A program made the position numbers and the translations under genes. Under the pieces are notes generated by a model. It saw nothing but the letters and a program-made list of their open reading frames with translations, was not told the DNA's origin and did not search any database. Source: Amphirosellinia nigrospora (Eukaryota > Ascomycota > Sordariomycetes > Xylariales > Xylariaceae). From it: DNA of 64,000 nucleotides. The stretch covers positions 1,736,001 through 1,800,000 of the forward strand of contig SCHM01000003.1 in NCBI GenBank assembly GCA_004123355.1, written 5' to 3'. Positions 1 to 64,000 of this stretch are shown here, piece after piece (positions within the stretch are counted from its first letter, which is position 1; each line of letters opens with the position of its first letter).

Positions 1-881
1 CATTTCTTCTAGTAGTCGGTGTCCTAGGCATGAGGAAATATGACGGTACGATGCGGATGGTGGCTACGAATAGCTTAGCTATTAGCGCCGCCTGTCATGC
101 GCTCAGCGAGGACCGAGCCAATGGATATCAACTTCCAATCAGATGGAGTGTCGTCAAAGTGGATGAAAACGGGATTGGCCACTGTGCTTTCACCACAGCC
201 CCGAACTCGGAAATTCGAGCCCCACGAGAAAACAGCCGGTACCAGTAGTTATTGGAAGTCAGTAATATGCTACGGTCGTCGCGCAGGAACTGTAGTTGTT
301 CAAATTAAGCGATAGTACGTTGCGGTAGGAAGATAAAGCGGGCAACGATAACAATTGTAACGGGAACTTTGATATCTTAACATGTGATGTGCAATCAGGT
401 ATTCCTTGGTTTTCACAGAGGCCCCTAATGGTTGTGAGGAATAATTAATTAATTTTTACACCATCTTAAACCCCTAAGTCCATGAATCAATTTACGAAGA
501 TGTGAACCCCTAAATCGTGCCGTCGTGATAAATTAGAATCCTGCTCTCAGGAGACGTCACACAGCCGATTTAGTTGCTACATACGTGTAACAAGGAGATC
601 CAATCTTGTGAAGTCAATACTCGACACAAAGAAGTAGATGTAGATACCGCGGACAGTAATAGATACCACTCACCATCTACTCAATATCATAACTTCACTA
701 TCAGGGTAAGGGTGTATATTGATATCTGTTGTTGCGTAAAGGGTCTAGGAGTCTCGGGGGCTAGCCCTGGCTACATACATCCAGGTTCTTTGTCCCTAGG
801 GCCGTAAGCCCCACGGGTCTATATGAGGCTCGGGAATGTGAGGGTTTTTGTGTGCTAGACAAGGTATCGTGAGATCAGAAA
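1..881. other. gene-free, repeat-like stretch
   Basis: No open frame here has codon use, domains or splice signals that support a gene. About 711-810 holds one copy of a degenerate dispersed repeat also seen near 1451 and 55929. The rest looks like decayed intergenic DNA. Confidence 0.5.
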
Positions 882-1157
882 ATGCCTTGTGACACTCAAC
901 AAGGGTCAAATTGCTATCAACTCGTTAGACAAATAGGTCACATACCACTCCAGTATGCGGTTATTTCGGGCCAACTGGAAATTGTCCAAAAAGTTCGTTA
1001 AACGCCCCACGTTGATGTTGAAACAAAGGCGCGCTCGGGTGAGACGGCCCAATCAATAGCAGAACAGCGGGGGTACGACGCCATCGTAGACATGCTCAGT
1101 AGCTACGAGTTTTCGGGAATGATTAAGAAGCAACGATGGAGTATAAAAATATATTAG
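882..1157 (+). pseudogene. ankyrin-repeat gene remnant
   Basis: One frame from an ATG at 882 reads an ankyrin helix pair (IPLQYAVISGQLEIVQKV), then a TAA at 1002-1004, then continues in the same frame with GETAQSIAEQRGYDAIVDML, a typical second ankyrin repeat and C-terminal cap, ending at a TAG at 1155-1157. The in-frame stop and the lack of any upstream protein make this a decayed 3' end of a multi-repeat ankyrin protein. Such proteins are abundant and fast-evolving in these fungi. Function cannot be assigned beyond a former protein-interaction scaffold. Confidence 0.65.
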
Positions 1158-1687
1158 GCATTCTGGGTTGCTTAAATGGAGTAGGTTGTTATCACGCCTC
1201 TGTCACAGTTGTTATTGCTGATATGTGGAGTCTTTCAATGTTGTTCACTTAATAGCCTTTCTCAGCATATACACCATATAAGCGCCAATTCTTAGATCAA
1301 TCGACAAGCCGTCCAGGCGGTGGTCTCCTTTTGACAGCCTTAAAATTTTTATTTATTTTATACAGTTTACATTACTAGTTCAAGCATTTAGGCTGGAAGC
1401 CGTTTTTATCTCTCTCGTTCTCATGTGGTTATTCTCACGAACCTTGCAAGGGTAGGGTGTAGATATCTGTTGTTGCACGGAGAACCAGTGAAGTCATCTC
1501 CGTGGGCTCTATAGGACTACTTGACTGTATACAAAGAGTCTCTTTGTTTAGGTTTGATCCGTGTGTCTAGATCCCTGTTTCCTGGCAGTTGTTCTATAAC
1601 ATTCTATAAGGTCTTCGAATGATATCACAGTCTACAAAGTCACCTACCCTGCTATTAATCGTCTCGCTTCAGAAACTACAGCACCCA
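1158..1687. other. spacer between ankyrin fragments
   Basis: AT-rich and without a supported gene. About 1451-1545 is a second copy of the degenerate repeat found at 711-810, sharing the block GATATCTGTTGTTGC. Confidence 0.45.
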
Positions 1688-1799
1688 TCTAACGGACAGA
1701 CCCTCCATGGTACCGCATCTCGCTACAGTATTCTTAAAACTACTTGTTGCCGGTTGCAAGGATGTGGACATTGGTGTTGCCGAGAGCAACCATTATTAA
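1688..1799 (+). pseudogene. second ankyrin-repeat fragment
   Basis: The stretch reads SNGQTLHGTASRYSI in one frame and, after a frame change near 1738, LLVAGCKDVDIGVAESNHY before a TAA at 1797-1799. Together they follow the ankyrin pattern (NGQTPLH..AS...KLLLAG..VDV...DSN.YTPL). It is probably part of the same decayed gene as the fragment at 882-1157, though the order is inverted relative to a simple C-terminus, so a rearrangement or a second gene is possible. Confidence 0.45.
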
Positions 1800-2870
1800 C
1801 CTTTTGTCGTACGTAAGACGAGAGTGAAAAACTTTTTCGTAAAACCTAATAACAATACCAGCCTCTTCATTAATATACATCTTAGTTACGCCTTTATCAT
1901 CGTCCTTGATAACGTTTAGCTGAAAAAGTAACACTCACTGTTCTATTGAGTGACGCGTCAACACGCTACAAGCAAAGGGTCACCTTTTTGACCGTACTAG
2001 AATTAATGCATTCATGCTTTTATATTTTTGAACAAAGAACATCATATGTAGAGAGCTAGAGCCAGCCAGTGACGTTGTTCAGGAATGCTTCGCCCCACAC
2101 TCATATTCTCCTACAACTGTAGTTAGCATCTCAAAGTAACGATAGAACAATTAGTCTATGCATTCAGAGTTCCTGCTTTGCGCCGTTATGGCGAGTCCTC
2201 TCTTAGGTTTTGTCTATGTAGCTCAGGGTGCCAGGTGGTTGGGTAGAAGTGTGGGGGTAAGGAGTTTCATTCACTCACTCACCCTTCCCCATTAACTGGG
2301 AAGCCCTCAGACCTGAATATATTCAGATTCTATTTCATAGACCCGCTCTATAGATTGGTGTTTCTCTCGTGCGGCCCTAGCGCGCGACACAGGAGAAACA
2401 CAATGGCATCGTACACATAGCTGGGGTACACAGAGTTCCAACCTAGGTACACGAGAGCCTCAAAAGGTTTTTAGGGATCAGAAAGAAACTTTGTTAAAAT
2501 TTTTCTTTCACAGTTTTGTTGGTAAACATTGCTAATGCCATTGTTTATCATACAATAGACTTTGTGTATACTGGGGATTCCTTGCCATCCCATTTTTTCA
2601 TGGTATTGAATCATATGCCGTTGCTGGGACACCGATGCGAAAATTTTATATGGGCGAGAGGAAGCAAGAGTTTATAGAAGACCAGCCGCGGCGCCAAAAC
2701 ATCCTTCTCCCTCTTTTTCACAACACCAAACACATCAACAATATCGATTCTCATACTTCACACTGAGATCTACCCATCAGCAACACCTAATTTCCGAGCA
2801 CTGACACCATCAAGTTACTATTATCAATCATCATTACAACAATCAACACAAGTCAGGACATTCCGCAGCC
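1800..2870. other. spacer and promoter of the following gene
   Basis: No gene recognised up to about 2650. The last 200 bases are CT- and CA-rich with a TTTTATATGG element near 2644, as usual for a fungal 5' leader before the ATG at 2871. Confidence 0.5.
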
Positions 2871-3960
2871 ATGGTGACCGAAGAAAGTTTGCGTCGGGTT
2901 GTTACCCGCAAATTATGTTGGACCAAATTTCTCCACGCTCATTTCTTACAAGAATTCATCCCTCTCCACACAGCCGCATTAATTCGAGTGACCAAGATAC
3001 GAGAGACAATTTTCGCTTCCTTCAATTAGTACGTAATTCCCAGAGTTATTTCTTCCTACTTTGGCAACTTTTTAGAGCCCGGCGTTTCCTTTCAGGACGT
3101 GATGATGTTTCGATGCTTCTGACACCCTTCCAATTCACGCTATAAAAACAATAACTGACTCCGAGTGTTGTAGTGGTACACGCGGGCCTTGAGGATCTCA
3201 CTTGAACAGGCTAGGGGTACATACCTTTAGTGGAACTTCGTGAGCTCGAAGGGTTCAGCATAGAGCCTATCGCCAGGCGAACAGAGAAAAGAAATGAAGA
3301 AAAAGAAGAAAGTGGTGATAATAAGGAGGAGGAAAATGAGAACGACCCTCCTGAAAATCCAGCCACAGTCCAAACATATGACGAAGACGGATTTTACTTC
3401 GAAGACAATATGGAACAAGTCGAAAAACTTGACGAGCACACTCCCATGACAGATTCTTACGAGTCGCTATCTTGGGCCGACGAGGTGCATGACGCAGAAG
3501 CAGAGGGCGACTAACGCCTCCAAGCTCGGTATCAGACTCAATGACACTCTACGAAGAACAAGAAGAACAGGAAGACCGACCACTATCACAAGAGCTAATC
3601 AACACCCTGGAGGGCATCGGCGCTAGCACAGACATAAAGCGAACGAATACGGTCGTCACTTTAAGTGAGGAAGAACTCTACGAATGCACGGCACAATGGG
3701 ATTTCAAAGTAGAAAGCTGCAAGAAGGAAGAGGCGTCTCGCATGGGAAAGTGGCAGCATTACGAAGAAGACGCCGAAGAAGCTGATCTCCTAGATACTTG
3801 GGATGATCACAACGACCAGTTTTACTGGCAGACCGAGGGTCTCTTTCTCTGCCGGCTGACGGAACTGGCCTACAAGGATTTGTTCGAAGTTGCGAAGAGA
3901 ATTTGGTGGGTTGAGGTGAAAACGGGACCGAAGTATAAGGCGGTGAAGAACGGGGCCTAG
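2871..3960 (+). CDS. hypothetical acidic protein carrying an introner-like intron
   Basis: Not recognised as a known family. The ATG at 2871 sits in a good context (GCAGCCATGG) behind a pyrimidine-rich leader. Exon 1 (2871-3028) encodes a basic start (MVTEESLRRVVTRK...). An intron of 145 nt follows (3029-3173, GTACGT...TTGTAG). The next exon reads WYTRALRISLEQ, then after a one-base frame change beside GGGG (3214-3217) continues as VELRELEGFSIEP into a Glu/Asp/Asn-rich acidic stretch. The last part (3541-3960) contains YECTAQWDFKVESC and ends at TAG 3958-3960. At least two or three frame changes are needed, so the model is approximate. The intron is homologous to one in the peroxidase gene at 41817-43102, which supports this being a real gene. 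Confidence 0.5.
3029..3173 (+). repeat. introner-like element, copy A (intron)
   Basis: A 145-nt intron-like unit with GTACGT at the 5' end, a CTGAC branch-like site in AATAACTGACTCC and a TTGTAG end. It aligns over its whole length with the 146-nt intron at 42401-42546 on the other strand. Shared blocks are TTTGGCAACTTT, GCTTCTGACACC and AATAACTGACTCC. The surrounding exons are unrelated. Confidence 0.75.
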
Positions 3961-4279
3961 CCCACTGAGGAATGAGGTTTTCGCTGAGGACTTGTAACAA
4001 TCTTCAGTCACACATTCGAACGAGGCGTGGAGCGTCAGGAACTTGGGGATCATTGAATACGACAACAGGACAGGGCATACATTGGGAGATCAAAGACACT
4101 TCACCAGTTTTTTCATCAACAGCGAGGAAGGTTGGGAGGAGCATAGCGATTTGATTAAGATTAATACAGTATGCTAAAGCAAATTGAAGTTCACGCTTTC
4201 CTTTCTTTTCTATCCATTTCCCCAAACGTGATCCTGTAACTATCCAAGTAAATTAAGTAGTCCACATCCAAGACGTCAT
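3961..4279. other. convergent 3' flank
   Basis: No gene seen. This is the shared 3' region of the plus-strand hypothetical gene ending at 3960 and the minus-strand secreted-protein gene ending at 4280. Confidence 0.4.
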
Positions 4280-4694
4280 CTACATCTGGGTAACAGCCCA
4301 GCTCTTGTCGGGGTGACGGCCTTGCCACCGGCAAGCTCGTTGTCGGTGTAGGCGGGCCAAGAGATCTGCTTGTTGGCGTTGTTGTAGATGGCGAGGGTGG
4401 TGAAGCCGGGTGGGGCCGAACTGGCCGCTCCAGCCGGCAGTGACGCTGAAGGTGCCGCAGGCCTTCTTGGTGGTCAGGTCGCTGTGGTCAGGGGGATCCG
4501 GTGATGTTGAAGCTGCAGGGGGTGACGGCAGCACCGGTGTTGGTGTTGATGCCGAACGACCATGTGCAGGTGGTATCGGCCTTGTCGCAGACACGCTTGG
4601 CGCCGGTCAAGGTCCAGTTGGGGATGGCAGCGGGCGCAGCGAAGACAGAGCTGGCCGAGAGGATGGCGGCAATGGTGGCGGTGGTGAACTGCAT
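4280..4694 (-). CDS. small secreted protein, frame-disrupted
   Basis: The start at 4694 gives a clear signal peptide (MQFTTATIAAILSASSVFA) with a cleavage site around Ala-Pro, then a mature domain with Cys residues (KRVCDKADTTCTWSF, TPCSFNITG). The frame changes three times, each next to a C run (about 4489-4493, 4418-4422 and 4312-4316). The later segments KKACGTFSVTAGW, GFTTLAIYNNANKQISW and DKSWAVTQM clearly belong to the same protein of about 138 residues. The pattern of a signal peptide, four or more Cys and a small beta-rich body is that of a fungal extracellular small secreted protein. The role (effector, elicitor or other) cannot be told from sequence. It is either recently broken or affected by sequencing error. 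Confidence 0.6.
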
Positions 4695-4830
4695 TTTGAT
4701 GGTTGGTAGATGGTTTGATTATATGAATAGATCGGTGTGTGTGAGAGGATAGAAGCAAGCTGTGGGATGAGTGCTGAAGATCTTGATGATGCTGAGATGA
4801 GGATCGTGAGTATTACCGGACGTCTCGCGG

Positions 4831-4841
4831 TTTATATATAA
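4831..4841 (-). promoter_or_regulatory. TATA box of the small secreted protein gene
   Basis: TTTATATATAA on the plus strand reads as TTATATATAAA on the coding strand, about 140 nt before the start at 4694. Confidence 0.5.
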
Positions 4842-5874
4842 GTCGACTCATATCAAGTTTTTGTCAATGACCCCTGATCGAGGTCTAACCTACAGAGTAA
4901 TCCTAAGTACCTACCTAATGTACGGCGTTTCAACAACTGAACTTTACGAGATCAGGTACAGTAGTGCCACGAGAAGTCTTAGTCCCAGCCTCTGCTTACC
5001 CCGTGATGTCTAATTACAATGGTGATACTGACATACGAGCTTCTTCGATTCCCGCCTGGGCTGACCGACCTGCGTCAGTGGAGACGGGCCCAAGACCTCG
5101 AGCTCGTATTCCGGGGCCCGTGCTAAGCCGGGAAGGCGACCCAACGAACGGCTATCCCGTTAGCTGCATTAATCGCCGCGCCTGGAAGAGGAAGCTAGCC
5201 GTCGCTGAGGTCATTCTAGAATGTTTCCCCATTGCCAGCGATTATTGGAAACGTTGCATGATCACGAGTTCTGGCGATTCGTGCGATTCTGGGAGGCGAA
5301 TCGATGTTACGAGAGGTCAATGCAATAGTCCTGCCAGCTATACAGCCTATACTACACCGATCTTTCGCTAACCGGAACGGTTCTACCAGTTTGCTCACCT
5401 CGTATTTCCTCTACACTAAGAAATTCCCCCGCTATTTCGACGGTGAACGACATCCGTATCCGTTTGTAAGTCGACTAAGCGTAATGTCGCGTCTTGTTGC
5501 CGTAAATAGTGTAGTTATCGATTGCATTGATGGCAACATTGCCTGTCTCGCATGATCGACAACCTGTGTAATCTCAACAGCCTCGATCGGTTTCAATCGC
5601 CTGCCGTCTTGTCTTTTCCACGCTCATCTCTAAGGCGATTGGACTCTGCATGTAATGTATCTAATTTAATTGCTAAACCAAGGGGTTGAAGGACACTTAG
5701 GTAACATGAGAATCAGGGTCCCCATCCATGCAACCGTGAAAGCGGCCACTAGGGTAATGTCTTAGGTCTCACACGTGTCTCTCTGCTAGCCTTTCATCAT
5801 ATGCTTGCGATCCCAGAGCCAGAAACTAAGTACCGTGACGAGCGAGACAACTTCCCACTCGTCTCCAAACGAAG
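4842..5874. other. unassigned stretch
   Basis: A 135-codon plus-strand frame lies at 4964-5371, but it has no recognisable domain, signal peptide or leader, and its composition is that of random sequence. Nothing else is supported. Confidence 0.35.
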
Positions 5875-6521
5875 TTATGTATCTGAGAGCCATGCTGCGC
5901 GGAAGCGAAAGATGGGATCTGGCGGCCAGGCGACGACCTCCATCTGATCGCTGGTCCTAGGTCCTGAATTGGACGACGAAGAGTGCGCCCCCTCCGTCAG
6001 TCGAACTAGCTTGTACCCTTGTGTGACAATCCGAGGTCCTTGATCATTACGTTCTTGCTCCGTCTCCATCCGAAAGTCTCTTCCTGGCCCTCAACTGTCA
6101 TCGTAAACACGTACTTGTTCCTTCGTCCGTCGCGCTTGCGGAAAACTTTGACGCGTCCGTGTGAGGTCGAGCCGGTGGACATGCAGGGTATCTCGATCCA
6201 TCCTTCACGGAAAGTTGACGCTTTGTACGTCGCCCAGATCGGCGAAGTCTCGTCTGGGCCTTTGTGAAGAAGAAGTCGAGGCAATAGTGGTCGGCGTTTT
6301 CGATGTTTGATGCGATACATTCGCGTGTGCTTGTCGGGGCCCAGGAACGCGATGCTCGGAAGACTCTTACACACTATGGTTGTGCCATTATCGCTGATTT
6401 TGGAGGGTGTTATATGCACTCCGGAGGGGGTCACTGGCCATTCGAGCTGAGATGGATCTCTGTGAGTAGAGCTCCTCTCGTGCCAGGCATTAATGGGATT
6501 GGAAATTAGGGATACCATCAT
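5875..6521 (-). pseudogene. remnant of a conserved fungal hypothetical protein
   Basis: From the ATG at 6521 the frame reads a conserved-looking block (RPLLPRLLLHKGPDE, SPIWATYKASTFREGWIEIP, RVKVFRKRDGRRNKYVFT, EETFGWRRS). After a frame change near 6020-6040 it continues as YKLVRLTEG and MEVVAWPPDPIFRF before stopping at 5875. I recall this block order (…WRRS…GYKLVRL…EVVA) from uncharacterised fungal proteins with a beta-sandwich-like core. The usual C-terminus with repeated hydrophobic strands is missing, so the gene appears truncated as well as frameshifted. No function is known to me. Confidence 0.5.
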
Positions 6522-7330
6522 GTCTGATTATAATGATCGCTATCCCAACCGGAGACCAATTATCAGGAGAGATATATGAGTGAAGCGGGCTGGCTTGCGT
6601 TCTAGCAAATGGTCGTGAGGGACGGTGATGTTTACAGACTGAACTCTATCACCAGCGGGCCATTTCTTAAATGATAAGACCGCTTCACAAGGGAAATGGC
6701 GCCCTGGAAGGTAAGTATGCGGACTGGATGATGTTCTGAAGGAAGTGACCGACCAATAACTAGCATTACGTAGCTACTCTTAGAGTTTATGCCTCTCGGG
6801 GAAATAGCAAGATCAGGAACCCTCTACGTTTAATAAGTGAGTAATAGCACTCGAGGACCGTCTGATCGTCATACCTTATCGATGACACAGTCAAATGCTA
6901 CAACGAGGCCTGCTCACAGGCTAATTTTGCAGCATTGAAAATTTGATACCAAGCCCAAAGCCATGTACTCCGAGAGGGGACAATAAACCAACAGGCACAA
7001 TCCGGATCACAAGACACCAACAAAATCGTAATTTTCATGAATGCCCTAAACCTTCATGCAGATCGACAAAGATGCCAAGTGAACCTCTGTCTCGCCGCCA
7101 TTTCCGAATTAAGACGGTATCAATGATGCTTTGTCTAAGGCGACAAGAATGGCGGTCATCAACTGGTTCTGTATCATGCAAGAACCCTTAAAAGAGGTCT
7201 TCATGCCCATCCTGTGCAAACGGGAGTAAAACTTACATAAAAGTGACTGCAAGATCAGCTTGCCAGCTCTTTCTACTGACAACATGCTCCCGTCGAAGTC
7301 CTTTCCTGGCTTCGTTGCCTGATTTCCAAC
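6522..7330. other. spacer
   Basis: No supported gene. Short frames near 6943-7191 lack any recognisable feature. Confidence 0.4.
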
Positions 7331-8736
7331 ATGGCGTCGAACCCGTCTCCAAGGCGTCCCACGCCCTCTCCAAATGAAGACGGCGAAAAACCCCTCAGGT
7401 CGGAACGGAGCTCCATCACGATCAACTGCTCTGACGGGAGCATGGTGATCTTTGTCCGGCCTAATCGTCCGCGTTCGAGTTCATATACGGCCGGCTCACC
7501 CTCACCCTCACCACGCCCGCCGCCAGGTTCTGGTTCGGGATCAGGACAGGGGCCAAGGCCAGAACCTCCACGAGGGCCAGAAACACCGCCAGCGGCACCG
7601 TCTGGTCCAGGCCCAGGAAACAGCGAGGGGTCCGATCCGGGAGGCAAAAGAAAGGAAAGCGTCCAGTTTCGATGCCAACGCAGCCAAACGTTTACGATAA
7701 CGACATCCACACGGGCCGGTCTCACATGTCGTTGCCGGCGTACCTATCTACACGATGCGCGGAATGTGGACATCGCCGTGGCCATTCGGAAATATGCAGC
7801 ATTGGATACCGTACCTTTATCGAACGGTTGAGATCCTCGCAAGCTGACCCTAACAACCCATTACCCCGCGAGTAGATGAGGAAGGACGCGAGAACGGCAT
7901 CGAACAACAGCAGACACAAAGAGACGGTATACGCACACGCACACCTCAACCTCCTCTTCAACAGGCAGATTGCCACAGGCCAGCGGCTGGCAACACACCA
8001 CGGCCTCCATCCTCAGTATACGTTGAAACTGGACGAGGAACACCACAACCGGATCATAACTCAACTCCGAGCGCATCTTCCCGTTCCCATTCCCAACGTG
8101 CGCCATCTCGGAGCAACCGCACCCCGTCTCCCTACACGGTGTTCAACACGGTCACAGGACGCCTCCTCAGCAGATCCCATCCCGCAACAACAACAATTCG
8201 TCTCCCCACCAAGGGACACAGCATGGCGGCGGTACACCTCCCCCTCCACCTCCTCACCAGATCCCACCCGCAAAACCCAAGCCCGCACCCTCAGACAACG
8301 ACTCACTCTCCTCGCAAGCCCGCTACTCTATAGAAGCAGTAGTAGGTCAACGGCGCTCCTCCTCTCAATCCCGACACCCTCATCCCGATCACGCCATCGT
8401 CATCGCCATCATAATCAAAACAGCTACCACTTCTCAGTGCGCGAACTCCCTCTTCCTCCCCGGTCCGGCATTTCAACGCAAACATCCGCGGCGGAGGCGA
8501 CTACCAGGGCCCCTGTTGCATGAGCAGTAGTCAGGATGGAGATTACAGCGGGACGGGCCGAAGAAGAAGAAAGAGGGGCAGGGATATCTTGCTCCGAGGT
8601 CTACGGCGGTGTTTCGCGTTTTTATTCGGGGAATCGGATAGTAGCTACAGAGACGCCTATGATTACTCTCGATATGAGAGACCGCGGTGTAGATGTTGTG
8701 CTCCACGGACACGAAGACATTGAGATGCCTGTCTAA
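7331..8736 (+). CDS. proline/serine-rich hypothetical protein with Cys/His motif, frame-disrupted
   Basis: The first part (ATG 7331) is Pro/Ser/Gly-rich (SPSPSPRPPPGSGSGSG). After a frame change near 7700 it reads LPAYLSTRCAECGHRRGHSE and IC..GYRTF, a possible zinc-binding CxxCGHxxGHxxxC site. A frame change beside CCCC (7863-7866) leads into VDEEGRENGIEQQQTQRDG and a long Ser/Pro-rich tail (TPSASSRSHSQRAPSRSNRT, then GGGTPPPPPPHQIPPAKPKP). The C-terminus is probably SRFYSGNRIVATETPMITL...EDIEMPV, stopping at 8736. All pieces lie on one strand in order, so this was or is one gene of roughly 460 codons. Family unknown; the long disordered region and small Cys/His cluster suggest a nuclear or scaffold role, which is only a guess. 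Confidence 0.45.
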
Positions 8737-9090
8737 GTATGTATCAATTCGCCGCAACTCACTGGCACATTGCATGCAGAAGAGCGTGATCAATCATGCA
8801 GGCGGAGTACGGTGATAGGGGAAAATATTAGTAAACTTCAACAGATCTTGACTATTCAGTTCATTTTGCAAGATTCGAAAATATTATTTTAACACAGGAA
8901 GACACAGGAGGTTTTCATATGACTTCATACCAATGTATTGCATACAGACGGGTATCTTATTTTCACTACTGCTGCTTGCTGGTTGAATGCAAACACCCTA
9001 AACTCCCCGAGCTTTTTGTACATGTACAATTGTTTAACTCACAGATGCTTGCCTAACGCCACACTGGCCATAATACAGTGCCCCCTCCCT
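8737..9090. other. spacer
   Basis: No gene seen. 3' flanks of the converging genes ending at 8736 (plus) and 9091 (minus). Confidence 0.4.
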
Positions 9091-11849
9091 TCACAGTTTC
9101 TGAAACACATATCTAAAAATCTCCCGACTTTTGGAGAGGTTCAACACACGAAGCCTCTCGTTCACGAGATGAGCCGAATCTGACGCCTGCCCGCATGGTA
9201 GATGTGCAGCCGGGGCATTAAACTCCTTTTCCAGAAATCTGATGGCCGGAATAGACCCGCCTTCTCTAATGTAAAGCGGCCGACCGAGTTTCGCGCACGC
9301 CCCATTGGCCGGCCTCCCATTTGATGGCGAATCGTCCGCATCGGCTGCCGTAGCAGAGGTGCGGAGACTGGACCTCCTCGCAAATAGGGGATCCCATGCT
9401 TTCAGTAAGGCATCTTCCATGGTGCGGAATATGTAACTACCAGGGTCACCTAGCCACGGCTCAGCCTGTTCATCTATCTCAATGCTGAGTTTGTTATCAG
9501 AATCAAGGTTTTCAAATTCGTGTTCCAAGAAAGAGGTGAGGGAGCTCGTAACTTCCTCGACCCTTTGGCCAGGAACCAGCCGCACACTGATCTTCGCATT
9601 CGCATGGCTACTGATTAAGCTCCCGTCCGGACCCGAGACTTTAACTTTTGGTGTGTTAGGTTAGGCTCTCGCCATCGAGCTAGTAGATTGGCTTTAAGCT
9701 TTTCTGCCGAGACACCATCCCTCCCTTTGCCTTGTTCCATGAGCACTGACAAGATATCATCGTACCGAGCCTCCTCCTCGGCCGTTAGAGGTAGGATACC
9801 ATCATAGAATCCAGGGAGCATGACGCGATTCTTGGGGCCTTTCAACTTGGCAAGTAACATCATGAGATCGGATAATGGTTCGTTGACCATGAAAGAGCCA
9901 TCAACACCTGAATGAAGATCGGGGTTCTTGGACTCGACACAGACGGTGGCGTGCATAACCCCCGTAGACCGTATGTCAGACACGGCGTCTCGTCGTCTAG
10001 CCAGTAACTATTGGCTAATAGAATGTAATCAATATGGCCAATACATTCTTTGTATTTGCGTATCGTTTCCTTGAAACCGCGGGATCCAGATTCCTCCTGT
10101 CCTTCAATTAAAAACACAATGTCGGAATCCAACGACTTCGCTTGCATTAAATCGGTGACTGCATATAAAGCCGCCATGATCGGCCCCTTATTATCACTGA
10201 CACCACGACCATAGAGATATCCGTTCAGGCCGGTCAGCTGGAATGGGTCATTTTCCCACTTTCCCTTCCTAGTGTCTGCTGGGACAACATCGTAATGTCC
10301 ATAAAACAGAATCCTTTTCCGTTGCTCCACTGGTGCCTTGCCACTAAACCTGGCTAATACAACAGGGTGATGAAGTTTGCAGTCCGTGCTTAGCATTTCA
10401 ACGTCTCCGCCAAGCTTTCTGAAGAGACTACGGAGAAACGAAGCGCCTCGGCGACAGTCCTCGGCGTACTCGATCCGGGAGGAGACGGTCTTATAAGAAA
10501 CGAATTCGCGAAGAGATGTAATCATCATGTCCTCGTTGTGGTGTGGAATGGGCTGTTCTGGAAATGATTGGCCAGGAAGCAGCCAAACCGCCACATTGCT
10601 ATCACTGGCCCCAGATATGTATAGTTCTTTATCATCGTACGTGGTCACGGCTGATGATAGAATTTTTCCATCATGGGCCTTCCATTGTGTCAAGCATTGA
10701 TACTTTTGGCTAACGTCTTGGGATGTTTCCGACTCATATTTGCCGTAATGGGCGGTGTTGTGTTTCTGGCAGTAGTGTCAATGCGACAGACAGTCCTAGT
10801 ATCTGAATGTCATCGTAAAGGATGAATTTAACTTACGCTGACGGTTCCCGAGCGAGCGGCGCTCCACAAATACCCCCAGCCCATTTGAATAGACATAACG
10901 TCTCCCTTATGAGCTTTGATCACCCTCAACCTCTGTTTCGTGTCTAGGTCCCAGAGCTCAATGACCCCATCTAGTTTCCCGCAATACAGAAATGAGCCGT
11001 CGACAGAAAGAGACATAACGGAGTTGGCATCGTCCTCGCCGAGAACCATGATTTCCTCTAGTCCGGTTTCGTAACCATCTGGGCCAATCTCTTTACCACC
11101 CAATTTCCAGGCTTTGATGGTACCATCACCACCCCCAGAAATTAGCACATCGTCTTCTGGGTTTGTATACGCCGTGGCGCCATTTGCTATGAGCATGCAA
11201 TACACATAGCCGAAATGGGCGAACATCTTGTTGGCCCTCTTATCGGTCTCGAGCACGGTATGGGGCCGGGGGATCAGATCATAGCGCTCGTCAGTGGGCC
11301 GAGGCGTGCTGGTGCCCCGATGGCTCTTGAATCGAAAAATCTGTGATTTCGGCGGTCGGGGTGGCTCGCGGAGTCGTTGGATACGCGACGTTCGGGGTCC
11401 TTGAGACAAACCCACTGAATCGAGGTGTTCTGGGCACCATAATACACAGTCTCGTGCTGGGAGGAGTAGGCGACGGAGAAGATATCACCAAAAGAATCGT
11501 TGGTGCTATAGATTTCATATAGACGGTTCATGGTCTTGGGGCACCATACATTGACTATAGGGTCGCTGGCGCTGGAAAAAAGCAGGGATCGATCGTTGGA
11601 GAGGAAAAGGCACATGACGCTCCGCTTATGGGCTTGGATGCGGTGGATTGGCTGAAAGTCGCCCAGAGACCAGACAAGTATCTCGCCATTCTGGGTACCA
11701 GCATAGATGCTGTCATCACCGACGACGAGGGTAAGCACAGAGCTCTCGTGCTTGAGGGTATGAACGAGCTGGGGAGTCGTGTGAGGGGCGACTTCGAGGA
11801 TGGGCCATGGTGCGGGCGTGGCCAGTACAGGGGCCATGTTGCCTGCCAA
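9091..11849 (-). CDS. DUG2: glutathione degradosome subunit Dug2 (WD40 plus M20 peptidase)
   Basis: Residues about 1-400 carry WD40 repeats (ESSVLTLVVGDDSIYAGTQN, LISGGGDGTIKAWKL, YISGASDSNVAVW). The rest is an M20 metallopeptidase with the metal-binding GHYDVVP, the GRGVSDNKGP motif, EGQEESGSRG with the catalytic Glu pair, and PCGQASDSAHLVNERL near the end. This WD40-M20 architecture is diagnostic of Dug2, which with Dug3 degrades glutathione in the cytosol. Exons 11849-10837 and 10702-9091 flank a 134-nt intron (GTAAGT). Three single missing bases are implied at 11315-11318 (CCCC), 9959-9963 (CCCCC) and 9640-9642 (TTT). With them the protein is about 875 residues, close to the 878 of yeast Dug2. 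A conserved gene with homopolymer-only breaks argues for sequence error. Confidence 0.9.
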
Positions 11850-12298
11850 GTTGTTGTTTGTTGTTAGTCGCCTTCACGATATAGCTTCATTTCTTATGAA
11901 TTGGAACTGGGATAGAGATCAGAGTGGTAGAATGTTATGTAAGAATGCGAAGTGACATGATGGGGATTGGATGTGCATTGCTTGCATGCATTGGAGATAG
12001 AGGATGTGTGGGGAGCACCACCAGGGGCCCGCCTGGGTATCGTCTGGGGATCATAGATCGCCAGGGCAGGCCTGCAGGGAGGTTTTAGCGTGCCCAATCG
12101 CTGCGCAAGCCTGCGCTAGCCTGCGCAGATAGGGGACCATGCAGCTGATACTGCAGGTAGTAGACTAGAAGTTGGGTCTCACCGAGCTAATTGCTCTACA
12201 CTTTCAAGTCTCAACTGGCCTCTTCTCTGAAATAAAATAAAATACAGGAGAATATCATAACGTGTGAAAGGGTAGAGCCGAGGCGTGTCCCAGATGCT
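11850..12298. other. promoter region of DUG2
   Basis: No gene seen. A short inverted, GCGCAGGC-rich patch lies around 12100-12130 (CTGCGCAAGCCTGCGCTAGC). Confidence 0.35.
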
Positions 12299-12535
12299 CT
12301 ACAATAGAGTAGTTGCCTGTTGACAAGTTCTTGCATTTCCATCGGATTTGGGCTTCAATAGAGCTTTATGAATAAGGGCATCTGGCAAAAAAACAGCTAA
12401 CTTACTTAATTCATGGCTCGAGTTCGTAGACGATGAGTCTTCGGCTTCGTCAGTCTCTTTGCGTTCTGCTTGTTCAGACTCAATCTTTTCACAGCCCAAG
12501 CAGCCGTTCGGCGCCCCGATAGACTCCTCAGTCAT
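12299..12535 (-). CDS. possible small Ser/Glu-rich protein
   Basis: The frame from ATG 12535 encodes MTEESIGAPNGCLGCEKIES and an acidic stretch (ETDEAEDSSSTNSSHELSK), 78 residues if unspliced. A TATA-like ATATAAAAAGG lies about 100 nt upstream. A perfect GTAAGT occurs inside at 12400-12405 (coding strand), so the 3' part may be spliced. No homolog is recognised; the acidic Cys-pair segment is the only clear feature. Confidence 0.3.
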   Translation of the reverse strand: MTEESIGAPNGCLGCEKIESEQAERKETDEAEDSSSTNSSHELSKLAVFLPDALIHKALLKPKSDGNARTCQQATTLL

Positions 12536-12633
12536 ATTCGCTCAAGCTGGGAGGGCGCAACGGCGTTCGGTTAATGAGATGACTGTGATGGCAATGTGTC
12601 CATAGCAACAATACGGAGGGAGACTAGGGTCAT

Positions 12634-12645
12634 CCTTTTTATATC
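12634..12645 (-). promoter_or_regulatory. TATA box of the small gene at 12299-12535
   Basis: The coding strand reads GATATAAAAAGG about 100 nt before the ATG at 12535. Confidence 0.35.
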
Positions 12646-13572
12646 TCATCCTGCTCTTGTGCACGGCCACGAGTACCGATGATATCTGATTGGTTCATGT
12701 CTCAGATATGGGAACTGCTCACGAGAGCAAAGCAGTATCGGTGTGACGGTAGGTCCCTGGATCAGCAACTCTGGCTCGCAAGTAGAGCTGAGAATCGGAA
12801 CGTGTCGGAACGTGGTACCATCAAACGCAGTTTACTATGATATACCTACCCCACAAGACTTCCAAGGTTGACTGCTTTTACATAGGAGCTGAGATTTTGC
12901 CCCAGGTATAAAGAGGGCACGTTGTATTTTGGTCTTCAGTTAAAGACGTCCACTTCAGGCTTAGTTGTTTGCTACACAGGCTCCCACGGTACTACATAGC
13001 AAGCCGGAGGAGCCTGAGCACAACGCGGGAACCTGTCTCACCGCAACAAGATAGCTGAGTCGATAGAAATGAGGCCGCCGGTTTGGCCCAATCAGATGGC
13101 CCGCATGGCCAGCTCGGGAGGCCGAAGTCGGCTCATAGCAGCAAATGTCTCTCATGGTGAAATGAGCCATGATGAGAGCATTAATGACGGAATTGATGAA
13201 AGGCATGTCGTCAATGTGCTGATTTATCGTTATCCCGTTAGGTAGGTTAGGTACCTACTTAGGTAGCGGGCCCGGCCAGAACAAAAGACGTCCGCATTTG
13301 CTAGTCGCATATATGGTATAAAATATCAATACCCACAGTTTTGCCCCGATACCGAAAAAGGCGTGACTTAGGTGGGCCGGCGCGGCAAAGGCGTGCACCA
13401 GGCCTGGTACAGCCGCGCCTAGCGGCTATCAGAGGTAGGTACCGAAGTGTGGGTCTTTGACAAGAAGAGAGGTGGGGGATGGTCAGTGCATCCTTGTTGG
13501 CAATTAATTTTCTTGCGCTGAAGGTTCTTTCGATTTGAAGTTGTCATCGTATCCTGCGAACACCTTAATCCA
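12646..13572. other. spacer
   Basis: No gene supported. Contains TAGGTAGGTTAGGTACCTA-like motifs near 13240-13265 and a TATAAAG-type box near 12906 without a convincing downstream gene. Confidence 0.4.
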
Positions 13573-13616
13573 ACACCACCACCACTACCACCACCACCAC
13601 CACGCACACGCACCAC
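13573..13616 (+). repeat. (CAC)n microsatellite
   Basis: A CAC trinucleotide tract with a few interruptions, lying in the promoter region of TIM17. Confidence 0.7.
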
Positions 13617-13827
13617 CGCCATCCAACGGACCATTATAGTACGCCACTTCGGTCGCCGTGTAGCAAATTATTTGATACGCCTTTTCTACCGGCCTTGTTC
13701 CATCACCGTCGCCCGTTAGCGACAACTCGAGCCGACAAACCCTTCTAGTTCTCCCGCCACCTAGAGTCCAGGCGATTTTCTATCGCTCCCGACATCACTC
13801 CTCTCTATACCCGCCAAATAATTCAAA

Positions 13828-14492
13828 ATGGACCACACGCGCGATCCCTGTCCATGGGTTATCCTGAACGATTTCGGTGGTGCATTCGCCATGGGGGGTG
13901 AGTTGTTTTCCACCATCACCATCCTCCACCTTCCAACCAGCTCCATCGCCGAACACCGCGTAATCCTTATATACTAACAAGATACTAGCCATTGGCGGAA
14001 GTATTTGGCACGGCATTAAGGGTTTCAGAAACAGTCCCGTCGGCGAAAGACGGATAGGTGCCATCACAGCAATCAAGGCTCGAGCTCCAGTGCTGGGTGG
14101 AAACTTCGGTGTCTGGGGCGGTTTGTTTTCCACTGTCAGTTACAGCCCAGTCTTCTTAACTTTTCTCAGCTCACAAAAGAATGGGGTAGTTCGATTGCGC
14201 GGTAAAGGGGATTAGAAAGAAGGAGGACCCATGGAACGCCATCACTGCTGGTTTCTTCACCGGTGGTGCCTTGGCCATTCGAGGAGGTTACAAAGCAGCG
14301 AGAAACGGTGCCATTGGTTGCGCGGTATTGTTAGCAGTCATTGAGGGCGTGGGAATTGGTTTCCAGAGAATGTTTGCTGCGTCAACCAAGCTTGAGGTGA
14401 GTCCTATCTCCATTTGAAGTCATGCGACTCTTCAGCTAAACTCTAACCCCACTACCCAGTTGCCGCCACAACCCGAAAAGGCCCTCGCTTAA
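13828..14492 (+). CDS. TIM17: mitochondrial import inner membrane translocase subunit Tim17
   Basis: Four exons (13828-13897, 13989-14134, 14190-14396, 14460-14492) joined by GT-AG introns give an intact 151-residue protein, the usual Tim17 size. It starts [20 protein letters not shown], the Tim17 signature, and has the GxxxG-rich membrane helices ([56 protein letters not shown]). Tim17 is the central channel-forming partner of Tim23 in the TIM23 complex, which takes presequence proteins across or into the mitochondrial inner membrane. Single-copy housekeeping gene with no sign of damage. Confidence 0.95.
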
Positions 14493-14841
14493 ACGCGAAC
14501 ACACTACTACGAATACCGCGCTCCTTGATACGCGCGAACGGATTAATACCACACTCTGCTCCTTCGAGCCGACGGCCTCGCTCCGGGCTCCTGTATTCTC
14601 CATGGGTTGGATGTCATTGCATATTGGGGGAGTTTGACGTGTAAAATAAATAGACATCGCTGAGACGGGTCTTTGATACCCTTTTCCGGCTCTACTGGGT
14701 CCCCGAACCAACAAATCGGCATGTGAAAATATACTAATGATGATCTGATCATAGGAACAGCGGCCGGGCTGTGTCTTTGTCTATGTTCTTGTGCTGTGCT
14801 AAATAGCTAACCGGAGATTTAGGGGGTAGGATACCAAATTT
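14493..14841. other. convergent 3' region
   Basis: 3' flanks of TIM17 and the opposing hydrolase gene. No additional gene seen. Confidence 0.4.
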
Positions 14842-16309
14842 TCAAGATGCATACGTCTCTTTACGAACGAAGTCCTGTTCATTCTCAGGGTATGCGTCGT
14901 CATCCTCATGCCAGATCTTCATCTCCGGCGATCCGTCATCCCTAATCCAAGCTCTGAACATGCCAGCACAATTGTGATCTTGCAGTATTTCAGTTCTCGT
15001 ATACAGCACGAGCCCTGACTCGTTTACAGCAATAACCGACTCGATCCCGATCATGCCGCCTTCGCCCTCGCCTGTCTTACCCCATCGCGACCCTGCGCTC
15101 TTCTCAAGTTCACCACCACGCCCCGTGATGCGGTTCACAGCATTGGTAGAGGACCTGCCGGACCACCGCGCAATTGAAGCCACCGATCTCGCCGCAGCTA
15201 GACGAAGAAACGAATCTCCGTTGCCCGTACCGGAAACCGCAGTCGATCGTATGACTCCGAAATCGGTCCCTCTGGCGCGGGTCGGAGAAGCCGTCGATGC
15301 AGCGAGGGGACTATATAAAAATGGGTTGGCAAACAGTCGGCGAAGAAGCTGTAAAGATTGGACGAGAGCTCCACGACCGGACCCGGCATTTCCAAATACT
15401 CCGTCAAGCTCCTCCACGGGCTCGCTCGGCTCACGCTCGGATCCCCGATCTCGGTCCATTCCTCGGCCCAGAAGCCAGCCCCGACTACCGGCGTGTCGCC
15501 TATCCGGCCCGTGAGCTTATTGGTAACACCGCCCGTACTGGTCGCGACGCAGAGGACGCCGTCCTGGTCCAGCGCTACGGCACCACAGTTCCCTGGGGAA
15601 TATCATCGGGACTCGCTCCACGTCGCTACGCCTTTGCCGGCTTTCTCTCTCCAGGCCGCGCACGTGGTCGTCCCACCGCTTCTGCGTGAAGAAGTAGCTT
15701 GGTTCTACGATCTCCAGCTCGTACTTCCTCGCCAGGGTCTCGGCCGTCTCGCCGTGGATCAGCGTGTGGCCCTGTGCCGAGGGGATGTCTAACCCCGTAC
15801 TAGCCGCCCACCCGAGATCCGTGTTCCCAATCAGGTCGCGCTCCCCGTGCTCGAGCATGGCTCGAGCGAGTAGGATTGGGTTCTTCACTGTCCTCAACCC
15901 TGTGACGCCTACGCCTCGCTTGGCGAAGCCCCGCGACACCATCACGGAGGCCTGAGCTCGTTGATGCCGTCTCGCGTGAAAACGGCGCCGTGTCCCGAGT
16001 TGTACAGCGGGTTCTCGAGCTTCACGACGGCGTAGGTGGCGATTTCTAGCGCCGAGGGAAACTTTGGGCCTTTATCGGAGGTATCTTTTGGTGCCTGCAT
16101 GTAAGCGTCCGTTGATGTTACCTATAAGATTCGTAAGTTAATTGCTCCATGTGATGGGTTGTGTGATGAATGCAAGTTCGTACGATACTTAGGAGACTGT
16201 GTCGGTACGCTTGGTACTGCTCTGGGCTCATGTTCTCGCGTTTGATGTTGCCCGCGCCGCCGTGGATGATTAGGCGGGGCCTGACTTTTGGTGCCGCTGT
16301 TGATGCCAT
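14842..16309 (-). CDS. threonine-nucleophile isoaspartyl peptidase / L-asparaginase family
   Basis: Exon 1 (16309-16184) encodes RPRLIIHGGAGNIKRENMSP, the N-terminal IHGGAG motif of the Ntn-hydrolase asparaginase family (peptidase family T2). The 62-nt intron (GTACGA...TTATAG) is followed by SALEIATYAVVKLENPLYNS and GHGAVFTRDG. The nucleophile region is GTV next to AVALDQDGVLCVATSTGGV and NKLTGRIGDTPVVGAG, where the Thr of GTV would be exposed by self-cleavage. The tail has VSGTGNGDSFLRLAAARSVA and GKTGEGEGGMIGIE. Frame changes near 15953, 15608-15610 and 15583-15584, and one more around 15450, break the reading frame; the first three look like single missing bases. The enzyme would self-process and hydrolyse Asn or isoAsp substrates. 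Confidence 0.8.
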
Positions 16310-17185
16310 TTTGTCGGTTTGTCTAATCTACCTGGTATATAAATCAAATTTAATGTGACACTTTCTAATACGCCAAAGTGAGATCAGGAGCAAAGCAATC
16401 AGTTGCAATGGTGTAAATGGAAAGATACACAGCCACTGCTCCAACCTAGGCCGAATTGACTGCCGGTGACCCTAGAGCGATAAGGATTCCGAGGCCCCAT
16501 TGATAAGGCGTGTCAGTTCCAGAGGGGCTGCCTAGGTAGTCTTAATGATGTAGGGATCGGCTTTTGCTGACCCAGTTACGGCGAATTGAGGTAGGTACCA
16601 TTTGTAGATACTATGTATGCTGTGATCGTCTATATAATATGTTGAGTACTTCCAACTTAGAATGTGTTCGCGTTCCACTTGTTTTACCTAGTACACGCGT
16701 ATATACGTCGGCCATTTTGACGAGTGTATTACACAAGACTTCGAAGGTTGCGTCGTATAAAAGTCGAGGTACAGTGAATCAACTACTTAGTACTAGTACC
16801 CCAATAACCAGCTAACCCATTTGATTTCCCGAATGGGTCAGTTTCATTATGAGCGAGAGTCATTTCATTTCATGAATGTTATGAGTGTTATAAGTACGTA
16901 TACACGCAGGCTTTTTGTTTCCTGGTTTAGCGATTCAAGAGTTCAACATCGTAATCGTACAAACCCTATTCCAAATTCCAAAGATAGTAAAAGTTCAAAT
17001 TACCTGGTTACGCTGGCCTAATAAAACACAAGAAACCATGTTGCTAATTTAGTCATTTCCTCTATCTGCTAATTTTTGGCGTTGAACGAAGGTAGCTCTT
17101 GACTCAAATACAGGTATGCGGCCCAGCCTCTCGGTACATGTGATAGATGGCTTCTTGGCGCGCCCCAAACGAACGACGACCTCGA
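16310..17185. other. spacer
   Basis: AT-rich, no gene supported. Confidence 0.45.
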
Positions 17186-18167
17186 CTATGAACCAACCTG
17201 AATGAAAACCATGAGAACAGCGGCGTATCTAATATATTGTTAGGAATTACAATCCGATATAGCGAGGTTCTTGGTACATACGCTGCAGTCGCACCCAATG
17301 CTTCGAACGGTTTTGCGACCATGGCGAACGATAGAACAAGAAGAAATACTAAACGAAGGCAGTGATCACAGCCAATTTGAGTTGGAGACTTTCGATGGCT
17401 TGGAGAATCCAGATCGGGGCGAGGAGGAGGAAAGCGCCGACGAAAGCAATAGTTGCGGAGGCGAAAGCATCCATGCTGGTATTTGAATAGTACGAAATAT
17501 TGTTCGCTTCATAATTGGGTATGGCTCGGCTCTGCTTCTTCCAGATGGTCAAAGTTCTTAGCGTCAATGAGTTATCGACCCAATTCCGGAGGGGTGTCTT
17601 ATCACTGGATTTTAGGCGAATAAGGTCTTGATCCTGCTCGAGATATCTATGTTCTTCTTCATCGATTGCCATGTTCTGGTGGTTGGCGTGCCAAGTCCGC
17701 AGATTCTTCACATCTCGGGAAGGCGCTCGAACATATTCGCGGAGCTGACTTTGCTGGATCAGAAATCTATCTGGCACGGTCATCAGCCAGCTGTATGATC
17801 GGGTGTATACGCTGAAACACTTACTATATCTGTCCATACAGTAAGAAACTTCGTTGATCAAGGCTTCGCGCTCCTTTATGTCGTCTCTGAACGTTCCATT
17901 GTTGATTGGCTCCGCATCCCTTTTACTGCACTCTCTATCTAGGTCCGTCAGTTTCTGTTCCAGTTCACTGATTTTGTCCTGCAACAGCAAGCCGATTCGA
18001 GCATTCAATGCCCCGAAACGACGAAAAATCAATAGGTCTCCATCTGACGAAATAAACTCTGTATAGCGCTTATAGCCTACATATTTCCACGGCTGCTTCT
18101 GTATCTCCTCGGGTAAGGGCCTGTCCATCGTCAATAGGGAACCAAGAGACGCTATGGATATTTCCAA
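17186..18167 (-). CDS. DUF6594 family membrane protein
   Basis: The N-terminus has PWKYVGYKRYTEFISSDGD followed by LLIFRRFGALNARIGLLLQD and ISELEQKLTDLD, the signature of the fungal DUF6594 family. A long hydrophilic middle leads to C-terminal membrane helices (ATIAFVGAFLLLAPIWILQ, then VFLLVLSFAMVAKPFEALGA). Exon 1 is 18167-17282, then a 53-nt intron (GTATGT...TTAG with CTAAC) and a last exon 17228-17186 encoding YAAVLMVFIQVGS. One missing T in a TTT run (about 17350-17352) breaks the frame just before the last helix pair. The function of this family is unknown; such proteins are common near secondary-metabolite genes and may be membrane adaptors. Confidence 0.8.
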
Positions 18168-18574
18168 CTACGAAAACAGTCAGTGACATAATGAAGGCTG
18201 AGATGATTCACGAAATAGCTTTGGATCTTACTCGCTCCTAGATGAACCAATAGTGATACCCTACGTTGAGAAGAGGGGTATGATTGCTGCTGCATGCATA
18301 TTTCTACCTACTTACCATGAAACGTTATTGATTACGTCGGCCAACCCAGCCACATCATAAGCAAGCGTCACATTTGCATAGCCCCCTTATATTCGCATAG
18401 CTGAGGTTCCAAGGTTCTTTCGTTTCATCCTCGTCAGGTATACATAAAAGCTCAACTTGCCTCTAGGCGACTCTGAATCCTAATACCCGCGGACTCCAGC
18501 GGAGTTCCTCTCACTTTGATTTTAATCTCGAGATTTCATTATATATATAAGATTTATCTTATAAGCAGGACGAA
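18168..18574. other. spacer
   Basis: No gene seen. Contains a TATATATATAAG element near 18540 in front of the next plus-strand gene. Confidence 0.4.
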
Positions 18575-19031
18575 ATGGGTTTCAAACACGATGCGCATAG
18601 TTACGAGCCTACATTAATCTTCCTCCCTATCGCGAGATCCCGTACATGTCACGAAGCAGGCAGCTACGATATCCAAGGCACAGTCCCCTCCTAGCAACCG
18701 CCGGGGTCGGGTTCAACCCCCTAGAGGCGATGGAGATCGACCACCAAGGGACAATAACGGGAATCATCCATTCGGCAACGGGAATGGAGGAGATAGAGAT
18801 AGAGGAGATAGAGATAGAAGAGATGGGGACAGAGGAGATGGAGATAGAGGAGATAGAGACAGAAGAGATGGGGACAGAGGAGATGGAGATAGAGGAGATA
18901 TAAACGGAGGGGATCGGAGTGGCCCAGCCGTACTACATCAAACCTCGCATATTGGATCGCATTGTGGACAACCACCGGATGAGTCGAAATGGAGATGGAA
19001 TTGTGTACGTCGGCACCTGCCTCCGGTATAG
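18575..19031 (+). CDS. Gly-Asp-Arg repeat hypothetical protein
   Basis: Reads from ATG 18575 (MGFKHDAHSYEPT), then after a frame change continues as PPYREIPYMSRSRQLRYPRH and, after a second frame change beside CCCC (18685-18688), as SNRRGRVQPPRGDGDRPPRD and NNGNHPFGNGNGGD. A run of GDRDRGD-type repeats follows (18786-18903). The C-terminus is GQPPDESKWRWN...HLPPV with a stop at 19029-19031. The product would be highly basic/acidic and disordered, about 150 residues. Family not recognised. A related 3' segment is duplicated at 21390-21647. Confidence 0.45.
18786..18903 (+). repeat. tandem repeat, 45-nt unit
   Basis: Purine-rich tandem repeat encoding GDRDRGD/RRDGDRGDGD. Two nearly perfect copies of a 45-nt unit (AGAAGAGATGGGGACAGAGG start) plus shorter partial units. 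Confidence 0.75.
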
Positions 19032-19784
19032 TATTACCTACTGACCAAAGCAGTGCTATTGTGCCTTCATAAATCTAAGTTACAATTACGATACGAGCTG
19101 TCCTGGTTGCTCGCACAGACGGGATATCGAATGTAAGGTCTGGGCTGTACTGTAGGTTGAGAGTAGTTCAAAGTATTCGGAGGAAGATGAAGGGTTTGCT
19201 ACCAAGGCTCACGTTTTGATTGTTTGGCTGTCCTAGATACAAGGGAAACCTTCAAATTTCCTAGTTGTGTTGAACCAACAAATACTATTGTTACTGATGG
19301 AGTGGCTAGTGGGCACACTTATCTATATAGCGCCGGATTTGGCATTTGCACTGTCTGAAGTTGCCGTTATTTCATATCTAAATAGTACTTCCCGTCCATC
19401 AATGTATGTGTTGTAAGAAGTCGCCCACTTCGGTTCACAAATGGTATGAAGCAGTTTTATCAAGGTTCTGGTTCGTTCACCGTTTGCATACTACCTCTAG
19501 GTTACAGACAATAACTAGGCATGTTTTAAAGAATATACCTATTGTTTCCTTTCAATTAGTGCTATATACCTGCCCGTGCGGACCCCTTTTGGGGGCATAG
19601 TGTTGGGGTACTTGTAGGCTAGAATAGGGCAGTGTTCGAACTCCTAGCAGCGTGCTGCATATTAGGTATTAGATTATAGTGTTGTACTAAAACGGCAGTT
19701 CCTTTCTACTACTTTACTCTACGGTTACTACAGTTATAACTGCAATTTCGTGTTTGGATAATAATATTCGACTCTTTTCGGGGA

Positions 19785-19798
19785 GGGGGGGGGGGGGG
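19785..19798 (+). repeat. poly-G run
   Basis: Fourteen consecutive G after GGGGA, an extreme homopolymer in an AT-rich context and a possible length-error site. Confidence 0.8.
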
Positions 19799-20483
19799 TT
19801 AATAGTATTATCACAGAACGTTTAATCCAACAGCGTACGACCCGAAAAGTTTAGAACCAAAGTGATATAGCTTGAACGATGTTGGGCCGAGTATTTTGAG
19901 CCTAGCCTGAAATCGCTATATCATGCTGGAAAAAGCGGCGTCCCTACCTACTAACCCCCATAGATACACATTCTACCTATGCAGGCCAAATACCACCCAA
20001 CGTTTTTGCATAGCCTCCTCATGGCCACCTAGCTGAGATATATTTTCTTCATCAATACGTACCATACATCTGCCCTACTTTCCTCTTCACAACTCTGTGA
20101 ATTCAAATCCCGGGCGCTCGCGGGTCCCTAAATATTTCAGCAAAGTACAACTTTGGCTTTTTTGTCAGGTGACAGGGTACCAGGTGACTAGCTAGTACCC
20201 CGAAGTGGGTCTAGTAGATAGAGATTGGATATATAAAGACCTACGGCCTCCCCAGGTAATAGGAAAAGGTTCAGGAATTAATGATATTAAGCCCTTACCC
20301 ATATACTTCTGCTTACTAGTGACCTACCGGCGACCCTACTTCACTCTGGAGCCCAACCACCTGACATTTTTCGACTTCTTTTTTACATGCGCTACCGTAA
20401 GGTCCCCGAATACAAGCAAGCACTGCGCCATAGTTGGATTCATATCCCGTCAAGATAGTGCAGAATGACACAGCCTATCCTTT

Positions 20484-20810
20484 GTGACAAGGGCTTGTGT
20501 TCAAGTGCTTGGAACTTGGAGTTCAATGCGGCTAACAATCTCTTTGGGGTCTCTAGGGCTTTGATTTCCTTATTCTGATTTCAATGTAACCTTGCCCATG
20601 CCTTCAACTTATAGATGAATTCTAGGACCTTTTCCACCTCGCAGGCCTCCGAGTGTATGGCTCTTCGAGGGGGGTCGAGGCTATTACGACCAATGCTATT
20701 ATGTCAATATGCCTATGTCTCAGCCCACAAAGACGATCAGAATGATATCCGCCTCCGGAGGCTTTTCAGGACTCTGTGTGGCTCCTGTGGCTAAGTCATG
20801 TGTGACATCC
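20484..20810 (+). repeat. dispersed repeat family 1, copy A
   Basis: Begins GTGACAAGGGCTTGTGTTCA and includes CTCTTTGGGG, CTTATAGATGAATTC and GGACTCTGTGTGGCT. A long related copy is at 62306-62690, a shorter one at 61565-61665 and a decayed one near 33730-33800. No coding capacity seen; probably a remnant of a transposable element or LTR. Confidence 0.65.
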
Positions 20811-21389
20811 TTACACTTCCCAGTAAATGAAGCGTACTGGTACAGAGCTCAAGGCATACATGTTGAATTGGCCCAGTGTGACTGGGACCTAGGGAATGGA
20901 GGTAATATGGGAATTACTCATCCAATTCAAGTCGTAGTCACGTAGAAATAAGGGGAATCTGTTGATTGAAAGAAATTCAATATATGAATAAAAATCCCCA
21001 AATTTACAATGTCCAAGGCGTGTTGCTAGCTTAAGTACAAAAGTAAGATACAGCAGGGAATGTAGTGTTTTTACGTATTTTCACCCCCTGTTAATTTACC
21101 CTTTGCTTTCCTGTGCCTAATTTGCCCATATGAATCACTCGTCCCCCTTCAATCTTGCAAAAAAGAAAGATCGAACAGTCGAGCAGAACGACCTCCAATT
21201 AGCTGCTACTGGGATGGTAGAAGGGGCAACGACGGAGGGGAAGAGGTAGCTGGGCTATGCTGCGTGAAAGGAAATGACAATGTGTACAGCTAGCCTCCTG
21301 TGACCCTGGCACCTAACAAAACGGGACCGTCGCTTTACAGCTACCTGTTCTCACTGGTCGATCACTTTTGATCGCAGTTCTCAATTATA

Positions 21390-21647
21390 AACGGGAATCA
21401 TCCATTCAGTAATGGGAATGGAGAAAACGGAGGAGATAGATGGGACGGCGGGGAGAAGGATAACAGTGTAAGGGGCGGCAGTAAGAAAAATAAAAGCAAC
21501 GAGTCGTTTTGGACGGCTCGGCCGATCGTGTCATACGATTTAAATTTTGGCGCGATCGTGCCCTCTCTTCGCAGGTGCTCTCAGGGCATCAAAATTGCTA
21601 TTGCAGCTCTCGGCAGCACTACTACTCTTCCCGAGATCCCGCCTTGA
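21390..21647 (+). pseudogene. 3' fragment related to the 18575-19031 gene
   Basis: An open stretch starts NGNHPFSNGNGENGGDRWDG, closely matching NGNHPFGNGNGGD in the gene 2.6 kb upstream at DNA and protein level. It continues uniquely as NESFWTARPIVSYDLNFGAI and IKIAIAALGSTTT to a TGA at 21645-21647. No start codon or 5' part is present, so it looks like the detached 3' end of a duplicate or of the original gene. Function unknown. Confidence 0.5.
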
Positions 21648-21780
21648 TACTTGTCACCCAGAGGCACCGCCTTGAACAGTCATAGTCACAGTTTTACATA
21701 TCCTTACATAAGAAGGCTTTGGGGTTTGATATGATCTTAGGCAAAAGCTTGTACAATCAAGTATACAAGCATTAATCACA

Positions 21781-24253
21781 TTACATGCTAATACTACTCT
21801 TCTTCGACCACTGATGCGCAATCGTCTCATTACCACGGAGTTTCTCCCGAAACAGTAGTTGCGTCATCTCCTTATAGAGATACGCATTCGCACCATTATA
21901 GCGAATCGAATGATCCGAGTCCGTGTACGTGCGCCACTGGAACTTCGAAGGGGGCACGCCCGCACCGACGAGCAGGTCGACTAGCGCCGCCGTGTTCTGG
22001 TAGTGCACGTTGTCGTCGCCGAGGCCGTGCATGATGGCGAAGCCGCCCGCGATGTTCTTGAAGCCGTCGACGTTGCGCACCGCCGTCTTGGCGTAGCCGT
22101 CGGGATTCATCTGGGATGTCTTCATATATCGCTCTGTGTACATGCTGTCGTAGAAGCGCCAGTCGCTCACGGGCGCTACGATTAGTGCTAGTGAGAAGAC
22201 TCCCGAGTCTGCTTCGACTACCTTTGAAGATAAGTACCCACCGTACGACCATCCGAAGATGCCGATGTGGTCCTTGTCGATGAAGCTATTCCGCGAGGCG
22301 AGCTCTTGCGCCGCCCAGATCTGGTCTTCGGCTTCGAACTCGCCGAGGTGGGACGCTACGAGGGATCGATAGGCTCGGCCCTGATAACCTGAGCCTCGGT
22401 TATCGACGGTGTATGTGATGTACTCCAGTTCAGGGTCTGAGGAGATGTACAAGTTCCAGCTGGGGGCGCCAAAAGTCTTGCTAACTTCCTGGGCGCCAGG
22501 GCCACCATAGGGCGTGAAGAGGACGGGGTACTTCTTGTCAGAATCGAAGTTAGGCGGAAGGACTTGCTTGACATCCATAGTATAGCCGTCAGGATGCTCT
22601 AGTTTGAAATATGTGGTATTTGGTAAGTTGTAGTCCTGGAGTTTATTCCAGAGATCCTCATTTGACGTGACAGTGCGCAAAGGCACCGTGGTATCGTTGG
22701 CAGCGTACAGCTCCTGGTAGGGTACGTCGGGACCCTGGTAGCTAAGGATGTAGTAACCACCACCCGAAGAGAAAGAAGCGCTCCAGGAAGCTGCCACCGT
22801 ATCATCGACGAGGGCCTTTTTCTCGCCGTTGGAGTAGGATACACTATAGATGTGTCTTTCCGTGCTGTCATGTTCCGTCGATGTGAAGTAGACCAATTCG
22901 CGAGATGTATCCACCTTGAGAATGCTTACGACTTCCCAGTCTCCGCTTGTGAGTGCCTTTGAACTCGAGCCATCGGCGGCGTATAGGTAGATGTGCAGCC
23001 AGCCCGATTCATCTGAGAGATCAACGTAGTAGTCGATGCTAGACCCGTTAAGAGGCCCAACATATTGTATAGCGATGTTGTTGTCAAGCCATCCGTCCGT
23101 ACCATCACGCTCTCGAACTACTTCTGTCGTAACTTCGTCGCCAACGTCAACACGAACGTGCTTCGACAAGTCCTGCACACGGTTAAATGCAGTGTATATG
23201 AAGCTATCATGGCCATCTGTCACCCATGCCAACTCTCCAATAACCAGGTCGTCTTCGTCAAACGCATCTAAAGGAATGGCTACCTTGTCGTTACTTCCGA
23301 CTGAAAGTAGGGTCAAACTAACGGTCGGGTTCTTGGTGCCAACTTTAGGGTATCGCAGATCGAGATTCTTTGGATAGACTGGGGCAATTTTCATGTTATC
23401 CATGAAATATGGAACGGTGAAAGTCTCGACGCCAGTCTCATTGGAACCAAGGTATGCGAGCTTCTCGCCATCGGGCGACCACCAGAGAGCCGAGCGGCTG
23501 CCAAAGATTTCCTCTTCATATACCCAGTCAGGGACTCCGTTAAACATATCGGGAGAACCATCATCTGTGATCTGGGAGATGGTGCCATTTAAGCTTATGA
23601 AGAGATTGTTATCGCGAACGAATGCGATCGCGCCGCCGACAGGAGCGAATTCAGCGTATTGTATATCACCAACTTGGTCATCGACCAATGGGGTGACCTT
23701 GCCCGAAGCGAGATCCAGGACCGAGTAATCTGCAAAGTACGAGTGGCGATACTGTTTCGTGTAATTGGTAGCAAAGAGAACCTTCGATAAGTCCGGGTGA
23801 ATCCAGTATTCCCAAAGTCCGTCGGGGATTACGTCGGCAGAGACGAATGTTGAAGACTCGCCCGTGACAAAGTTTTCAAGTACCAGGGCACCATCATCCG
23901 CTTGGTAGATCTTAAGAAGCCGGGAGTTAGCCATCGGCACTCATGATCAGGTCCTAAATTGATTAAACATCTTCCAGCACCATACATGAAAGTTAAACCA
24001 TGTGATGGTATTTCAATGGAGCACAAAAAGTACTATCGCCTCCTCAAACACTTACATATTGGCCATCCTCACCGCCAGAGAGCCAGCTGACCGAGATGCT
24101 GCTAGAGCGAAATTGGTTATTCACGTATGTCTCATTCATGTAAGAATCTTGTCACCATTCCCAGTGGGTTGATGGGCTGTCGTGAAGGCTCAATGGCTAG
24201 GCCGTGGACTGAAGCAGTGCCAGGCACTCAATTAGACGATGTGAGAGCTTCAT
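21781..24253 (-). CDS. DPP4: secreted dipeptidyl-peptidase IV (S9B)
   Basis: The main exon (stop at 21781, frame open to 23940) encodes about 719 residues: an eight-bladed beta-propeller ([52 protein letters not shown] with the substrate-binding EE pair) and an alpha/beta hydrolase domain with nucleophile Ser in GWSYGGY, Asp in [11 protein letters not shown] and His in [11 protein letters not shown]. Upstream exon pieces encode the N-terminus: ATG at 24253 ([18 protein letters not shown]) as signal peptide, then [20 protein letters not shown] before a GTAAGT donor near 24053. One or two frame changes occur in this short N-terminal part. The enzyme removes X-Pro/X-Ala dipeptides from peptides outside the cell. 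Close in design to the secreted Aspergillus DppIV. Confidence 0.92.
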
Positions 24254-24378
24254 CATGAGCTGCTTGACCCTGCGGCTTGACCTATGGCAAGGTAGAGCTC
24301 AACCCAATTCAGAGCACGATGAATGCCAAGATAGAACAAAAAGCAGGAGAAGGAAATGAGAGGGACCTGGCTGCCTTG

Positions 24379-24387
24379 ATTATATAG
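24379..24387 (-). promoter_or_regulatory. TATA box of DPP4
   Basis: Coding strand TATATAATC about 130 nt before the ATG at 24253. Confidence 0.5.
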
Positions 24388-25661
24388 GGATCCGATTTTT
24401 AATCTCAACACAGCTTATCCTCCGGCGCGCTATCAGATTGCCTAGATGAAGGTCTGTATCGCTAATAGTGCTTGGCTATGAGCATATCAGATCTGCAGCG
24501 GGAATATTTGGAGAGGTCTCCAATGGCTGTCATCTTAGATGCTTAGAAGAAGCAGCCGCCTTCCTGTAGAGGAAAGCTCAGGCCTTTCCCGGTTGACTTG
24601 GCATCGGCCATGATTGGCATGTTGATGTTGCATCAAAGCGAAATTGTGCTCTTGGCGAACAATACCAAGAACTGTGACCAAGGGCAGTTTAGGTTGAGAG
24701 TTCGTTAGAATTGCAGTGATAAAGGTTGGCCATACTGAGTTGATGTTCCGTCATCGGGTGTCTATAGGTTACGATTTATTACATGTAAAAACGTGAAGGC
24801 CTTTGAGGCTCTTTACGCAAAATAAAACTGCCGAGCCAGGGATGGAATGGTATAAGCGGTTTATCTAACTAATCTCATTAGTGCCCCCAGATCTGACCCA
24901 GATCTCCAATCGCGACAGACTTGATGTAAGACGGTGGATGAGAAGTAACGTCAATCTCTTCCTTTCAGTCCGTATTGTGAATCTCATGAAAGCGAGAAAT
25001 ACGTGAATGAGTGCATCGATAAAACAATTGAATTTTTTTTTTCGCTAAATTGGAAGAACCACTCTCCCGGGCAACATACAAATAATTCACATTTCAACCA
25101 TTCCATACTTGTGCTATCAATTCAATCCACAGCTCTGCCATGACAACGACAAAATAGAGCACGATTCTTATTACCTGTTTGATTATCCTCTGTACATATT
25201 TCTGGCCCATGCAGATAGATATCTAGGCCCCGAAATACCGTCCAACAGTTATCACTCGCATAACACAACCTTCGTGTTATGACATCATCGGGGAGGCATA
25301 AGGCATTTTAACAGTGCTGAGCACTTACAGTGAGCGCTGAGCCCCAATACAAAGGCGCTATATGCTACCCGGATATCGCTGGAGCCCAGTCCGCTCGGCA
25401 TTAGAATTTCCGCCTTACGGAATTTGGAGTTTGCCCCTCTTTGAGGTATCTTTAGGGTGAGCCTGCAATAGCCGTCGCTTTCCAGCATCGTTACAATGTC
25501 CATGATTAATAATTCCTTTTTATTGTAATGAGAAATTCATTCTCCAAGATGGCAATGCTTGATTTGCTTCTATTCGTCCCGAAATACTTGTTGATTGAAC
25601 AAGACTATCCACCTTGAAGCTCGAAGTATTCTCTTCTCATACTAAACACACAATCGTCACA
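24388..25661. other. intergenic region between divergent genes
   Basis: Shared upstream DNA of DPP4 (minus) and the homogentisate dioxygenase gene (plus). A 72-codon minus frame at 25285-25503 has no recognisable feature. Nothing else supported. Confidence 0.4.
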
Positions 25662-27080
25662 ATGCCGTCACAACCTTCGAGCTCCCCGAGCGACACAAGT
25701 ATCAGAATGGCTTTGGGTCCTATTTTGAGTAGGCTACCCTTCACCCGGAGAATCCGATGTGCCACATGCTTACCTGATCAGAACCGAAGCTGTCGTAGGG
25801 GCGCTGCCCATCGGCCAGAACTCGCCGCAGAAGCCCCCATACGGACTCTATGCCGAGAAGCTCTCGGGCACAGCCTTCACGGCACCAAGACACGAGAATC
25901 AACAATCATGGCTATACCGGATACTGCCGTCCTGTGCTCACCACCATTCGCTTCCGTAGCCGACGACCTTTCAAGTCGGACAAGCCGAGCGACCCGCGAG
26001 ACTCGAGTACATTCCCAACCAGCTACGATGGGACCCCTTCGACCATGACACCGAGACTGACTTCGTGTCTGGGATCCGCCTCGTTGCAGGCGCCGGCGAC
26101 CCTACTCTGAAACAGGGTATCGGCATCTACATATACTCTGCTGGCAAATCGATGGATGAACACTCCGCTTCTACTCGGCCGACGGAGATCTGTTGATCGT
26201 ACCGCAAGAGGGCACCCTCGACAATCAGGACAGAGCTGGGATGGCTCCTTGTCCGGCCTATGGAGATATGTGTCATCCACGCGGCATCAAGTATCAGGTC
26301 CATCTACCGTCCGGCCCAGCACGGGGCTATGCTCTGGAATGTGTATCAGGGACACTTCACCCTTCCGGAATTGGGTCCCATTGGTTCCAACTGTCTCGCC
26401 AACGCTCGTGATTTCCAGGCCCCTGTGGCCTCCTTTCTCGAGGACTATGGTGCCACTGCTTCAGAGGGACCAAATACTTACACAATCACCGTCAAGTTCA
26501 ATAATTCGCTATTTCAGACCAAGCAGCCCCATACGCCATTTGATGTCGTAGCATGGCACGGGAACTACTATCCTTATAAGTACGATCTCGGCCGGTTCAA
26601 CACCATCGGCTCCATCTCGTACGATCATCCGGATCCGTCTATTTTCACGGTGCTGTCGGCCCTATCAGACCATCCAGGGACCGCGATCGCGGATTTCGTC
26701 ATCTTCCCGCCCCGCTGGCTGTCGCTGAAAGGTACGTTCCGTCCGCCATGGTACCACCGGAACACCATGTCTGAATTCATGGGCCTAATCGCGGGTGATT
26801 ACGATGCAAAGAAGGGGGCAGGGGGGATTCATGCCTGGGGGTGCCAGCTTACACAACGTGATGAGCGGCATGGGCCCGACGCCAGCAGCTTTGAGGGCGC
26901 GAGCAATGCGGAACTGAAGCCGACCATGGTAGGCAAGGGGAGTTGCGCATTTATGTTGAGAGCTGCCTGATGGTCGGTGTCACGGAATGGGGCCTCAAGA
27001 TGTGCAGAAAGGTGCAGGAGGGCTATAGCGATGAGAGCTGGGGTGGTGTCAAGGTCCATTGGAAACGACCAGAACAATGA
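25662..27080 (+). CDS. hmgA: homogentisate 1,2-dioxygenase, frame-disrupted
   Basis: Opens ring-cleaving step three of tyrosine breakdown (homogentisate to maleylacetoacetate, Fe(II) enzyme). Family signatures in order: [11 protein letters not shown], a 53-nt intron (25729-25781, GTAGGC...TCAG), [20 protein letters not shown] with [12 protein letters not shown]-like continuation, [100 protein letters not shown] and GGASLHN followed by [18 protein letters not shown]. The iron ligands (His in YHRN, Glu in SEFMG, His in SLHN) are present. The frame changes at least seven times, mostly explained by single missing bases; the last, in ATGTTGAG near 26955, precedes [19 protein letters not shown]. 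It is either a pseudogene or a correct gene in poor sequence. Confidence 0.85.
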
Positions 27081-27928
27081 TACCCCGACTTTATGAAATA
27101 ACCATATCTAGTGTATTTAAATTGACAATTAATTCCTTCACCATCCGCTCGAACGAATCCGACTAATCTATAATAGAAACGTTCATAATGCAATCATAAA
27201 ACGCATAGCTTTTAAGCGTACTCGAAGAGGCCGTTGAAGCGCCAACGTACCAGCCTCATTTCCCAGCGCCCCCACATAGGCAAATTTGAGGTCAGCCATA
27301 CATACATCTCCCATCCCAAAAAGCATTCGAACTATCGCGCTCCGACCGACTGATCCACAATACACAATAGCCCTCTTATTTTCGGCCGGCTGACTGTACC
27401 CCCGACTCCGACCCCGATCCCCTCTTCTCCACATGATGTAATAGACACGCCGAAACCAGATCCACCTCGATCTTGTCGATGGACGGGCCCGTGAGCTAGA
27501 GATTACTTCAGTGAGGTACTGTATAAGACATGGCAAGTCCCAAGCCACCGTTCGTTCTTGGTAGGTTCATAGATAGCTTCATAGGCACCACTATGAGGTC
27601 CTGGTGACGGAGAACGATATACCGCCTTCAACGGGGCTATCAGATAGGCGAATTAGTCTAGGGGAGTGTTCTAATTGCATCTAAATACCCGCGCAGCGAC
27701 CGATAAGGGAGTAGTCTTGTTTTTTTGTCAGCCGGTTCATCTCCCGGTTTATAACCACATCGGCCGAAGTTACTCTGTCCGATCACCTAGGGACATTTGT
27801 CCGAAAGAGCTGAATCCGATCTTATATACTCGCCTGCTTGCCGGAGAGGGGCTGGTGTTTCTTGGTACTACTCATCGACGAATCATACATTTTTCATTAC
27901 TAAGAAACGGCGAGAAGAAGACGTGATT
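27081..27928. other. spacer
   Basis: No gene supported. A 121-codon minus-strand frame at 27183-27548 lacks domain or leader. Confidence 0.4.
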
Positions 27929-29528
27929 ATGCCTCTGAAAGTCCTCATCATCGGCGCCGGCGTCTGCGGCCCGGCATTCGCGACTATGCTGCGGCGCACT
28001 GATCCTGACGTGCAGAGGTATGAGATCACTGTTATCGAGAGGGCTCCCAAGCTCCGCGAATCGGGCCTGCAGATCGATATTAGGGCGCAAGGATTTCAGT
28101 TGTGCGGAAAATGGGTGTAAGTGGTTTTTATTTTCCTTCCCTCAGAATTGTTTTTTTATTGGTCGCTATTGTTAGGGGCGTAGAGCAGGAAACGAAAGAC
28201 GTGAACATGGCCTACTCATATCTATGATGTCTGTTTCTTGTCATGGTTCATCTCTTATACTATTACGCCTATAGATTCGCCACGGTACAAAACTGCCGAT
28301 ATCTCCTTAGAGTCTTAGTCTCACTTACCTAATCCAACAAAAGTACTAACTGCGATATCTTCCTCATGATGTAGTGATTGACACCCTCCGCAAGCGCTCG
28401 GTGCCTGAGCCCGGCGTAAGCTGGGTAGACGGACAGGGCCAGTCTTTTGCGACGTTCGGCAAAAATGACTCCGGCCACGGCGCTCAGGCCATGACGAGCG
28501 AGTACGAGGTGATGCGGGGTGATCTAGTCGACATATTCTACCGGACGAGCCTCGGGCTCAACCCGGAGGACAAGACGAAGAACACCGCCGTAGAGCATGT
28601 CGGCGCCGGCGTGCGGTACGAATTCGGCACCACCGTAACAGATATCTCGCAGCAAGGCGACGAAGCCGTGAGCGTGACGTTCTCCAACGGAAAGCGAGGG
28701 ACTTATGACCTAGTCGTAGGCGCAGACGGACAGTCCTCGCGCACGCGCCGCGCCGTCTTTAATCCGTCTGACACCAGCTTCCACCCGCTGGGCCTCTACA
28801 CGGCATACTACCTCATACCGCGCACGGCGCAGGACGACGGGTGGATGACGTGGCACCAGGTGCCGGGGCGGCGGGGCGTGGTCACGCGCTCGGCAGAGAG
28901 CACGAAGCCGACGCAGGTGTACATGTCGGTGAAGACCTCGCGGGCCGAAGACGCGTACGGGGTCGTCTCCGCAGTCCTCAAGTCCCCCTTTTCCTCGCCC
29001 ACGGCCATCGCGGAGCAGAAGGAGACCTTCGCCGCGGCGTTCGACAACACCCCGAGCTGGCGTGTGCCCGAGCTCGTGGATGCGCTGAGGAACCGTACCT
29101 CTGACGATGACTTTTACGCGACCGAGATCGCGCAGGTGAAGTGTGAGAAGTTGGTCTCGGGCCGTGTCGTCCTGCTTGGTGATGCAGGGTATTGCCCCGC
29201 CCCGGTCACGGGGATGGGGACTACGCTTTCGCTCACGGGGGCGTATATCCTCGCGGGCGAGCTCTCGCGCCATGCGGAGGGGGATGTCCCTGCCGCGTTG
29301 AAGGCATATGAGGAGAATGTCCGGCCGTATGTGAAGGAGGCGCAGAAGCTTGCCCCGGGCAACCCGGGCGCAATATTTGCTGAGACCGCGTGGGGAGTGT
29401 GGTTTGTCGCGACGTTCGTCTGGCTCATGGCGAAGTTGAGGGTTGTCGATATTGCATTTAGGCTTATGCCTGAGGATAAGGGTGGGCTGAAGATTCCTGA
29501 GTATCCGGAGTTGAGTCTGGAGGGTTGA
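27929..29528 (+). CDS. FAD-dependent monooxygenase
   Basis: Exon 1 (27929-28114) begins MPLKVLIIGAGVCGPAFATM, the GxGxxG dinucleotide fold. A 260-nt intron (28115-28374, with CTAAC branch and TAG end) leads to exon 2 (28375-29528), which holds the DG motif (DLVVGADGQSSRTRRAVF) and the GD motif (GRVVLLGDAGYCPAPVTGMG) of the class A flavin monooxygenases, plus a hydrophobic C-terminal segment (AWGVWFVATFVWLMAKL). One missing base is implied in exon 1 near 28093; with it the product is 446 residues. It resembles the TetX/phenol-hydroxylase superfamily of single-component FAD enzymes. Its place between homogentisate dioxygenase and other catabolic genes suggests hydroxylation of an aromatic or polyketide substrate, which is inference. 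Exon 2 is markedly GC-rich. Confidence 0.9.
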
Positions 29529-30010
29529 TGGTTCGATACTGGAATGTTTGGGCTCAGTTTCTTGGCTGCTGGGTGTTGTGCGGTGATAGCTTTATAATAC
29601 TCCTCTCTCGTAGACTATACCAATTCTACAACTGACATTCTCTTCGTTTAATAATTCATGCAACTCAAATGAACATCAAAGACGTTCGAACAACTGTCGG
29701 GTTGTCACAAGCAAGCCATTACATCGTAATATAATTTCGACATCAAGACGTAAAGTGCTAGACTGCATATAAACAAGCCGCTTGCTTTACCGAAGAACAT
29801 AATCCCTGAGACTCAAGCCCAGAGTATATGTGTCCAACGTCAACACTCCAAGGACTCCAAACCCCCATTTGGACGCCGTGCGCAGTGCTAACCCCTTTTC
29901 AATGCTGCCTATAAATAAAAAAAGACACAAAAGCCCTACCAACTCCTAACCCTAAACACCACCCAATGCAAAAGCTTTACTCAACCCCCTGCAAAGCTTA
30001 CTCAACCCCT
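29529..30010. other. convergent 3' region
   Basis: AT-rich 3' flanks with CAAAGCTTACTCAACCCC repeated twice in tandem around 29970-30010. No gene. Confidence 0.4.
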
Positions 30011-31250
30011 TCAGCCTCTTGTGACACAAAAGCTCATCTTCCTCAACGAACTCTCAACGCCGCCCGCGCCCGTCTCGATCTTCTCCGTCGGCTCCATCCT
30101 CACCTTCCACCTCGTGCCGGTGAGCTGCCCAACCTCGTCCCAGAGCCGCTGCCAGCTATCCTCATTATGCAAGTACACCTTGTCGCTGCCGGCCTTCCCA
30201 TTATCCCGCGGCACCATAGTGCCGACCTGGCGGCCGAAGAGCATGACGTCGGGGCGATCCGGGTTCAGGAAGCGCACCATGCGCGTGGCGGCGCGGACTT
30301 GGTCGGCCATGTGAACAGGTGGAAGAAGCTCGTGGCGTGGATGAAGGTCATTTTTCCGTCGAGGACATGTAGTGCATCGCTTTCCTCGCTGTGATCCGCA
30401 CCCTGATTCTGGTTCTGATGAAGAATATCCCCAATCACGAAACGCCCCTTAAACTTGCCCCTGTCGCGAAACAGGTCGTACCCAATGTCGAGAAAGCGGG
30501 GCTCGACGTCGGTGCCGTACAGTCGGGAGGAGTTGACGCCGTCGAAGGCGAGCTTCCGCAGCACCTGGCCCACACAACACCCGACGTCTAGAAACCGCGT
30601 GTCGTCGTCTCTCGTCTGCGCTTGCAGCAGCCGGAATAAGGCGACCTGGTAGTATGCGTCGGCGGCGAAGTCCAGTGATGCGAAGCGGAAGCGGCCGACG
30701 CAGGCGTAGGGATAGACGTCCCAGAGCTTGTCGCGCTATAAGTTGTCGGCGAGGTGTTAGTGACGGGTGTGAGATTTTAGGGTTTGTTAGTAATCCCATC
30801 TGTCGGGCCCGTGTCACGTTTAGATTCCTGGCGGGCCTGGGGAAATGAATGTATGACATGTATGACATGCTATCCATAAAAGCCACCGTCTCTTTCAATT
30901 GGTAGACGGCACAGGTATGCACGTAATGTTGCACGGACTAACGAACGACACAATTGAAAGTTGTTACGTACCATTTGGTAGACATGTCTGTCGACGTCGT
31001 TGGGCGGGATGCCGCTATACTGTTCTAGTAGGGCCCTAGCCGGCTCTACGTCCGCTGGGAGGGTGTGCATGTACCTCCCGCCGGCCGATACCACGGCGCC
31101 CCCAGCTCCGTTAGCTCTGTTGGTATCCGTCGTGGGCGATGCAGGCGGCGTCGAAGTGCGATAGTCGAGGTCATAACCCGCGAACCGCAGAGCCGATAAA
31201 AGCAAGCTGTTCCCCCTGCCGGGTCGACCGGCGGACCTCTCGACGGCCAT
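30011..31250 (-). CDS. trt5-like SAM-dependent methyltransferase
   Basis: Exon 1 (31250-30972) and exon 2 (30735-30011) flank a 236-nt intron (GTACGT...TTATAG). Exon 2 opens with RDKLWDVYPYACVGRFRFAS, then has the SAM-binding motif TRFLDVGCCVGQVLRKLAFD, GTDVEPRFLDIGYDLFRDRG, FVIGDILH, HATSFFHLFTW and MLFGRQVGTMVP. This order is that of the fungal methyltransferases related to terretonin Trt5 and austinol AusD, which methylate meroterpenoid carboxylates. A missing G beside TGG (about 30303) breaks the frame before the last 100 residues. The start at 31250 directly follows a TTTATAG, so an extra upstream exon is possible. In other clusters these enzymes act in secondary metabolism. Confidence 0.8.
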
Positions 31251-32295
31251 CTATAAATATATAAATAATGCTTAGTTGATCATCCACGGTCGACTTGGCT
31301 AGGCTTGGCTCGGCTTGTGCGGGCGGCAAAACCAACCCCGATCTACTGTTTGTAGAATGCGCGTGGGAGTAGTGCTTTTCCCATGGGTGCTGCCGTCTTT
31401 AGAGAGATTGTTAGTCCCCCTCCCAAAGTCTGGCGATGGTGGCCCTAGTATATATCTCACGATGGCGGAATACGGTGTAAGCGGTAGATGGGTTAGGCAA
31501 GTTAGGCAAGTGCGAAGTATTAGTGTAGGTTAGGTTAGGTTAGTTAAGGTTATTCGGTCAGCATTGCCCGATGGGGCCACGATATATATCTTTGTGGCAC
31601 GTCAGGCGATAGGGATCCCGGGAATCCCTCGATTACCAATGGAAGGGAGAAGGGGATAATTAATCATCCAGCAGTATGTACATATATAGTGGAGGGGCCA
31701 AGACAGCGTAGCATCACATCACTGTAATGAGATTGTCTCGCAATCATCGTTTTAGTGGATATCTCGGGGTCCGAAACGTAGGTCTTTCCTAGTCTTTCCC
31801 TTGGTGCGGTGTACGGCCGAAGTATCAATTTGAACTGCTTTGTCTCGATCCCGACCGTACTCATTTCGTCATAGTGCACGACTGGCCAGACTGAGCACGG
31901 CGGCTTAGCTGCATAGGGTCCCAGTCTTGCCATGTGTGAAAGGGGGTCTCTAACGTCTCTAACCGTTCCAGAGCAACTCAACGGAGGTATCCGGAAACAC
32001 GCTTATTAATGGCTTGCCCTATGAATTATGAATTACTTCTAGAACACTAACTATAATAATTACCTACCATGAACAGTCTCCTACCCGCCTTCATCCCATT
32101 CCATAATAGGCTGCTTCTATGTCTAGCCTTGCCTAAGCGCCGAGGTTTCTTCAATGTGTTTTCTTCGAGGCCTACCTAGTCTAGGCTCTCCAAACCTCTT
32201 ATTCAACTTGACAAAATAGCCAAATGACAGCATACCAACCTCGGTTGCATGTCAGCCTCCCAACGAACCCCCACATCCCGGAGAATATGTCACGG
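31251..32295. other. spacer
   Basis: No gene supported. Contains tandem GTTAGGCAA and TAGGT motifs around 31490-31545. Confidence 0.4.
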
Positions 32296-32300
32296 GATGG

Positions 32301-32431
32301 AGTGGGCAGGTACTACCACCGTATGGGAAGGAACTGTGTGTACGGACTACATAAGGAAATTCTGGGCGTCCCCCCTGTAGCAGACCTCCGTTTCTTCTAC
32401 ATATCAATATACTCTGTCAAACCACTTTTCT
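32301..32431. repeat. left terminal direct repeat
   Basis: 131 bp, preceded by GATGG; C6 in the internal C run. Confidence 0.85.
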
Positions 32432-32929
32432 GGTGTCCTCGGTGAGGCAGCTCAACGCACCTCGGCCTTTGGATTATGCCCTCAATTTTGTCATCTAATT
32501 GACCAATTCACCTTTACGTCCTTGAATGGTGCTGATACCTACAATGACGACTGTACAACCACAACCTCCGCGGCCTCGCTGTTGGCGATGATCTGCACTA
32601 CACTACATTACGACTTACGGACCGTCCGCCGGTGCCCAGAGTGGCTACACCCTATAACACACACGTACTACGCCTTGCCTCGACTTCACTTTTTTTACTC
32701 TGTTGGACGTGGTTCCATTGTGCAAGATGCACCTATTTGGCCTCCCTTTCATCGGCTCTCCCGAATCGCCTGTGGGCAGGAGAAATTGGACTGGGTTAGG
32801 GCGGTATTTTTCCCTTTGATTTTTTGACCTGGAAGTGCGAGATGTCGACGGGTACGGAGGTGGCTTTGGTATTTGTGATTGTGATGGCTTCATTCTATCG
32901 CCGGGGGCGGCTCTTTTTGCCCTGGGAGT

Positions 32930-33061
32930 AGTGGGCAGGTACTACCACCGTATGGGAAGGAACTGTGTGTACGGACTACATAAGGAAATTCTGGGCGTCC
33001 CCCCCTGTAGCAGACCTCCGTTTCTTCTACATATCAATATACTCTGTCAAACCACTTTTCT
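32930..33061. repeat. right terminal direct repeat
   Basis: 132 bp, followed by GATGG; C7 in the internal C run, otherwise identical to the left copy. Confidence 0.85.
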
Positions 33062-33066
33062 GATGG

Positions 33067-34377
33067 CTCCTACCCATATAAAACTCGATATAAACCCCAT
33101 CAGAACAAATAATAAAAACCTGGAAAGGTTCAAAAGTGGTACAATTAACCCCGCTCGCCCCTGAACCATGTCGATGGGCTCAAGTTTAGGTAGTGTAAAT
33201 CTCACTATTTAAGCATCACACTAGCGTTTTTAAGCTATTACCCCACCTTTGTTAGCAGTCAATTAGCCCAGCGAGTGTAGGAGTGGGATAGTAACTCCAC
33301 TCATTGCTAAAATCAATTAGTACGAGAGCGGAAATCAATAAAAAGATTAATACGAAGATGATGGACAAAAACGGCGGCAACCCTGAGGCATTGCGTATAT
33401 CAACACCAATTATGGAATCAGAGCTTCTTCTTAGCTTCAAGTTACCCATGACCCATAGACAGCAAGAATAATATGTCATGCGCCAGGCAAAAACCCAGGA
33501 ATTAGCCCATACCTTAGCTCGCTTGACGATAAGAGCCTTATATTAAGTAGGTACCTAGACCTATACACCGTTTCAAGCAGCTGTTGATCATCCCGTGTAT
33601 CTTCCAAGACAAACAGCTATCCAAAGTCAGCACGAGAGTATCGTCAACTAAACAAATTACCTAGCATTCACTTTTTTATCTAGAGGTGTAAGAACGAGAG
33701 ACTAGTAATTGAAATGCGGATTATTCGGTGTTACAACGACTTGTGCTCGAGTGTTTGAACACCGCGTTCTATTCCGCTAATAATCTTGCTGATGTATATA
33801 AAGTAGATTCATGAGAAGTTTGTACTAGAAGAATCTAACATAAACATTCTTCTCTCGAGTGGAAAGGATAGCCTTAAAATACAAAGTTACCTGCTCATCA
33901 GGGGTACGATTTAAAACTATCTGGCAACATGGCGTTTCGCTTTTGAGGATGAGGGGAGGCAAGAGGAGTATATGTACCTAATACTTGAGCTGCGTGCTGT
34001 TCACGGAAAGACAAAGCCCCCAAGGCTGAAGATTCTCTAATTTTCAGACTACCTACCGACCCGCTACTTACCGACGCTTCAAAAAGATAGAAATGCTGAG
34101 GCGTAGAGACAGAGGCAGAGCGAACCCCTCAAGACCATTGTACCTTTCTCGTCGCGCCATCAGCAGCAATCGATGTTTGGAAATTTAGCCTGGTTAAATC
34201 GTTTCTGCCTGCCTTATTCACAGCTGTCTTTTATCCTGTTGCCCCTTTGCTATTGTTCGTGGTCTCTCGTTTCATCTTACATAGCTTGTCGTACCTCTTC
34301 CCGTAATAATAGCGCTCCTCCAATGTATCCGTCTCATGATGACGTTTTTCTCCTTCATAAGGTAGACGACATGCTAG
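33067..34377. other. AT-rich spacer with a decayed repeat
   Basis: No gene supported. About 33730-33800 resembles dispersed repeat family 1 (GACTTGTGCTCGAGTG, GCTAATAATCT) with many substitutions. Confidence 0.4.
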
Positions 34378-34869
34378 TTGGCTGTTATGCTATCCATACC
34401 CGGGTTCCGTTCCATCGTCAGTAAGGTTATGGACTATGGCGGCGAAATGGCCGTCATGATAATTAACATCACGGAAAGCGTGGCCGGTGCTATTTGGACG
34501 AGTCAAGGAGGAGGAAGCGTTGCAAAAGGCACAGTCTGGGCTCAAGATGCTGTCATCTATATACAGTGGGCCTGGTTGTTTCTCCCTATCGCCATTGTGT
34601 TACTTAGCATAATATTTTTGATTACCTCTGTCAACTCTACTCATAGGAGCGACTTGCCACTACGAACATCGTCGTTTTTGTCAATCATTTTTCAGGGAAT
34701 CGAAGAATGGAGTGCTGAAGAGCTTCAAGAGGTACGAATGGGACGGGTAAATGAACAAGGGGAATGGAGCAGCGAGCTTGATGGGTTTGTGCGAGATCGA
34801 CTAGGAACAAATATAGAAAATCTAGGCTTAGGCGAGGGCTTGATATCAACTACGATGGTGTGCATTTAA
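34378..34869 (+). pseudogene. 3' fragment of a fungal DUF3176-like membrane protein
   Basis: The open frame has an amphipathic start (DYGGEMAVMIINITESVAG), a typical extracellular segment and one strong membrane helix (YIQWAWLFLPIAIVLLSIIF), then SDLPLRTSSFLSIIFQGIEE and a short cytosolic tail, ending at 34869. The arrangement W-W-L-P, membrane helix, short basic loop, then a segment ending in (L/I)FQGI matches the C-terminal end of fungal multi-pass DUF3176-type proteins. The first 400 or so residues of such a protein and a plausible ATG are absent, so this looks truncated. Confidence 0.45.
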
Positions 34870-35143
34870 CGCAATTGTGAAAAGGCTGTCACTGGCTTAG
34901 GCATAAGATTGGGTTTGATATGCGAGCCTGGCAGATATAATAAAACACTCCACGTAAACCTATAATAACTGTGTACTAGGTACTCCGTCAAGCAACTTGC
35001 GATAAAACATCATAGTTATACCTATCCGACGTAACTTGATAGGTATATAAACACATTATGAATATATTGTTTTGTAATACATATTTATATATACCTCATT
35101 ATATGACTCCCCATTTTAGGTTTCCTGTTCCTCATATACTGTA

Positions 35144-37864
35144 CTATAAGAACGTATCTCTAAATGTAGGATACCCGCCACCACGCGGCGGATTGAACGG
35201 CATAGAGGCGCCAGGAGGGACTGTCGTGCCAACCACATTCGGATCCCCATGTCCCAGCGTCTCATGTAATGATGTATGTTTGACCGAGACGCCTTCGAAT
35301 ATTCTTGACATCTCGCTGGACATCTGCATGCCATTTTGCATGCCATCGAACCCGGGTGACTGCGGGACGTAAACAGTATGGCCGAAAGGAGAGCTAGTTG
35401 AGGGGCTTGGCCCTGGTTGGGTATGGCCGGTGGCTAGTCCGGCCATGGTGAGCGCAGCGCTCGAGTGGGGGTCTTCGGCAAGGCCGAGCCGAGGAGCCAC
35501 ATCCCGGAGTGATTTGACCATGCCCCAGAGACGTTTCGATACCCACGACTTAGCCGACATGTCTTTGAGGAGTTCTAGGGCCATGTAGAACTCGTCCCGA
35601 CACGATGAGCTGAAATTCACAGGTGCATGACACGACGCCACGAATAATATAGTTATGGCCGAGGAGAGGAATTGGTGATAGAATATTTGCATCTTTCGGT
35701 AGACATTCGTCGTGTTGTTGAGGTGTGCTAGGTATCGAATCGTGTTTTTGGCCAACTTGACGGCGACCTCGGCGTGACCCAAATTGTCCATGATACTACT
35801 ATGTGTGTGAAGGATCGGTGTATGGAGCCACATGCGGATTTGGTTGTACCGTAACCAGGTCCAGATTTGTAGACGCTGGATATCGTATTCTTTCTGTGAG
35901 TTTACCGGTGGGCTCAGATACTGAGGTAGGTCCTCCCAGTCGGACAGGGGTAGCTGCACTTCTTTTGGTAGCTCACTGTACCAGTTCTTAATTAGCTGGT
36001 CTAAATCTTCAATATCATCTACGGGGCTATCCATTTTAGCCCCAAATCGAAGTGTCGAACGGCGCGCCACACTTTTCCACTAAGTTTTGCGTATGTTATC
36101 ATCATCACCAGGAAAGGGTACTGTTCCTAACATGACAGAAATTAGAGAAACTGTTAAGCTAAACCTTCGATTGCCACAGGCTTGCAAGGGTCGCAATATC
36201 ACTTACGGGAGATGGTAGATCGGGATCAATCTCCTCATCCGCCACTACATATGGAAGACCGGCAGAGAATGCCCACCGACGATCCAAAACGTACACGCTC
36301 CAGAACGTGTTGACGGCCAATTTGCGTTCTTCATCGTCTTTGATCTGCTCAATAACATCGCGTCGGTGAAGACCCAATTCTAGGCAAAGTCGCACAACCT
36401 GGCCCATTACCCGCCAGCATAAGACTTCGTCCATGGAAAAGAAATGATATCCGGCCTAGTATAATTAGCTATTTTTGAGCAAAGAACACAAGACTGTGGG
36501 GGGCAGATAATCTGAAAGGGGGAGCAGACGTACAACCAGAGCCAAAAGGGTAGATTCTGGACAGTTGGCGGATCACTCATGAGCATCCTATCGGCAATGG
36601 GCTTAAGACCTGCGAAAATCTTTTGGGCTTGTGCGCTACTCCCGTGGCCCTCGACAAGTAAGCCACCACACAAGACAATCTTCAGCAGCAATGTATTCGG
36701 GTCGTTGATACCGCCGTTGTCACCGGCCAGGCCGTTTTTCTTAGCGGCCTGCATCCACGTAGCTAGCGTTTTAGCATGATTAATGATCGTGTCGATGCGA
36801 AGAACTGGATACATGATGCCCACTTCTTCCTCGTAGATGCGGCATAGACGAACCATCTCGTCTTTATCAAAATCCCATAGTGGATCGGACATAAAACTCT
36901 CGACGGATGGCACAACACAGGCGCTAGCTTAGGAGAAGTGCTAGGCGTCTCCCGGGTAGGATCAGCCGTGTCAGCGCTGTCGTTGGGATAAGAATATCCC
37001 ATCTTATGCAATGTATTCTTGGCAACGTCGAGGCTGAAGCGATTGCTCGTGGGTCCTCGAAAGGCAACAGACGGCTGCCGTGGCTGCGGTAGCATCGTCA
37101 TCGTGGTCGACGTCGGCGTGCTCGAGGTCGAGGGTCCGGTAAGGATCCGGTCGGGTTGATGCAGAGGGGCGGCCCGCAAGGTTTCGGCTCGCAAGGAATT
37201 CAAGTTGTTGAACAGCGTCTCGACCTGCTCCTGCAAGTGATTGAGCTGACCGGCCATGTGCTTAAACTCGTCCGAGTCCTTGAAGCTGGTAGCGCAACAG
37301 TTGGGAGCGTATAAGCACTGCAGGTTGAGGTGACCGCAACGACCGCAAGGGGTCTCGCCATTGCATTTAATCTTGCGGCGCTTGCATTCGTTGCAGGCGA
37401 TGGATATGTACCGGTTCCGCTTGCTCCTCTGCTGAGGCCCCGATCTGGGGGCATTCTGGCCTTCATCGTCATCGTCGTCGGCGTCACCACCCGGGTTCTT
37501 CCGCTTTACACCGGCTACCGGACGGGTGCCGGGGTGGGCGCGCCGGGGGTCGAGGCGGCGATGGACGGTGTTGTAGAGGAGGTTATCGTGTCGCGTCGTG
37601 TAGCGGCAGCCTGTTTCTTGGTCCTCTTGTCAGATTTGGCAGCACTCTGGCGCGATTGCGTCCGTTGGGCGGTAGGAGGGGGGTTGGTCGACGACGCATC
37701 GGCGACCAGGGATTCTCCACCGCCGACACTCGCGATCCCGGCGATTGCTGTTGGAGATGAGGAGCTACCGGGCGTGACGGGGGCACGACGGCGGCGGCTT
37801 CAGAGGGATCGGGGAGAGTAGTCAGGTATCGCACCTCGCCGACTTGGTTCTCGAAGAACTCCAT
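35144..37864 (-). CDS. Zn2Cys6 transcription factor
   Basis: A DNA-binding Zn2Cys6 cluster lies at about 37290-37400: CNECKRRKIKCNGETPCGRC followed by GHLNLQC, with C-x2-C-x6-C-x5-C-x2-C-x6-C spacing. A coiled-coil-like HMAGQLNHLQEQVETLFNNL comes after it. The middle region has the fungal_trans pattern (DPLWDFDKDEMVRLC, EVLCWRVMGQVVRLCLELGL, VNTFWSVYVLDRRWAFSAGL). The C-terminus is Ser/Pro/Gly-rich and ends at 35144. Introns are present near 36458-36520 and 36104-36206. Frame changes occur beside GGGGG 37779-37783, CCGG 37518-37521, AAA 36054-36056 and near 36925. It lies among catabolic genes, which makes it a candidate pathway regulator; this is inference. Confidence 0.88.
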
Positions 37865-39339
37865 GCCCTTGGATCGTCTGCTGCTGTTTCAGTCCTCTCG
37901 AGCATCGCCAGTGTCGCAAGCATCATGGCCGCGGGATGGTTGTGTGGACGACCTGCGGGAGAAAACGGGAGGGATGGCAAGCAAGGCAGGTTCTGGAGAT
38001 GATATGGCGAGTCAAAAGAGACCTGAGGCAGCGAGAGGTAGTCTGCCTACTGCACCTCCTACTCACTTAGGTAGGTACCTAGATACTTAAGGTCCCTTGC
38101 CGAGAGCCTTCGTCCCTCCCTCCCTATTATCTGCTAAGTAGTCTATGTGGTAGGTACCCTTTGAGGAGTCCATTTGATTACTAACTATAGCCACGCTACT
38201 GGGTAATGTTGGTAGCGTAGTGTGTAGCGTAAAATAGTGTTGCAACCTTCATTACGGTTACTGCCCACCAGGCGCTCCCTGCTACATAGTATACACTTAC
38301 AGGTGCACTACCACCCAGTAACGGGCGACGGTAGGGCTCTCGGCCGCGATTCCCGGCTCGAGAGCGACAGGGGCTAGCCTTTTCAGGTAATCTGAAGCGG
38401 GAAAAAGCGCCTACCAATGATGACAATCTGCTTCAGCTGAAAAGCGAACCCTTGGTCCTGCATCCTTCTAGCAAGCCTTCCGCAACTCTAAACAGGAATT
38501 ATCATTTCCCTCCAAGACCTGATTCCCTGATTGCCCAGGCCGGGTTGCCCCTTTCTGCCGGTCTTATGCGAATCACCTTCCGGTATTGATATGGAAAATG
38601 CACTATAGCCCTTAAAAAGCCACGTGGGCCTGCCGTGTACAAGGGATAATGCTTATTGTGACTGGTGATCCGTGTCATCGTGAGATTCGGATCGAGAAGA
38701 TCGGCCGTTTATTTCAGGGATCCCTGAACGAGATATCTTTCTTTTTGTTTTCTGTTACACCACCAATCATTACTTCCAATCAATGGCCTTCAATGATAGG
38801 TCTATGTATCCTTGTTTGACTTTCATTACTGAAAGAGACCAAATTGCCTATCAGGTATAATACATCAAAGGTAGTACTTCACTCAAAACACTGCCCTAAT
38901 GGATTGGGTATAGTTGGCGTCGCGGGGATGGTGCCGGGGGTGGCAAGGGTTGATCGCAAAGCAGGTGGAGGTGGGTAAATATCTCTCCAGGCGCACTCTC
39001 GAAAAACTTGAGTCTGCCCATCTGCCATGTTCGTGGAGTGATGAAGAGATTACAAATACTCAGATACTATAACCTGTTTTCGGGACCGACTTGATAGTCA
39101 ACGAGTTATAAACAGTCAACCGATATTCACTCATATCTAAGTTGGTTTATACTAGATGGGATCGATGTGTTATTATCCGCCGTTCTCGAACTAGGTATCA
39201 TCGCTTACTCGCGTAGTGCATGAGGCGTTTTCAGGAATACACAGCTCACGCACGCCACGCATGCATGATCAGCGTAGGCGGCATTCTTATCTCTGCAAGA
39301 TATAGACGAATGAGGCATCGAGCTGAAAGCATCCCAACA
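37865..39339. other. spacer
   Basis: No gene supported. A CTTAGGTAGGTACCTAGATA motif lies near 38065-38085. Confidence 0.45.
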
Positions 39340-40683
39340 TCAAAGGGGCAGCGCGGTCTCAACTCGGCCAATACACTCGCCAAAGCCAATTCTCTGCCCC
39401 GGCTTGCCACAACCCCTGATGGTGATTGTGTCACCGTCCTTCAAGAACCGCCGAACATCCATACCGCAGAGCATGATTTCCTCCTTGCCGCCCTTGCTCA
39501 GCTCAAGGAGACTGCCGCTTTCTCGAGGGTCCGGCCCGCTGATGGTTCCCGAGCCTAGTAAGTCACCCGTGTTCATCGGGCAGCCGCCTAGGGAGTGGTG
39601 AGCTATCATCTGTGGAAATGACCACATGAGATGTTTCGAGCTTGTGCGGGAAAGTGTAGTGGTATCTCCCTCCGGGCTATAATGTGTCAGCCACCAAATT
39701 ATCCATCAAATTACGATACCGAATACTTACTTGTAATATCGACCTCGAGCTCGATATCGAAAACTGCGTCTTCTCTGCCATCTTTTAGGTAGCTCTGTAG
39801 CTCCGTCTTGTTTTCAATCGCCTTTGTGCGAAACGGCTCCAGGGCGTCCGCCAAGACGACCCAGGGGCTGATGGTCGAGGCAAAGTTTTTGCTATTGAAT
39901 GGGCCCAGCGGGACGTATTCCCACGTCTGGATATCGCGCGCGCTCCAGTCGTTCAGCAGGACGTACCCGAAGATGTGATCTTCGGCATCGGTGACCTTGA
40001 TGCGTGACCCATCTGGTTCGGTTTCGCGATGATGCAGCCTAATTCAAGTTCTATATCTAACCGTCTGCTGGGCCCTATGATGGGTTGCTTGGGCTCTGCT
40101 GTCGGGTCGAGCAGGATCTGCCCGTTTGGACGACGGATAGGCGTGCCCGAGACCACGACGCTGGAAGCCCGACCATGATACCCCACGGGTAGGTGCGTGT
40201 AGTTCGGCTGTAGAGCATTCTCTGGGCCACGAAACATGCAGCCAACGGCGAAGGCATGATGGTACCCCGCATAGAAATCTGTGTAATCCCGATGCTCACG
40301 GGGAGGTGAACTTTGACGCTTCTCCGAGGGACGAGTGACTTCTCTCGTAAATCAGTGTTATCTCTTAGCAACTCCGGTTGTGTCGTTTCCGCTGATAACA
40401 GCTGCTGTATGGTACTTCGCACTTGTCGATGCACACCGCGTCCCAATGCCGCGAACGCGTTGAGGTTCGGTTGAGAGAAGACGTTTCCGTCGCTTCTTAA
40501 TGCTGGAATGGCTCCGGTGAACTTGTCATACATAGCCAGGATCTTCAGATCAAGTACATAAGAGCCGATTGCGATGGCGGCATGAGGCGCGGGGTCGCTT
40601 GATGTACTTATTATTCCGAACGGAATATTAGCTAGAGAGAAAGGTGTCTCTGATGAGACGTCTGGTACCCAGGTAGAATTCAT
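39340..40683 (-). CDS. fahA: fumarylacetoacetate hydrolase (fumarylacetoacetase)
   Basis: Last enzyme of tyrosine breakdown, splitting fumarylacetoacetate to fumarate and acetoacetate. Signatures in order: [150 protein letters not shown] and a C-terminal GFGECIGRV. Catalytic His and metal-binding Glu/Asp motifs are all present. One 54-nt intron (GTAAGT...TTATAG) separates 40683-39731 from 39676-39340. Three missing bases are implied (beside GGGG 40300-40303, near 40012, and at CCC by the splice acceptor). Pairs functionally with the homogentisate dioxygenase at 25662-27080. Confidence 0.92.
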
Positions 40684-41816
40684 TGTATCTAGGTTTCTAC
40701 TCGATAAGTGAACTAGATTGAGCGAAAATGTAAGTACATGATGTAAGTACTTCCTCTAGATAGAGGTTGCTTGGAATAGATAGAAGCTTAGATGCGGCTT
40801 GGGAACCAGACTTCGAGATAGCCGACGCAAGCCGCGGCCATATTCCGCCTTGGATCCCGACCTCCGAGATAGCTTCACCTTTAAGGTTTCATGTAAAACT
40901 ACTTATCAATCAATGCAACTACACATCTACTAAGTTAGTTATGTCCCGTATAATTCTATCGCAATAATAAAACCTCAGAAGTAGGTATCGAAGGTTGCTT
41001 TCTCTGTCCGCTTACAGTTGTTATAATTCGAGGGGTGAGTATGGGAGATCCGCGAAGACAAGATATCAAAAATGACCATCTATTCTATTCCTTGTAGACA
41101 TCCACTTTCCGGGCATCCTTGAGGTGTTTTACATATTTAACCTTAGTTATTTGGATCCTACTATTATAATCGTAGGCGAGTTCTAGAATACGTATTTTCA
41201 CTAGTTGGTTAATTGCGATATCTGCGTCTTTGCTAAAGAACTACGCCGAAGTATTGTTATTGCGATTAGCTACATCATGATGAGAATCGTTGTCTGGCCT
41301 GGCCCTGTTAAACTCGTAGTAAGTTGGGCCGGACTTAGAAGTCTTGCTCAGTCTATCTAGTGAGTTTACATACTATTGTTTAATTATTTGATCATGTAAC
41401 TAAGCAAAGCTTACCGCAACTGAAATGGTTAATGGATCACAATGGGTTATAGTAGAAGACAAGAACAAGATTTGATAAAATGCCTTGACTTGTTAAATTG
41501 GCCGTATCATTACCCGGTATATATCATGAGTATAAAGAGAGCACATTTCTATACTAATTTGTCTGAACAATATACACTTTAGCGCGAGTTTTTACTGAGT
41601 TTACTAAATGATTAGAAGATTTGTAGGACTGTCGTATATAATGTAATATTATAATATACTTCAAGAAACCTATCCTTCAAAGCGCACATCTGCAATATAG
41701 CTATTAGGGATTAGGCATCCTAATTAGGGTGCATGACAACAAGGGCTGCCGTGAAAATGAGATTTGTAAGAAGCGGTCCTGATGTTATTATAGCGATGTA
41801 GGAAAAGGCCGATGTA
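40684..41816. other. AT-rich spacer
   Basis: Strongly AT-rich; no gene seen. Confidence 0.5.
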
Positions 41817-43102
41817 TCACCGCGAGGGTATGATCTTGGATATTTCTGTCAGGTTATTGATATTGTTGACACCAAGCAGGCTCATGCGGAAATACGCTTG
41901 AGCATATGCCTATGCGATCAAGTTAGCTACTACGCAGATACGTAAGCCACCCACGTCAAAGGATGAAAACAAAACACGTACGGGATTCCACTGAGCTTGC
42001 CCAGAAGCGCCGGCGAACGCGTTCCACTGTCCTTGCGTGGTCGGATAGGTCGCCAGCGCCTTATCGCTATGCAAGATGAAAAAGGTCTTGTTGTTCCCCG
42101 TGAGTGTCTGGCTGTAGAACGACGCATCCCAAATCTGCGGGTCCGAATCCAACGGCGCATTGGCACGGCTGGGGTCAACGAAGCGTTGCTTCGCAGCCGT
42201 GTGGGAGCCGACGAGCGCCACGAGATCACTGGCGGTAAACGTCTTCTTGGTGAAGAGGTCAATGAGGGTGGGCGCGTCCGAAGAAGCCGAGGGCAGTTTG
42301 CCCGGAGGTGCGGCGCGAGAGTCATCCTTCCTGCCCGCGAAGGCCCGGATCCTTGGGCCTCCTGGACAGGCTACGGTCCCGACGATGGCGCCGAGCTGGA
42401 CTACAAGTCTGGGAGTCAGTTATTAAGGTCTATAACGTAAATTGTGAAGGTGTCAGAAGCTTTGAGACGCCATCGCGTCCTAAAAGGAGATATTATGCTC
42501 TGAAAGTTGCCAAAACAGGAAGGAAATAGCTGCGAGAGCTACCCACTGATATCTGCCATCCCTGCGCCATGCGGGTGATACGTGTTGTAATACGTCTTCG
42601 TCCGCTCACCGATCGCTTGCAGGCCGAGATTGTCGGCGCGGCTGAGCTCATCCGACAGGAGTAGCGAGCCGTCTGCCCCGCCGTAGGTCGAGTCTACGTC
42701 CCACGCGCCTGCGTCGTGGAAGCCCTGGCGGATGGCGCCGCGGCCGAGGTCGGTGCAGCCGTTCGTGTCGGCAAAGTCACCCCACATCTCAGTGGCGATG
42801 TAATACCATAGACAGAGGGGATCACTGTTGCAGGCAGCGGAGCCGAGCTGTCCTGGCGGCTTGTAGGAACCATCGCCGTTGTCGATGGCGGATTCTCCTG
42901 ACTGAAGAATGCCCTTGATCGTCTTTCCCACTGGTGTGTTTGCACCTGCGACAAGGTCGCCGAGGAGAATACCAGAACGAGCGTTGAGAACAAAGTCACC
43001 CTGAGCTTGGATCTCGGCCACGACTCTTCTCATGCCTGGGTAGGCGAAGGCTTGTGTCGCGAAACAAACGAGCAAGATAGCGGAGGACTTCATGGTTGAC
43101 AT
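41817..43102 (-). CDS. secreted class II-type heme peroxidase
   Basis: Three exons (43102-42547, 42400-41982, 41909-41817) give an intact 355-residue protein. It starts with a signal peptide (MKSSAILLVCFATQAFA). The distal heme site is GAIRQGFHDAGAWD (Arg, Phe-His) with STYGGADGSLLLSDE as the calcium/loop region, GTVACPGGPRIRAFAGRKD follows, and the proximal His is in DLVALVGSHTAAKQ. Cys spacing (SAACNSDPLCLWYY, TNGC) fits the plant-type peroxidase superfamily, class II branch as found in ascomycetes. Such enzymes use H2O2 to oxidise phenolics or Mn2+ outside the cell. The first intron (42401-42546) is an introner-like element. TATA at 43141-43150. It may oxidise aromatic polymers upstream of the nearby ring-cleavage genes. 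Confidence 0.9.
42401..42546 (-). repeat. introner-like element, copy B (peroxidase intron 1)
   Basis: 146-nt intron, GTGGGT...TTGTAG on the coding strand, inserted in phase 1 between MADI and QLGAIVG. It aligns end to end with the 145-nt intron at 3029-3173. Confidence 0.8.
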
Positions 43103-43140
43103 GACCTATTGAGAGAGGAAACGTCGAAAGATCAATAGTC

Positions 43141-43150
43141 GTGTATAAAG
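43141..43150 (-). promoter_or_regulatory. TATA box of the peroxidase gene
   Basis: Coding strand CTTTATACAC, about 40 nt before the ATG at 43102. Confidence 0.4.
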
Positions 43151-44977
43151 TGTGAGATTTTAGGCTGTAGATATGAAATGAGCTGTAGAGAGAAAACGGA
43201 ATAGCAATGAAAAAGAAAGTTCGTCCGACGAGCTATAGATGTCTGGTTCAGCTAACACGCTTCGTTGGGTAATAAAGTAGGTATTCATAGCTGATACGTT
43301 CATACTTTTATACTCATTTTGCATCTCGTATCTCAGCCATCTTGACAAGAAAGCCACTTGCCTTCACCGTTTGTCGTGAGCAACGTCCATCTTGCAGTTG
43401 CTGAGAAGACGAGCTGCAGCCTCAGAGGCAGCACCCGGTAACCGAGTGCATATATTGATGACACTCGGGACAAAATCTGCCCCGGTTTCGCGGTTACCAC
43501 CTCGCGGGTAGAGGTAAGTATATCTTGCATGAGGCTTTGCAAGGGTAATTTAGACGCTGGGAGCTATCATACGATAACTCTAGACGCTCGTTCTTCCGGG
43601 TTCAGCAGGAAGTACGGTGAGCGACGTCGTCATCTGTGTGCCACGTAAGAGCCGCGCGATGGTAAGAACCCACGATAACACCTTCAAAGCCGGCGATAAT
43701 GCACGATGCCGATGGCTCGGGTCAATTCCAAATCTCTAGTTATCACCCGGGTTGCATGGTCGTTGTGTATGGCTAGAAAAGCCGTCGTAAGCGCAGATGA
43801 GCTGTGAGATGGTAATATGACCTTTCTCACCATGTCATTGACACATATGCTCTTGTTTGATGGGTAATACGATGATGCAAAGGAAGAAGCTGATTGGCGT
43901 CGCCTTGTTGTGTTAGGTTAGCATCTTGGTTCGGATCTCCGGCAGGCTTTATTTTGTGCCATCCCTTCGCGTTTCGACTAGTGGAGCTTCGCGTCAACAA
44001 GTAGTAACGATGAAAAGTCGAATAGCTGACATTCGAATTAGGTTTTACCTACATGTGCTTCGGTCCCGGTTGCGTAGCACGGAATAATATGACTAGATAG
44101 CGCTGAGTTGGGCTGAGAACTCCACCCTCCTGGGACAGCCAGGCTCCCTTACCACGATGCTACCTTGGTCGAGCCCTCCAACTTAGACCCGAGATTGGGG
44201 GATCTTTAATCTTAATATTGACTATTGACTCGTTGTAACTCGTGTTGTTGATTATGACAATACATGGCAGCTGAATAGGAACCAAAGCCAATGGAGTCCA
44301 AGCTCATGTTCCGAACCTCGTGATATGATTAGTAGAATTCAGAAAAAATATTTAGCCCTAGTTTGAACTACACGTTACAGCTCAAGCTAGATACTAGATC
44401 TGCTGTGCATCGCATCTACCTTCCGTAGACCATGCATGATGCAAGCCACGTCTAGCGTAGCTGGCGACGTAGCCGAAGGTCGAGGGGTGTTCCTGGACTC
44501 AACGACGCCGGGGCTAAATATTGAAGAAAGAAATCCAACGTAAGCCAGAATATGGTAGTTACTGCGATATTTGACAATGTGAGGTCGATGTCGACCTGCT
44601 CCTGCGACGAGTTAAATACGACGGTAAACAAAGCAGACCCTAGAGTATATGATTTTAGCTGCGTGGAGGATAAGCACAGGCGCCATTAGCACGGACCACG
44701 ATGAGCAATAATTGTATACGATTAATACGACGGTGGCGTCATGTTGTGCACCATGACTAGTGCTCACACGAAGTATGAAAGGGGAATCTCGCCAGGAACA
44801 ACAAAAAATAGAAAACGCCACCGCCTCCTTGATCCTGGTGGTATTTGACAGAAGACGTTGTGCGGAGGTCACCCAGGAAACTCTGGCCCTTCGCTCATCA
44901 GACCGCTCCCTGTTTCAGCGCGACGTATACGAATTCACATTGGAGTTCAATCTATACGCAACAAACTGCCCACGATG
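43151..44977. other. spacer
   Basis: No gene supported over 1.8 kb between the peroxidase promoter and the 3' end of the dienelactone hydrolase gene. Confidence 0.45.
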
Positions 44978-46020
44978 CTAGTACTTCACACCCTCAAAGT
45001 GCTTTTCAATCCATGCTAGAGCTTGGTCTTCCGCCTCGGCCGCGCCTTGGGGACTATCGTTTGTGACATCCACACGGCAGGCGAAACCATGGCCGTAGCC
45101 AGGATACACGCGGCATTCGCCCTTTTGGCCTTCGGGCTTCGCTAGGACGATTTTCTCTAGCTGCTTTGCTTGTTCAGGAGACACCATGTTGTCCTTGTCG
45201 CCCAGGGCAAAGCTGACGGGGACGGTCATCTTCTCGATATCGCCGAACAAGCTCAGGAAGCTGGGATGGGCTGTAAAGCCTACGTCGATGAGCGGCTTGC
45301 CGTCAACCTCGAACCCCTCGGCTAGTGTGACGACGTGCTTCCCGCCCCAGCAATATCCAGTTACGGCAACGGGAAGGTGAGCAGCTTCATTGCGCCGTAG
45401 CGATTCCATGAAAGACTTGACGATGGGATAGGTCTTTCCAGGTCGGTTCAAGTAGACGGCGGGCCCGGCGCCGCCAATGAGCGATAATATATGGTATCTT
45501 CACCGAGCACTTTGGTTACTAAAAACTGGGCTTCCCGAGCTGCGGGGGACTCAACTTACGGTTTCGCTAAGGTCTCGGCCCATGTTTTCGGCGCCATGAC
45601 TTTTTGCATGGTACTGAGCTGTGAGATTGACGCGGCATTGCCTATCTAGCCGTTAGCTGAAGATGTCGGGTATTACTAACTTGAATGGTGGCCTTACCAT
45701 TCATGAATTCTGGTAAATATACCCGATAATCATTCTTCTTCGCCATGCTATCGGCCATTAATCGAAGGTTGACGAAAGCCCAGCCAAAGATGTCGGGTAT
45801 GAGTACTGCACCGATTGAAATTAGTAACTCAATTATGAGCCCCTCGCCGATTACCATACCTGGGGGCTGGCAATTCGGGAGCTCACTTACCGATGATGCC
45901 TTTGGCCGGATTTCCACTGGCGGGCTCGGCGACATAAACATCGAGACCGTGCATCTTGGTCTCGGTACCTGTCGGGGTGCCATCGTGGACGGAGCCGGAG
46001 AAGCAAGCCGGACAAGACAT
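44978..46020 (-). CDS. dienelactone hydrolase family protein
   Basis: Four exons (46020-45891, 45805-45698, 45641-45560, 45497-44978) join in frame to an intact 279-residue protein beginning MSCPACFSGSVHDGTPTGTE. Family marks: VLIPDIFGWAFVNLRLMADS, the nucleophile Cys in VTGYCWGGKH, Asp in ALGDKDNMVSPEQ and His in GYGHGFACR, that is, the Cys-Asp-His triad of dienelactone hydrolases. Classical members open lactone rings in chloroaromatic or protocatechuate-type ring degradation; fungal paralogues act on diverse small esters and lactones. It lies 2 kb from the peroxidase on the same strand. A TATATATAAC box (about 46056-46065) is 36 nt upstream. Confidence 0.9.
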
Positions 46021-47134
46021 GGTGAGTACAGAGCTAAGATAAACTGAGGAGATACGTTATATATTCAGGACGATATGAGCTCTTTAAGACACGTCTTTCG
46101 TGCATGTGAGGCCGCAGTGCTTGCCTATTATTATATAAAGTTGTTCATCTCAAGGATTTATCTTAATAGCGGATCATTATATCCGTTACCAGGATTCTCA
46201 GCGATATATAGTGCGGGCGTTCAGCGCGCCCGCATTCCGTTCCTTCTACGGAACCGAGGTTTATACCAGGTGCTTCCTTTGTTGCGCTAATGCTCCTTAT
46301 CAGTATCTAGATAGCCTTATAGAAAGTTTACGTTAGTCCTGAGTCATGCTAGATGACCAAATCGAGATAGTGAATGGTAGATTAGACCTGATGGTGGGTG
46401 TGGATCGACGATGATTTACCACGGCGTCCGTGACGGACTAACGAAGCTGATCAACTGCTGCGGACCAATTAGTCTAACACGGACCAATTGATATGCCGCT
46501 GGATCTTGTTAGTGACGCTCCTGGTATGCGTGCCGCGTACCTTTGACTAGATGGCTTTGTGCACTAATTCTAACTTGGTATAGGGCTGGGAGGATTGAAT
46601 AGAATTGAAGCTGACGTTGGATGAGTCCTATTCCTTTATCAAGGACATGTCGAGTCTAAATAGAGCAATTGGTTGCTTTGGAATTAGCTGCTACGATAAG
46701 GAACACACCCCTCAGTAGCTTAGGACAAAGCTATAAATATAGTTTCGATTGATTGCTCAGAGTTCTTTCTTAAGAAGGTTGGAACTGAATCACTTTGTAC
46801 TTAATGCCATGGATGAGCATCACGCTATTCCGCTTCGATCCCATTTTGGGGCCGTTTCGGCGATAGTCGGAGAAATGATGGGCCAAAGTTACCCAGAGAT
46901 GAGGAGGTTGGTCGCATCGACCCCATCCTATGGTCGTATCTGATTACGCACTTCGTAACGTCTGCGGCCCTTTTCATAGCTTCGTTCTGTTATGTTTTGG
47001 TGGCCAAATGTTTTGAATTTGCTATTATATGGACTATATGAAACACCGTATGTGGGAGGTTCGTATGAGATCTCCGGAAAGGTGAGAAAGTGTTCGGATA
47101 TTAAGTAGGTTCAATCCTCGTAGACTCAACCAAT
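46021..47134. other. intergenic region between divergent genes
   Basis: Shared upstream region of the dienelactone hydrolase (minus) and the DUF885 gene (plus). No other gene supported. Confidence 0.4.
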
Positions 47135-48963
47135 ATGTCCAACCTTATTCCAACTTCCAACTCGTTTAAGGCGTCGCTGTCACAGCACCAGTCTGCAAAC
47201 ACGCAGTCCAACCCTAACCTTTATATCAATGATGATGGAGATTGGACAATGATATCATCTCACTCGGCTCCACCCCCACCTAAAGAGATGGTTAGGCTCT
47301 CATTCTCAGACGAGCCAGAGTCAATGCAGGATAGAATCGTCCGGGTATCCGAAGACCTAGGCCAGATTGAGAACTTCTATAACATCGGGGGCTCGCCGGC
47401 ACGCCACAAGCGACTATCGGACTTCTTTGACGCCGAGCTAGCCGCATTGTCCTACGCGCCTTCGCCTCGTACTCTCAAGACGAAAAGGTTGATTACCTAC
47501 TCTTGAAGACTTTCCTATCCCGCGCGCAGCGCAATCTAGAACTCGATCGCGTCCGCGAGGCCGAGTTCGCGCCATTTGTAGAGCCCTTCGCGGAACCGAT
47601 CCGGAAATGGTGTGAGATACGACAGCGCCAGCAGCCTGACGAGGTCTTCGATCCGCAGACGCTCGCGGATAGTCTTTCGAAGACGCGCGATGCCGTGCTA
47701 CAATCAATTGCCCACGTGGCGGCGCACGGCGACGAGTACTCGCAGGCTACGGGTAGTAGGGCTGCGCGTCGAATTAGTGAGCTGCGTAGTCATCTAAATG
47801 AGACATGCGGCTTCTACTCGGGCTATCATTCGTCTTTCGACTACTGGGTCGCTTCGCCGCGGAATGCCCTGGATGCAGCGCTCATAAAGCTGGAGGGGCA
47901 GGTCCGCGACGGGATCATAGGTAGTGGTGACAAGAACACAATCGTCGGCGAGCCCATCGGGCGCGACGGACTTCTCGTGGAGCTAGAAGCGGAGATGATC
48001 CCGTACTCGCCCGAAGAACTACTCGAGATCGCAGAGCATGAGTATGTCTGGTGCGAGCGGGAGATGAAAGCGGCAGCAGCGCAACTCGGCTTCGCAGATT
48101 GGCGCGACGCTTTAGAGCACGTGAAAAATCTCTACGAGCCGGGGGAGACGCACACCTCATTTGTGCGAGGTTTAGTAGCCGAAGGAGCGACATACGTAAA
48201 GAAACACGACCTAGTGAGCGTTCCCCAACTCGCGGAGGAGGCGATCACCATCACACGGATCCCACCAGCGAAACAGCGCGTCTCGCCCTTCTTCCTTGGC
48301 GGGCCACGGCTGCAGATCGCGTACCCGCGAGCCGATATGGAACACGCAGACAAGCTGATGACGCTGCGAGGCAACAATCGGCACTTCAGCCGGGCTACAG
48401 CATTCCACGAGATGATCCCAGGCCATCGATTGCAATTGTACGTAGGCGATCGCTCGCGGCCATACCGCGCGCGCCTGTTCAGCACACCGTTCTTCATCGA
48501 GGGCTGGGCGCTGTATTGGGAGATGGTGTTCTGGGACCGCGGGGATTTCTTCGTGACGCCCGAGGATAAGATTGGGTCGTTGTTCTGGCGCATGCATCGC
48601 TGCGTGCGCATCACATTCTCGCTCGGCTTTCACCTCGGCCGGGTTAGCGCCGAGGAGTGCGTTGAGCTGCTTGTCGACCGGGTCGGACACGAACGGTTTA
48701 CGGCGGAAGGCGAGGTGAGACGGAGTTTGAATGGGAGTTATCCCCCATTATATCAGGCTGGGTATATGCTTGGTGCGCTGCAGCTGATACAATTGCGCCG
48801 CGAGGCCGTTGAAACGACTGGTGGAGGGTTTGCTGAGAAGGTGTTCCATGATCGCATTTTGAAGGCTAATGTGATGCCTATTGAGATGCTGAGAGCGCTA
48901 CTTCTGAAGAAGGAGCTGCACGAAGACTTCAAATCAGTTTGGAAATTTTATGGGGAGGGTTGA
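47135..48963 (+). CDS. DUF885 family zinc metallopeptidase-like protein
   Basis: Single long exon. The N-terminal part (MSNLIPTSNSFKASLSQHQS) leads to RLSDFFDAELAAL, then after one missing base beside GCGCC (about 47458) to DYLLLKTFLSRAQRNLELDR. The catalytic region is ATAFHEMIPGHRLQLYVGDR, the HExxPGH zinc motif of DUF885, followed by FSTPFFIEGWALYWEMVFWD with the third-ligand Glu and by PPLYQAGYMLGALQLIQLR. About 610 residues. DUF885 proteins are thought to be carboxypeptidase-like enzymes, and their substrates in fungi are unknown. No signal peptide is evident, suggesting an intracellular location. GC-rich and clearly coding. Confidence 0.85.
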
Positions 48964-50841
48964 TGTTCCTGTCTTAACTTCATGTTGCCCTAACTAGGTA
49001 ACCACCTGAACGTCGACCACGGTCTCTTGCAAGTTCCTCGTCTACGAGGCCATCCTTTACGTCTTGTAAATAAGTATCAAATCTTCTGCAATGTCAATAA
49101 CATGTTTCAAGTGCGAATAGCGAAAGTTTTCCTCATGATATATTGCCAATTAGCGTGCAGTGGTGATCATGTTGCGTATTTGTCGGCTATTCGCCTATTG
49201 ACTAACAAGGTCGTCAATATGATCGCTTTTGTCATCAAACTCGATCCTAGTATTAGGAAGGGTTTGAAGTTGCTCTATAACGTGCGCTATATTTTCCTTC
49301 GTTGGGCGATCTAGTATGTAATAGGTTGCAACACATACCATGTACCCATCACTCTCCAGGCACAAAATTAGATTTGGAACTTGATTGCGCATCAACCCAT
49401 TAAACTAACTTACTACTGCTATTTTGGCATTACATTGGTCGCTATGGAGTATTGACAGCTGAGTTTGGCATTTCCAAACGCCTGCTCCTTATTTTAAGTT
49501 TAGATACTAGCTCCCCGCCTTTGTACTATAATAAGGAGACTGCATCCATGGAGTTGATAAGCACACTGCTATGGTTGAATGAAGCAGCGACTGTTAGATT
49601 GAGAACTTTCTCAGCTTTCTTGAGGCTACTATTGAAGCCCCAAGCAATGATTTCACAATCTAGATCTCTTCGAAGAACGTAGAATTGTTCTCAGAAGCTT
49701 ACGCTAGCTACGCAGCTAGCACTAATTCACGCAAGAAGTTGTACCGTTCAGCATGAACCCAAAATATATATGGTGCTAAGATCTCTTCCGTTATATAAAA
49801 AGTTGCGACGAAATCCTCGAAATTCGAGATAGAAGCGAGGAATACTTCTATGGCACCAAACACTGCAATTAGGAGTCAGTCAGTACCTTTTATCTCAGAG
49901 CGATATAGCTTTAGATAGCAGGAAGCAACTTTGGCACGGCGAAGGAGCTTTTAATAGTTAGTTTTCTAGCTTAACTGATGAATCACTGCTTTGCTGGTCT
50001 CTTTATCATGTATTATAGTTTTTGAGGTAACTTGATGACTATGGATTCGTTGGCCTTGCTTTTATTGCTTTTGTCACAGTTCACACTGCTGGTACTTCCA
50101 GTATTGACTTATTGTTATTGCACAAAAGGGAAGAAGTCCTATCTACCTAATAGATCTAATTTCGGCAATATATAGTTGTGGTTGTAGACCCGTGCCCGAT
50201 ATTCACTATCCCCGAGGTTGTTCCGTAGTATACCGTGACAGCTTGAAACACGGCGAAACCTACGAGGCAATCCACATTTTTTTGATAATGCGATGCGAAA
50301 CCTTGCTACTTCGTTGTTAGTGGCGAATTCAAGGACAGCAGGTTGTAAATTGTTTCAAGAGTAGTAAAGACGTTGAAGTTGCATACGGTGCGTAGCTACA
50401 AACTATAACTGTGAGTTTATCGATTTTATTGAATTTACTGACGAGATTAACTTACATACACTAGCATTGAGAAACACTTGTCAAGCTATCGTAACCTGAA
50501 TGGAAAATTAATTCTTAGCGGAGTTTAAACGGGATGAAAATTCACATATCACTGCATGTTATGCGAAAAGGAATGAAAAAGGAAAAAAGAGGGGGTTAAT
50601 TGTATTGTAGCTAATTTCTATGAAAAGCCTGTACTCGCAACCCCTATTTCTATCAGAAGTGTTTTACGAATAAAAGAACTCTAGGCACCATATGAAATTG
50701 ATAAAGCGAGGAATACCGCGGGAACTCGAGCATCTCGTGCTCTCCAAGACAACCCGACCGAACTTTGCAGGACAAGTTCGGCAAACTCAACTGATTAAAA
50801 CGGCATGGAGTTGCATCATGTATCACCAAAGTCCCGGATAA
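48964..50841. other. AT-rich spacer
   Basis: 1.9 kb of AT-rich DNA without a supported gene; possible old, mutation-decayed repeat DNA. Confidence 0.5.
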
Positions 50842-52205
50842 TTACAGTTGAACGCGCTCGATTTCGATAATACTCTCCACAGCATGACGTGCCTTCCAGA
50901 TCTTGACAATCTGTAAGCCCTCCACACTGCCGACCAGCTTATCCCACTGATCCTCGCTGCGCTCAAGCGATGCAAATAGTGCCATCATTGTCATATCAAG
51001 AGTGGTGACGGTCAATGGGGCGCTCGTGAGCTGACCAGCACCTCATGGAGTAGGATTTTCGAATAGCCTGGAGCCATGGCATCGCGTACGTTTTCTAGGA
51101 TTTTCTTCGCCGTGTCATCAGGCCAATCGTGAAGTACAATGTGAAAATAGTACACACGGGCCGCTTTGACGGGTTGGGGGGTAAAAAAGTCGTATGGGAA
51201 GGGGGTGATACCTGCATGGATCGTGAATTTTCCCAATACTTCCGGCAGATCCTGCAGAATGAGTTTCTCTTTAGGCACATCAGGGTGTTTTTCGAGGAAC
51301 TTCTCTATATCGTGCCCCTTGCTGCCGCCAATATCAACGATCAGAGCACGGTCGGGCTGTGAGGCTTGCATGATCTGGTTCGTGTCATAGAGTTCGACCC
51401 ACGACGTAAAGTTACCTGCTGAGTGACATCCCATTGCGTCCGCAAAAGCCTGGTTGGTCTCTTTTCTGGATGCTACGTATCCAAAGAAGGTCGACCCTTC
51501 TCCGTGAAGATGCTGAAAGTTGCTTTTCATCAGCTCTGTCGGGTTTTTATATCCAAACTTTTTGAAAAAGGATGGCAACGACAGCCAAAGCGGTCCAACT
51601 ACGTCGTGGTAGAAGCTCTCATAGATTGATGAAAAATCAGACTCCTTGCCAACCCTCTGTGACCAAGCAGTCGATGCATAGGTATCTACACTAATCTCGG
51701 TGATAAGGTGATCACCTGCAATCTGTTGAAGAAGACGCTCTTTGGTTGCAATGTTAGCTTTCAGTCATGGGATAGAATCATGCCACGAAGCAAGAAAAGC
51801 ACTTGTTGACCCTCTCTTGTCTGAGCATGCTGCATATAACTACACGCAAGAGACTAAGCTTCGCATTGCAACAACATAATGCTAGAGGAAGTCGAAAGAC
51901 AAGGAAACGGCAGACTAACTCAGCAACACAGGATCTGAGCCAGTCAGATCAGCGAGCTGGTGGGTGGACATGGGTTTGCTTCCAGCCTCAGCCCACTTCA
52001 CGAATAGGGACGTATCAATCAGTGTTGCGATGGCAGCCATGGTAGAGCCGTGGACCCAGGCATGGTCCCAAGCTATGTCCCATGGTGACTGAACCCTGCG
52101 TAGTGTGCCTTGAAGCTCCTCCAGTAGGAGAAGTCGATCATCGACAGATAGAGCCTGGGCATCAATGGCCTTCAGGCTGGAGATCATCTGCTCGACAGGT
52201 GACAT
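50842..52205 (-). CDS. O-methyltransferase (Methyltransf_2)
   Basis: Exon 1 (52205-51920, start MSPVEQMISSLKAID) encodes the dimerisation/winged-helix part (AIATLIDTSLFVKWAEAG, LADLTGSDPVLL). A 180-nt intron (GTTAGT...CAAAG) precedes exon 2 (51739-50842): RLLQQIAGDHLITEIS, then the SAM motif ALIVDIGGSKGHDIEKFLEK, LILQDLPEVLGKF, and the catalytic His in YYFHIVLHDWPDDTAKKILE. The end reads LTVTTLDMTMMALFASLERS to QIVKIWKARHAV...IERVQL, stop at 50842. One missing base near 51030 is implied. This is the fungal secondary-metabolite O-methyltransferase type. It is a candidate tailoring enzyme for the cluster 4 kb away, though several other genes intervene. Confidence 0.88.
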
Positions 52206-52336
52206 TGTTGTTTTGAATGGCGAGAGGGTTCAGGAGTAGGCAGTGGGTGAGGTGCTTCTCAGCGAAGGTGGTCAAAAAGTTGGGAAATTAATGGCGAGGG
52301 CTTGAGGTTTAGGACTGAAGTTGAGAGGGTTTACGT

Positions 52337-52346
52337 GGTTATATAC
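52337..52346 (-). promoter_or_regulatory. TATA box of the O-methyltransferase gene
   Basis: Coding strand GTATATAACC about 130 nt before the start at 52205. Confidence 0.45.
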
Positions 52347-52545
52347 TTACTGAATTACCGAACTACCTCTAAGTACTTACTTTCCTAATGCTTTGCTAAT
52401 CAAATAATGGCTATTAAGGTACCTGCGACGACAGGACTTTTTTCGGAGATTACCTACTTGAGGCACTCCTTACCTTAGGTACTTCAGTGCCCCTACGCAG
52501 GAAGTACGACGTAACACAAGAATTACAGGCTATTTCACACTGCAT

Positions 52546-52593
52546 TAAGTACCTACCTAGGTACCTAAAGTAAGTACCTACATAGGTACTTAG
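52546..52593. repeat. TAGGTACCTA palindromic cluster
   Basis: Overlapping near-palindromes (AAGTACCTACCTAGGTACCT, AAGTAAGTACCTACATAGG). The same motif occurs near 13240, 33547 and 38065, always in spacers. Confidence 0.6.
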
Positions 52594-53289
52594 CCTGCCT
52601 ACTGCAGGCTACCCCTCCTGTCCACTGTCCCCTGTAACATGATTGCATGCATCCTCCAGCGAATCCTACCCACACACGCTGGCGGAGAGGCCATCCTAAT
52701 ACCTCACCATTACCCGTAAATTCGAACCGAAGCTATACATCATCTTTTTCCACGTCAGGCTACTTTAAGAAACAGCTTTGAGATAAGAACACCAATTAAT
52801 ACCTCGGTGCGGGGTTTATGGTATGAAAACCAAATTCAGACATCACCATCAGCTTCACCAAGTACCTATAGTTTAGGGACAAAGGCTCGAGGTTCTAGTT
52901 TCATACAAGGCCTCCTGTAGCTATTTGATATATGTCTACGTAAACATAACTCTCCTCGTGCCGTGTGAAGCAAGGATTCATACCGAATCAATCCGAGTCA
53001 TCTACCAGACCTCGCTCACGTAGGAGAACTACTCTACACACATCCGGCGGTCATGCCGTCGGGTCTTCACATGGATAATTGCGTAATTAAAGACTCTATA
53101 CTGAATGGAGCGCGATGAATTAATGGCAGTCCAAGAAACTAAGTAGGCCAAAAGTCAAGATGCTGGAGATTGTTTTAACTAATAATTACCACTTTGGTGT
53201 TTGTGTGCCCATATCTTATACATCAAATTAGACCCCCTTTTTGGGCAAGACCTACCCTAAGCCCACTCTCTCTCCTCCAAAGCCTACAA
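52594..53289. other. spacer
   Basis: No gene supported. Confidence 0.4.
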
Positions 53290-54797
53290 CTATTGTGATC
53301 TAGAGACGCGGACTTCATTCGTTACGTAGATATCGTTAGATACTGCCTCAGACGGAGTACCAGTCTCCTCGCCGGGCTGAGCTTTGCCATCCAGGAGCCC
53401 CTCCTGGTCGTTACCGGTGTACGGCGTGGTATCTCTTGCGTAGCATTCCGCAACAGTTGCCCCGTCTTCCACTGCAGTCAAGGTTAGATCATCGTACTTT
53501 CGAGCGCGAGCACGTTTGCCGCCACTTCCAAAAGTCAATTTGCTGAGTTTGAATCTGCCCTCTCCATTCGACTCATCGATGCCAGACCCTCGGCCCATGG
53601 CCCGTCTAATTATAACCTTGAAGAGAGGCAGGCAAACTGGAATGCAAATGCAGACCATAGTCACGGATTGTTCGATTGCGGACCATATGAGTAGGCCGAC
53701 GGTGTCGTCTATTTAGGTTATAAGATTCCATGCGCAGCATAGCTATTGCGATCGGACAGCGAATACGTACTTAGGTAATTGGGGCTCGATAAACCTCCTA
53801 CTTCTAACGCTCTCTGGATTCCGCTTCCTGCAGCACTTGAGACAACTCTCACTTAGCATGAACATGATCTAGACTTGCGCTGGTAACTTACAAGATACCC
53901 AGGCTCATACTCGCAAGAATCACGTATTTCTCTCGTTTATTCATCTGCAGGCCCCAGATAAATACCCATGGCAAGACGACGAAAACGATGTCGACGACGA
54001 CGGTAGCAACTGCAGAGCGTCGAGTCAGGGACGGGCAGGGACGGTGAGAAGATTCACCATAGGCAACTTGAGTAACGTACTATTCAGTGTTGTCGACGCT
54101 GGAATAGCGCTGATCGGACAGTACCCTCCCGGAATTCGTCGGTCCCATAGGTAAGGGAAAGGCCTACATCTGCTATGAGTTAATTAATATTCATTTGTAT
54201 TGTGGTTGTAAATCCATACTAACAAGTCAAGATCTATTAGCTTCAAGATCAATACTATGAAGTGGAAAGGACTGAGTAGGTAAGTGTTCAGAGTGCATCC
54301 TCACCTGTAGCCAGAATGCAAATAATACAGAAATGGAAGCCGCCATGACAACCCCCATCGCTATCATGATCACGACTCTTTGCCAGCGGACTACGACAAG
54401 TCGTAACAGGAATAAGCCGAGGGACCATTTGGCTATCGCTGTTCCGAGTACCGTGAACGTTTGGCCGATGGCTTCCCAAAGAATGGCTTCAACGATGTCA
54501 TCTTCGTTTCCAATCGCAGCATTGGTCTGACCAAGCCCCAAAGTAGCCGACTTGGTGTAAAAGGCAGTCATCAGCAACAAGCAGATCTATCTCGGTAGAA
54601 AGTCAGCCCTATTTATGGAGTCTTAACACCAAAGAACTGGTGACTGACAAAGGCGAGGATAAAACAACGTCGTCGCCGCCAACCGCGCGCATTATAACGA
54701 GTCGCGTGTAAAGTCGCAATACTAGAAACACCAAGGTGAGGCCTGTGACGGCCCACATCAAGGAGATGGCACCAACGCCATTGCTCTTGATCGCCAT
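53290..54797 (-). CDS. fungal rhodopsin-like integral membrane protein
   Basis: Five or six exons encode a seven-helix protein. Helices visible in order include ISLMWAVTGLTLVFLVLRLY, a helix with ILAFV, LLLMTAFYTKSATLGLGQ, FTVLGTAIAKWSLGLFLLRL, VVIMIAMGVVMAASISVLFA, VATVVVDIVFVVLPWVFIWG, and QSVTMVCICIPVCLPLFKVI near the end. The hydrophilic C-tail ends VSRSQ at 53290. The pattern, with WDRRIPGGYC between helices, is that of the fungal integral membrane/rhodopsin-domain family often related to Pth11-type receptors but lacking the CFEM domain. One missing T is implied in TTTT at about 54661-54664. The role is unknown; signalling or metabolite sensing is a guess. Confidence 0.8.
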
Positions 54798-56668
54798 GGC
54801 TGTCTATGTTCAGTCTCATGCGACGGCTACTCAGCGTGAAATTTATCGGTCGGTTTCTGGGCACTCTGGAATTCATTCGTCGGAGGTTGGTTGAGCGCTG
54901 CGCCAGGTTTTAAGGCACAATCAAGTGCAGCACACCCAACACATCTGCCATATTCTAATGAAGCGAAAGAAAAGGGCAGGCGTATGAAAACGGTACCGGG
55001 TTGCGGTTACACGGATTTCTGTTATTGAGGAACCAATTCGGGGCCGTGGGAGATGAACTGAGTTGGACGAAATACGATTAGAGGGCAGGATTTCGGTGCT
55101 CGTTACAGTGCTCGTTGGAAGATGGGGGCTAATCCTCGTAAGTAACGAGGCAGGCTGTCGAATCCCCGACAATCTACACACTCAAGTAAGTAGGATTCGA
55201 TTGAAGAGTGATAAGCACTAAGGCACGTTACGGCAAGCCTGCATGATTGATTGGGAGGTATTATTGCTTACAAGGATCTCGCAATCTACCACCGTGGATA
55301 ACAACTCGCAACGCATTCTCCAACAGGAATTATACTTTGCAGAGAAGTAGACTCTGGCTAGAACGTAGGGTATTCCGCTATCGACTGTAAGCTTTCGAGG
55401 TATTCTATAGTAGCCTTACTGCTGTGTTGAACGATTCGGTCATATTTAAGCTTCATCAATAGTCTAAAAATCTAGTAAGGCTGTCAACTCTCACAGCGTC
55501 GTGTTCACCATCACGCACGATAATACTTATTTGAGCGACCGGTCTTACATGTCACAAACCAATCGGAATTAACAGACTAACGTGCATATCACGAACTGTC
55601 ATCACTACCAATCGTAGTCGTATCTCTTCCCGTTGCACATAGGAACTCCAAATTCCTTCACGGGTGTGGCGTGACTGCGGCGGCACAGGAGGATTCCGAT
55701 CATACGCTGCATCACACCCTGACCCCGCCTTTGGGTATATGCCGTACACATAAAGAACCAACGAACGTATAAAGAGGCATGTAACCTTGACTTCCTAGAC
55801 ACCTACATCTCCCGGGTCTGCCGATCCGAGAAAGCCCTGTAGACTGACTCTTGACGGGTAGCAACCTGTACCAAAAGTGTAACTAATTTGGATTATAGGG
55901 TATTAATATGTCAGGGACCTCGTAGTATGGGGTAGGTCATCTATACTTGTTGTTGCGCGAAGGTCTCTAAACTACCTCCGTAGACGTAACTAGGCTTATA
56001 CAGATGATCTCTTTGTTCCTAAGGTACTGTGGCGGCACTGTGGCTGAGATAATGACTGTCATGATACAGAACTGCACACTATACCATAACACTACACAAA
56101 AGTAGAACGTTGTCAAGTCGAGCACTTGACTGCTTGCAGTTGACTATACGTGTACTGGACTCGTGACATAATATTTGCAGTTTACAACGATGCGTGGTTT
56201 ACCAATCTCGCCGTTCAAGGGTTGTGGAGGCGCCTTGAGGCAGAACTATCCAAGAATTTTGCAAGTTTATAGTCAATGACAGTAAAGACGAATAAAATTG
56301 TGAAACATAGCAGTATAGTAGGTATCTTCAGTATTGTGAAAGGTGAGAATTTCAGAGTCCAAGGGCTTGCAGATCTGGTAGTAGATATGCGCGTCTGACA
56401 AGTGGGTGGAGTATACTAAACCCCCTTTATTTTAACATTTATCTCGTTAAAGAGTACTTCGTTTTATAATGTAGAATTTGATAAGCCCTGAGCTTTTTAG
56501 TGCAATATTACGTCGTTACAGCTTGAACCTACATCATTATACCTTGAACAATCTGTGATTTACGTTCTACGGCGTCGGTAATAATTAAGCTGTGATAGTC
56601 GATATTTCTGGAAAGAAAACCAAATTCAAAAAAAATTATCAAGTCACACTCTGTCATACACGGACACA
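54798..56668. other. repeat-rich spacer
   Basis: No gene supported. A third copy of dispersed repeat family 2 lies at about 55929-56025 (CTTGTTGTTGCGCG, CTACCTCCGTAGAC, GATCTCTTTGTTC). Confidence 0.45.
55929..56025 (+). repeat. dispersed repeat family 2, copy C
   Basis: Related to 711-810 and 1451-1545 through TGTTGTTGCG and CTACCTCCGT/CATCTCCGT blocks. Degenerate, non-coding, LTR-like spacing. Confidence 0.4.
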
Positions 56669-58435
56669 ATGGTCCTTGTGAAGACCCTCGCTGTGGGCTT
56701 AGTCCTTCTGGTCTTGTTGAGACTGTCCCGTATTGGTCGAAGACCGAAGGACTTCCCTCCAGGGCCTCCGACACTGCCCGTGCTAGGAAATATCCATTTG
56801 GTGAGATTCGGTCTTCCTCCAGCTCAATTGGCCTGCAACTCTTTGTTCTAACTATCTACAGATCCCCAATCATGATGTGCACCTGCAGTTCCAAAGTTGG
56901 GCTAGGGAGTATGGACCGGTGTACAGTGTAATGTTAGGAAGCAAGTGTATGATCGTTCTGTCAAGTGATCAAGCTGTGAAAGAGATCCTGGACAAGAGAA
57001 GTAGCACGTCGAGTGACAGAATGGATTTGTATGTAGCCCATACGCTTGCTAGCGGTGGTCTGCGTGTCTTGACGATGGTGAGTGTTACATTGAAGATGAC
57101 TGAGTATCTAGGTTGCTAACGCTTATCCAGCGCTATGGGCAAACCTGGAGGATGGTAAGAAGTTAAATATCCCATTACTAAGTAGTGGAAACTCACGGTA
57201 TGTCAGATAAGACGAATCTTGCACCGCCTCCTCAACGTTCATGCTGCTAGTTCCTTTGAACAATATCAAGTTCTCGAAAGTCATCAGATGATGTATGACA
57301 TCCTACAAGAGCCGCAACGATTTACAGAGCATGTTCGACGCTTCGCTAACAGTATAACAACCACTGCCACCTTCGGGTATGAGTTACCTTGTTCGATATA
57401 AACTCTATACTGCCCTCTAGAAACAGAGACTAAATACTAGGTAGCAGGTACCGGACTCCAACATATAAAGATCCCCACTTTCAAGAATTGTTCAATATCT
57501 TCGGCGAATTTGTTCTACTTGCGCAGACTGGCGCTGCAGCCATTCTGGATTACATGCCCGCCCTGCAACTCCTACCTGCTTATCTTCTACCTCCAAAAAG
57601 ACGCGCCCAGGTCCATCATACGAGAGAAAAGTCTCTGTATAGATACCATTGGGATACAGCTAAAGGTAGTGTTATAAAATCAGCAAAACAGCCGATCCCA
57701 TCCTTTACCGTAGGCCTTGTGGAAGCGCAGAGGACATATGGATTCACGGATGATTTCGCTTCCTATATCACCGGTACACTGCTCGAAGCGGGGAGTGACA
57801 CAACCTCGAACACCCTGATAGGATTTCTTTCGGCTATGCTCATGTTTCCTGACGTACAGCAACGCGCCCAAGCGGAACTTGATAGAGTCATCGGGACTAA
57901 TCGGATGCCAGTTCTAGATGACGAACCACAGTTGCAGTATATCCGTGGATGCGTCAAGGAGTCTCTACGTTGGATGCCCACTACCATCCTTGGAGCAATA
58001 CCTCATGCATTAACAAAGGATGAGCACTATATGGGATTCCGTTTGCCCAAAGGAGCTGGCATACTCAACAACGTCTTCACCATCCATAACGACCCTACAC
58101 GCTATCCGGAACCCCATCGTTTCAGACCGGAACGCTTCAAAAATGATCGACAGTCATTTTTCGATGCCGCAACGAATCCAGATGTGTCTAAGCGTGATCA
58201 CTTTACCTTTGGGGCCGGTCGCCGGATTTGCCCCGGGATTCACGTTGCAGAACGAAATCTGTTTCTGGCAATCTCTAGGCTATTATGGGCATTTGACTTC
58301 CGCTGCCCGCGAGATCAGAATGGATGCGGGACCGAGCTGCGGCCTGATCCTTCCAAGGTAACCCAAGGCTTCGTATGTGCCCCAATCCCTTCAAGGCCAT
58401 CATCACTCCGCGAGATGCTAGAAGGGCCGAACTGA
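56669..58435 (+). CDS. cytochrome P450 monooxygenase
   Basis: Five exons (56669-56800, 56862-57077, 57131-57154, 57207-57376, 57448-58435) join in frame to an intact 509-residue protein. Domains: N-terminal membrane anchor (MVLVKTLAVGLVLLVLLRLS), proline-rich hinge (DFPPGPPTLPVLGNIHL), I-helix AGSDTTSNTLIGFLSAM, ExxR in KESLRWMP, PERF in HRFRPERFKN and heme-binding FGAGRRICPGIHVAE with the Cys ligand. It resembles the CYP families related to O-methylsterigmatocystin oxidoreductase. It is ER-bound and would need an NADPH P450 reductase. Its position 0.5 kb from the UstYa gene makes it a likely tailoring enzyme of the peptide cluster. Confidence 0.93.
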
Positions 58436-58960
58436 TTTGCACGGAATGGGAAAAGGCAAAAGGTCAGAACTTGCATTCGCATACTATGCAGTGGAACACC
58501 ACTCCGGTAACCAAACGAGAGATATGAGACGCGCAGGTGAATATACGAGGAATGGGAAAGCTACAAGACTGAATTCAGCCTGCCTCTTTATCTAGGACGA
58601 ATGATTATCCGTTATTATATCATTTTTCTGCAACTTTACGATGTCAGAATGATAGTAGCAAGACACGTCCTCCGGATGTCTTAACTTTATAGCAGGTTAA
58701 CGGCATTAACTCGGGCTTTATTACCACAGCTCAGGAATCTAGAATAAAAAAGAAATCTATGTGTTGATTGGAGATTCATACATAGAATGTTACATCTTCA
58801 TTGTACGCAACTTACAGAGTAATACTAGAATCTATACTCCCACAAGATTGTAGTTAGGCAGTACGTAGTTCCGTAGATGAAGGTGTCTCTAATCCTAGTT
58901 GCATGTTGATAACATCAACTCAAATCCAAAGAGCATCCCCTTTCCCAGCTTTTACACCAT
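58436..58960. other. convergent 3' region
   Basis: 3' flanks of the P450 and the UstYa gene. No gene. Confidence 0.4.
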
Positions 58961-59821
58961 CTAGTTCACAATACCACCTTCCTCATTGTATCTATGCTCA
59001 CTTGTCCACTTCTTCAGAGCCTGAAAATCCCGACATCGGTGGACAGTTCCCCATCCTCGGACGCCACCAATAGTTTCGTTCTTTTCCTCCAAAGTCGAAT
59101 CTGCGGCACACATGAGAGCCTGACGAATATAATCGAAGCAATGCCGCATATGCGCAGCTGATGTTGCGTGCGAGTGGTGTGCTGTAGTAGCGGTTTCCCT
59201 CTCAGAGCCTGCAGCAGCGTAGTAGCCACGACGCAACATATCCTATGTGCCGCACACGTCAACAAATTGGGCTTGGCATGCAAGGTCTGGTCAGAATCAT
59301 ACTAAACAGTGCAGCTGGTGGAACACCGACACACAGTAGTGCCGCTCATTTCCAGAATCATTGTCAATTACCTTCACAAAGCCTCGGCCCTCTGCCAGTG
59401 TGTGTTAGAAGGTTGTGGTGCGTCACTATGTGAGACTAGATGACACCTTACGAGGGATCAAGCTCTCCCACGCAGAATTAGAGACGTCCGAAGCCGATTG
59501 GGTGTATGCCGAATCCTCAAGAAACACCATTTTACCGGTCGATATGATTGGTGCGGTCTCATTCTCGTGCATCGCGAGTCCTGCATCAGATTAGTAATGT
59601 CTATCGAGATGGCGTAGGTGCAGCCCACTGGCAGAACACATCATTTGCCTGGAAAGCGATCCCACCAAGATGCCAAAGACCAAGGTAGTAAGTAGTACCA
59701 GCGCCTCGCGGTTCCTCTGGAAAGCGTGTTTGAGCGATAGACGCGATTCTAGCCTCTCCTGTTGCCCGTGACAGTCCTGGCAAAGAACAGAATGTCCATC
59801 GTACGGACTTTCAGTCCCCAA
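58961..59821 (-). CDS. UstYa-family oxidase (DUF3328)
   Basis: An N-terminal membrane helix (ALVLLTTLVFGILVGSLSRQ) is followed by a luminal domain. Two 60-nt introns (59392-59451 and 59243-59302) join AWESLIP, GRGFVKVIDNDSGN, VSVFHQLHCL and AHMRHCFDYIRQALMCAADS. The two HxxHC motifs (HQLHC, HMRHC) that define active UstYa enzymes are both present, and the C-terminus has GGVRGWGTVHRCRDFQAL as usual. UstYa proteins form oxidative cross-links in ribosomal peptides such as ustiloxin, asperipin and phomopsin. The 5' end is uncertain: the frame is open to about 59821 without a clear ATG, and a TAA at 59591-59593 interrupts exon 1. It is divergently placed from the precursor gene at 60389, sharing about 570 bp of upstream DNA. 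Confidence 0.88.
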
Positions 59822-60388
59822 AAAGGGGTTGAGGATGAAATAGGAGACGTGGGCATGACAATGATAAGGCTGGGATGTGAAACGAAATTAGTTCAGCAGA
59901 GTCTCTTTGCGAGCAGAATATGTGTGATGTCGAAGTTTAAGTGAAGTCTGAAAGCCGGTATTAATTCCCGAATCTTATCTACTTGCCAAGACAGTTTGTC
60001 GGGCCCGGGATTTACTAGCTTCGGGAAGGTCGATGATTAACATTCTTATCCTGGGCAGTGTTAGGCGATGGATCTGAACTTGGAGAACTCTGATTGAAGA
60101 TATGCTCATGTGACGATTACCTGCATTAATGGTACTGCCACAGTCAGGCAACAAAGAAGGCAATTTCACTTTCCTTCGGCAAATTGCGCTTTCAATAACC
60201 CACAGCCCAAAGTGTGGCAAGATGCTATAAATTATATATATATGAAACCTAGACGTCTGTTCTTCGAAATGTTTCTTTCAGGAACTCACAGCTTCTTGTG
60301 CAACGTGATTTTATATTAGCTTTCGATATTTATTTATTATCATCAACTTACAATCGTTCAATCGACACAACATCAGACTGATTGAAAC
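59822..60388. promoter_or_regulatory. bidirectional promoter of UstYa and precursor genes
   Basis: 567 bp between divergent genes. A strong TATA-type run lies at 60224-60242 on the plus strand (TATAAATTATATATATATG), about 150 nt before the precursor ATG. No gene seen inside. A shared promoter implies co-expression. Confidence 0.5.
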
Positions 60389-61348
60389 ATGAAACCATTT
60401 TCCGTTGTGATTACCATCGCCTATCCATCAATACCGTAAAGGCATTGCCGACGAAGGACAAAGGTACGTGGGTACAATCATGTCCACATTCGTCAACTAA
60501 CTGTGTACCCAGACGATGCTACCAACTGGTACTCTGATTCAGCTGCTGGGGTTGCCGAATCCCTCAAACGCGATGACGCTACTAACTGGTACTCTGATTC
60601 TGCTGCTGGGGTTGCTGAATCTCTATCGAAGCCAAAACGCGATGACAGTACCAACTGGTACTCTGATTCCGCCTCAGGCGTTGCTGAATCCTTGTCGAAG
60701 CTGAAACGTAATGACAAAACCAACTGGTACTCTGATTCAGCATCTGGAATAGAGCAGTCTCTTGGGAAAAGGTCCATGACATCAGACGAGAAAGAAACGT
60801 ACGAGAAATCACTCAGAGACTGGATCTACGAGGATATGAGAAGTAAGCCCTTGCGAGAAAGTTCCGAACGAGGTAAGGCATTGTTCGAATTTACCCCCAA
60901 GCCACGCAACGATACGGTAGATCGTTGGCATGTGCCTGCTGAGCTGCAAGACCGCTTCAACGCCACAGATTCTGACGCTGAGCGGCGTTAGCATCTTAAA
61001 TTATTACCTGATGGTCACGGGCCGAGAGCCAAAGCCGGCTACCGAGCTCGGCTTCCAGCCAACATTCGACAAACCGGGCCTTACAGAGACAAACGAAGTT
61101 GGCTACGGATATGCCTTGGCCGGTCAACATCAGACTCACTGCACCGACTTTGTTGCCGACGCGATTGATATCGGAAAAGACAATTTGAACGACTTTTTTC
61201 TGAAGCATACTATTCACTGTCTGGGTCTTCTAAAGTACCTGGCACCTCAATTGACTATGAACAGCCTACAAGCTTCTTGTTAGCTCAGGCTAACGAGCGG
61301 GTAGCGAAGAACTATTCCCAGACAATCAAGGATGAGGTTGCAAATTGA
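60389..61348 (+). CDS. repeat RiPP precursor, apparently fused to a UstYa-like domain
   Basis: Exon 1 (60389-60463) encodes a signal peptide (MKPFSVVITIA and a hydrophobic continuation after one missing base at 60420) ending in a GTACGT donor. A 49-nt intron with CTAAC leads to exon 2 (60513-60986). This holds four tandem units sharing TNWYSDSA and ending in Lys-Arg, the Kex2 cleavage signal, then a tail (MTSDEKETYEKSLRDWIYED... NDTVDRWHVPAELQDRF). The frame then meets a TAG (60989-60991); a 40-nt candidate intron (60987-61026) would join it to a third exon with ELGFQPTFDKPGL, GYGYALAGQHQTHC and FLKHTIHCLGLLK, that is, two HxxHC motifs as in UstYa. One missing C near 61238 is needed to reach the stop at 61348; the model totals 290 residues. 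Signal peptide, Kex2 repeats with Trp-Tyr cores and an adjacent UstYa and P450 mark a dikaritin-type peptide pathway. Alternatively the 3' part is a separate gene. Confidence 0.75.
60513..60770 (+). repeat. four core-peptide repeats
   Basis: Units of about 20-23 residues: DDATNWYSDSAAGVAESLKR, two longer ones ending SKPKR and SKLKR, and a last one (NDKTNWYSDSASGIEQSL) ending GKR. TNWYSDSA is invariant; variation falls in the first three positions and after the core. Confidence 0.92.
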
Positions 61349-61564
61349 GCGGCATATTCAACATTTCCGCTTATGAATTAAGGAAGATAGGCTACAGAGT
61401 ATTGATACGAGAGGAAGCGATGGAAAACGCCACTCATTTGTGTTAACCCTTTGCACTATTCATTCATTAGGTACTTAGCTGGTTCGGATCAGCTTTTGAG
61501 TTTGTACACGCTTGGAATTCGCTGAATGAAATGAATGTAACTGAAAGTCTTTTGCACGCTAAAT
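61349..61564. other. 3' flank of the precursor gene
   Basis: No further gene seen before the repeat remnants. Confidence 0.4.
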
Positions 61565-61665
61565 GTGACAAGGGCTTGTGTTCAGCTAATGATATGTTGG
61601 GGTCTACTGGTTTCCTAATGCTGAATTTAGATAGAATTCAAGGACCTTCAAACCTCCCAGGCTAC
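61565..61665 (+). repeat. dispersed repeat family 1, internally deleted copy
   Basis: GTGACAAGGGCTTGTGTTCA as in copy A, then an internal deletion, then TAGATAGAATTCAAGGACC. Confidence 0.5.
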
Positions 61666-62305
61666 CTGTTAATGCATGGCCTTACTAATGTAACTCTGCT
61701 CCACGACGCCTGCAGGCTATAAAGCTTAGGTACCATTAAAGGCTACAAATCGGTACAATGCCGGAGACCCCCATTATCAACACATCTACCGCCATTTAAT
61801 CCCGCTACGACCTAAGCTCTTCTCTTCACGCGCAAATTCTTATTGTCATCACGCTGACCATGCGGGCTAATGGTTAGAAGGACCGGACGACTACAAGGTA
61901 CTCTTGATAGGCTCTCGGCATTCCATTGGGTCAATCTTGACAATAGCGTTGGCGGCGGGCTGGTTGCCCAAGTACTATGTACGGTATCTTTCCATCATTT
62001 GGAGGTATTATATGATGGAGCACAATACCCTTCCACACCGATTAGGAAACCTTGTTCTTGTTGAGCCTCATTTCAAATAACAGACTGAACGCGTAGGCGC
62101 GGTTAGCGAGAATTCTGACTCTTGGCGGATTCATCATACCCACCATGTCTTCTGCTGCTCGCTATCATAAACATATGATTTTTGATCGGCATCCGAGGTA
62201 GCACGCGGTTGCATACCCCTGCAAGGCTGGATCGCCATGATAATAATCACCCAAGCTTTGGAAGAATATTTACTATGTACACACTTGCCCCTGAGGGCAG
62301 ATCTT

Positions 62306-62690
62306 GTGACAAGGGCCTGTGCTCAGGTGCTTGGAATAAAGAGTTCAATTTAGCTAATAATCTCTTTGGGGCTCTAGGGGCTCTAGTTTCCTAATTCTGA
62401 CTTCAATGTAACCTCGCCCATGCCCTCAATTTATAGACGAATTCCCAGGTCCTCTGCCTCCTCGCAGGCCTCCGAAAGCCTGACTCCTCGAGAGGGGTCG
62501 AGGCTATTCAACCAATACGAGTATACAAATATATTATGTCTCAGCCCACGATAATGCCTCGGAGCGATACCTCGGAGCGATGCCGGTCTTCCAGGTCCTT
62601 CCAGGACCTTCCATGAGTTTCCAGGAGTCTGTGTGGCTTCTGTGGCTAGGTCCTGTGGCTGGCCCTAGGGTGGTCCGTGTGACAGATCTG
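62306..62690 (+). repeat. dispersed repeat family 1, copy B
   Basis: Colinear with 20484-20810 (GTGACAAGGGCCTGTG, TTCAATGTAACCTCGCCCAT, GGAGTCTGTGTGGCTTCTGT). Clearly the same element, about 80% similar by eye. Confidence 0.7.
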
Positions 62691-64000
62691 ACGTGGCGCC
62701 TGGCGCACCTATCTTTGACATCGCTGTCCATTGGAATCGTCAAGGCCGTTGATGATGCGTAATCCGATAGCTTGCAGTAACCCAAGGCTTATCCTGATGT
62801 TATGTGATTGTTACATTAGGCTGACGATACAACTCAGTTTGTCACACCATGAATCTCATAGAATCCTCTGCAGTTATCGAAATTAGTACGCCTAAGTCTT
62901 CCGTACTACATTTAATGGGTGGATTACCTGACCACCTGATCTGCCAATGTATCTTACTCAGATGAGGCCTGGAAGTGGGAATGCGGTGAGGAGATACTAC
63001 GTAAGGCAGGCTTGAGCCTGTACCCCACATCCATATATCAATATCAACTAGAGCGGGAACATGGTGCCCGCATGAACAGATTGAGCAGAGCTTTGCGTGA
63101 TCCTCACCTATACCGTTGCACGAATATCGCGTCACTACATTCATAACCCTAGTTCCACACCAGTTCTGAGGTTCGCCGAACACGACCACTTTCAAGCGTA
63201 TGCATTAAAGGAGGTTCCGATTTAGTTCTCCCACTACTCTTACAGTCCCACCCAAAAGTCATTTGAGCAACTGTCACAAGGGCTCAGATATAAGACTTGG
63301 AATTGATTCAGATTGAGTAATAAGCAAATACGATGCCAAAGGGGTCATGAAGATCTAAGTTCCTATTCGTGCCCTTTTATGCCCAGAATTCTCCTCTCCT
63401 TTCCTACAGCTTCGTGGACCTCCGCCAACCCAAAGAGAGACCTGTATAGCCGGAGACTGAGTGTCTCGGTGTTCGAGCTCAGCTTCGGTGTCTGCTTGAG
63501 ACTCACGATAACTTCGTACGACTGCCTCAGCCTCGTAGGGTAGTGTTTAGCGAACTCCGTGTGGGGTCCGTGTGGCACTGTATCCCGCACTCAGCCAGAT
63601 CCGTGTAACAGCAACGGATGAAGAACATACCTACTATTTCTCCTGTATCTGTTGAATCATATCTTTAGATACGATAGACTGAAGACCATAGTTTCTTTGT
63701 TCACTGCCGTATCATGATGTATCAACAGTAACTACGTGTCATATTAGGTCAAACTGAAGAAATAGCAACGAACTTATTAAATTCATCGGCGTTTCATCGT
63801 AGAACAAAGAAATTCGTGAACCACCCCAACTAGTTGTGTATTTAATCCCATTCATAGTGTCACCTAGGAAACATGTGTGATTTCCCGCACAGCCCATCCC
63901 CTTACAATGGCGCCAAGCAAGCTGAATGACCATGGTGTGCATTGCCCACAGATATGTCAGTAGAATAATGAGAGACTAACGATAATGCAGGCCTTCCTTA
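62691..64000. other. gene-free end of window
   Basis: No supported gene. Several short frames lack features. A family-2-like fragment may lie near 63650-63720 (GTTTCTTTGTTCACTG). Confidence 0.4.

What the first reader, a model, noticed from the sequence alone, without database searches (positions are those of the whole stretch)
60389..60770. New repeat-type RiPP precursor with Trp-Tyr core
Seen: a signal peptide, then four tandem units with invariant TNWYSDSA, each closed by Lys-Arg. Known: ustiloxin, asperipin, phomopsin and epichloecyclin precursors have this build, and Kex2 cuts at KR. Inferred: the pathway releases several closely related peptides whose Tyr/Trp are cross-linked. I do not recognise this core from described dikaritins.
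Basis: partly seen in the sequence, partly recalled or inferred. Interest (0 to 1): 0.95.

Follow-up and report, generated by a model that had tools for sequence, protein, structure and literature searches.

The report
Fungal peptide precursor fused to enzyme
A fungal gene, damaged in this genome copy, belongs to a widespread and seemingly undescribed family in which short Trp-Tyr peptide repeats and a likely copper enzyme that could modify them are built as one secreted protein.

Summary
The ATG at 60389 stops after 16 codons, a 49-nt intron-like stretch precedes the repeats, and the gene runs on to about 61348. Relatives show the main point: the repeats are the N-terminal half of one protein whose C-terminal ~180 residues carry a paired HxxHC motif, the dinuclear-copper signature of DUF3328/UstYa enzymes. 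A profile search listed 51 relatives: 46 hold both motifs, all 46 at the same 26-residue spacing; 33 hold 1-10 Trp-Tyr units; 30 hold both. In 32 of 33 a KR/RR lies between the last unit and the domain. AlphaFold2 puts each motif on its own confident helix. Best reading: a self-contained RiPP system, modified in cis, then cut by Kex2, parallel to plant fused BURP cyclases. Against: the domain scores below Pfam's UstYa cut-off, its similarity to UstYa vanishes when the motifs are masked, and it lacks that family's later cysteines and membrane anchor. The window copy has three frame breaks (pseudogene or assembly error). A separate UstYa and a P450 lie beside it. No product or chemistry is shown; I found no description in the papers searched.

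The parts
60389..60439 (+). Start of signal peptide (MKPFSVVITIAYPSIP then stop); the frame closes here
   Evidence: relatives have an N-terminal hydrophobic segment
60421..60462 (+). Rest of the signal/pro region (LSINTVKALPTKDK), in another frame
   Evidence: read by eye
60464..60512 (+). Probable 49-nt GT-AG intron
   Evidence: no transcript data
60515..60571 (+). Unit 1, DATNWYSDSAAGVAESLKR
60572..60640 (+). Unit 2, DDATNWYSDSAAGVAESLSKPKR
60641..60709 (+). Unit 3, DDSTNWYSDSASGVAESLSKLKR
60710..60772 (+). Unit 4, NDKTNWYSDSASGIEQSLGKR, ending in the KR before the domain
   Evidence: KR/RR between last unit and domain in 32 of 33 relatives
60773..60988 (+). N-terminal part of the conserved C-terminal domain (frame ends here)
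60987..61259 (+). Motif-bearing part of the domain, in another frame (HQTHC 61128-61142, HTIHC 61206-61220)
   Evidence: 82% identical to P0001 residues 163-256
61262..61348 (+). C-terminal tail of the domain (QPTSFLLAQANERVAKNYSQTIKDEVAN), in a third stretch of frame
   Evidence: weak match to P0001 248-277, E 0.42
58961..59860 (-). Separate orthodox UstYa/DUF3328 gene, divergent from the fused gene; last exon 58961-59239; start codon not resolved
   Evidence: PF11807 E 2e-18, 5.6e-27 over 58994-59707 with seven stops in one frame, which I read as introns; frames read by eye
56669..58435 (+). Cytochrome P450 gene, several exons
   Evidence: PF00067 E 3.4e-51 and 1e-8; ORF ends

Best explanation
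The gene is a broken local copy of a family of secreted proteins in which a multicore RiPP precursor and a UstYa/DUF3328-like dinuclear-copper oxidase domain form one polypeptide. Proposed working in intact members: the protein enters the secretory pathway by its signal peptide; the disordered N-terminal repeats reach the helical HxxHC...HxxHC copper site of the same or a partner chain; there the Trp-Tyr of each unit is oxidised, most likely cross-linked; Kex2 then cuts at the KR/RR sites, freeing several peptides of about 18-21 residues and shedding the domain at the last site. The neighbouring UstYa and P450 may add further steps. Shown: repeats, dibasic sites, fusion, conservation of the paired motif, motif helices in a model, adjacency of UstYa and P450. 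Inferred: copper binding, oxidation, cis action, Kex2 release, any cross-link.
For: All 7 homologs of the repeat-plus-linker query carry the domain at least in part. 51 relatives by profile: 46 hold both HxxHC motifs with one spacing, 33 hold 1-10 units, 30 hold both features. KR/RR between last unit and domain in 32 of 33. Of 175 DS[ASPT] anchors in the N-terminal parts, 156 have WY just before. UstYa is the commonest Pfam hit, 34 of 47 members at E<=1. Profile-profile score 43 against 69 orthodox UstYa rows versus at most 22.7 in 100 column permutations. AF2 model: each motif on its own helix, domain blocks from residue 101 on at pLDDT 81-98, repeats disordered. DUF3328 CctR binds two copper ions through this paired motif (PMC12435403). 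A UstYa and a P450 gene lie next door.
Against: No member passes the Pfam cut-off (best P0006, 22 of 25 bits). The profile similarity falls to chance level, 16, when the motifs are masked, so convergence on the motif is not excluded. The later cysteines and membrane anchor of orthodox UstYa are missing. 33 of 149 linkers have a single Arg, 9 RK/KK and 2 none. P0044 keeps 8 units but its second motif is altered. No structural match in the PDB. No expression, product or chemistry data. The local copy is broken.
Confidence: 0.6

Rival explanations
1. Ordinary split dikaritin-type pathway: the repeats are modified in trans by the neighbouring orthodox UstYa and P450; the fused domain is a dead or accessory UstYa relative that only recruits or chaperones.
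For: Intact-looking P450 and a UstYa body beside the gene. The fused domain lacks cysteines that orthodox members have, and CctR needs disulfides for its dimer and activity (PMC12435403). P0044 keeps units without an intact second motif.
Against: Both motifs are kept at one spacing in 46 of 51 relatives, unexpected for a dead domain. Whether the neighbours recur beside relatives could not be tested.
Confidence: 0.22
2. Secreted linear peptides (hormone- or pheromone-like Kex2-processed repeat protein); the domain is a pro-domain or a metal-binding structural unit without oxidase activity.
For: Repeat-and-dibasic build also serves pheromones (PMC7329392 and PMC6339444, passages). The similarity to UstYa rests on the motif alone.
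Against: Trp-Tyr is far more constant than its neighbours (W not forced by the search pattern, Y forced). The paired motif is the copper signature of an oxidase family (PMC12435403).
Confidence: 0.13
3. Structural cell-surface protein with degenerate repeats.
For: Unit number varies from 1 to 10 and 35 of 149 linkers have no dibasic site (33 single Arg, 2 none).
Against: KR/RR at the junction in 32 of 33 and in 105 of 149 linkers; repeats predicted disordered in the one model made. I ran no wall-anchor prediction.
Confidence: 0.05

Closest known systems
Dikaritins (ustiloxin, phomopsin, asperipin-2a) with their UstYa/DUF3328 oxidases
   Same: Signal peptide, tandem cores between dibasic sites, UstYa-type HxxHC motifs, UstYa gene nearby
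   Different: In dikaritins precursor and oxidase are separate genes (PMC7329392, PMC9233826, passages); here the motif domain is fused to the precursor. Core is Trp-Tyr; domain is divergent, without the later cysteines
Plant fused burpitide cyclases (BURP domain, e.g. SkrBURP, AhyBURP)
   Same: Secreted multicore precursor joined to a His-rich copper cyclase; BURP and DUF3328 both described with a planar four-His, two-copper site (PMC12435403)
   Different: Unrelated domain: no BURP hit in the Pfam scans of relatives that I saw (the latter showing 25 of 51 families); fungal; Kex2-type sites
Borosins (fungal, self-methylating precursors)
   Same: Precursor and modifying enzyme in one chain (PMC9233826, passage)
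   Different: Methyltransferase with C-terminal core, not an N-terminal repeat array with an oxidase-like domain
Kex2-processed repeat proteins (KEPs)
   Same: Tandem units between dibasic sites behind a signal peptide
   Different: The survey section that I read whole treats DUF3328 only as neighbouring genes (PMC7329392 section 7); its supplementary lists were not readable here and may contain these proteins unremarked

Membership tests
DUF3328/UstYa (PF11807) | Pfam score over the curated cut-off | tested here: not met
   34 of 47 members match at E<=1; best is P0006 with 22.0 bits, cut-off 25
DUF3328/UstYa (PF11807) | Paired HxxHC(x)nHxxHC motif | tested here: met
   46 of 51 relatives, spacing 26 in all 46; orthodox set mostly 33-36 (46 of 63). 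Window piece has both
DUF3328/UstYa (PF11807) | Homology beyond the motif | tested here: inconclusive
   Profile score 43 falls to 16 with motifs masked, permutations reach 22.7. Models share strand, motif helix, motif helix order but could not be superposed
DUF3328/UstYa (PF11807) | Cysteines after the second motif (disulfides in CctR) | tested here: not met
   38 of 46 have only the two motif Cys from 110 residues before the first motif to the end; orthodox: 'MC' in 50 of 58, C[RKW]D[FYW] in 48 of 58
DUF3328/UstYa (PF11807) | N-terminal membrane anchor | tested here: not met
   Hydrophobic segment starts at residue 4-11 in 11 of the 12 relatives where one was found (P0009: 35); at 30-71 in 17 of 17 orthodox proteins of 280 aa or more. 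Simple hydrophobicity, different window lengths
DUF3328/UstYa (PF11807) | Copper and O2 dependent, dimeric | not testable with these tools
   needs biochemistry
Dikaritin RiPP | Signal peptide plus multicore precursor | tested here: met
   In relatives; in the window the signal region is out of frame
Dikaritin RiPP | Side-chain ether cross-link made by UstYa-family enzyme | not testable with these tools
   no product data
Kex2-processed repeat protein | Dibasic site between repeats | tested here: met
   Window 4 of 4 KR; family 105 of 149 linkers KR/RR, 9 RK/KK, 33 single R, 2 none
Fused burpitide | BURP domain | tested here: not met
   Pfam scan of six relatives at E<=5 lists no BURP
Borosin | N-methyltransferase domain | tested here: not met
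   Pfam scan of six relatives at E<=5 lists no methyltransferase

The most novel reading that the evidence does not exclude
A new class of self-modifying fungal RiPPs: precursor and DUF3328-type copper cyclase in one polypeptide, oxidatively cross-linking adjacent Trp-Tyr in up to ten cores in cis; the fungal counterpart of plant fused BURP cyclases, spread over several classes of Ascomycota.
Probability: 0.5. Interest if true: 0.9.

Novelty: new variant of a known kind. Interest (0 to 1): 0.8.

Why it matters
In the dikaritin pathways described in the papers I saw, substrate and UstYa enzyme are separate genes, so pairing precursor with oxidase is guesswork. A fused protein fixes the pairing by sequence and gives a one-gene system for testing DUF3328 copper chemistry. 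It adds a Trp-Tyr core not found in the papers searched. It would be a second case, after plant BURP proteins, of a core-repeat precursor joined to a copper cyclase, which makes convergent design in peptide macrocyclisation testable. Genome mining that looks for short precursors beside PF11807 genes may miss it: these proteins are up to 456 aa long and the best of them scores below the Pfam cut-off.

Tried and rejected
Stand-alone precursor as the general form: not supported. All 7 hits to the repeat-plus-linker query continue into the C-terminal domain, one of them (P0005) cut after the first motif. That search saw only proteins of about 87-278 aa.

A paralogue elsewhere in the genome: none found with three queries.

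DUF6348 (PF19875) hits 11 of 47 members, best E 1.3e-9, better than UstYa's best E. In P0001 the hit lies at 43-109, mostly repeats; I take it as repeat-driven but did not test that.

Sequence homology to UstYa beyond the motif: not supported once the motifs are masked.

Genome neighbourhood in other fungi: not testable; the contig collections open to me are prokaryotic or viral and metagenome scans were capped at 0.

Pseudogene or assembly error: not decided. The P450 reads intact through its introns (by eye). The nearest ATG of the UstYa neighbour is in another frame than its body. The window piece has a short end branch, 0.077, so any decay would be recent.

Conservation figures: Y is 100% because the search pattern demanded it; the fairer figure is 156 of 175 anchors with WY.

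Papers: ten searches. No listing or passage that I saw describes a precursor fused to a UstYa domain, and no paper held any of 11 variants of the core string. Chiang et al. 2025 is not held. Supplements were not searchable.

Full report
What is in the sequence. The repeats are there. On the + strand, in the open frame 60440-60988, four units carry TNWYSDSA at 60521, 60581, 60650 and 60719, and each ends in KR. Successive units start 20, 23 and 23 residues apart. Differences between units are mostly silent (pooled pS 0.65, pN 0.17), so the peptide sequence has been under selection. The signal peptide is a different matter. The ATG at 60389 opens a frame that stops at 60437. The residues that would follow sit in another frame and lead to a 49-nt GT-AG stretch, 60464-60512, that ends just before the repeats and that I read as an intron.

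The gene is longer than reported. A search with the repeat-plus-linker ORF found seven proteins, among them Biscogniauxia marginata P0001, Nemania bipapillata P0003 and Xylaria scruposa P0006. All run on past the last dibasic site into a conserved domain of about 180 residues; six have both HxxHC motifs, and P0005 is cut after the first. In the window that domain is present in three pieces lying in different frames: 60773-60988, 60987-61259 and 61262-61348. With the break in the signal region this makes three frame breaks in 960 bases. I searched the pieces apart and mended nothing.

The family. A profile of the domain listed 51 proteins; only the 8000 candidates sharing most words were scored. 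The 14 named ones are Ascomycota: Xylariales (Biscogniauxia; other Xylariales recalled), Dothideomycetes (Zopfia; Periconia, Paraconiothyrium, Cladosporium and Trypethelium recalled) and Botrytis cinerea (Leotiomycetes, recalled). 46 of 51 hold both motifs, with a 26-residue step in all 46. The other five are P0005, P0044 (second motif altered), P0046, P0050 and P0051. 33 of 51 hold 1 to 10 Trp-Tyr units, 182 units in all; 30 hold both features; the 18 without units are 86-235 aa long. All 12 proteins in which a simple scan found a strong hydrophobic segment in the first 45 residues have units. Of 175 DS[ASPT] anchors in the N-terminal parts, 156 are preceded by WY. Weighted per protein, W is 98%, S(+4) 92% and D(+3) 89%, while the residues on either side of WY vary; Y is 100% only because the pattern demanded it.

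Processing sites. Between the last Trp-Tyr and the domain a KR or RR is found in 32 of 33 proteins, RK/KK in one. Between units the count is 105 of 149 KR/RR; 9 have RK/KK, 33 a single Arg and 2 none. Kex2 release is therefore well supported at the junction and in the window (4 of 4) but not uniform in the family.

What the domain is. Pfam names UstYa as the commonest hit: 34 of 47 members at E<=1, best 1.6e-4 (P0006, 22.0 bits, cut-off 25). DUF6348 hits 11 of 47, with a better best E (1.3e-9); in P0001 that hit covers mostly repeats. Profile-profile comparison of 43 domain rows with 69 orthodox UstYa rows gives score 43, against at most 22.7 in 100 column permutations and 12.2 for the reversed profile. 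Masking the motifs drops it to 16, within the permutation range. The sequence evidence is thus the paired motif itself. AlphaFold2 of P0001 (47-row alignment, mean pLDDT 75.9, pTM 0.64) gives block means of 81-98 from residue 101 on, below 50 for residues 19-88 (most of the repeats), and one motif on each of two successive helices, 208-225 and 232-248, the first preceded by a short strand. A model of an orthodox UstYa (P0053, mean pLDDT 82.5) shows strand 69-73, motif helix 75-88 and motif helix 109-126 with a helix between. I could not superpose them. The CctR paper (PMC12435403, main text read whole) reports that HxxHC(x)nHxxHC binds two copper ions, places the motifs on paired helices in an AlphaFold model, finds need of O2 and electrons, and notes a planar four-His arrangement like that of plant BURP cyclases.

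Where it departs from UstYa. The relatives start with a hydrophobic segment at residue 4-11 (P0009: 35), while 17 of 17 orthodox proteins of 280 aa or more have theirs at 30-71. Motif spacing is 26 against mostly 33-36 (46 of 63). 38 of 46 domains have no cysteine outside the motifs, while orthodox proteins have a later 'MC' (50 of 58) and C[RKW]D[FYW] (48 of 58). CctR needs disulfides for its dimer and lost activity on reduction. I therefore call the domain UstYa-like and leave membership open.

Neighbours. A separate UstYa gene (58961 to about 59860, -) and a P450 (56669-58435, +) lie next to it. An O-methyltransferase fragment lies at 51015-51764 - and fungal-rhodopsin fragments at 53293-54586 -. 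In 19 kb downstream (L027, L028) I scanned 7 of 37 ORFs of at least 90 aa and none was of RiPP type. No second copy was found in the 48-Mb genome with three queries; the genome has at least 57 exon-level UstYa matches at E<=0.01.

State of the local copy. Three frame breaks with a short end branch (0.077) mean recent loss or assembly error. The P450 nearby reads intact by eye; the UstYa neighbour's start is unresolved. I cannot decide.

Descent. On the domain tree (44 rows) the window piece is 93% identical over 90 columns to the Periconia protein and sits with it in a six-row clade (100/99) that also holds Xylariales proteins. Transfer between classes is possible; the tree is small and many forks are open.

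Mechanism. Signal peptide to the secretory pathway, copper loading of the domain, oxidation of Trp-Tyr units by the joined domain, Kex2 cutting, release of peptides and shedding of the domain. Only the anatomy is shown. Each chemical step is inferred from DUF3328 and BURP precedents (PMC12435403 main text; PMC11253845 and PMC12186524, passages).

Novelty. Ten searches of open-licence papers gave no listing or passage describing a precursor fused to a UstYa domain, and no text with the unit strings. Passages were read of PMC7329392 (and its section 7 whole), PMC6339444, PMC12048977, PMC12186524, PMC11253845 and PMC9233826; the other listed papers were seen as listings only. Subscription papers and supplements remain unsearched.

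Noticed in passing
L027:6300-8978 (-), genome C5:1805300-1807978, outside the window: An 893-aa ORF joins a DyP-type peroxidase C-terminal match and a pyruvate-formate-lyase-like match; the next ORF (L027:5189-6091 -) holds the end of the latter.
   Followed up: no
window 26197-26967 +, 40078-40755 -, 36766-37629 -: Homogentisate dioxygenase, fumarylacetoacetase N-terminal and Zn2Cys6 regulator matches 20-35 kb upstream: aromatic amino acid breakdown genes.
   Followed up: no
window 60987-61259: Domain piece is 93% identical to a Periconia protein and groups with it inside a clade with Xylariales proteins: possible transfer between fungal classes.
   Followed up: partly
P0044 and P0045 (homologs): P0044 keeps eight counted units but its second motif reads PIVDC, while its near relative P0045 keeps HIVHC: possible loss of the copper site in one lineage.
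   Followed up: no
window 58961-59860 (-): The UstYa neighbour's nearest ATG lies in another frame than the gene body.
   Followed up: partly
window 18787-18900: A 45-bp tandem repeat (2.5 copies, 97% match) of GAGGAGAT-type units.
   Followed up: no
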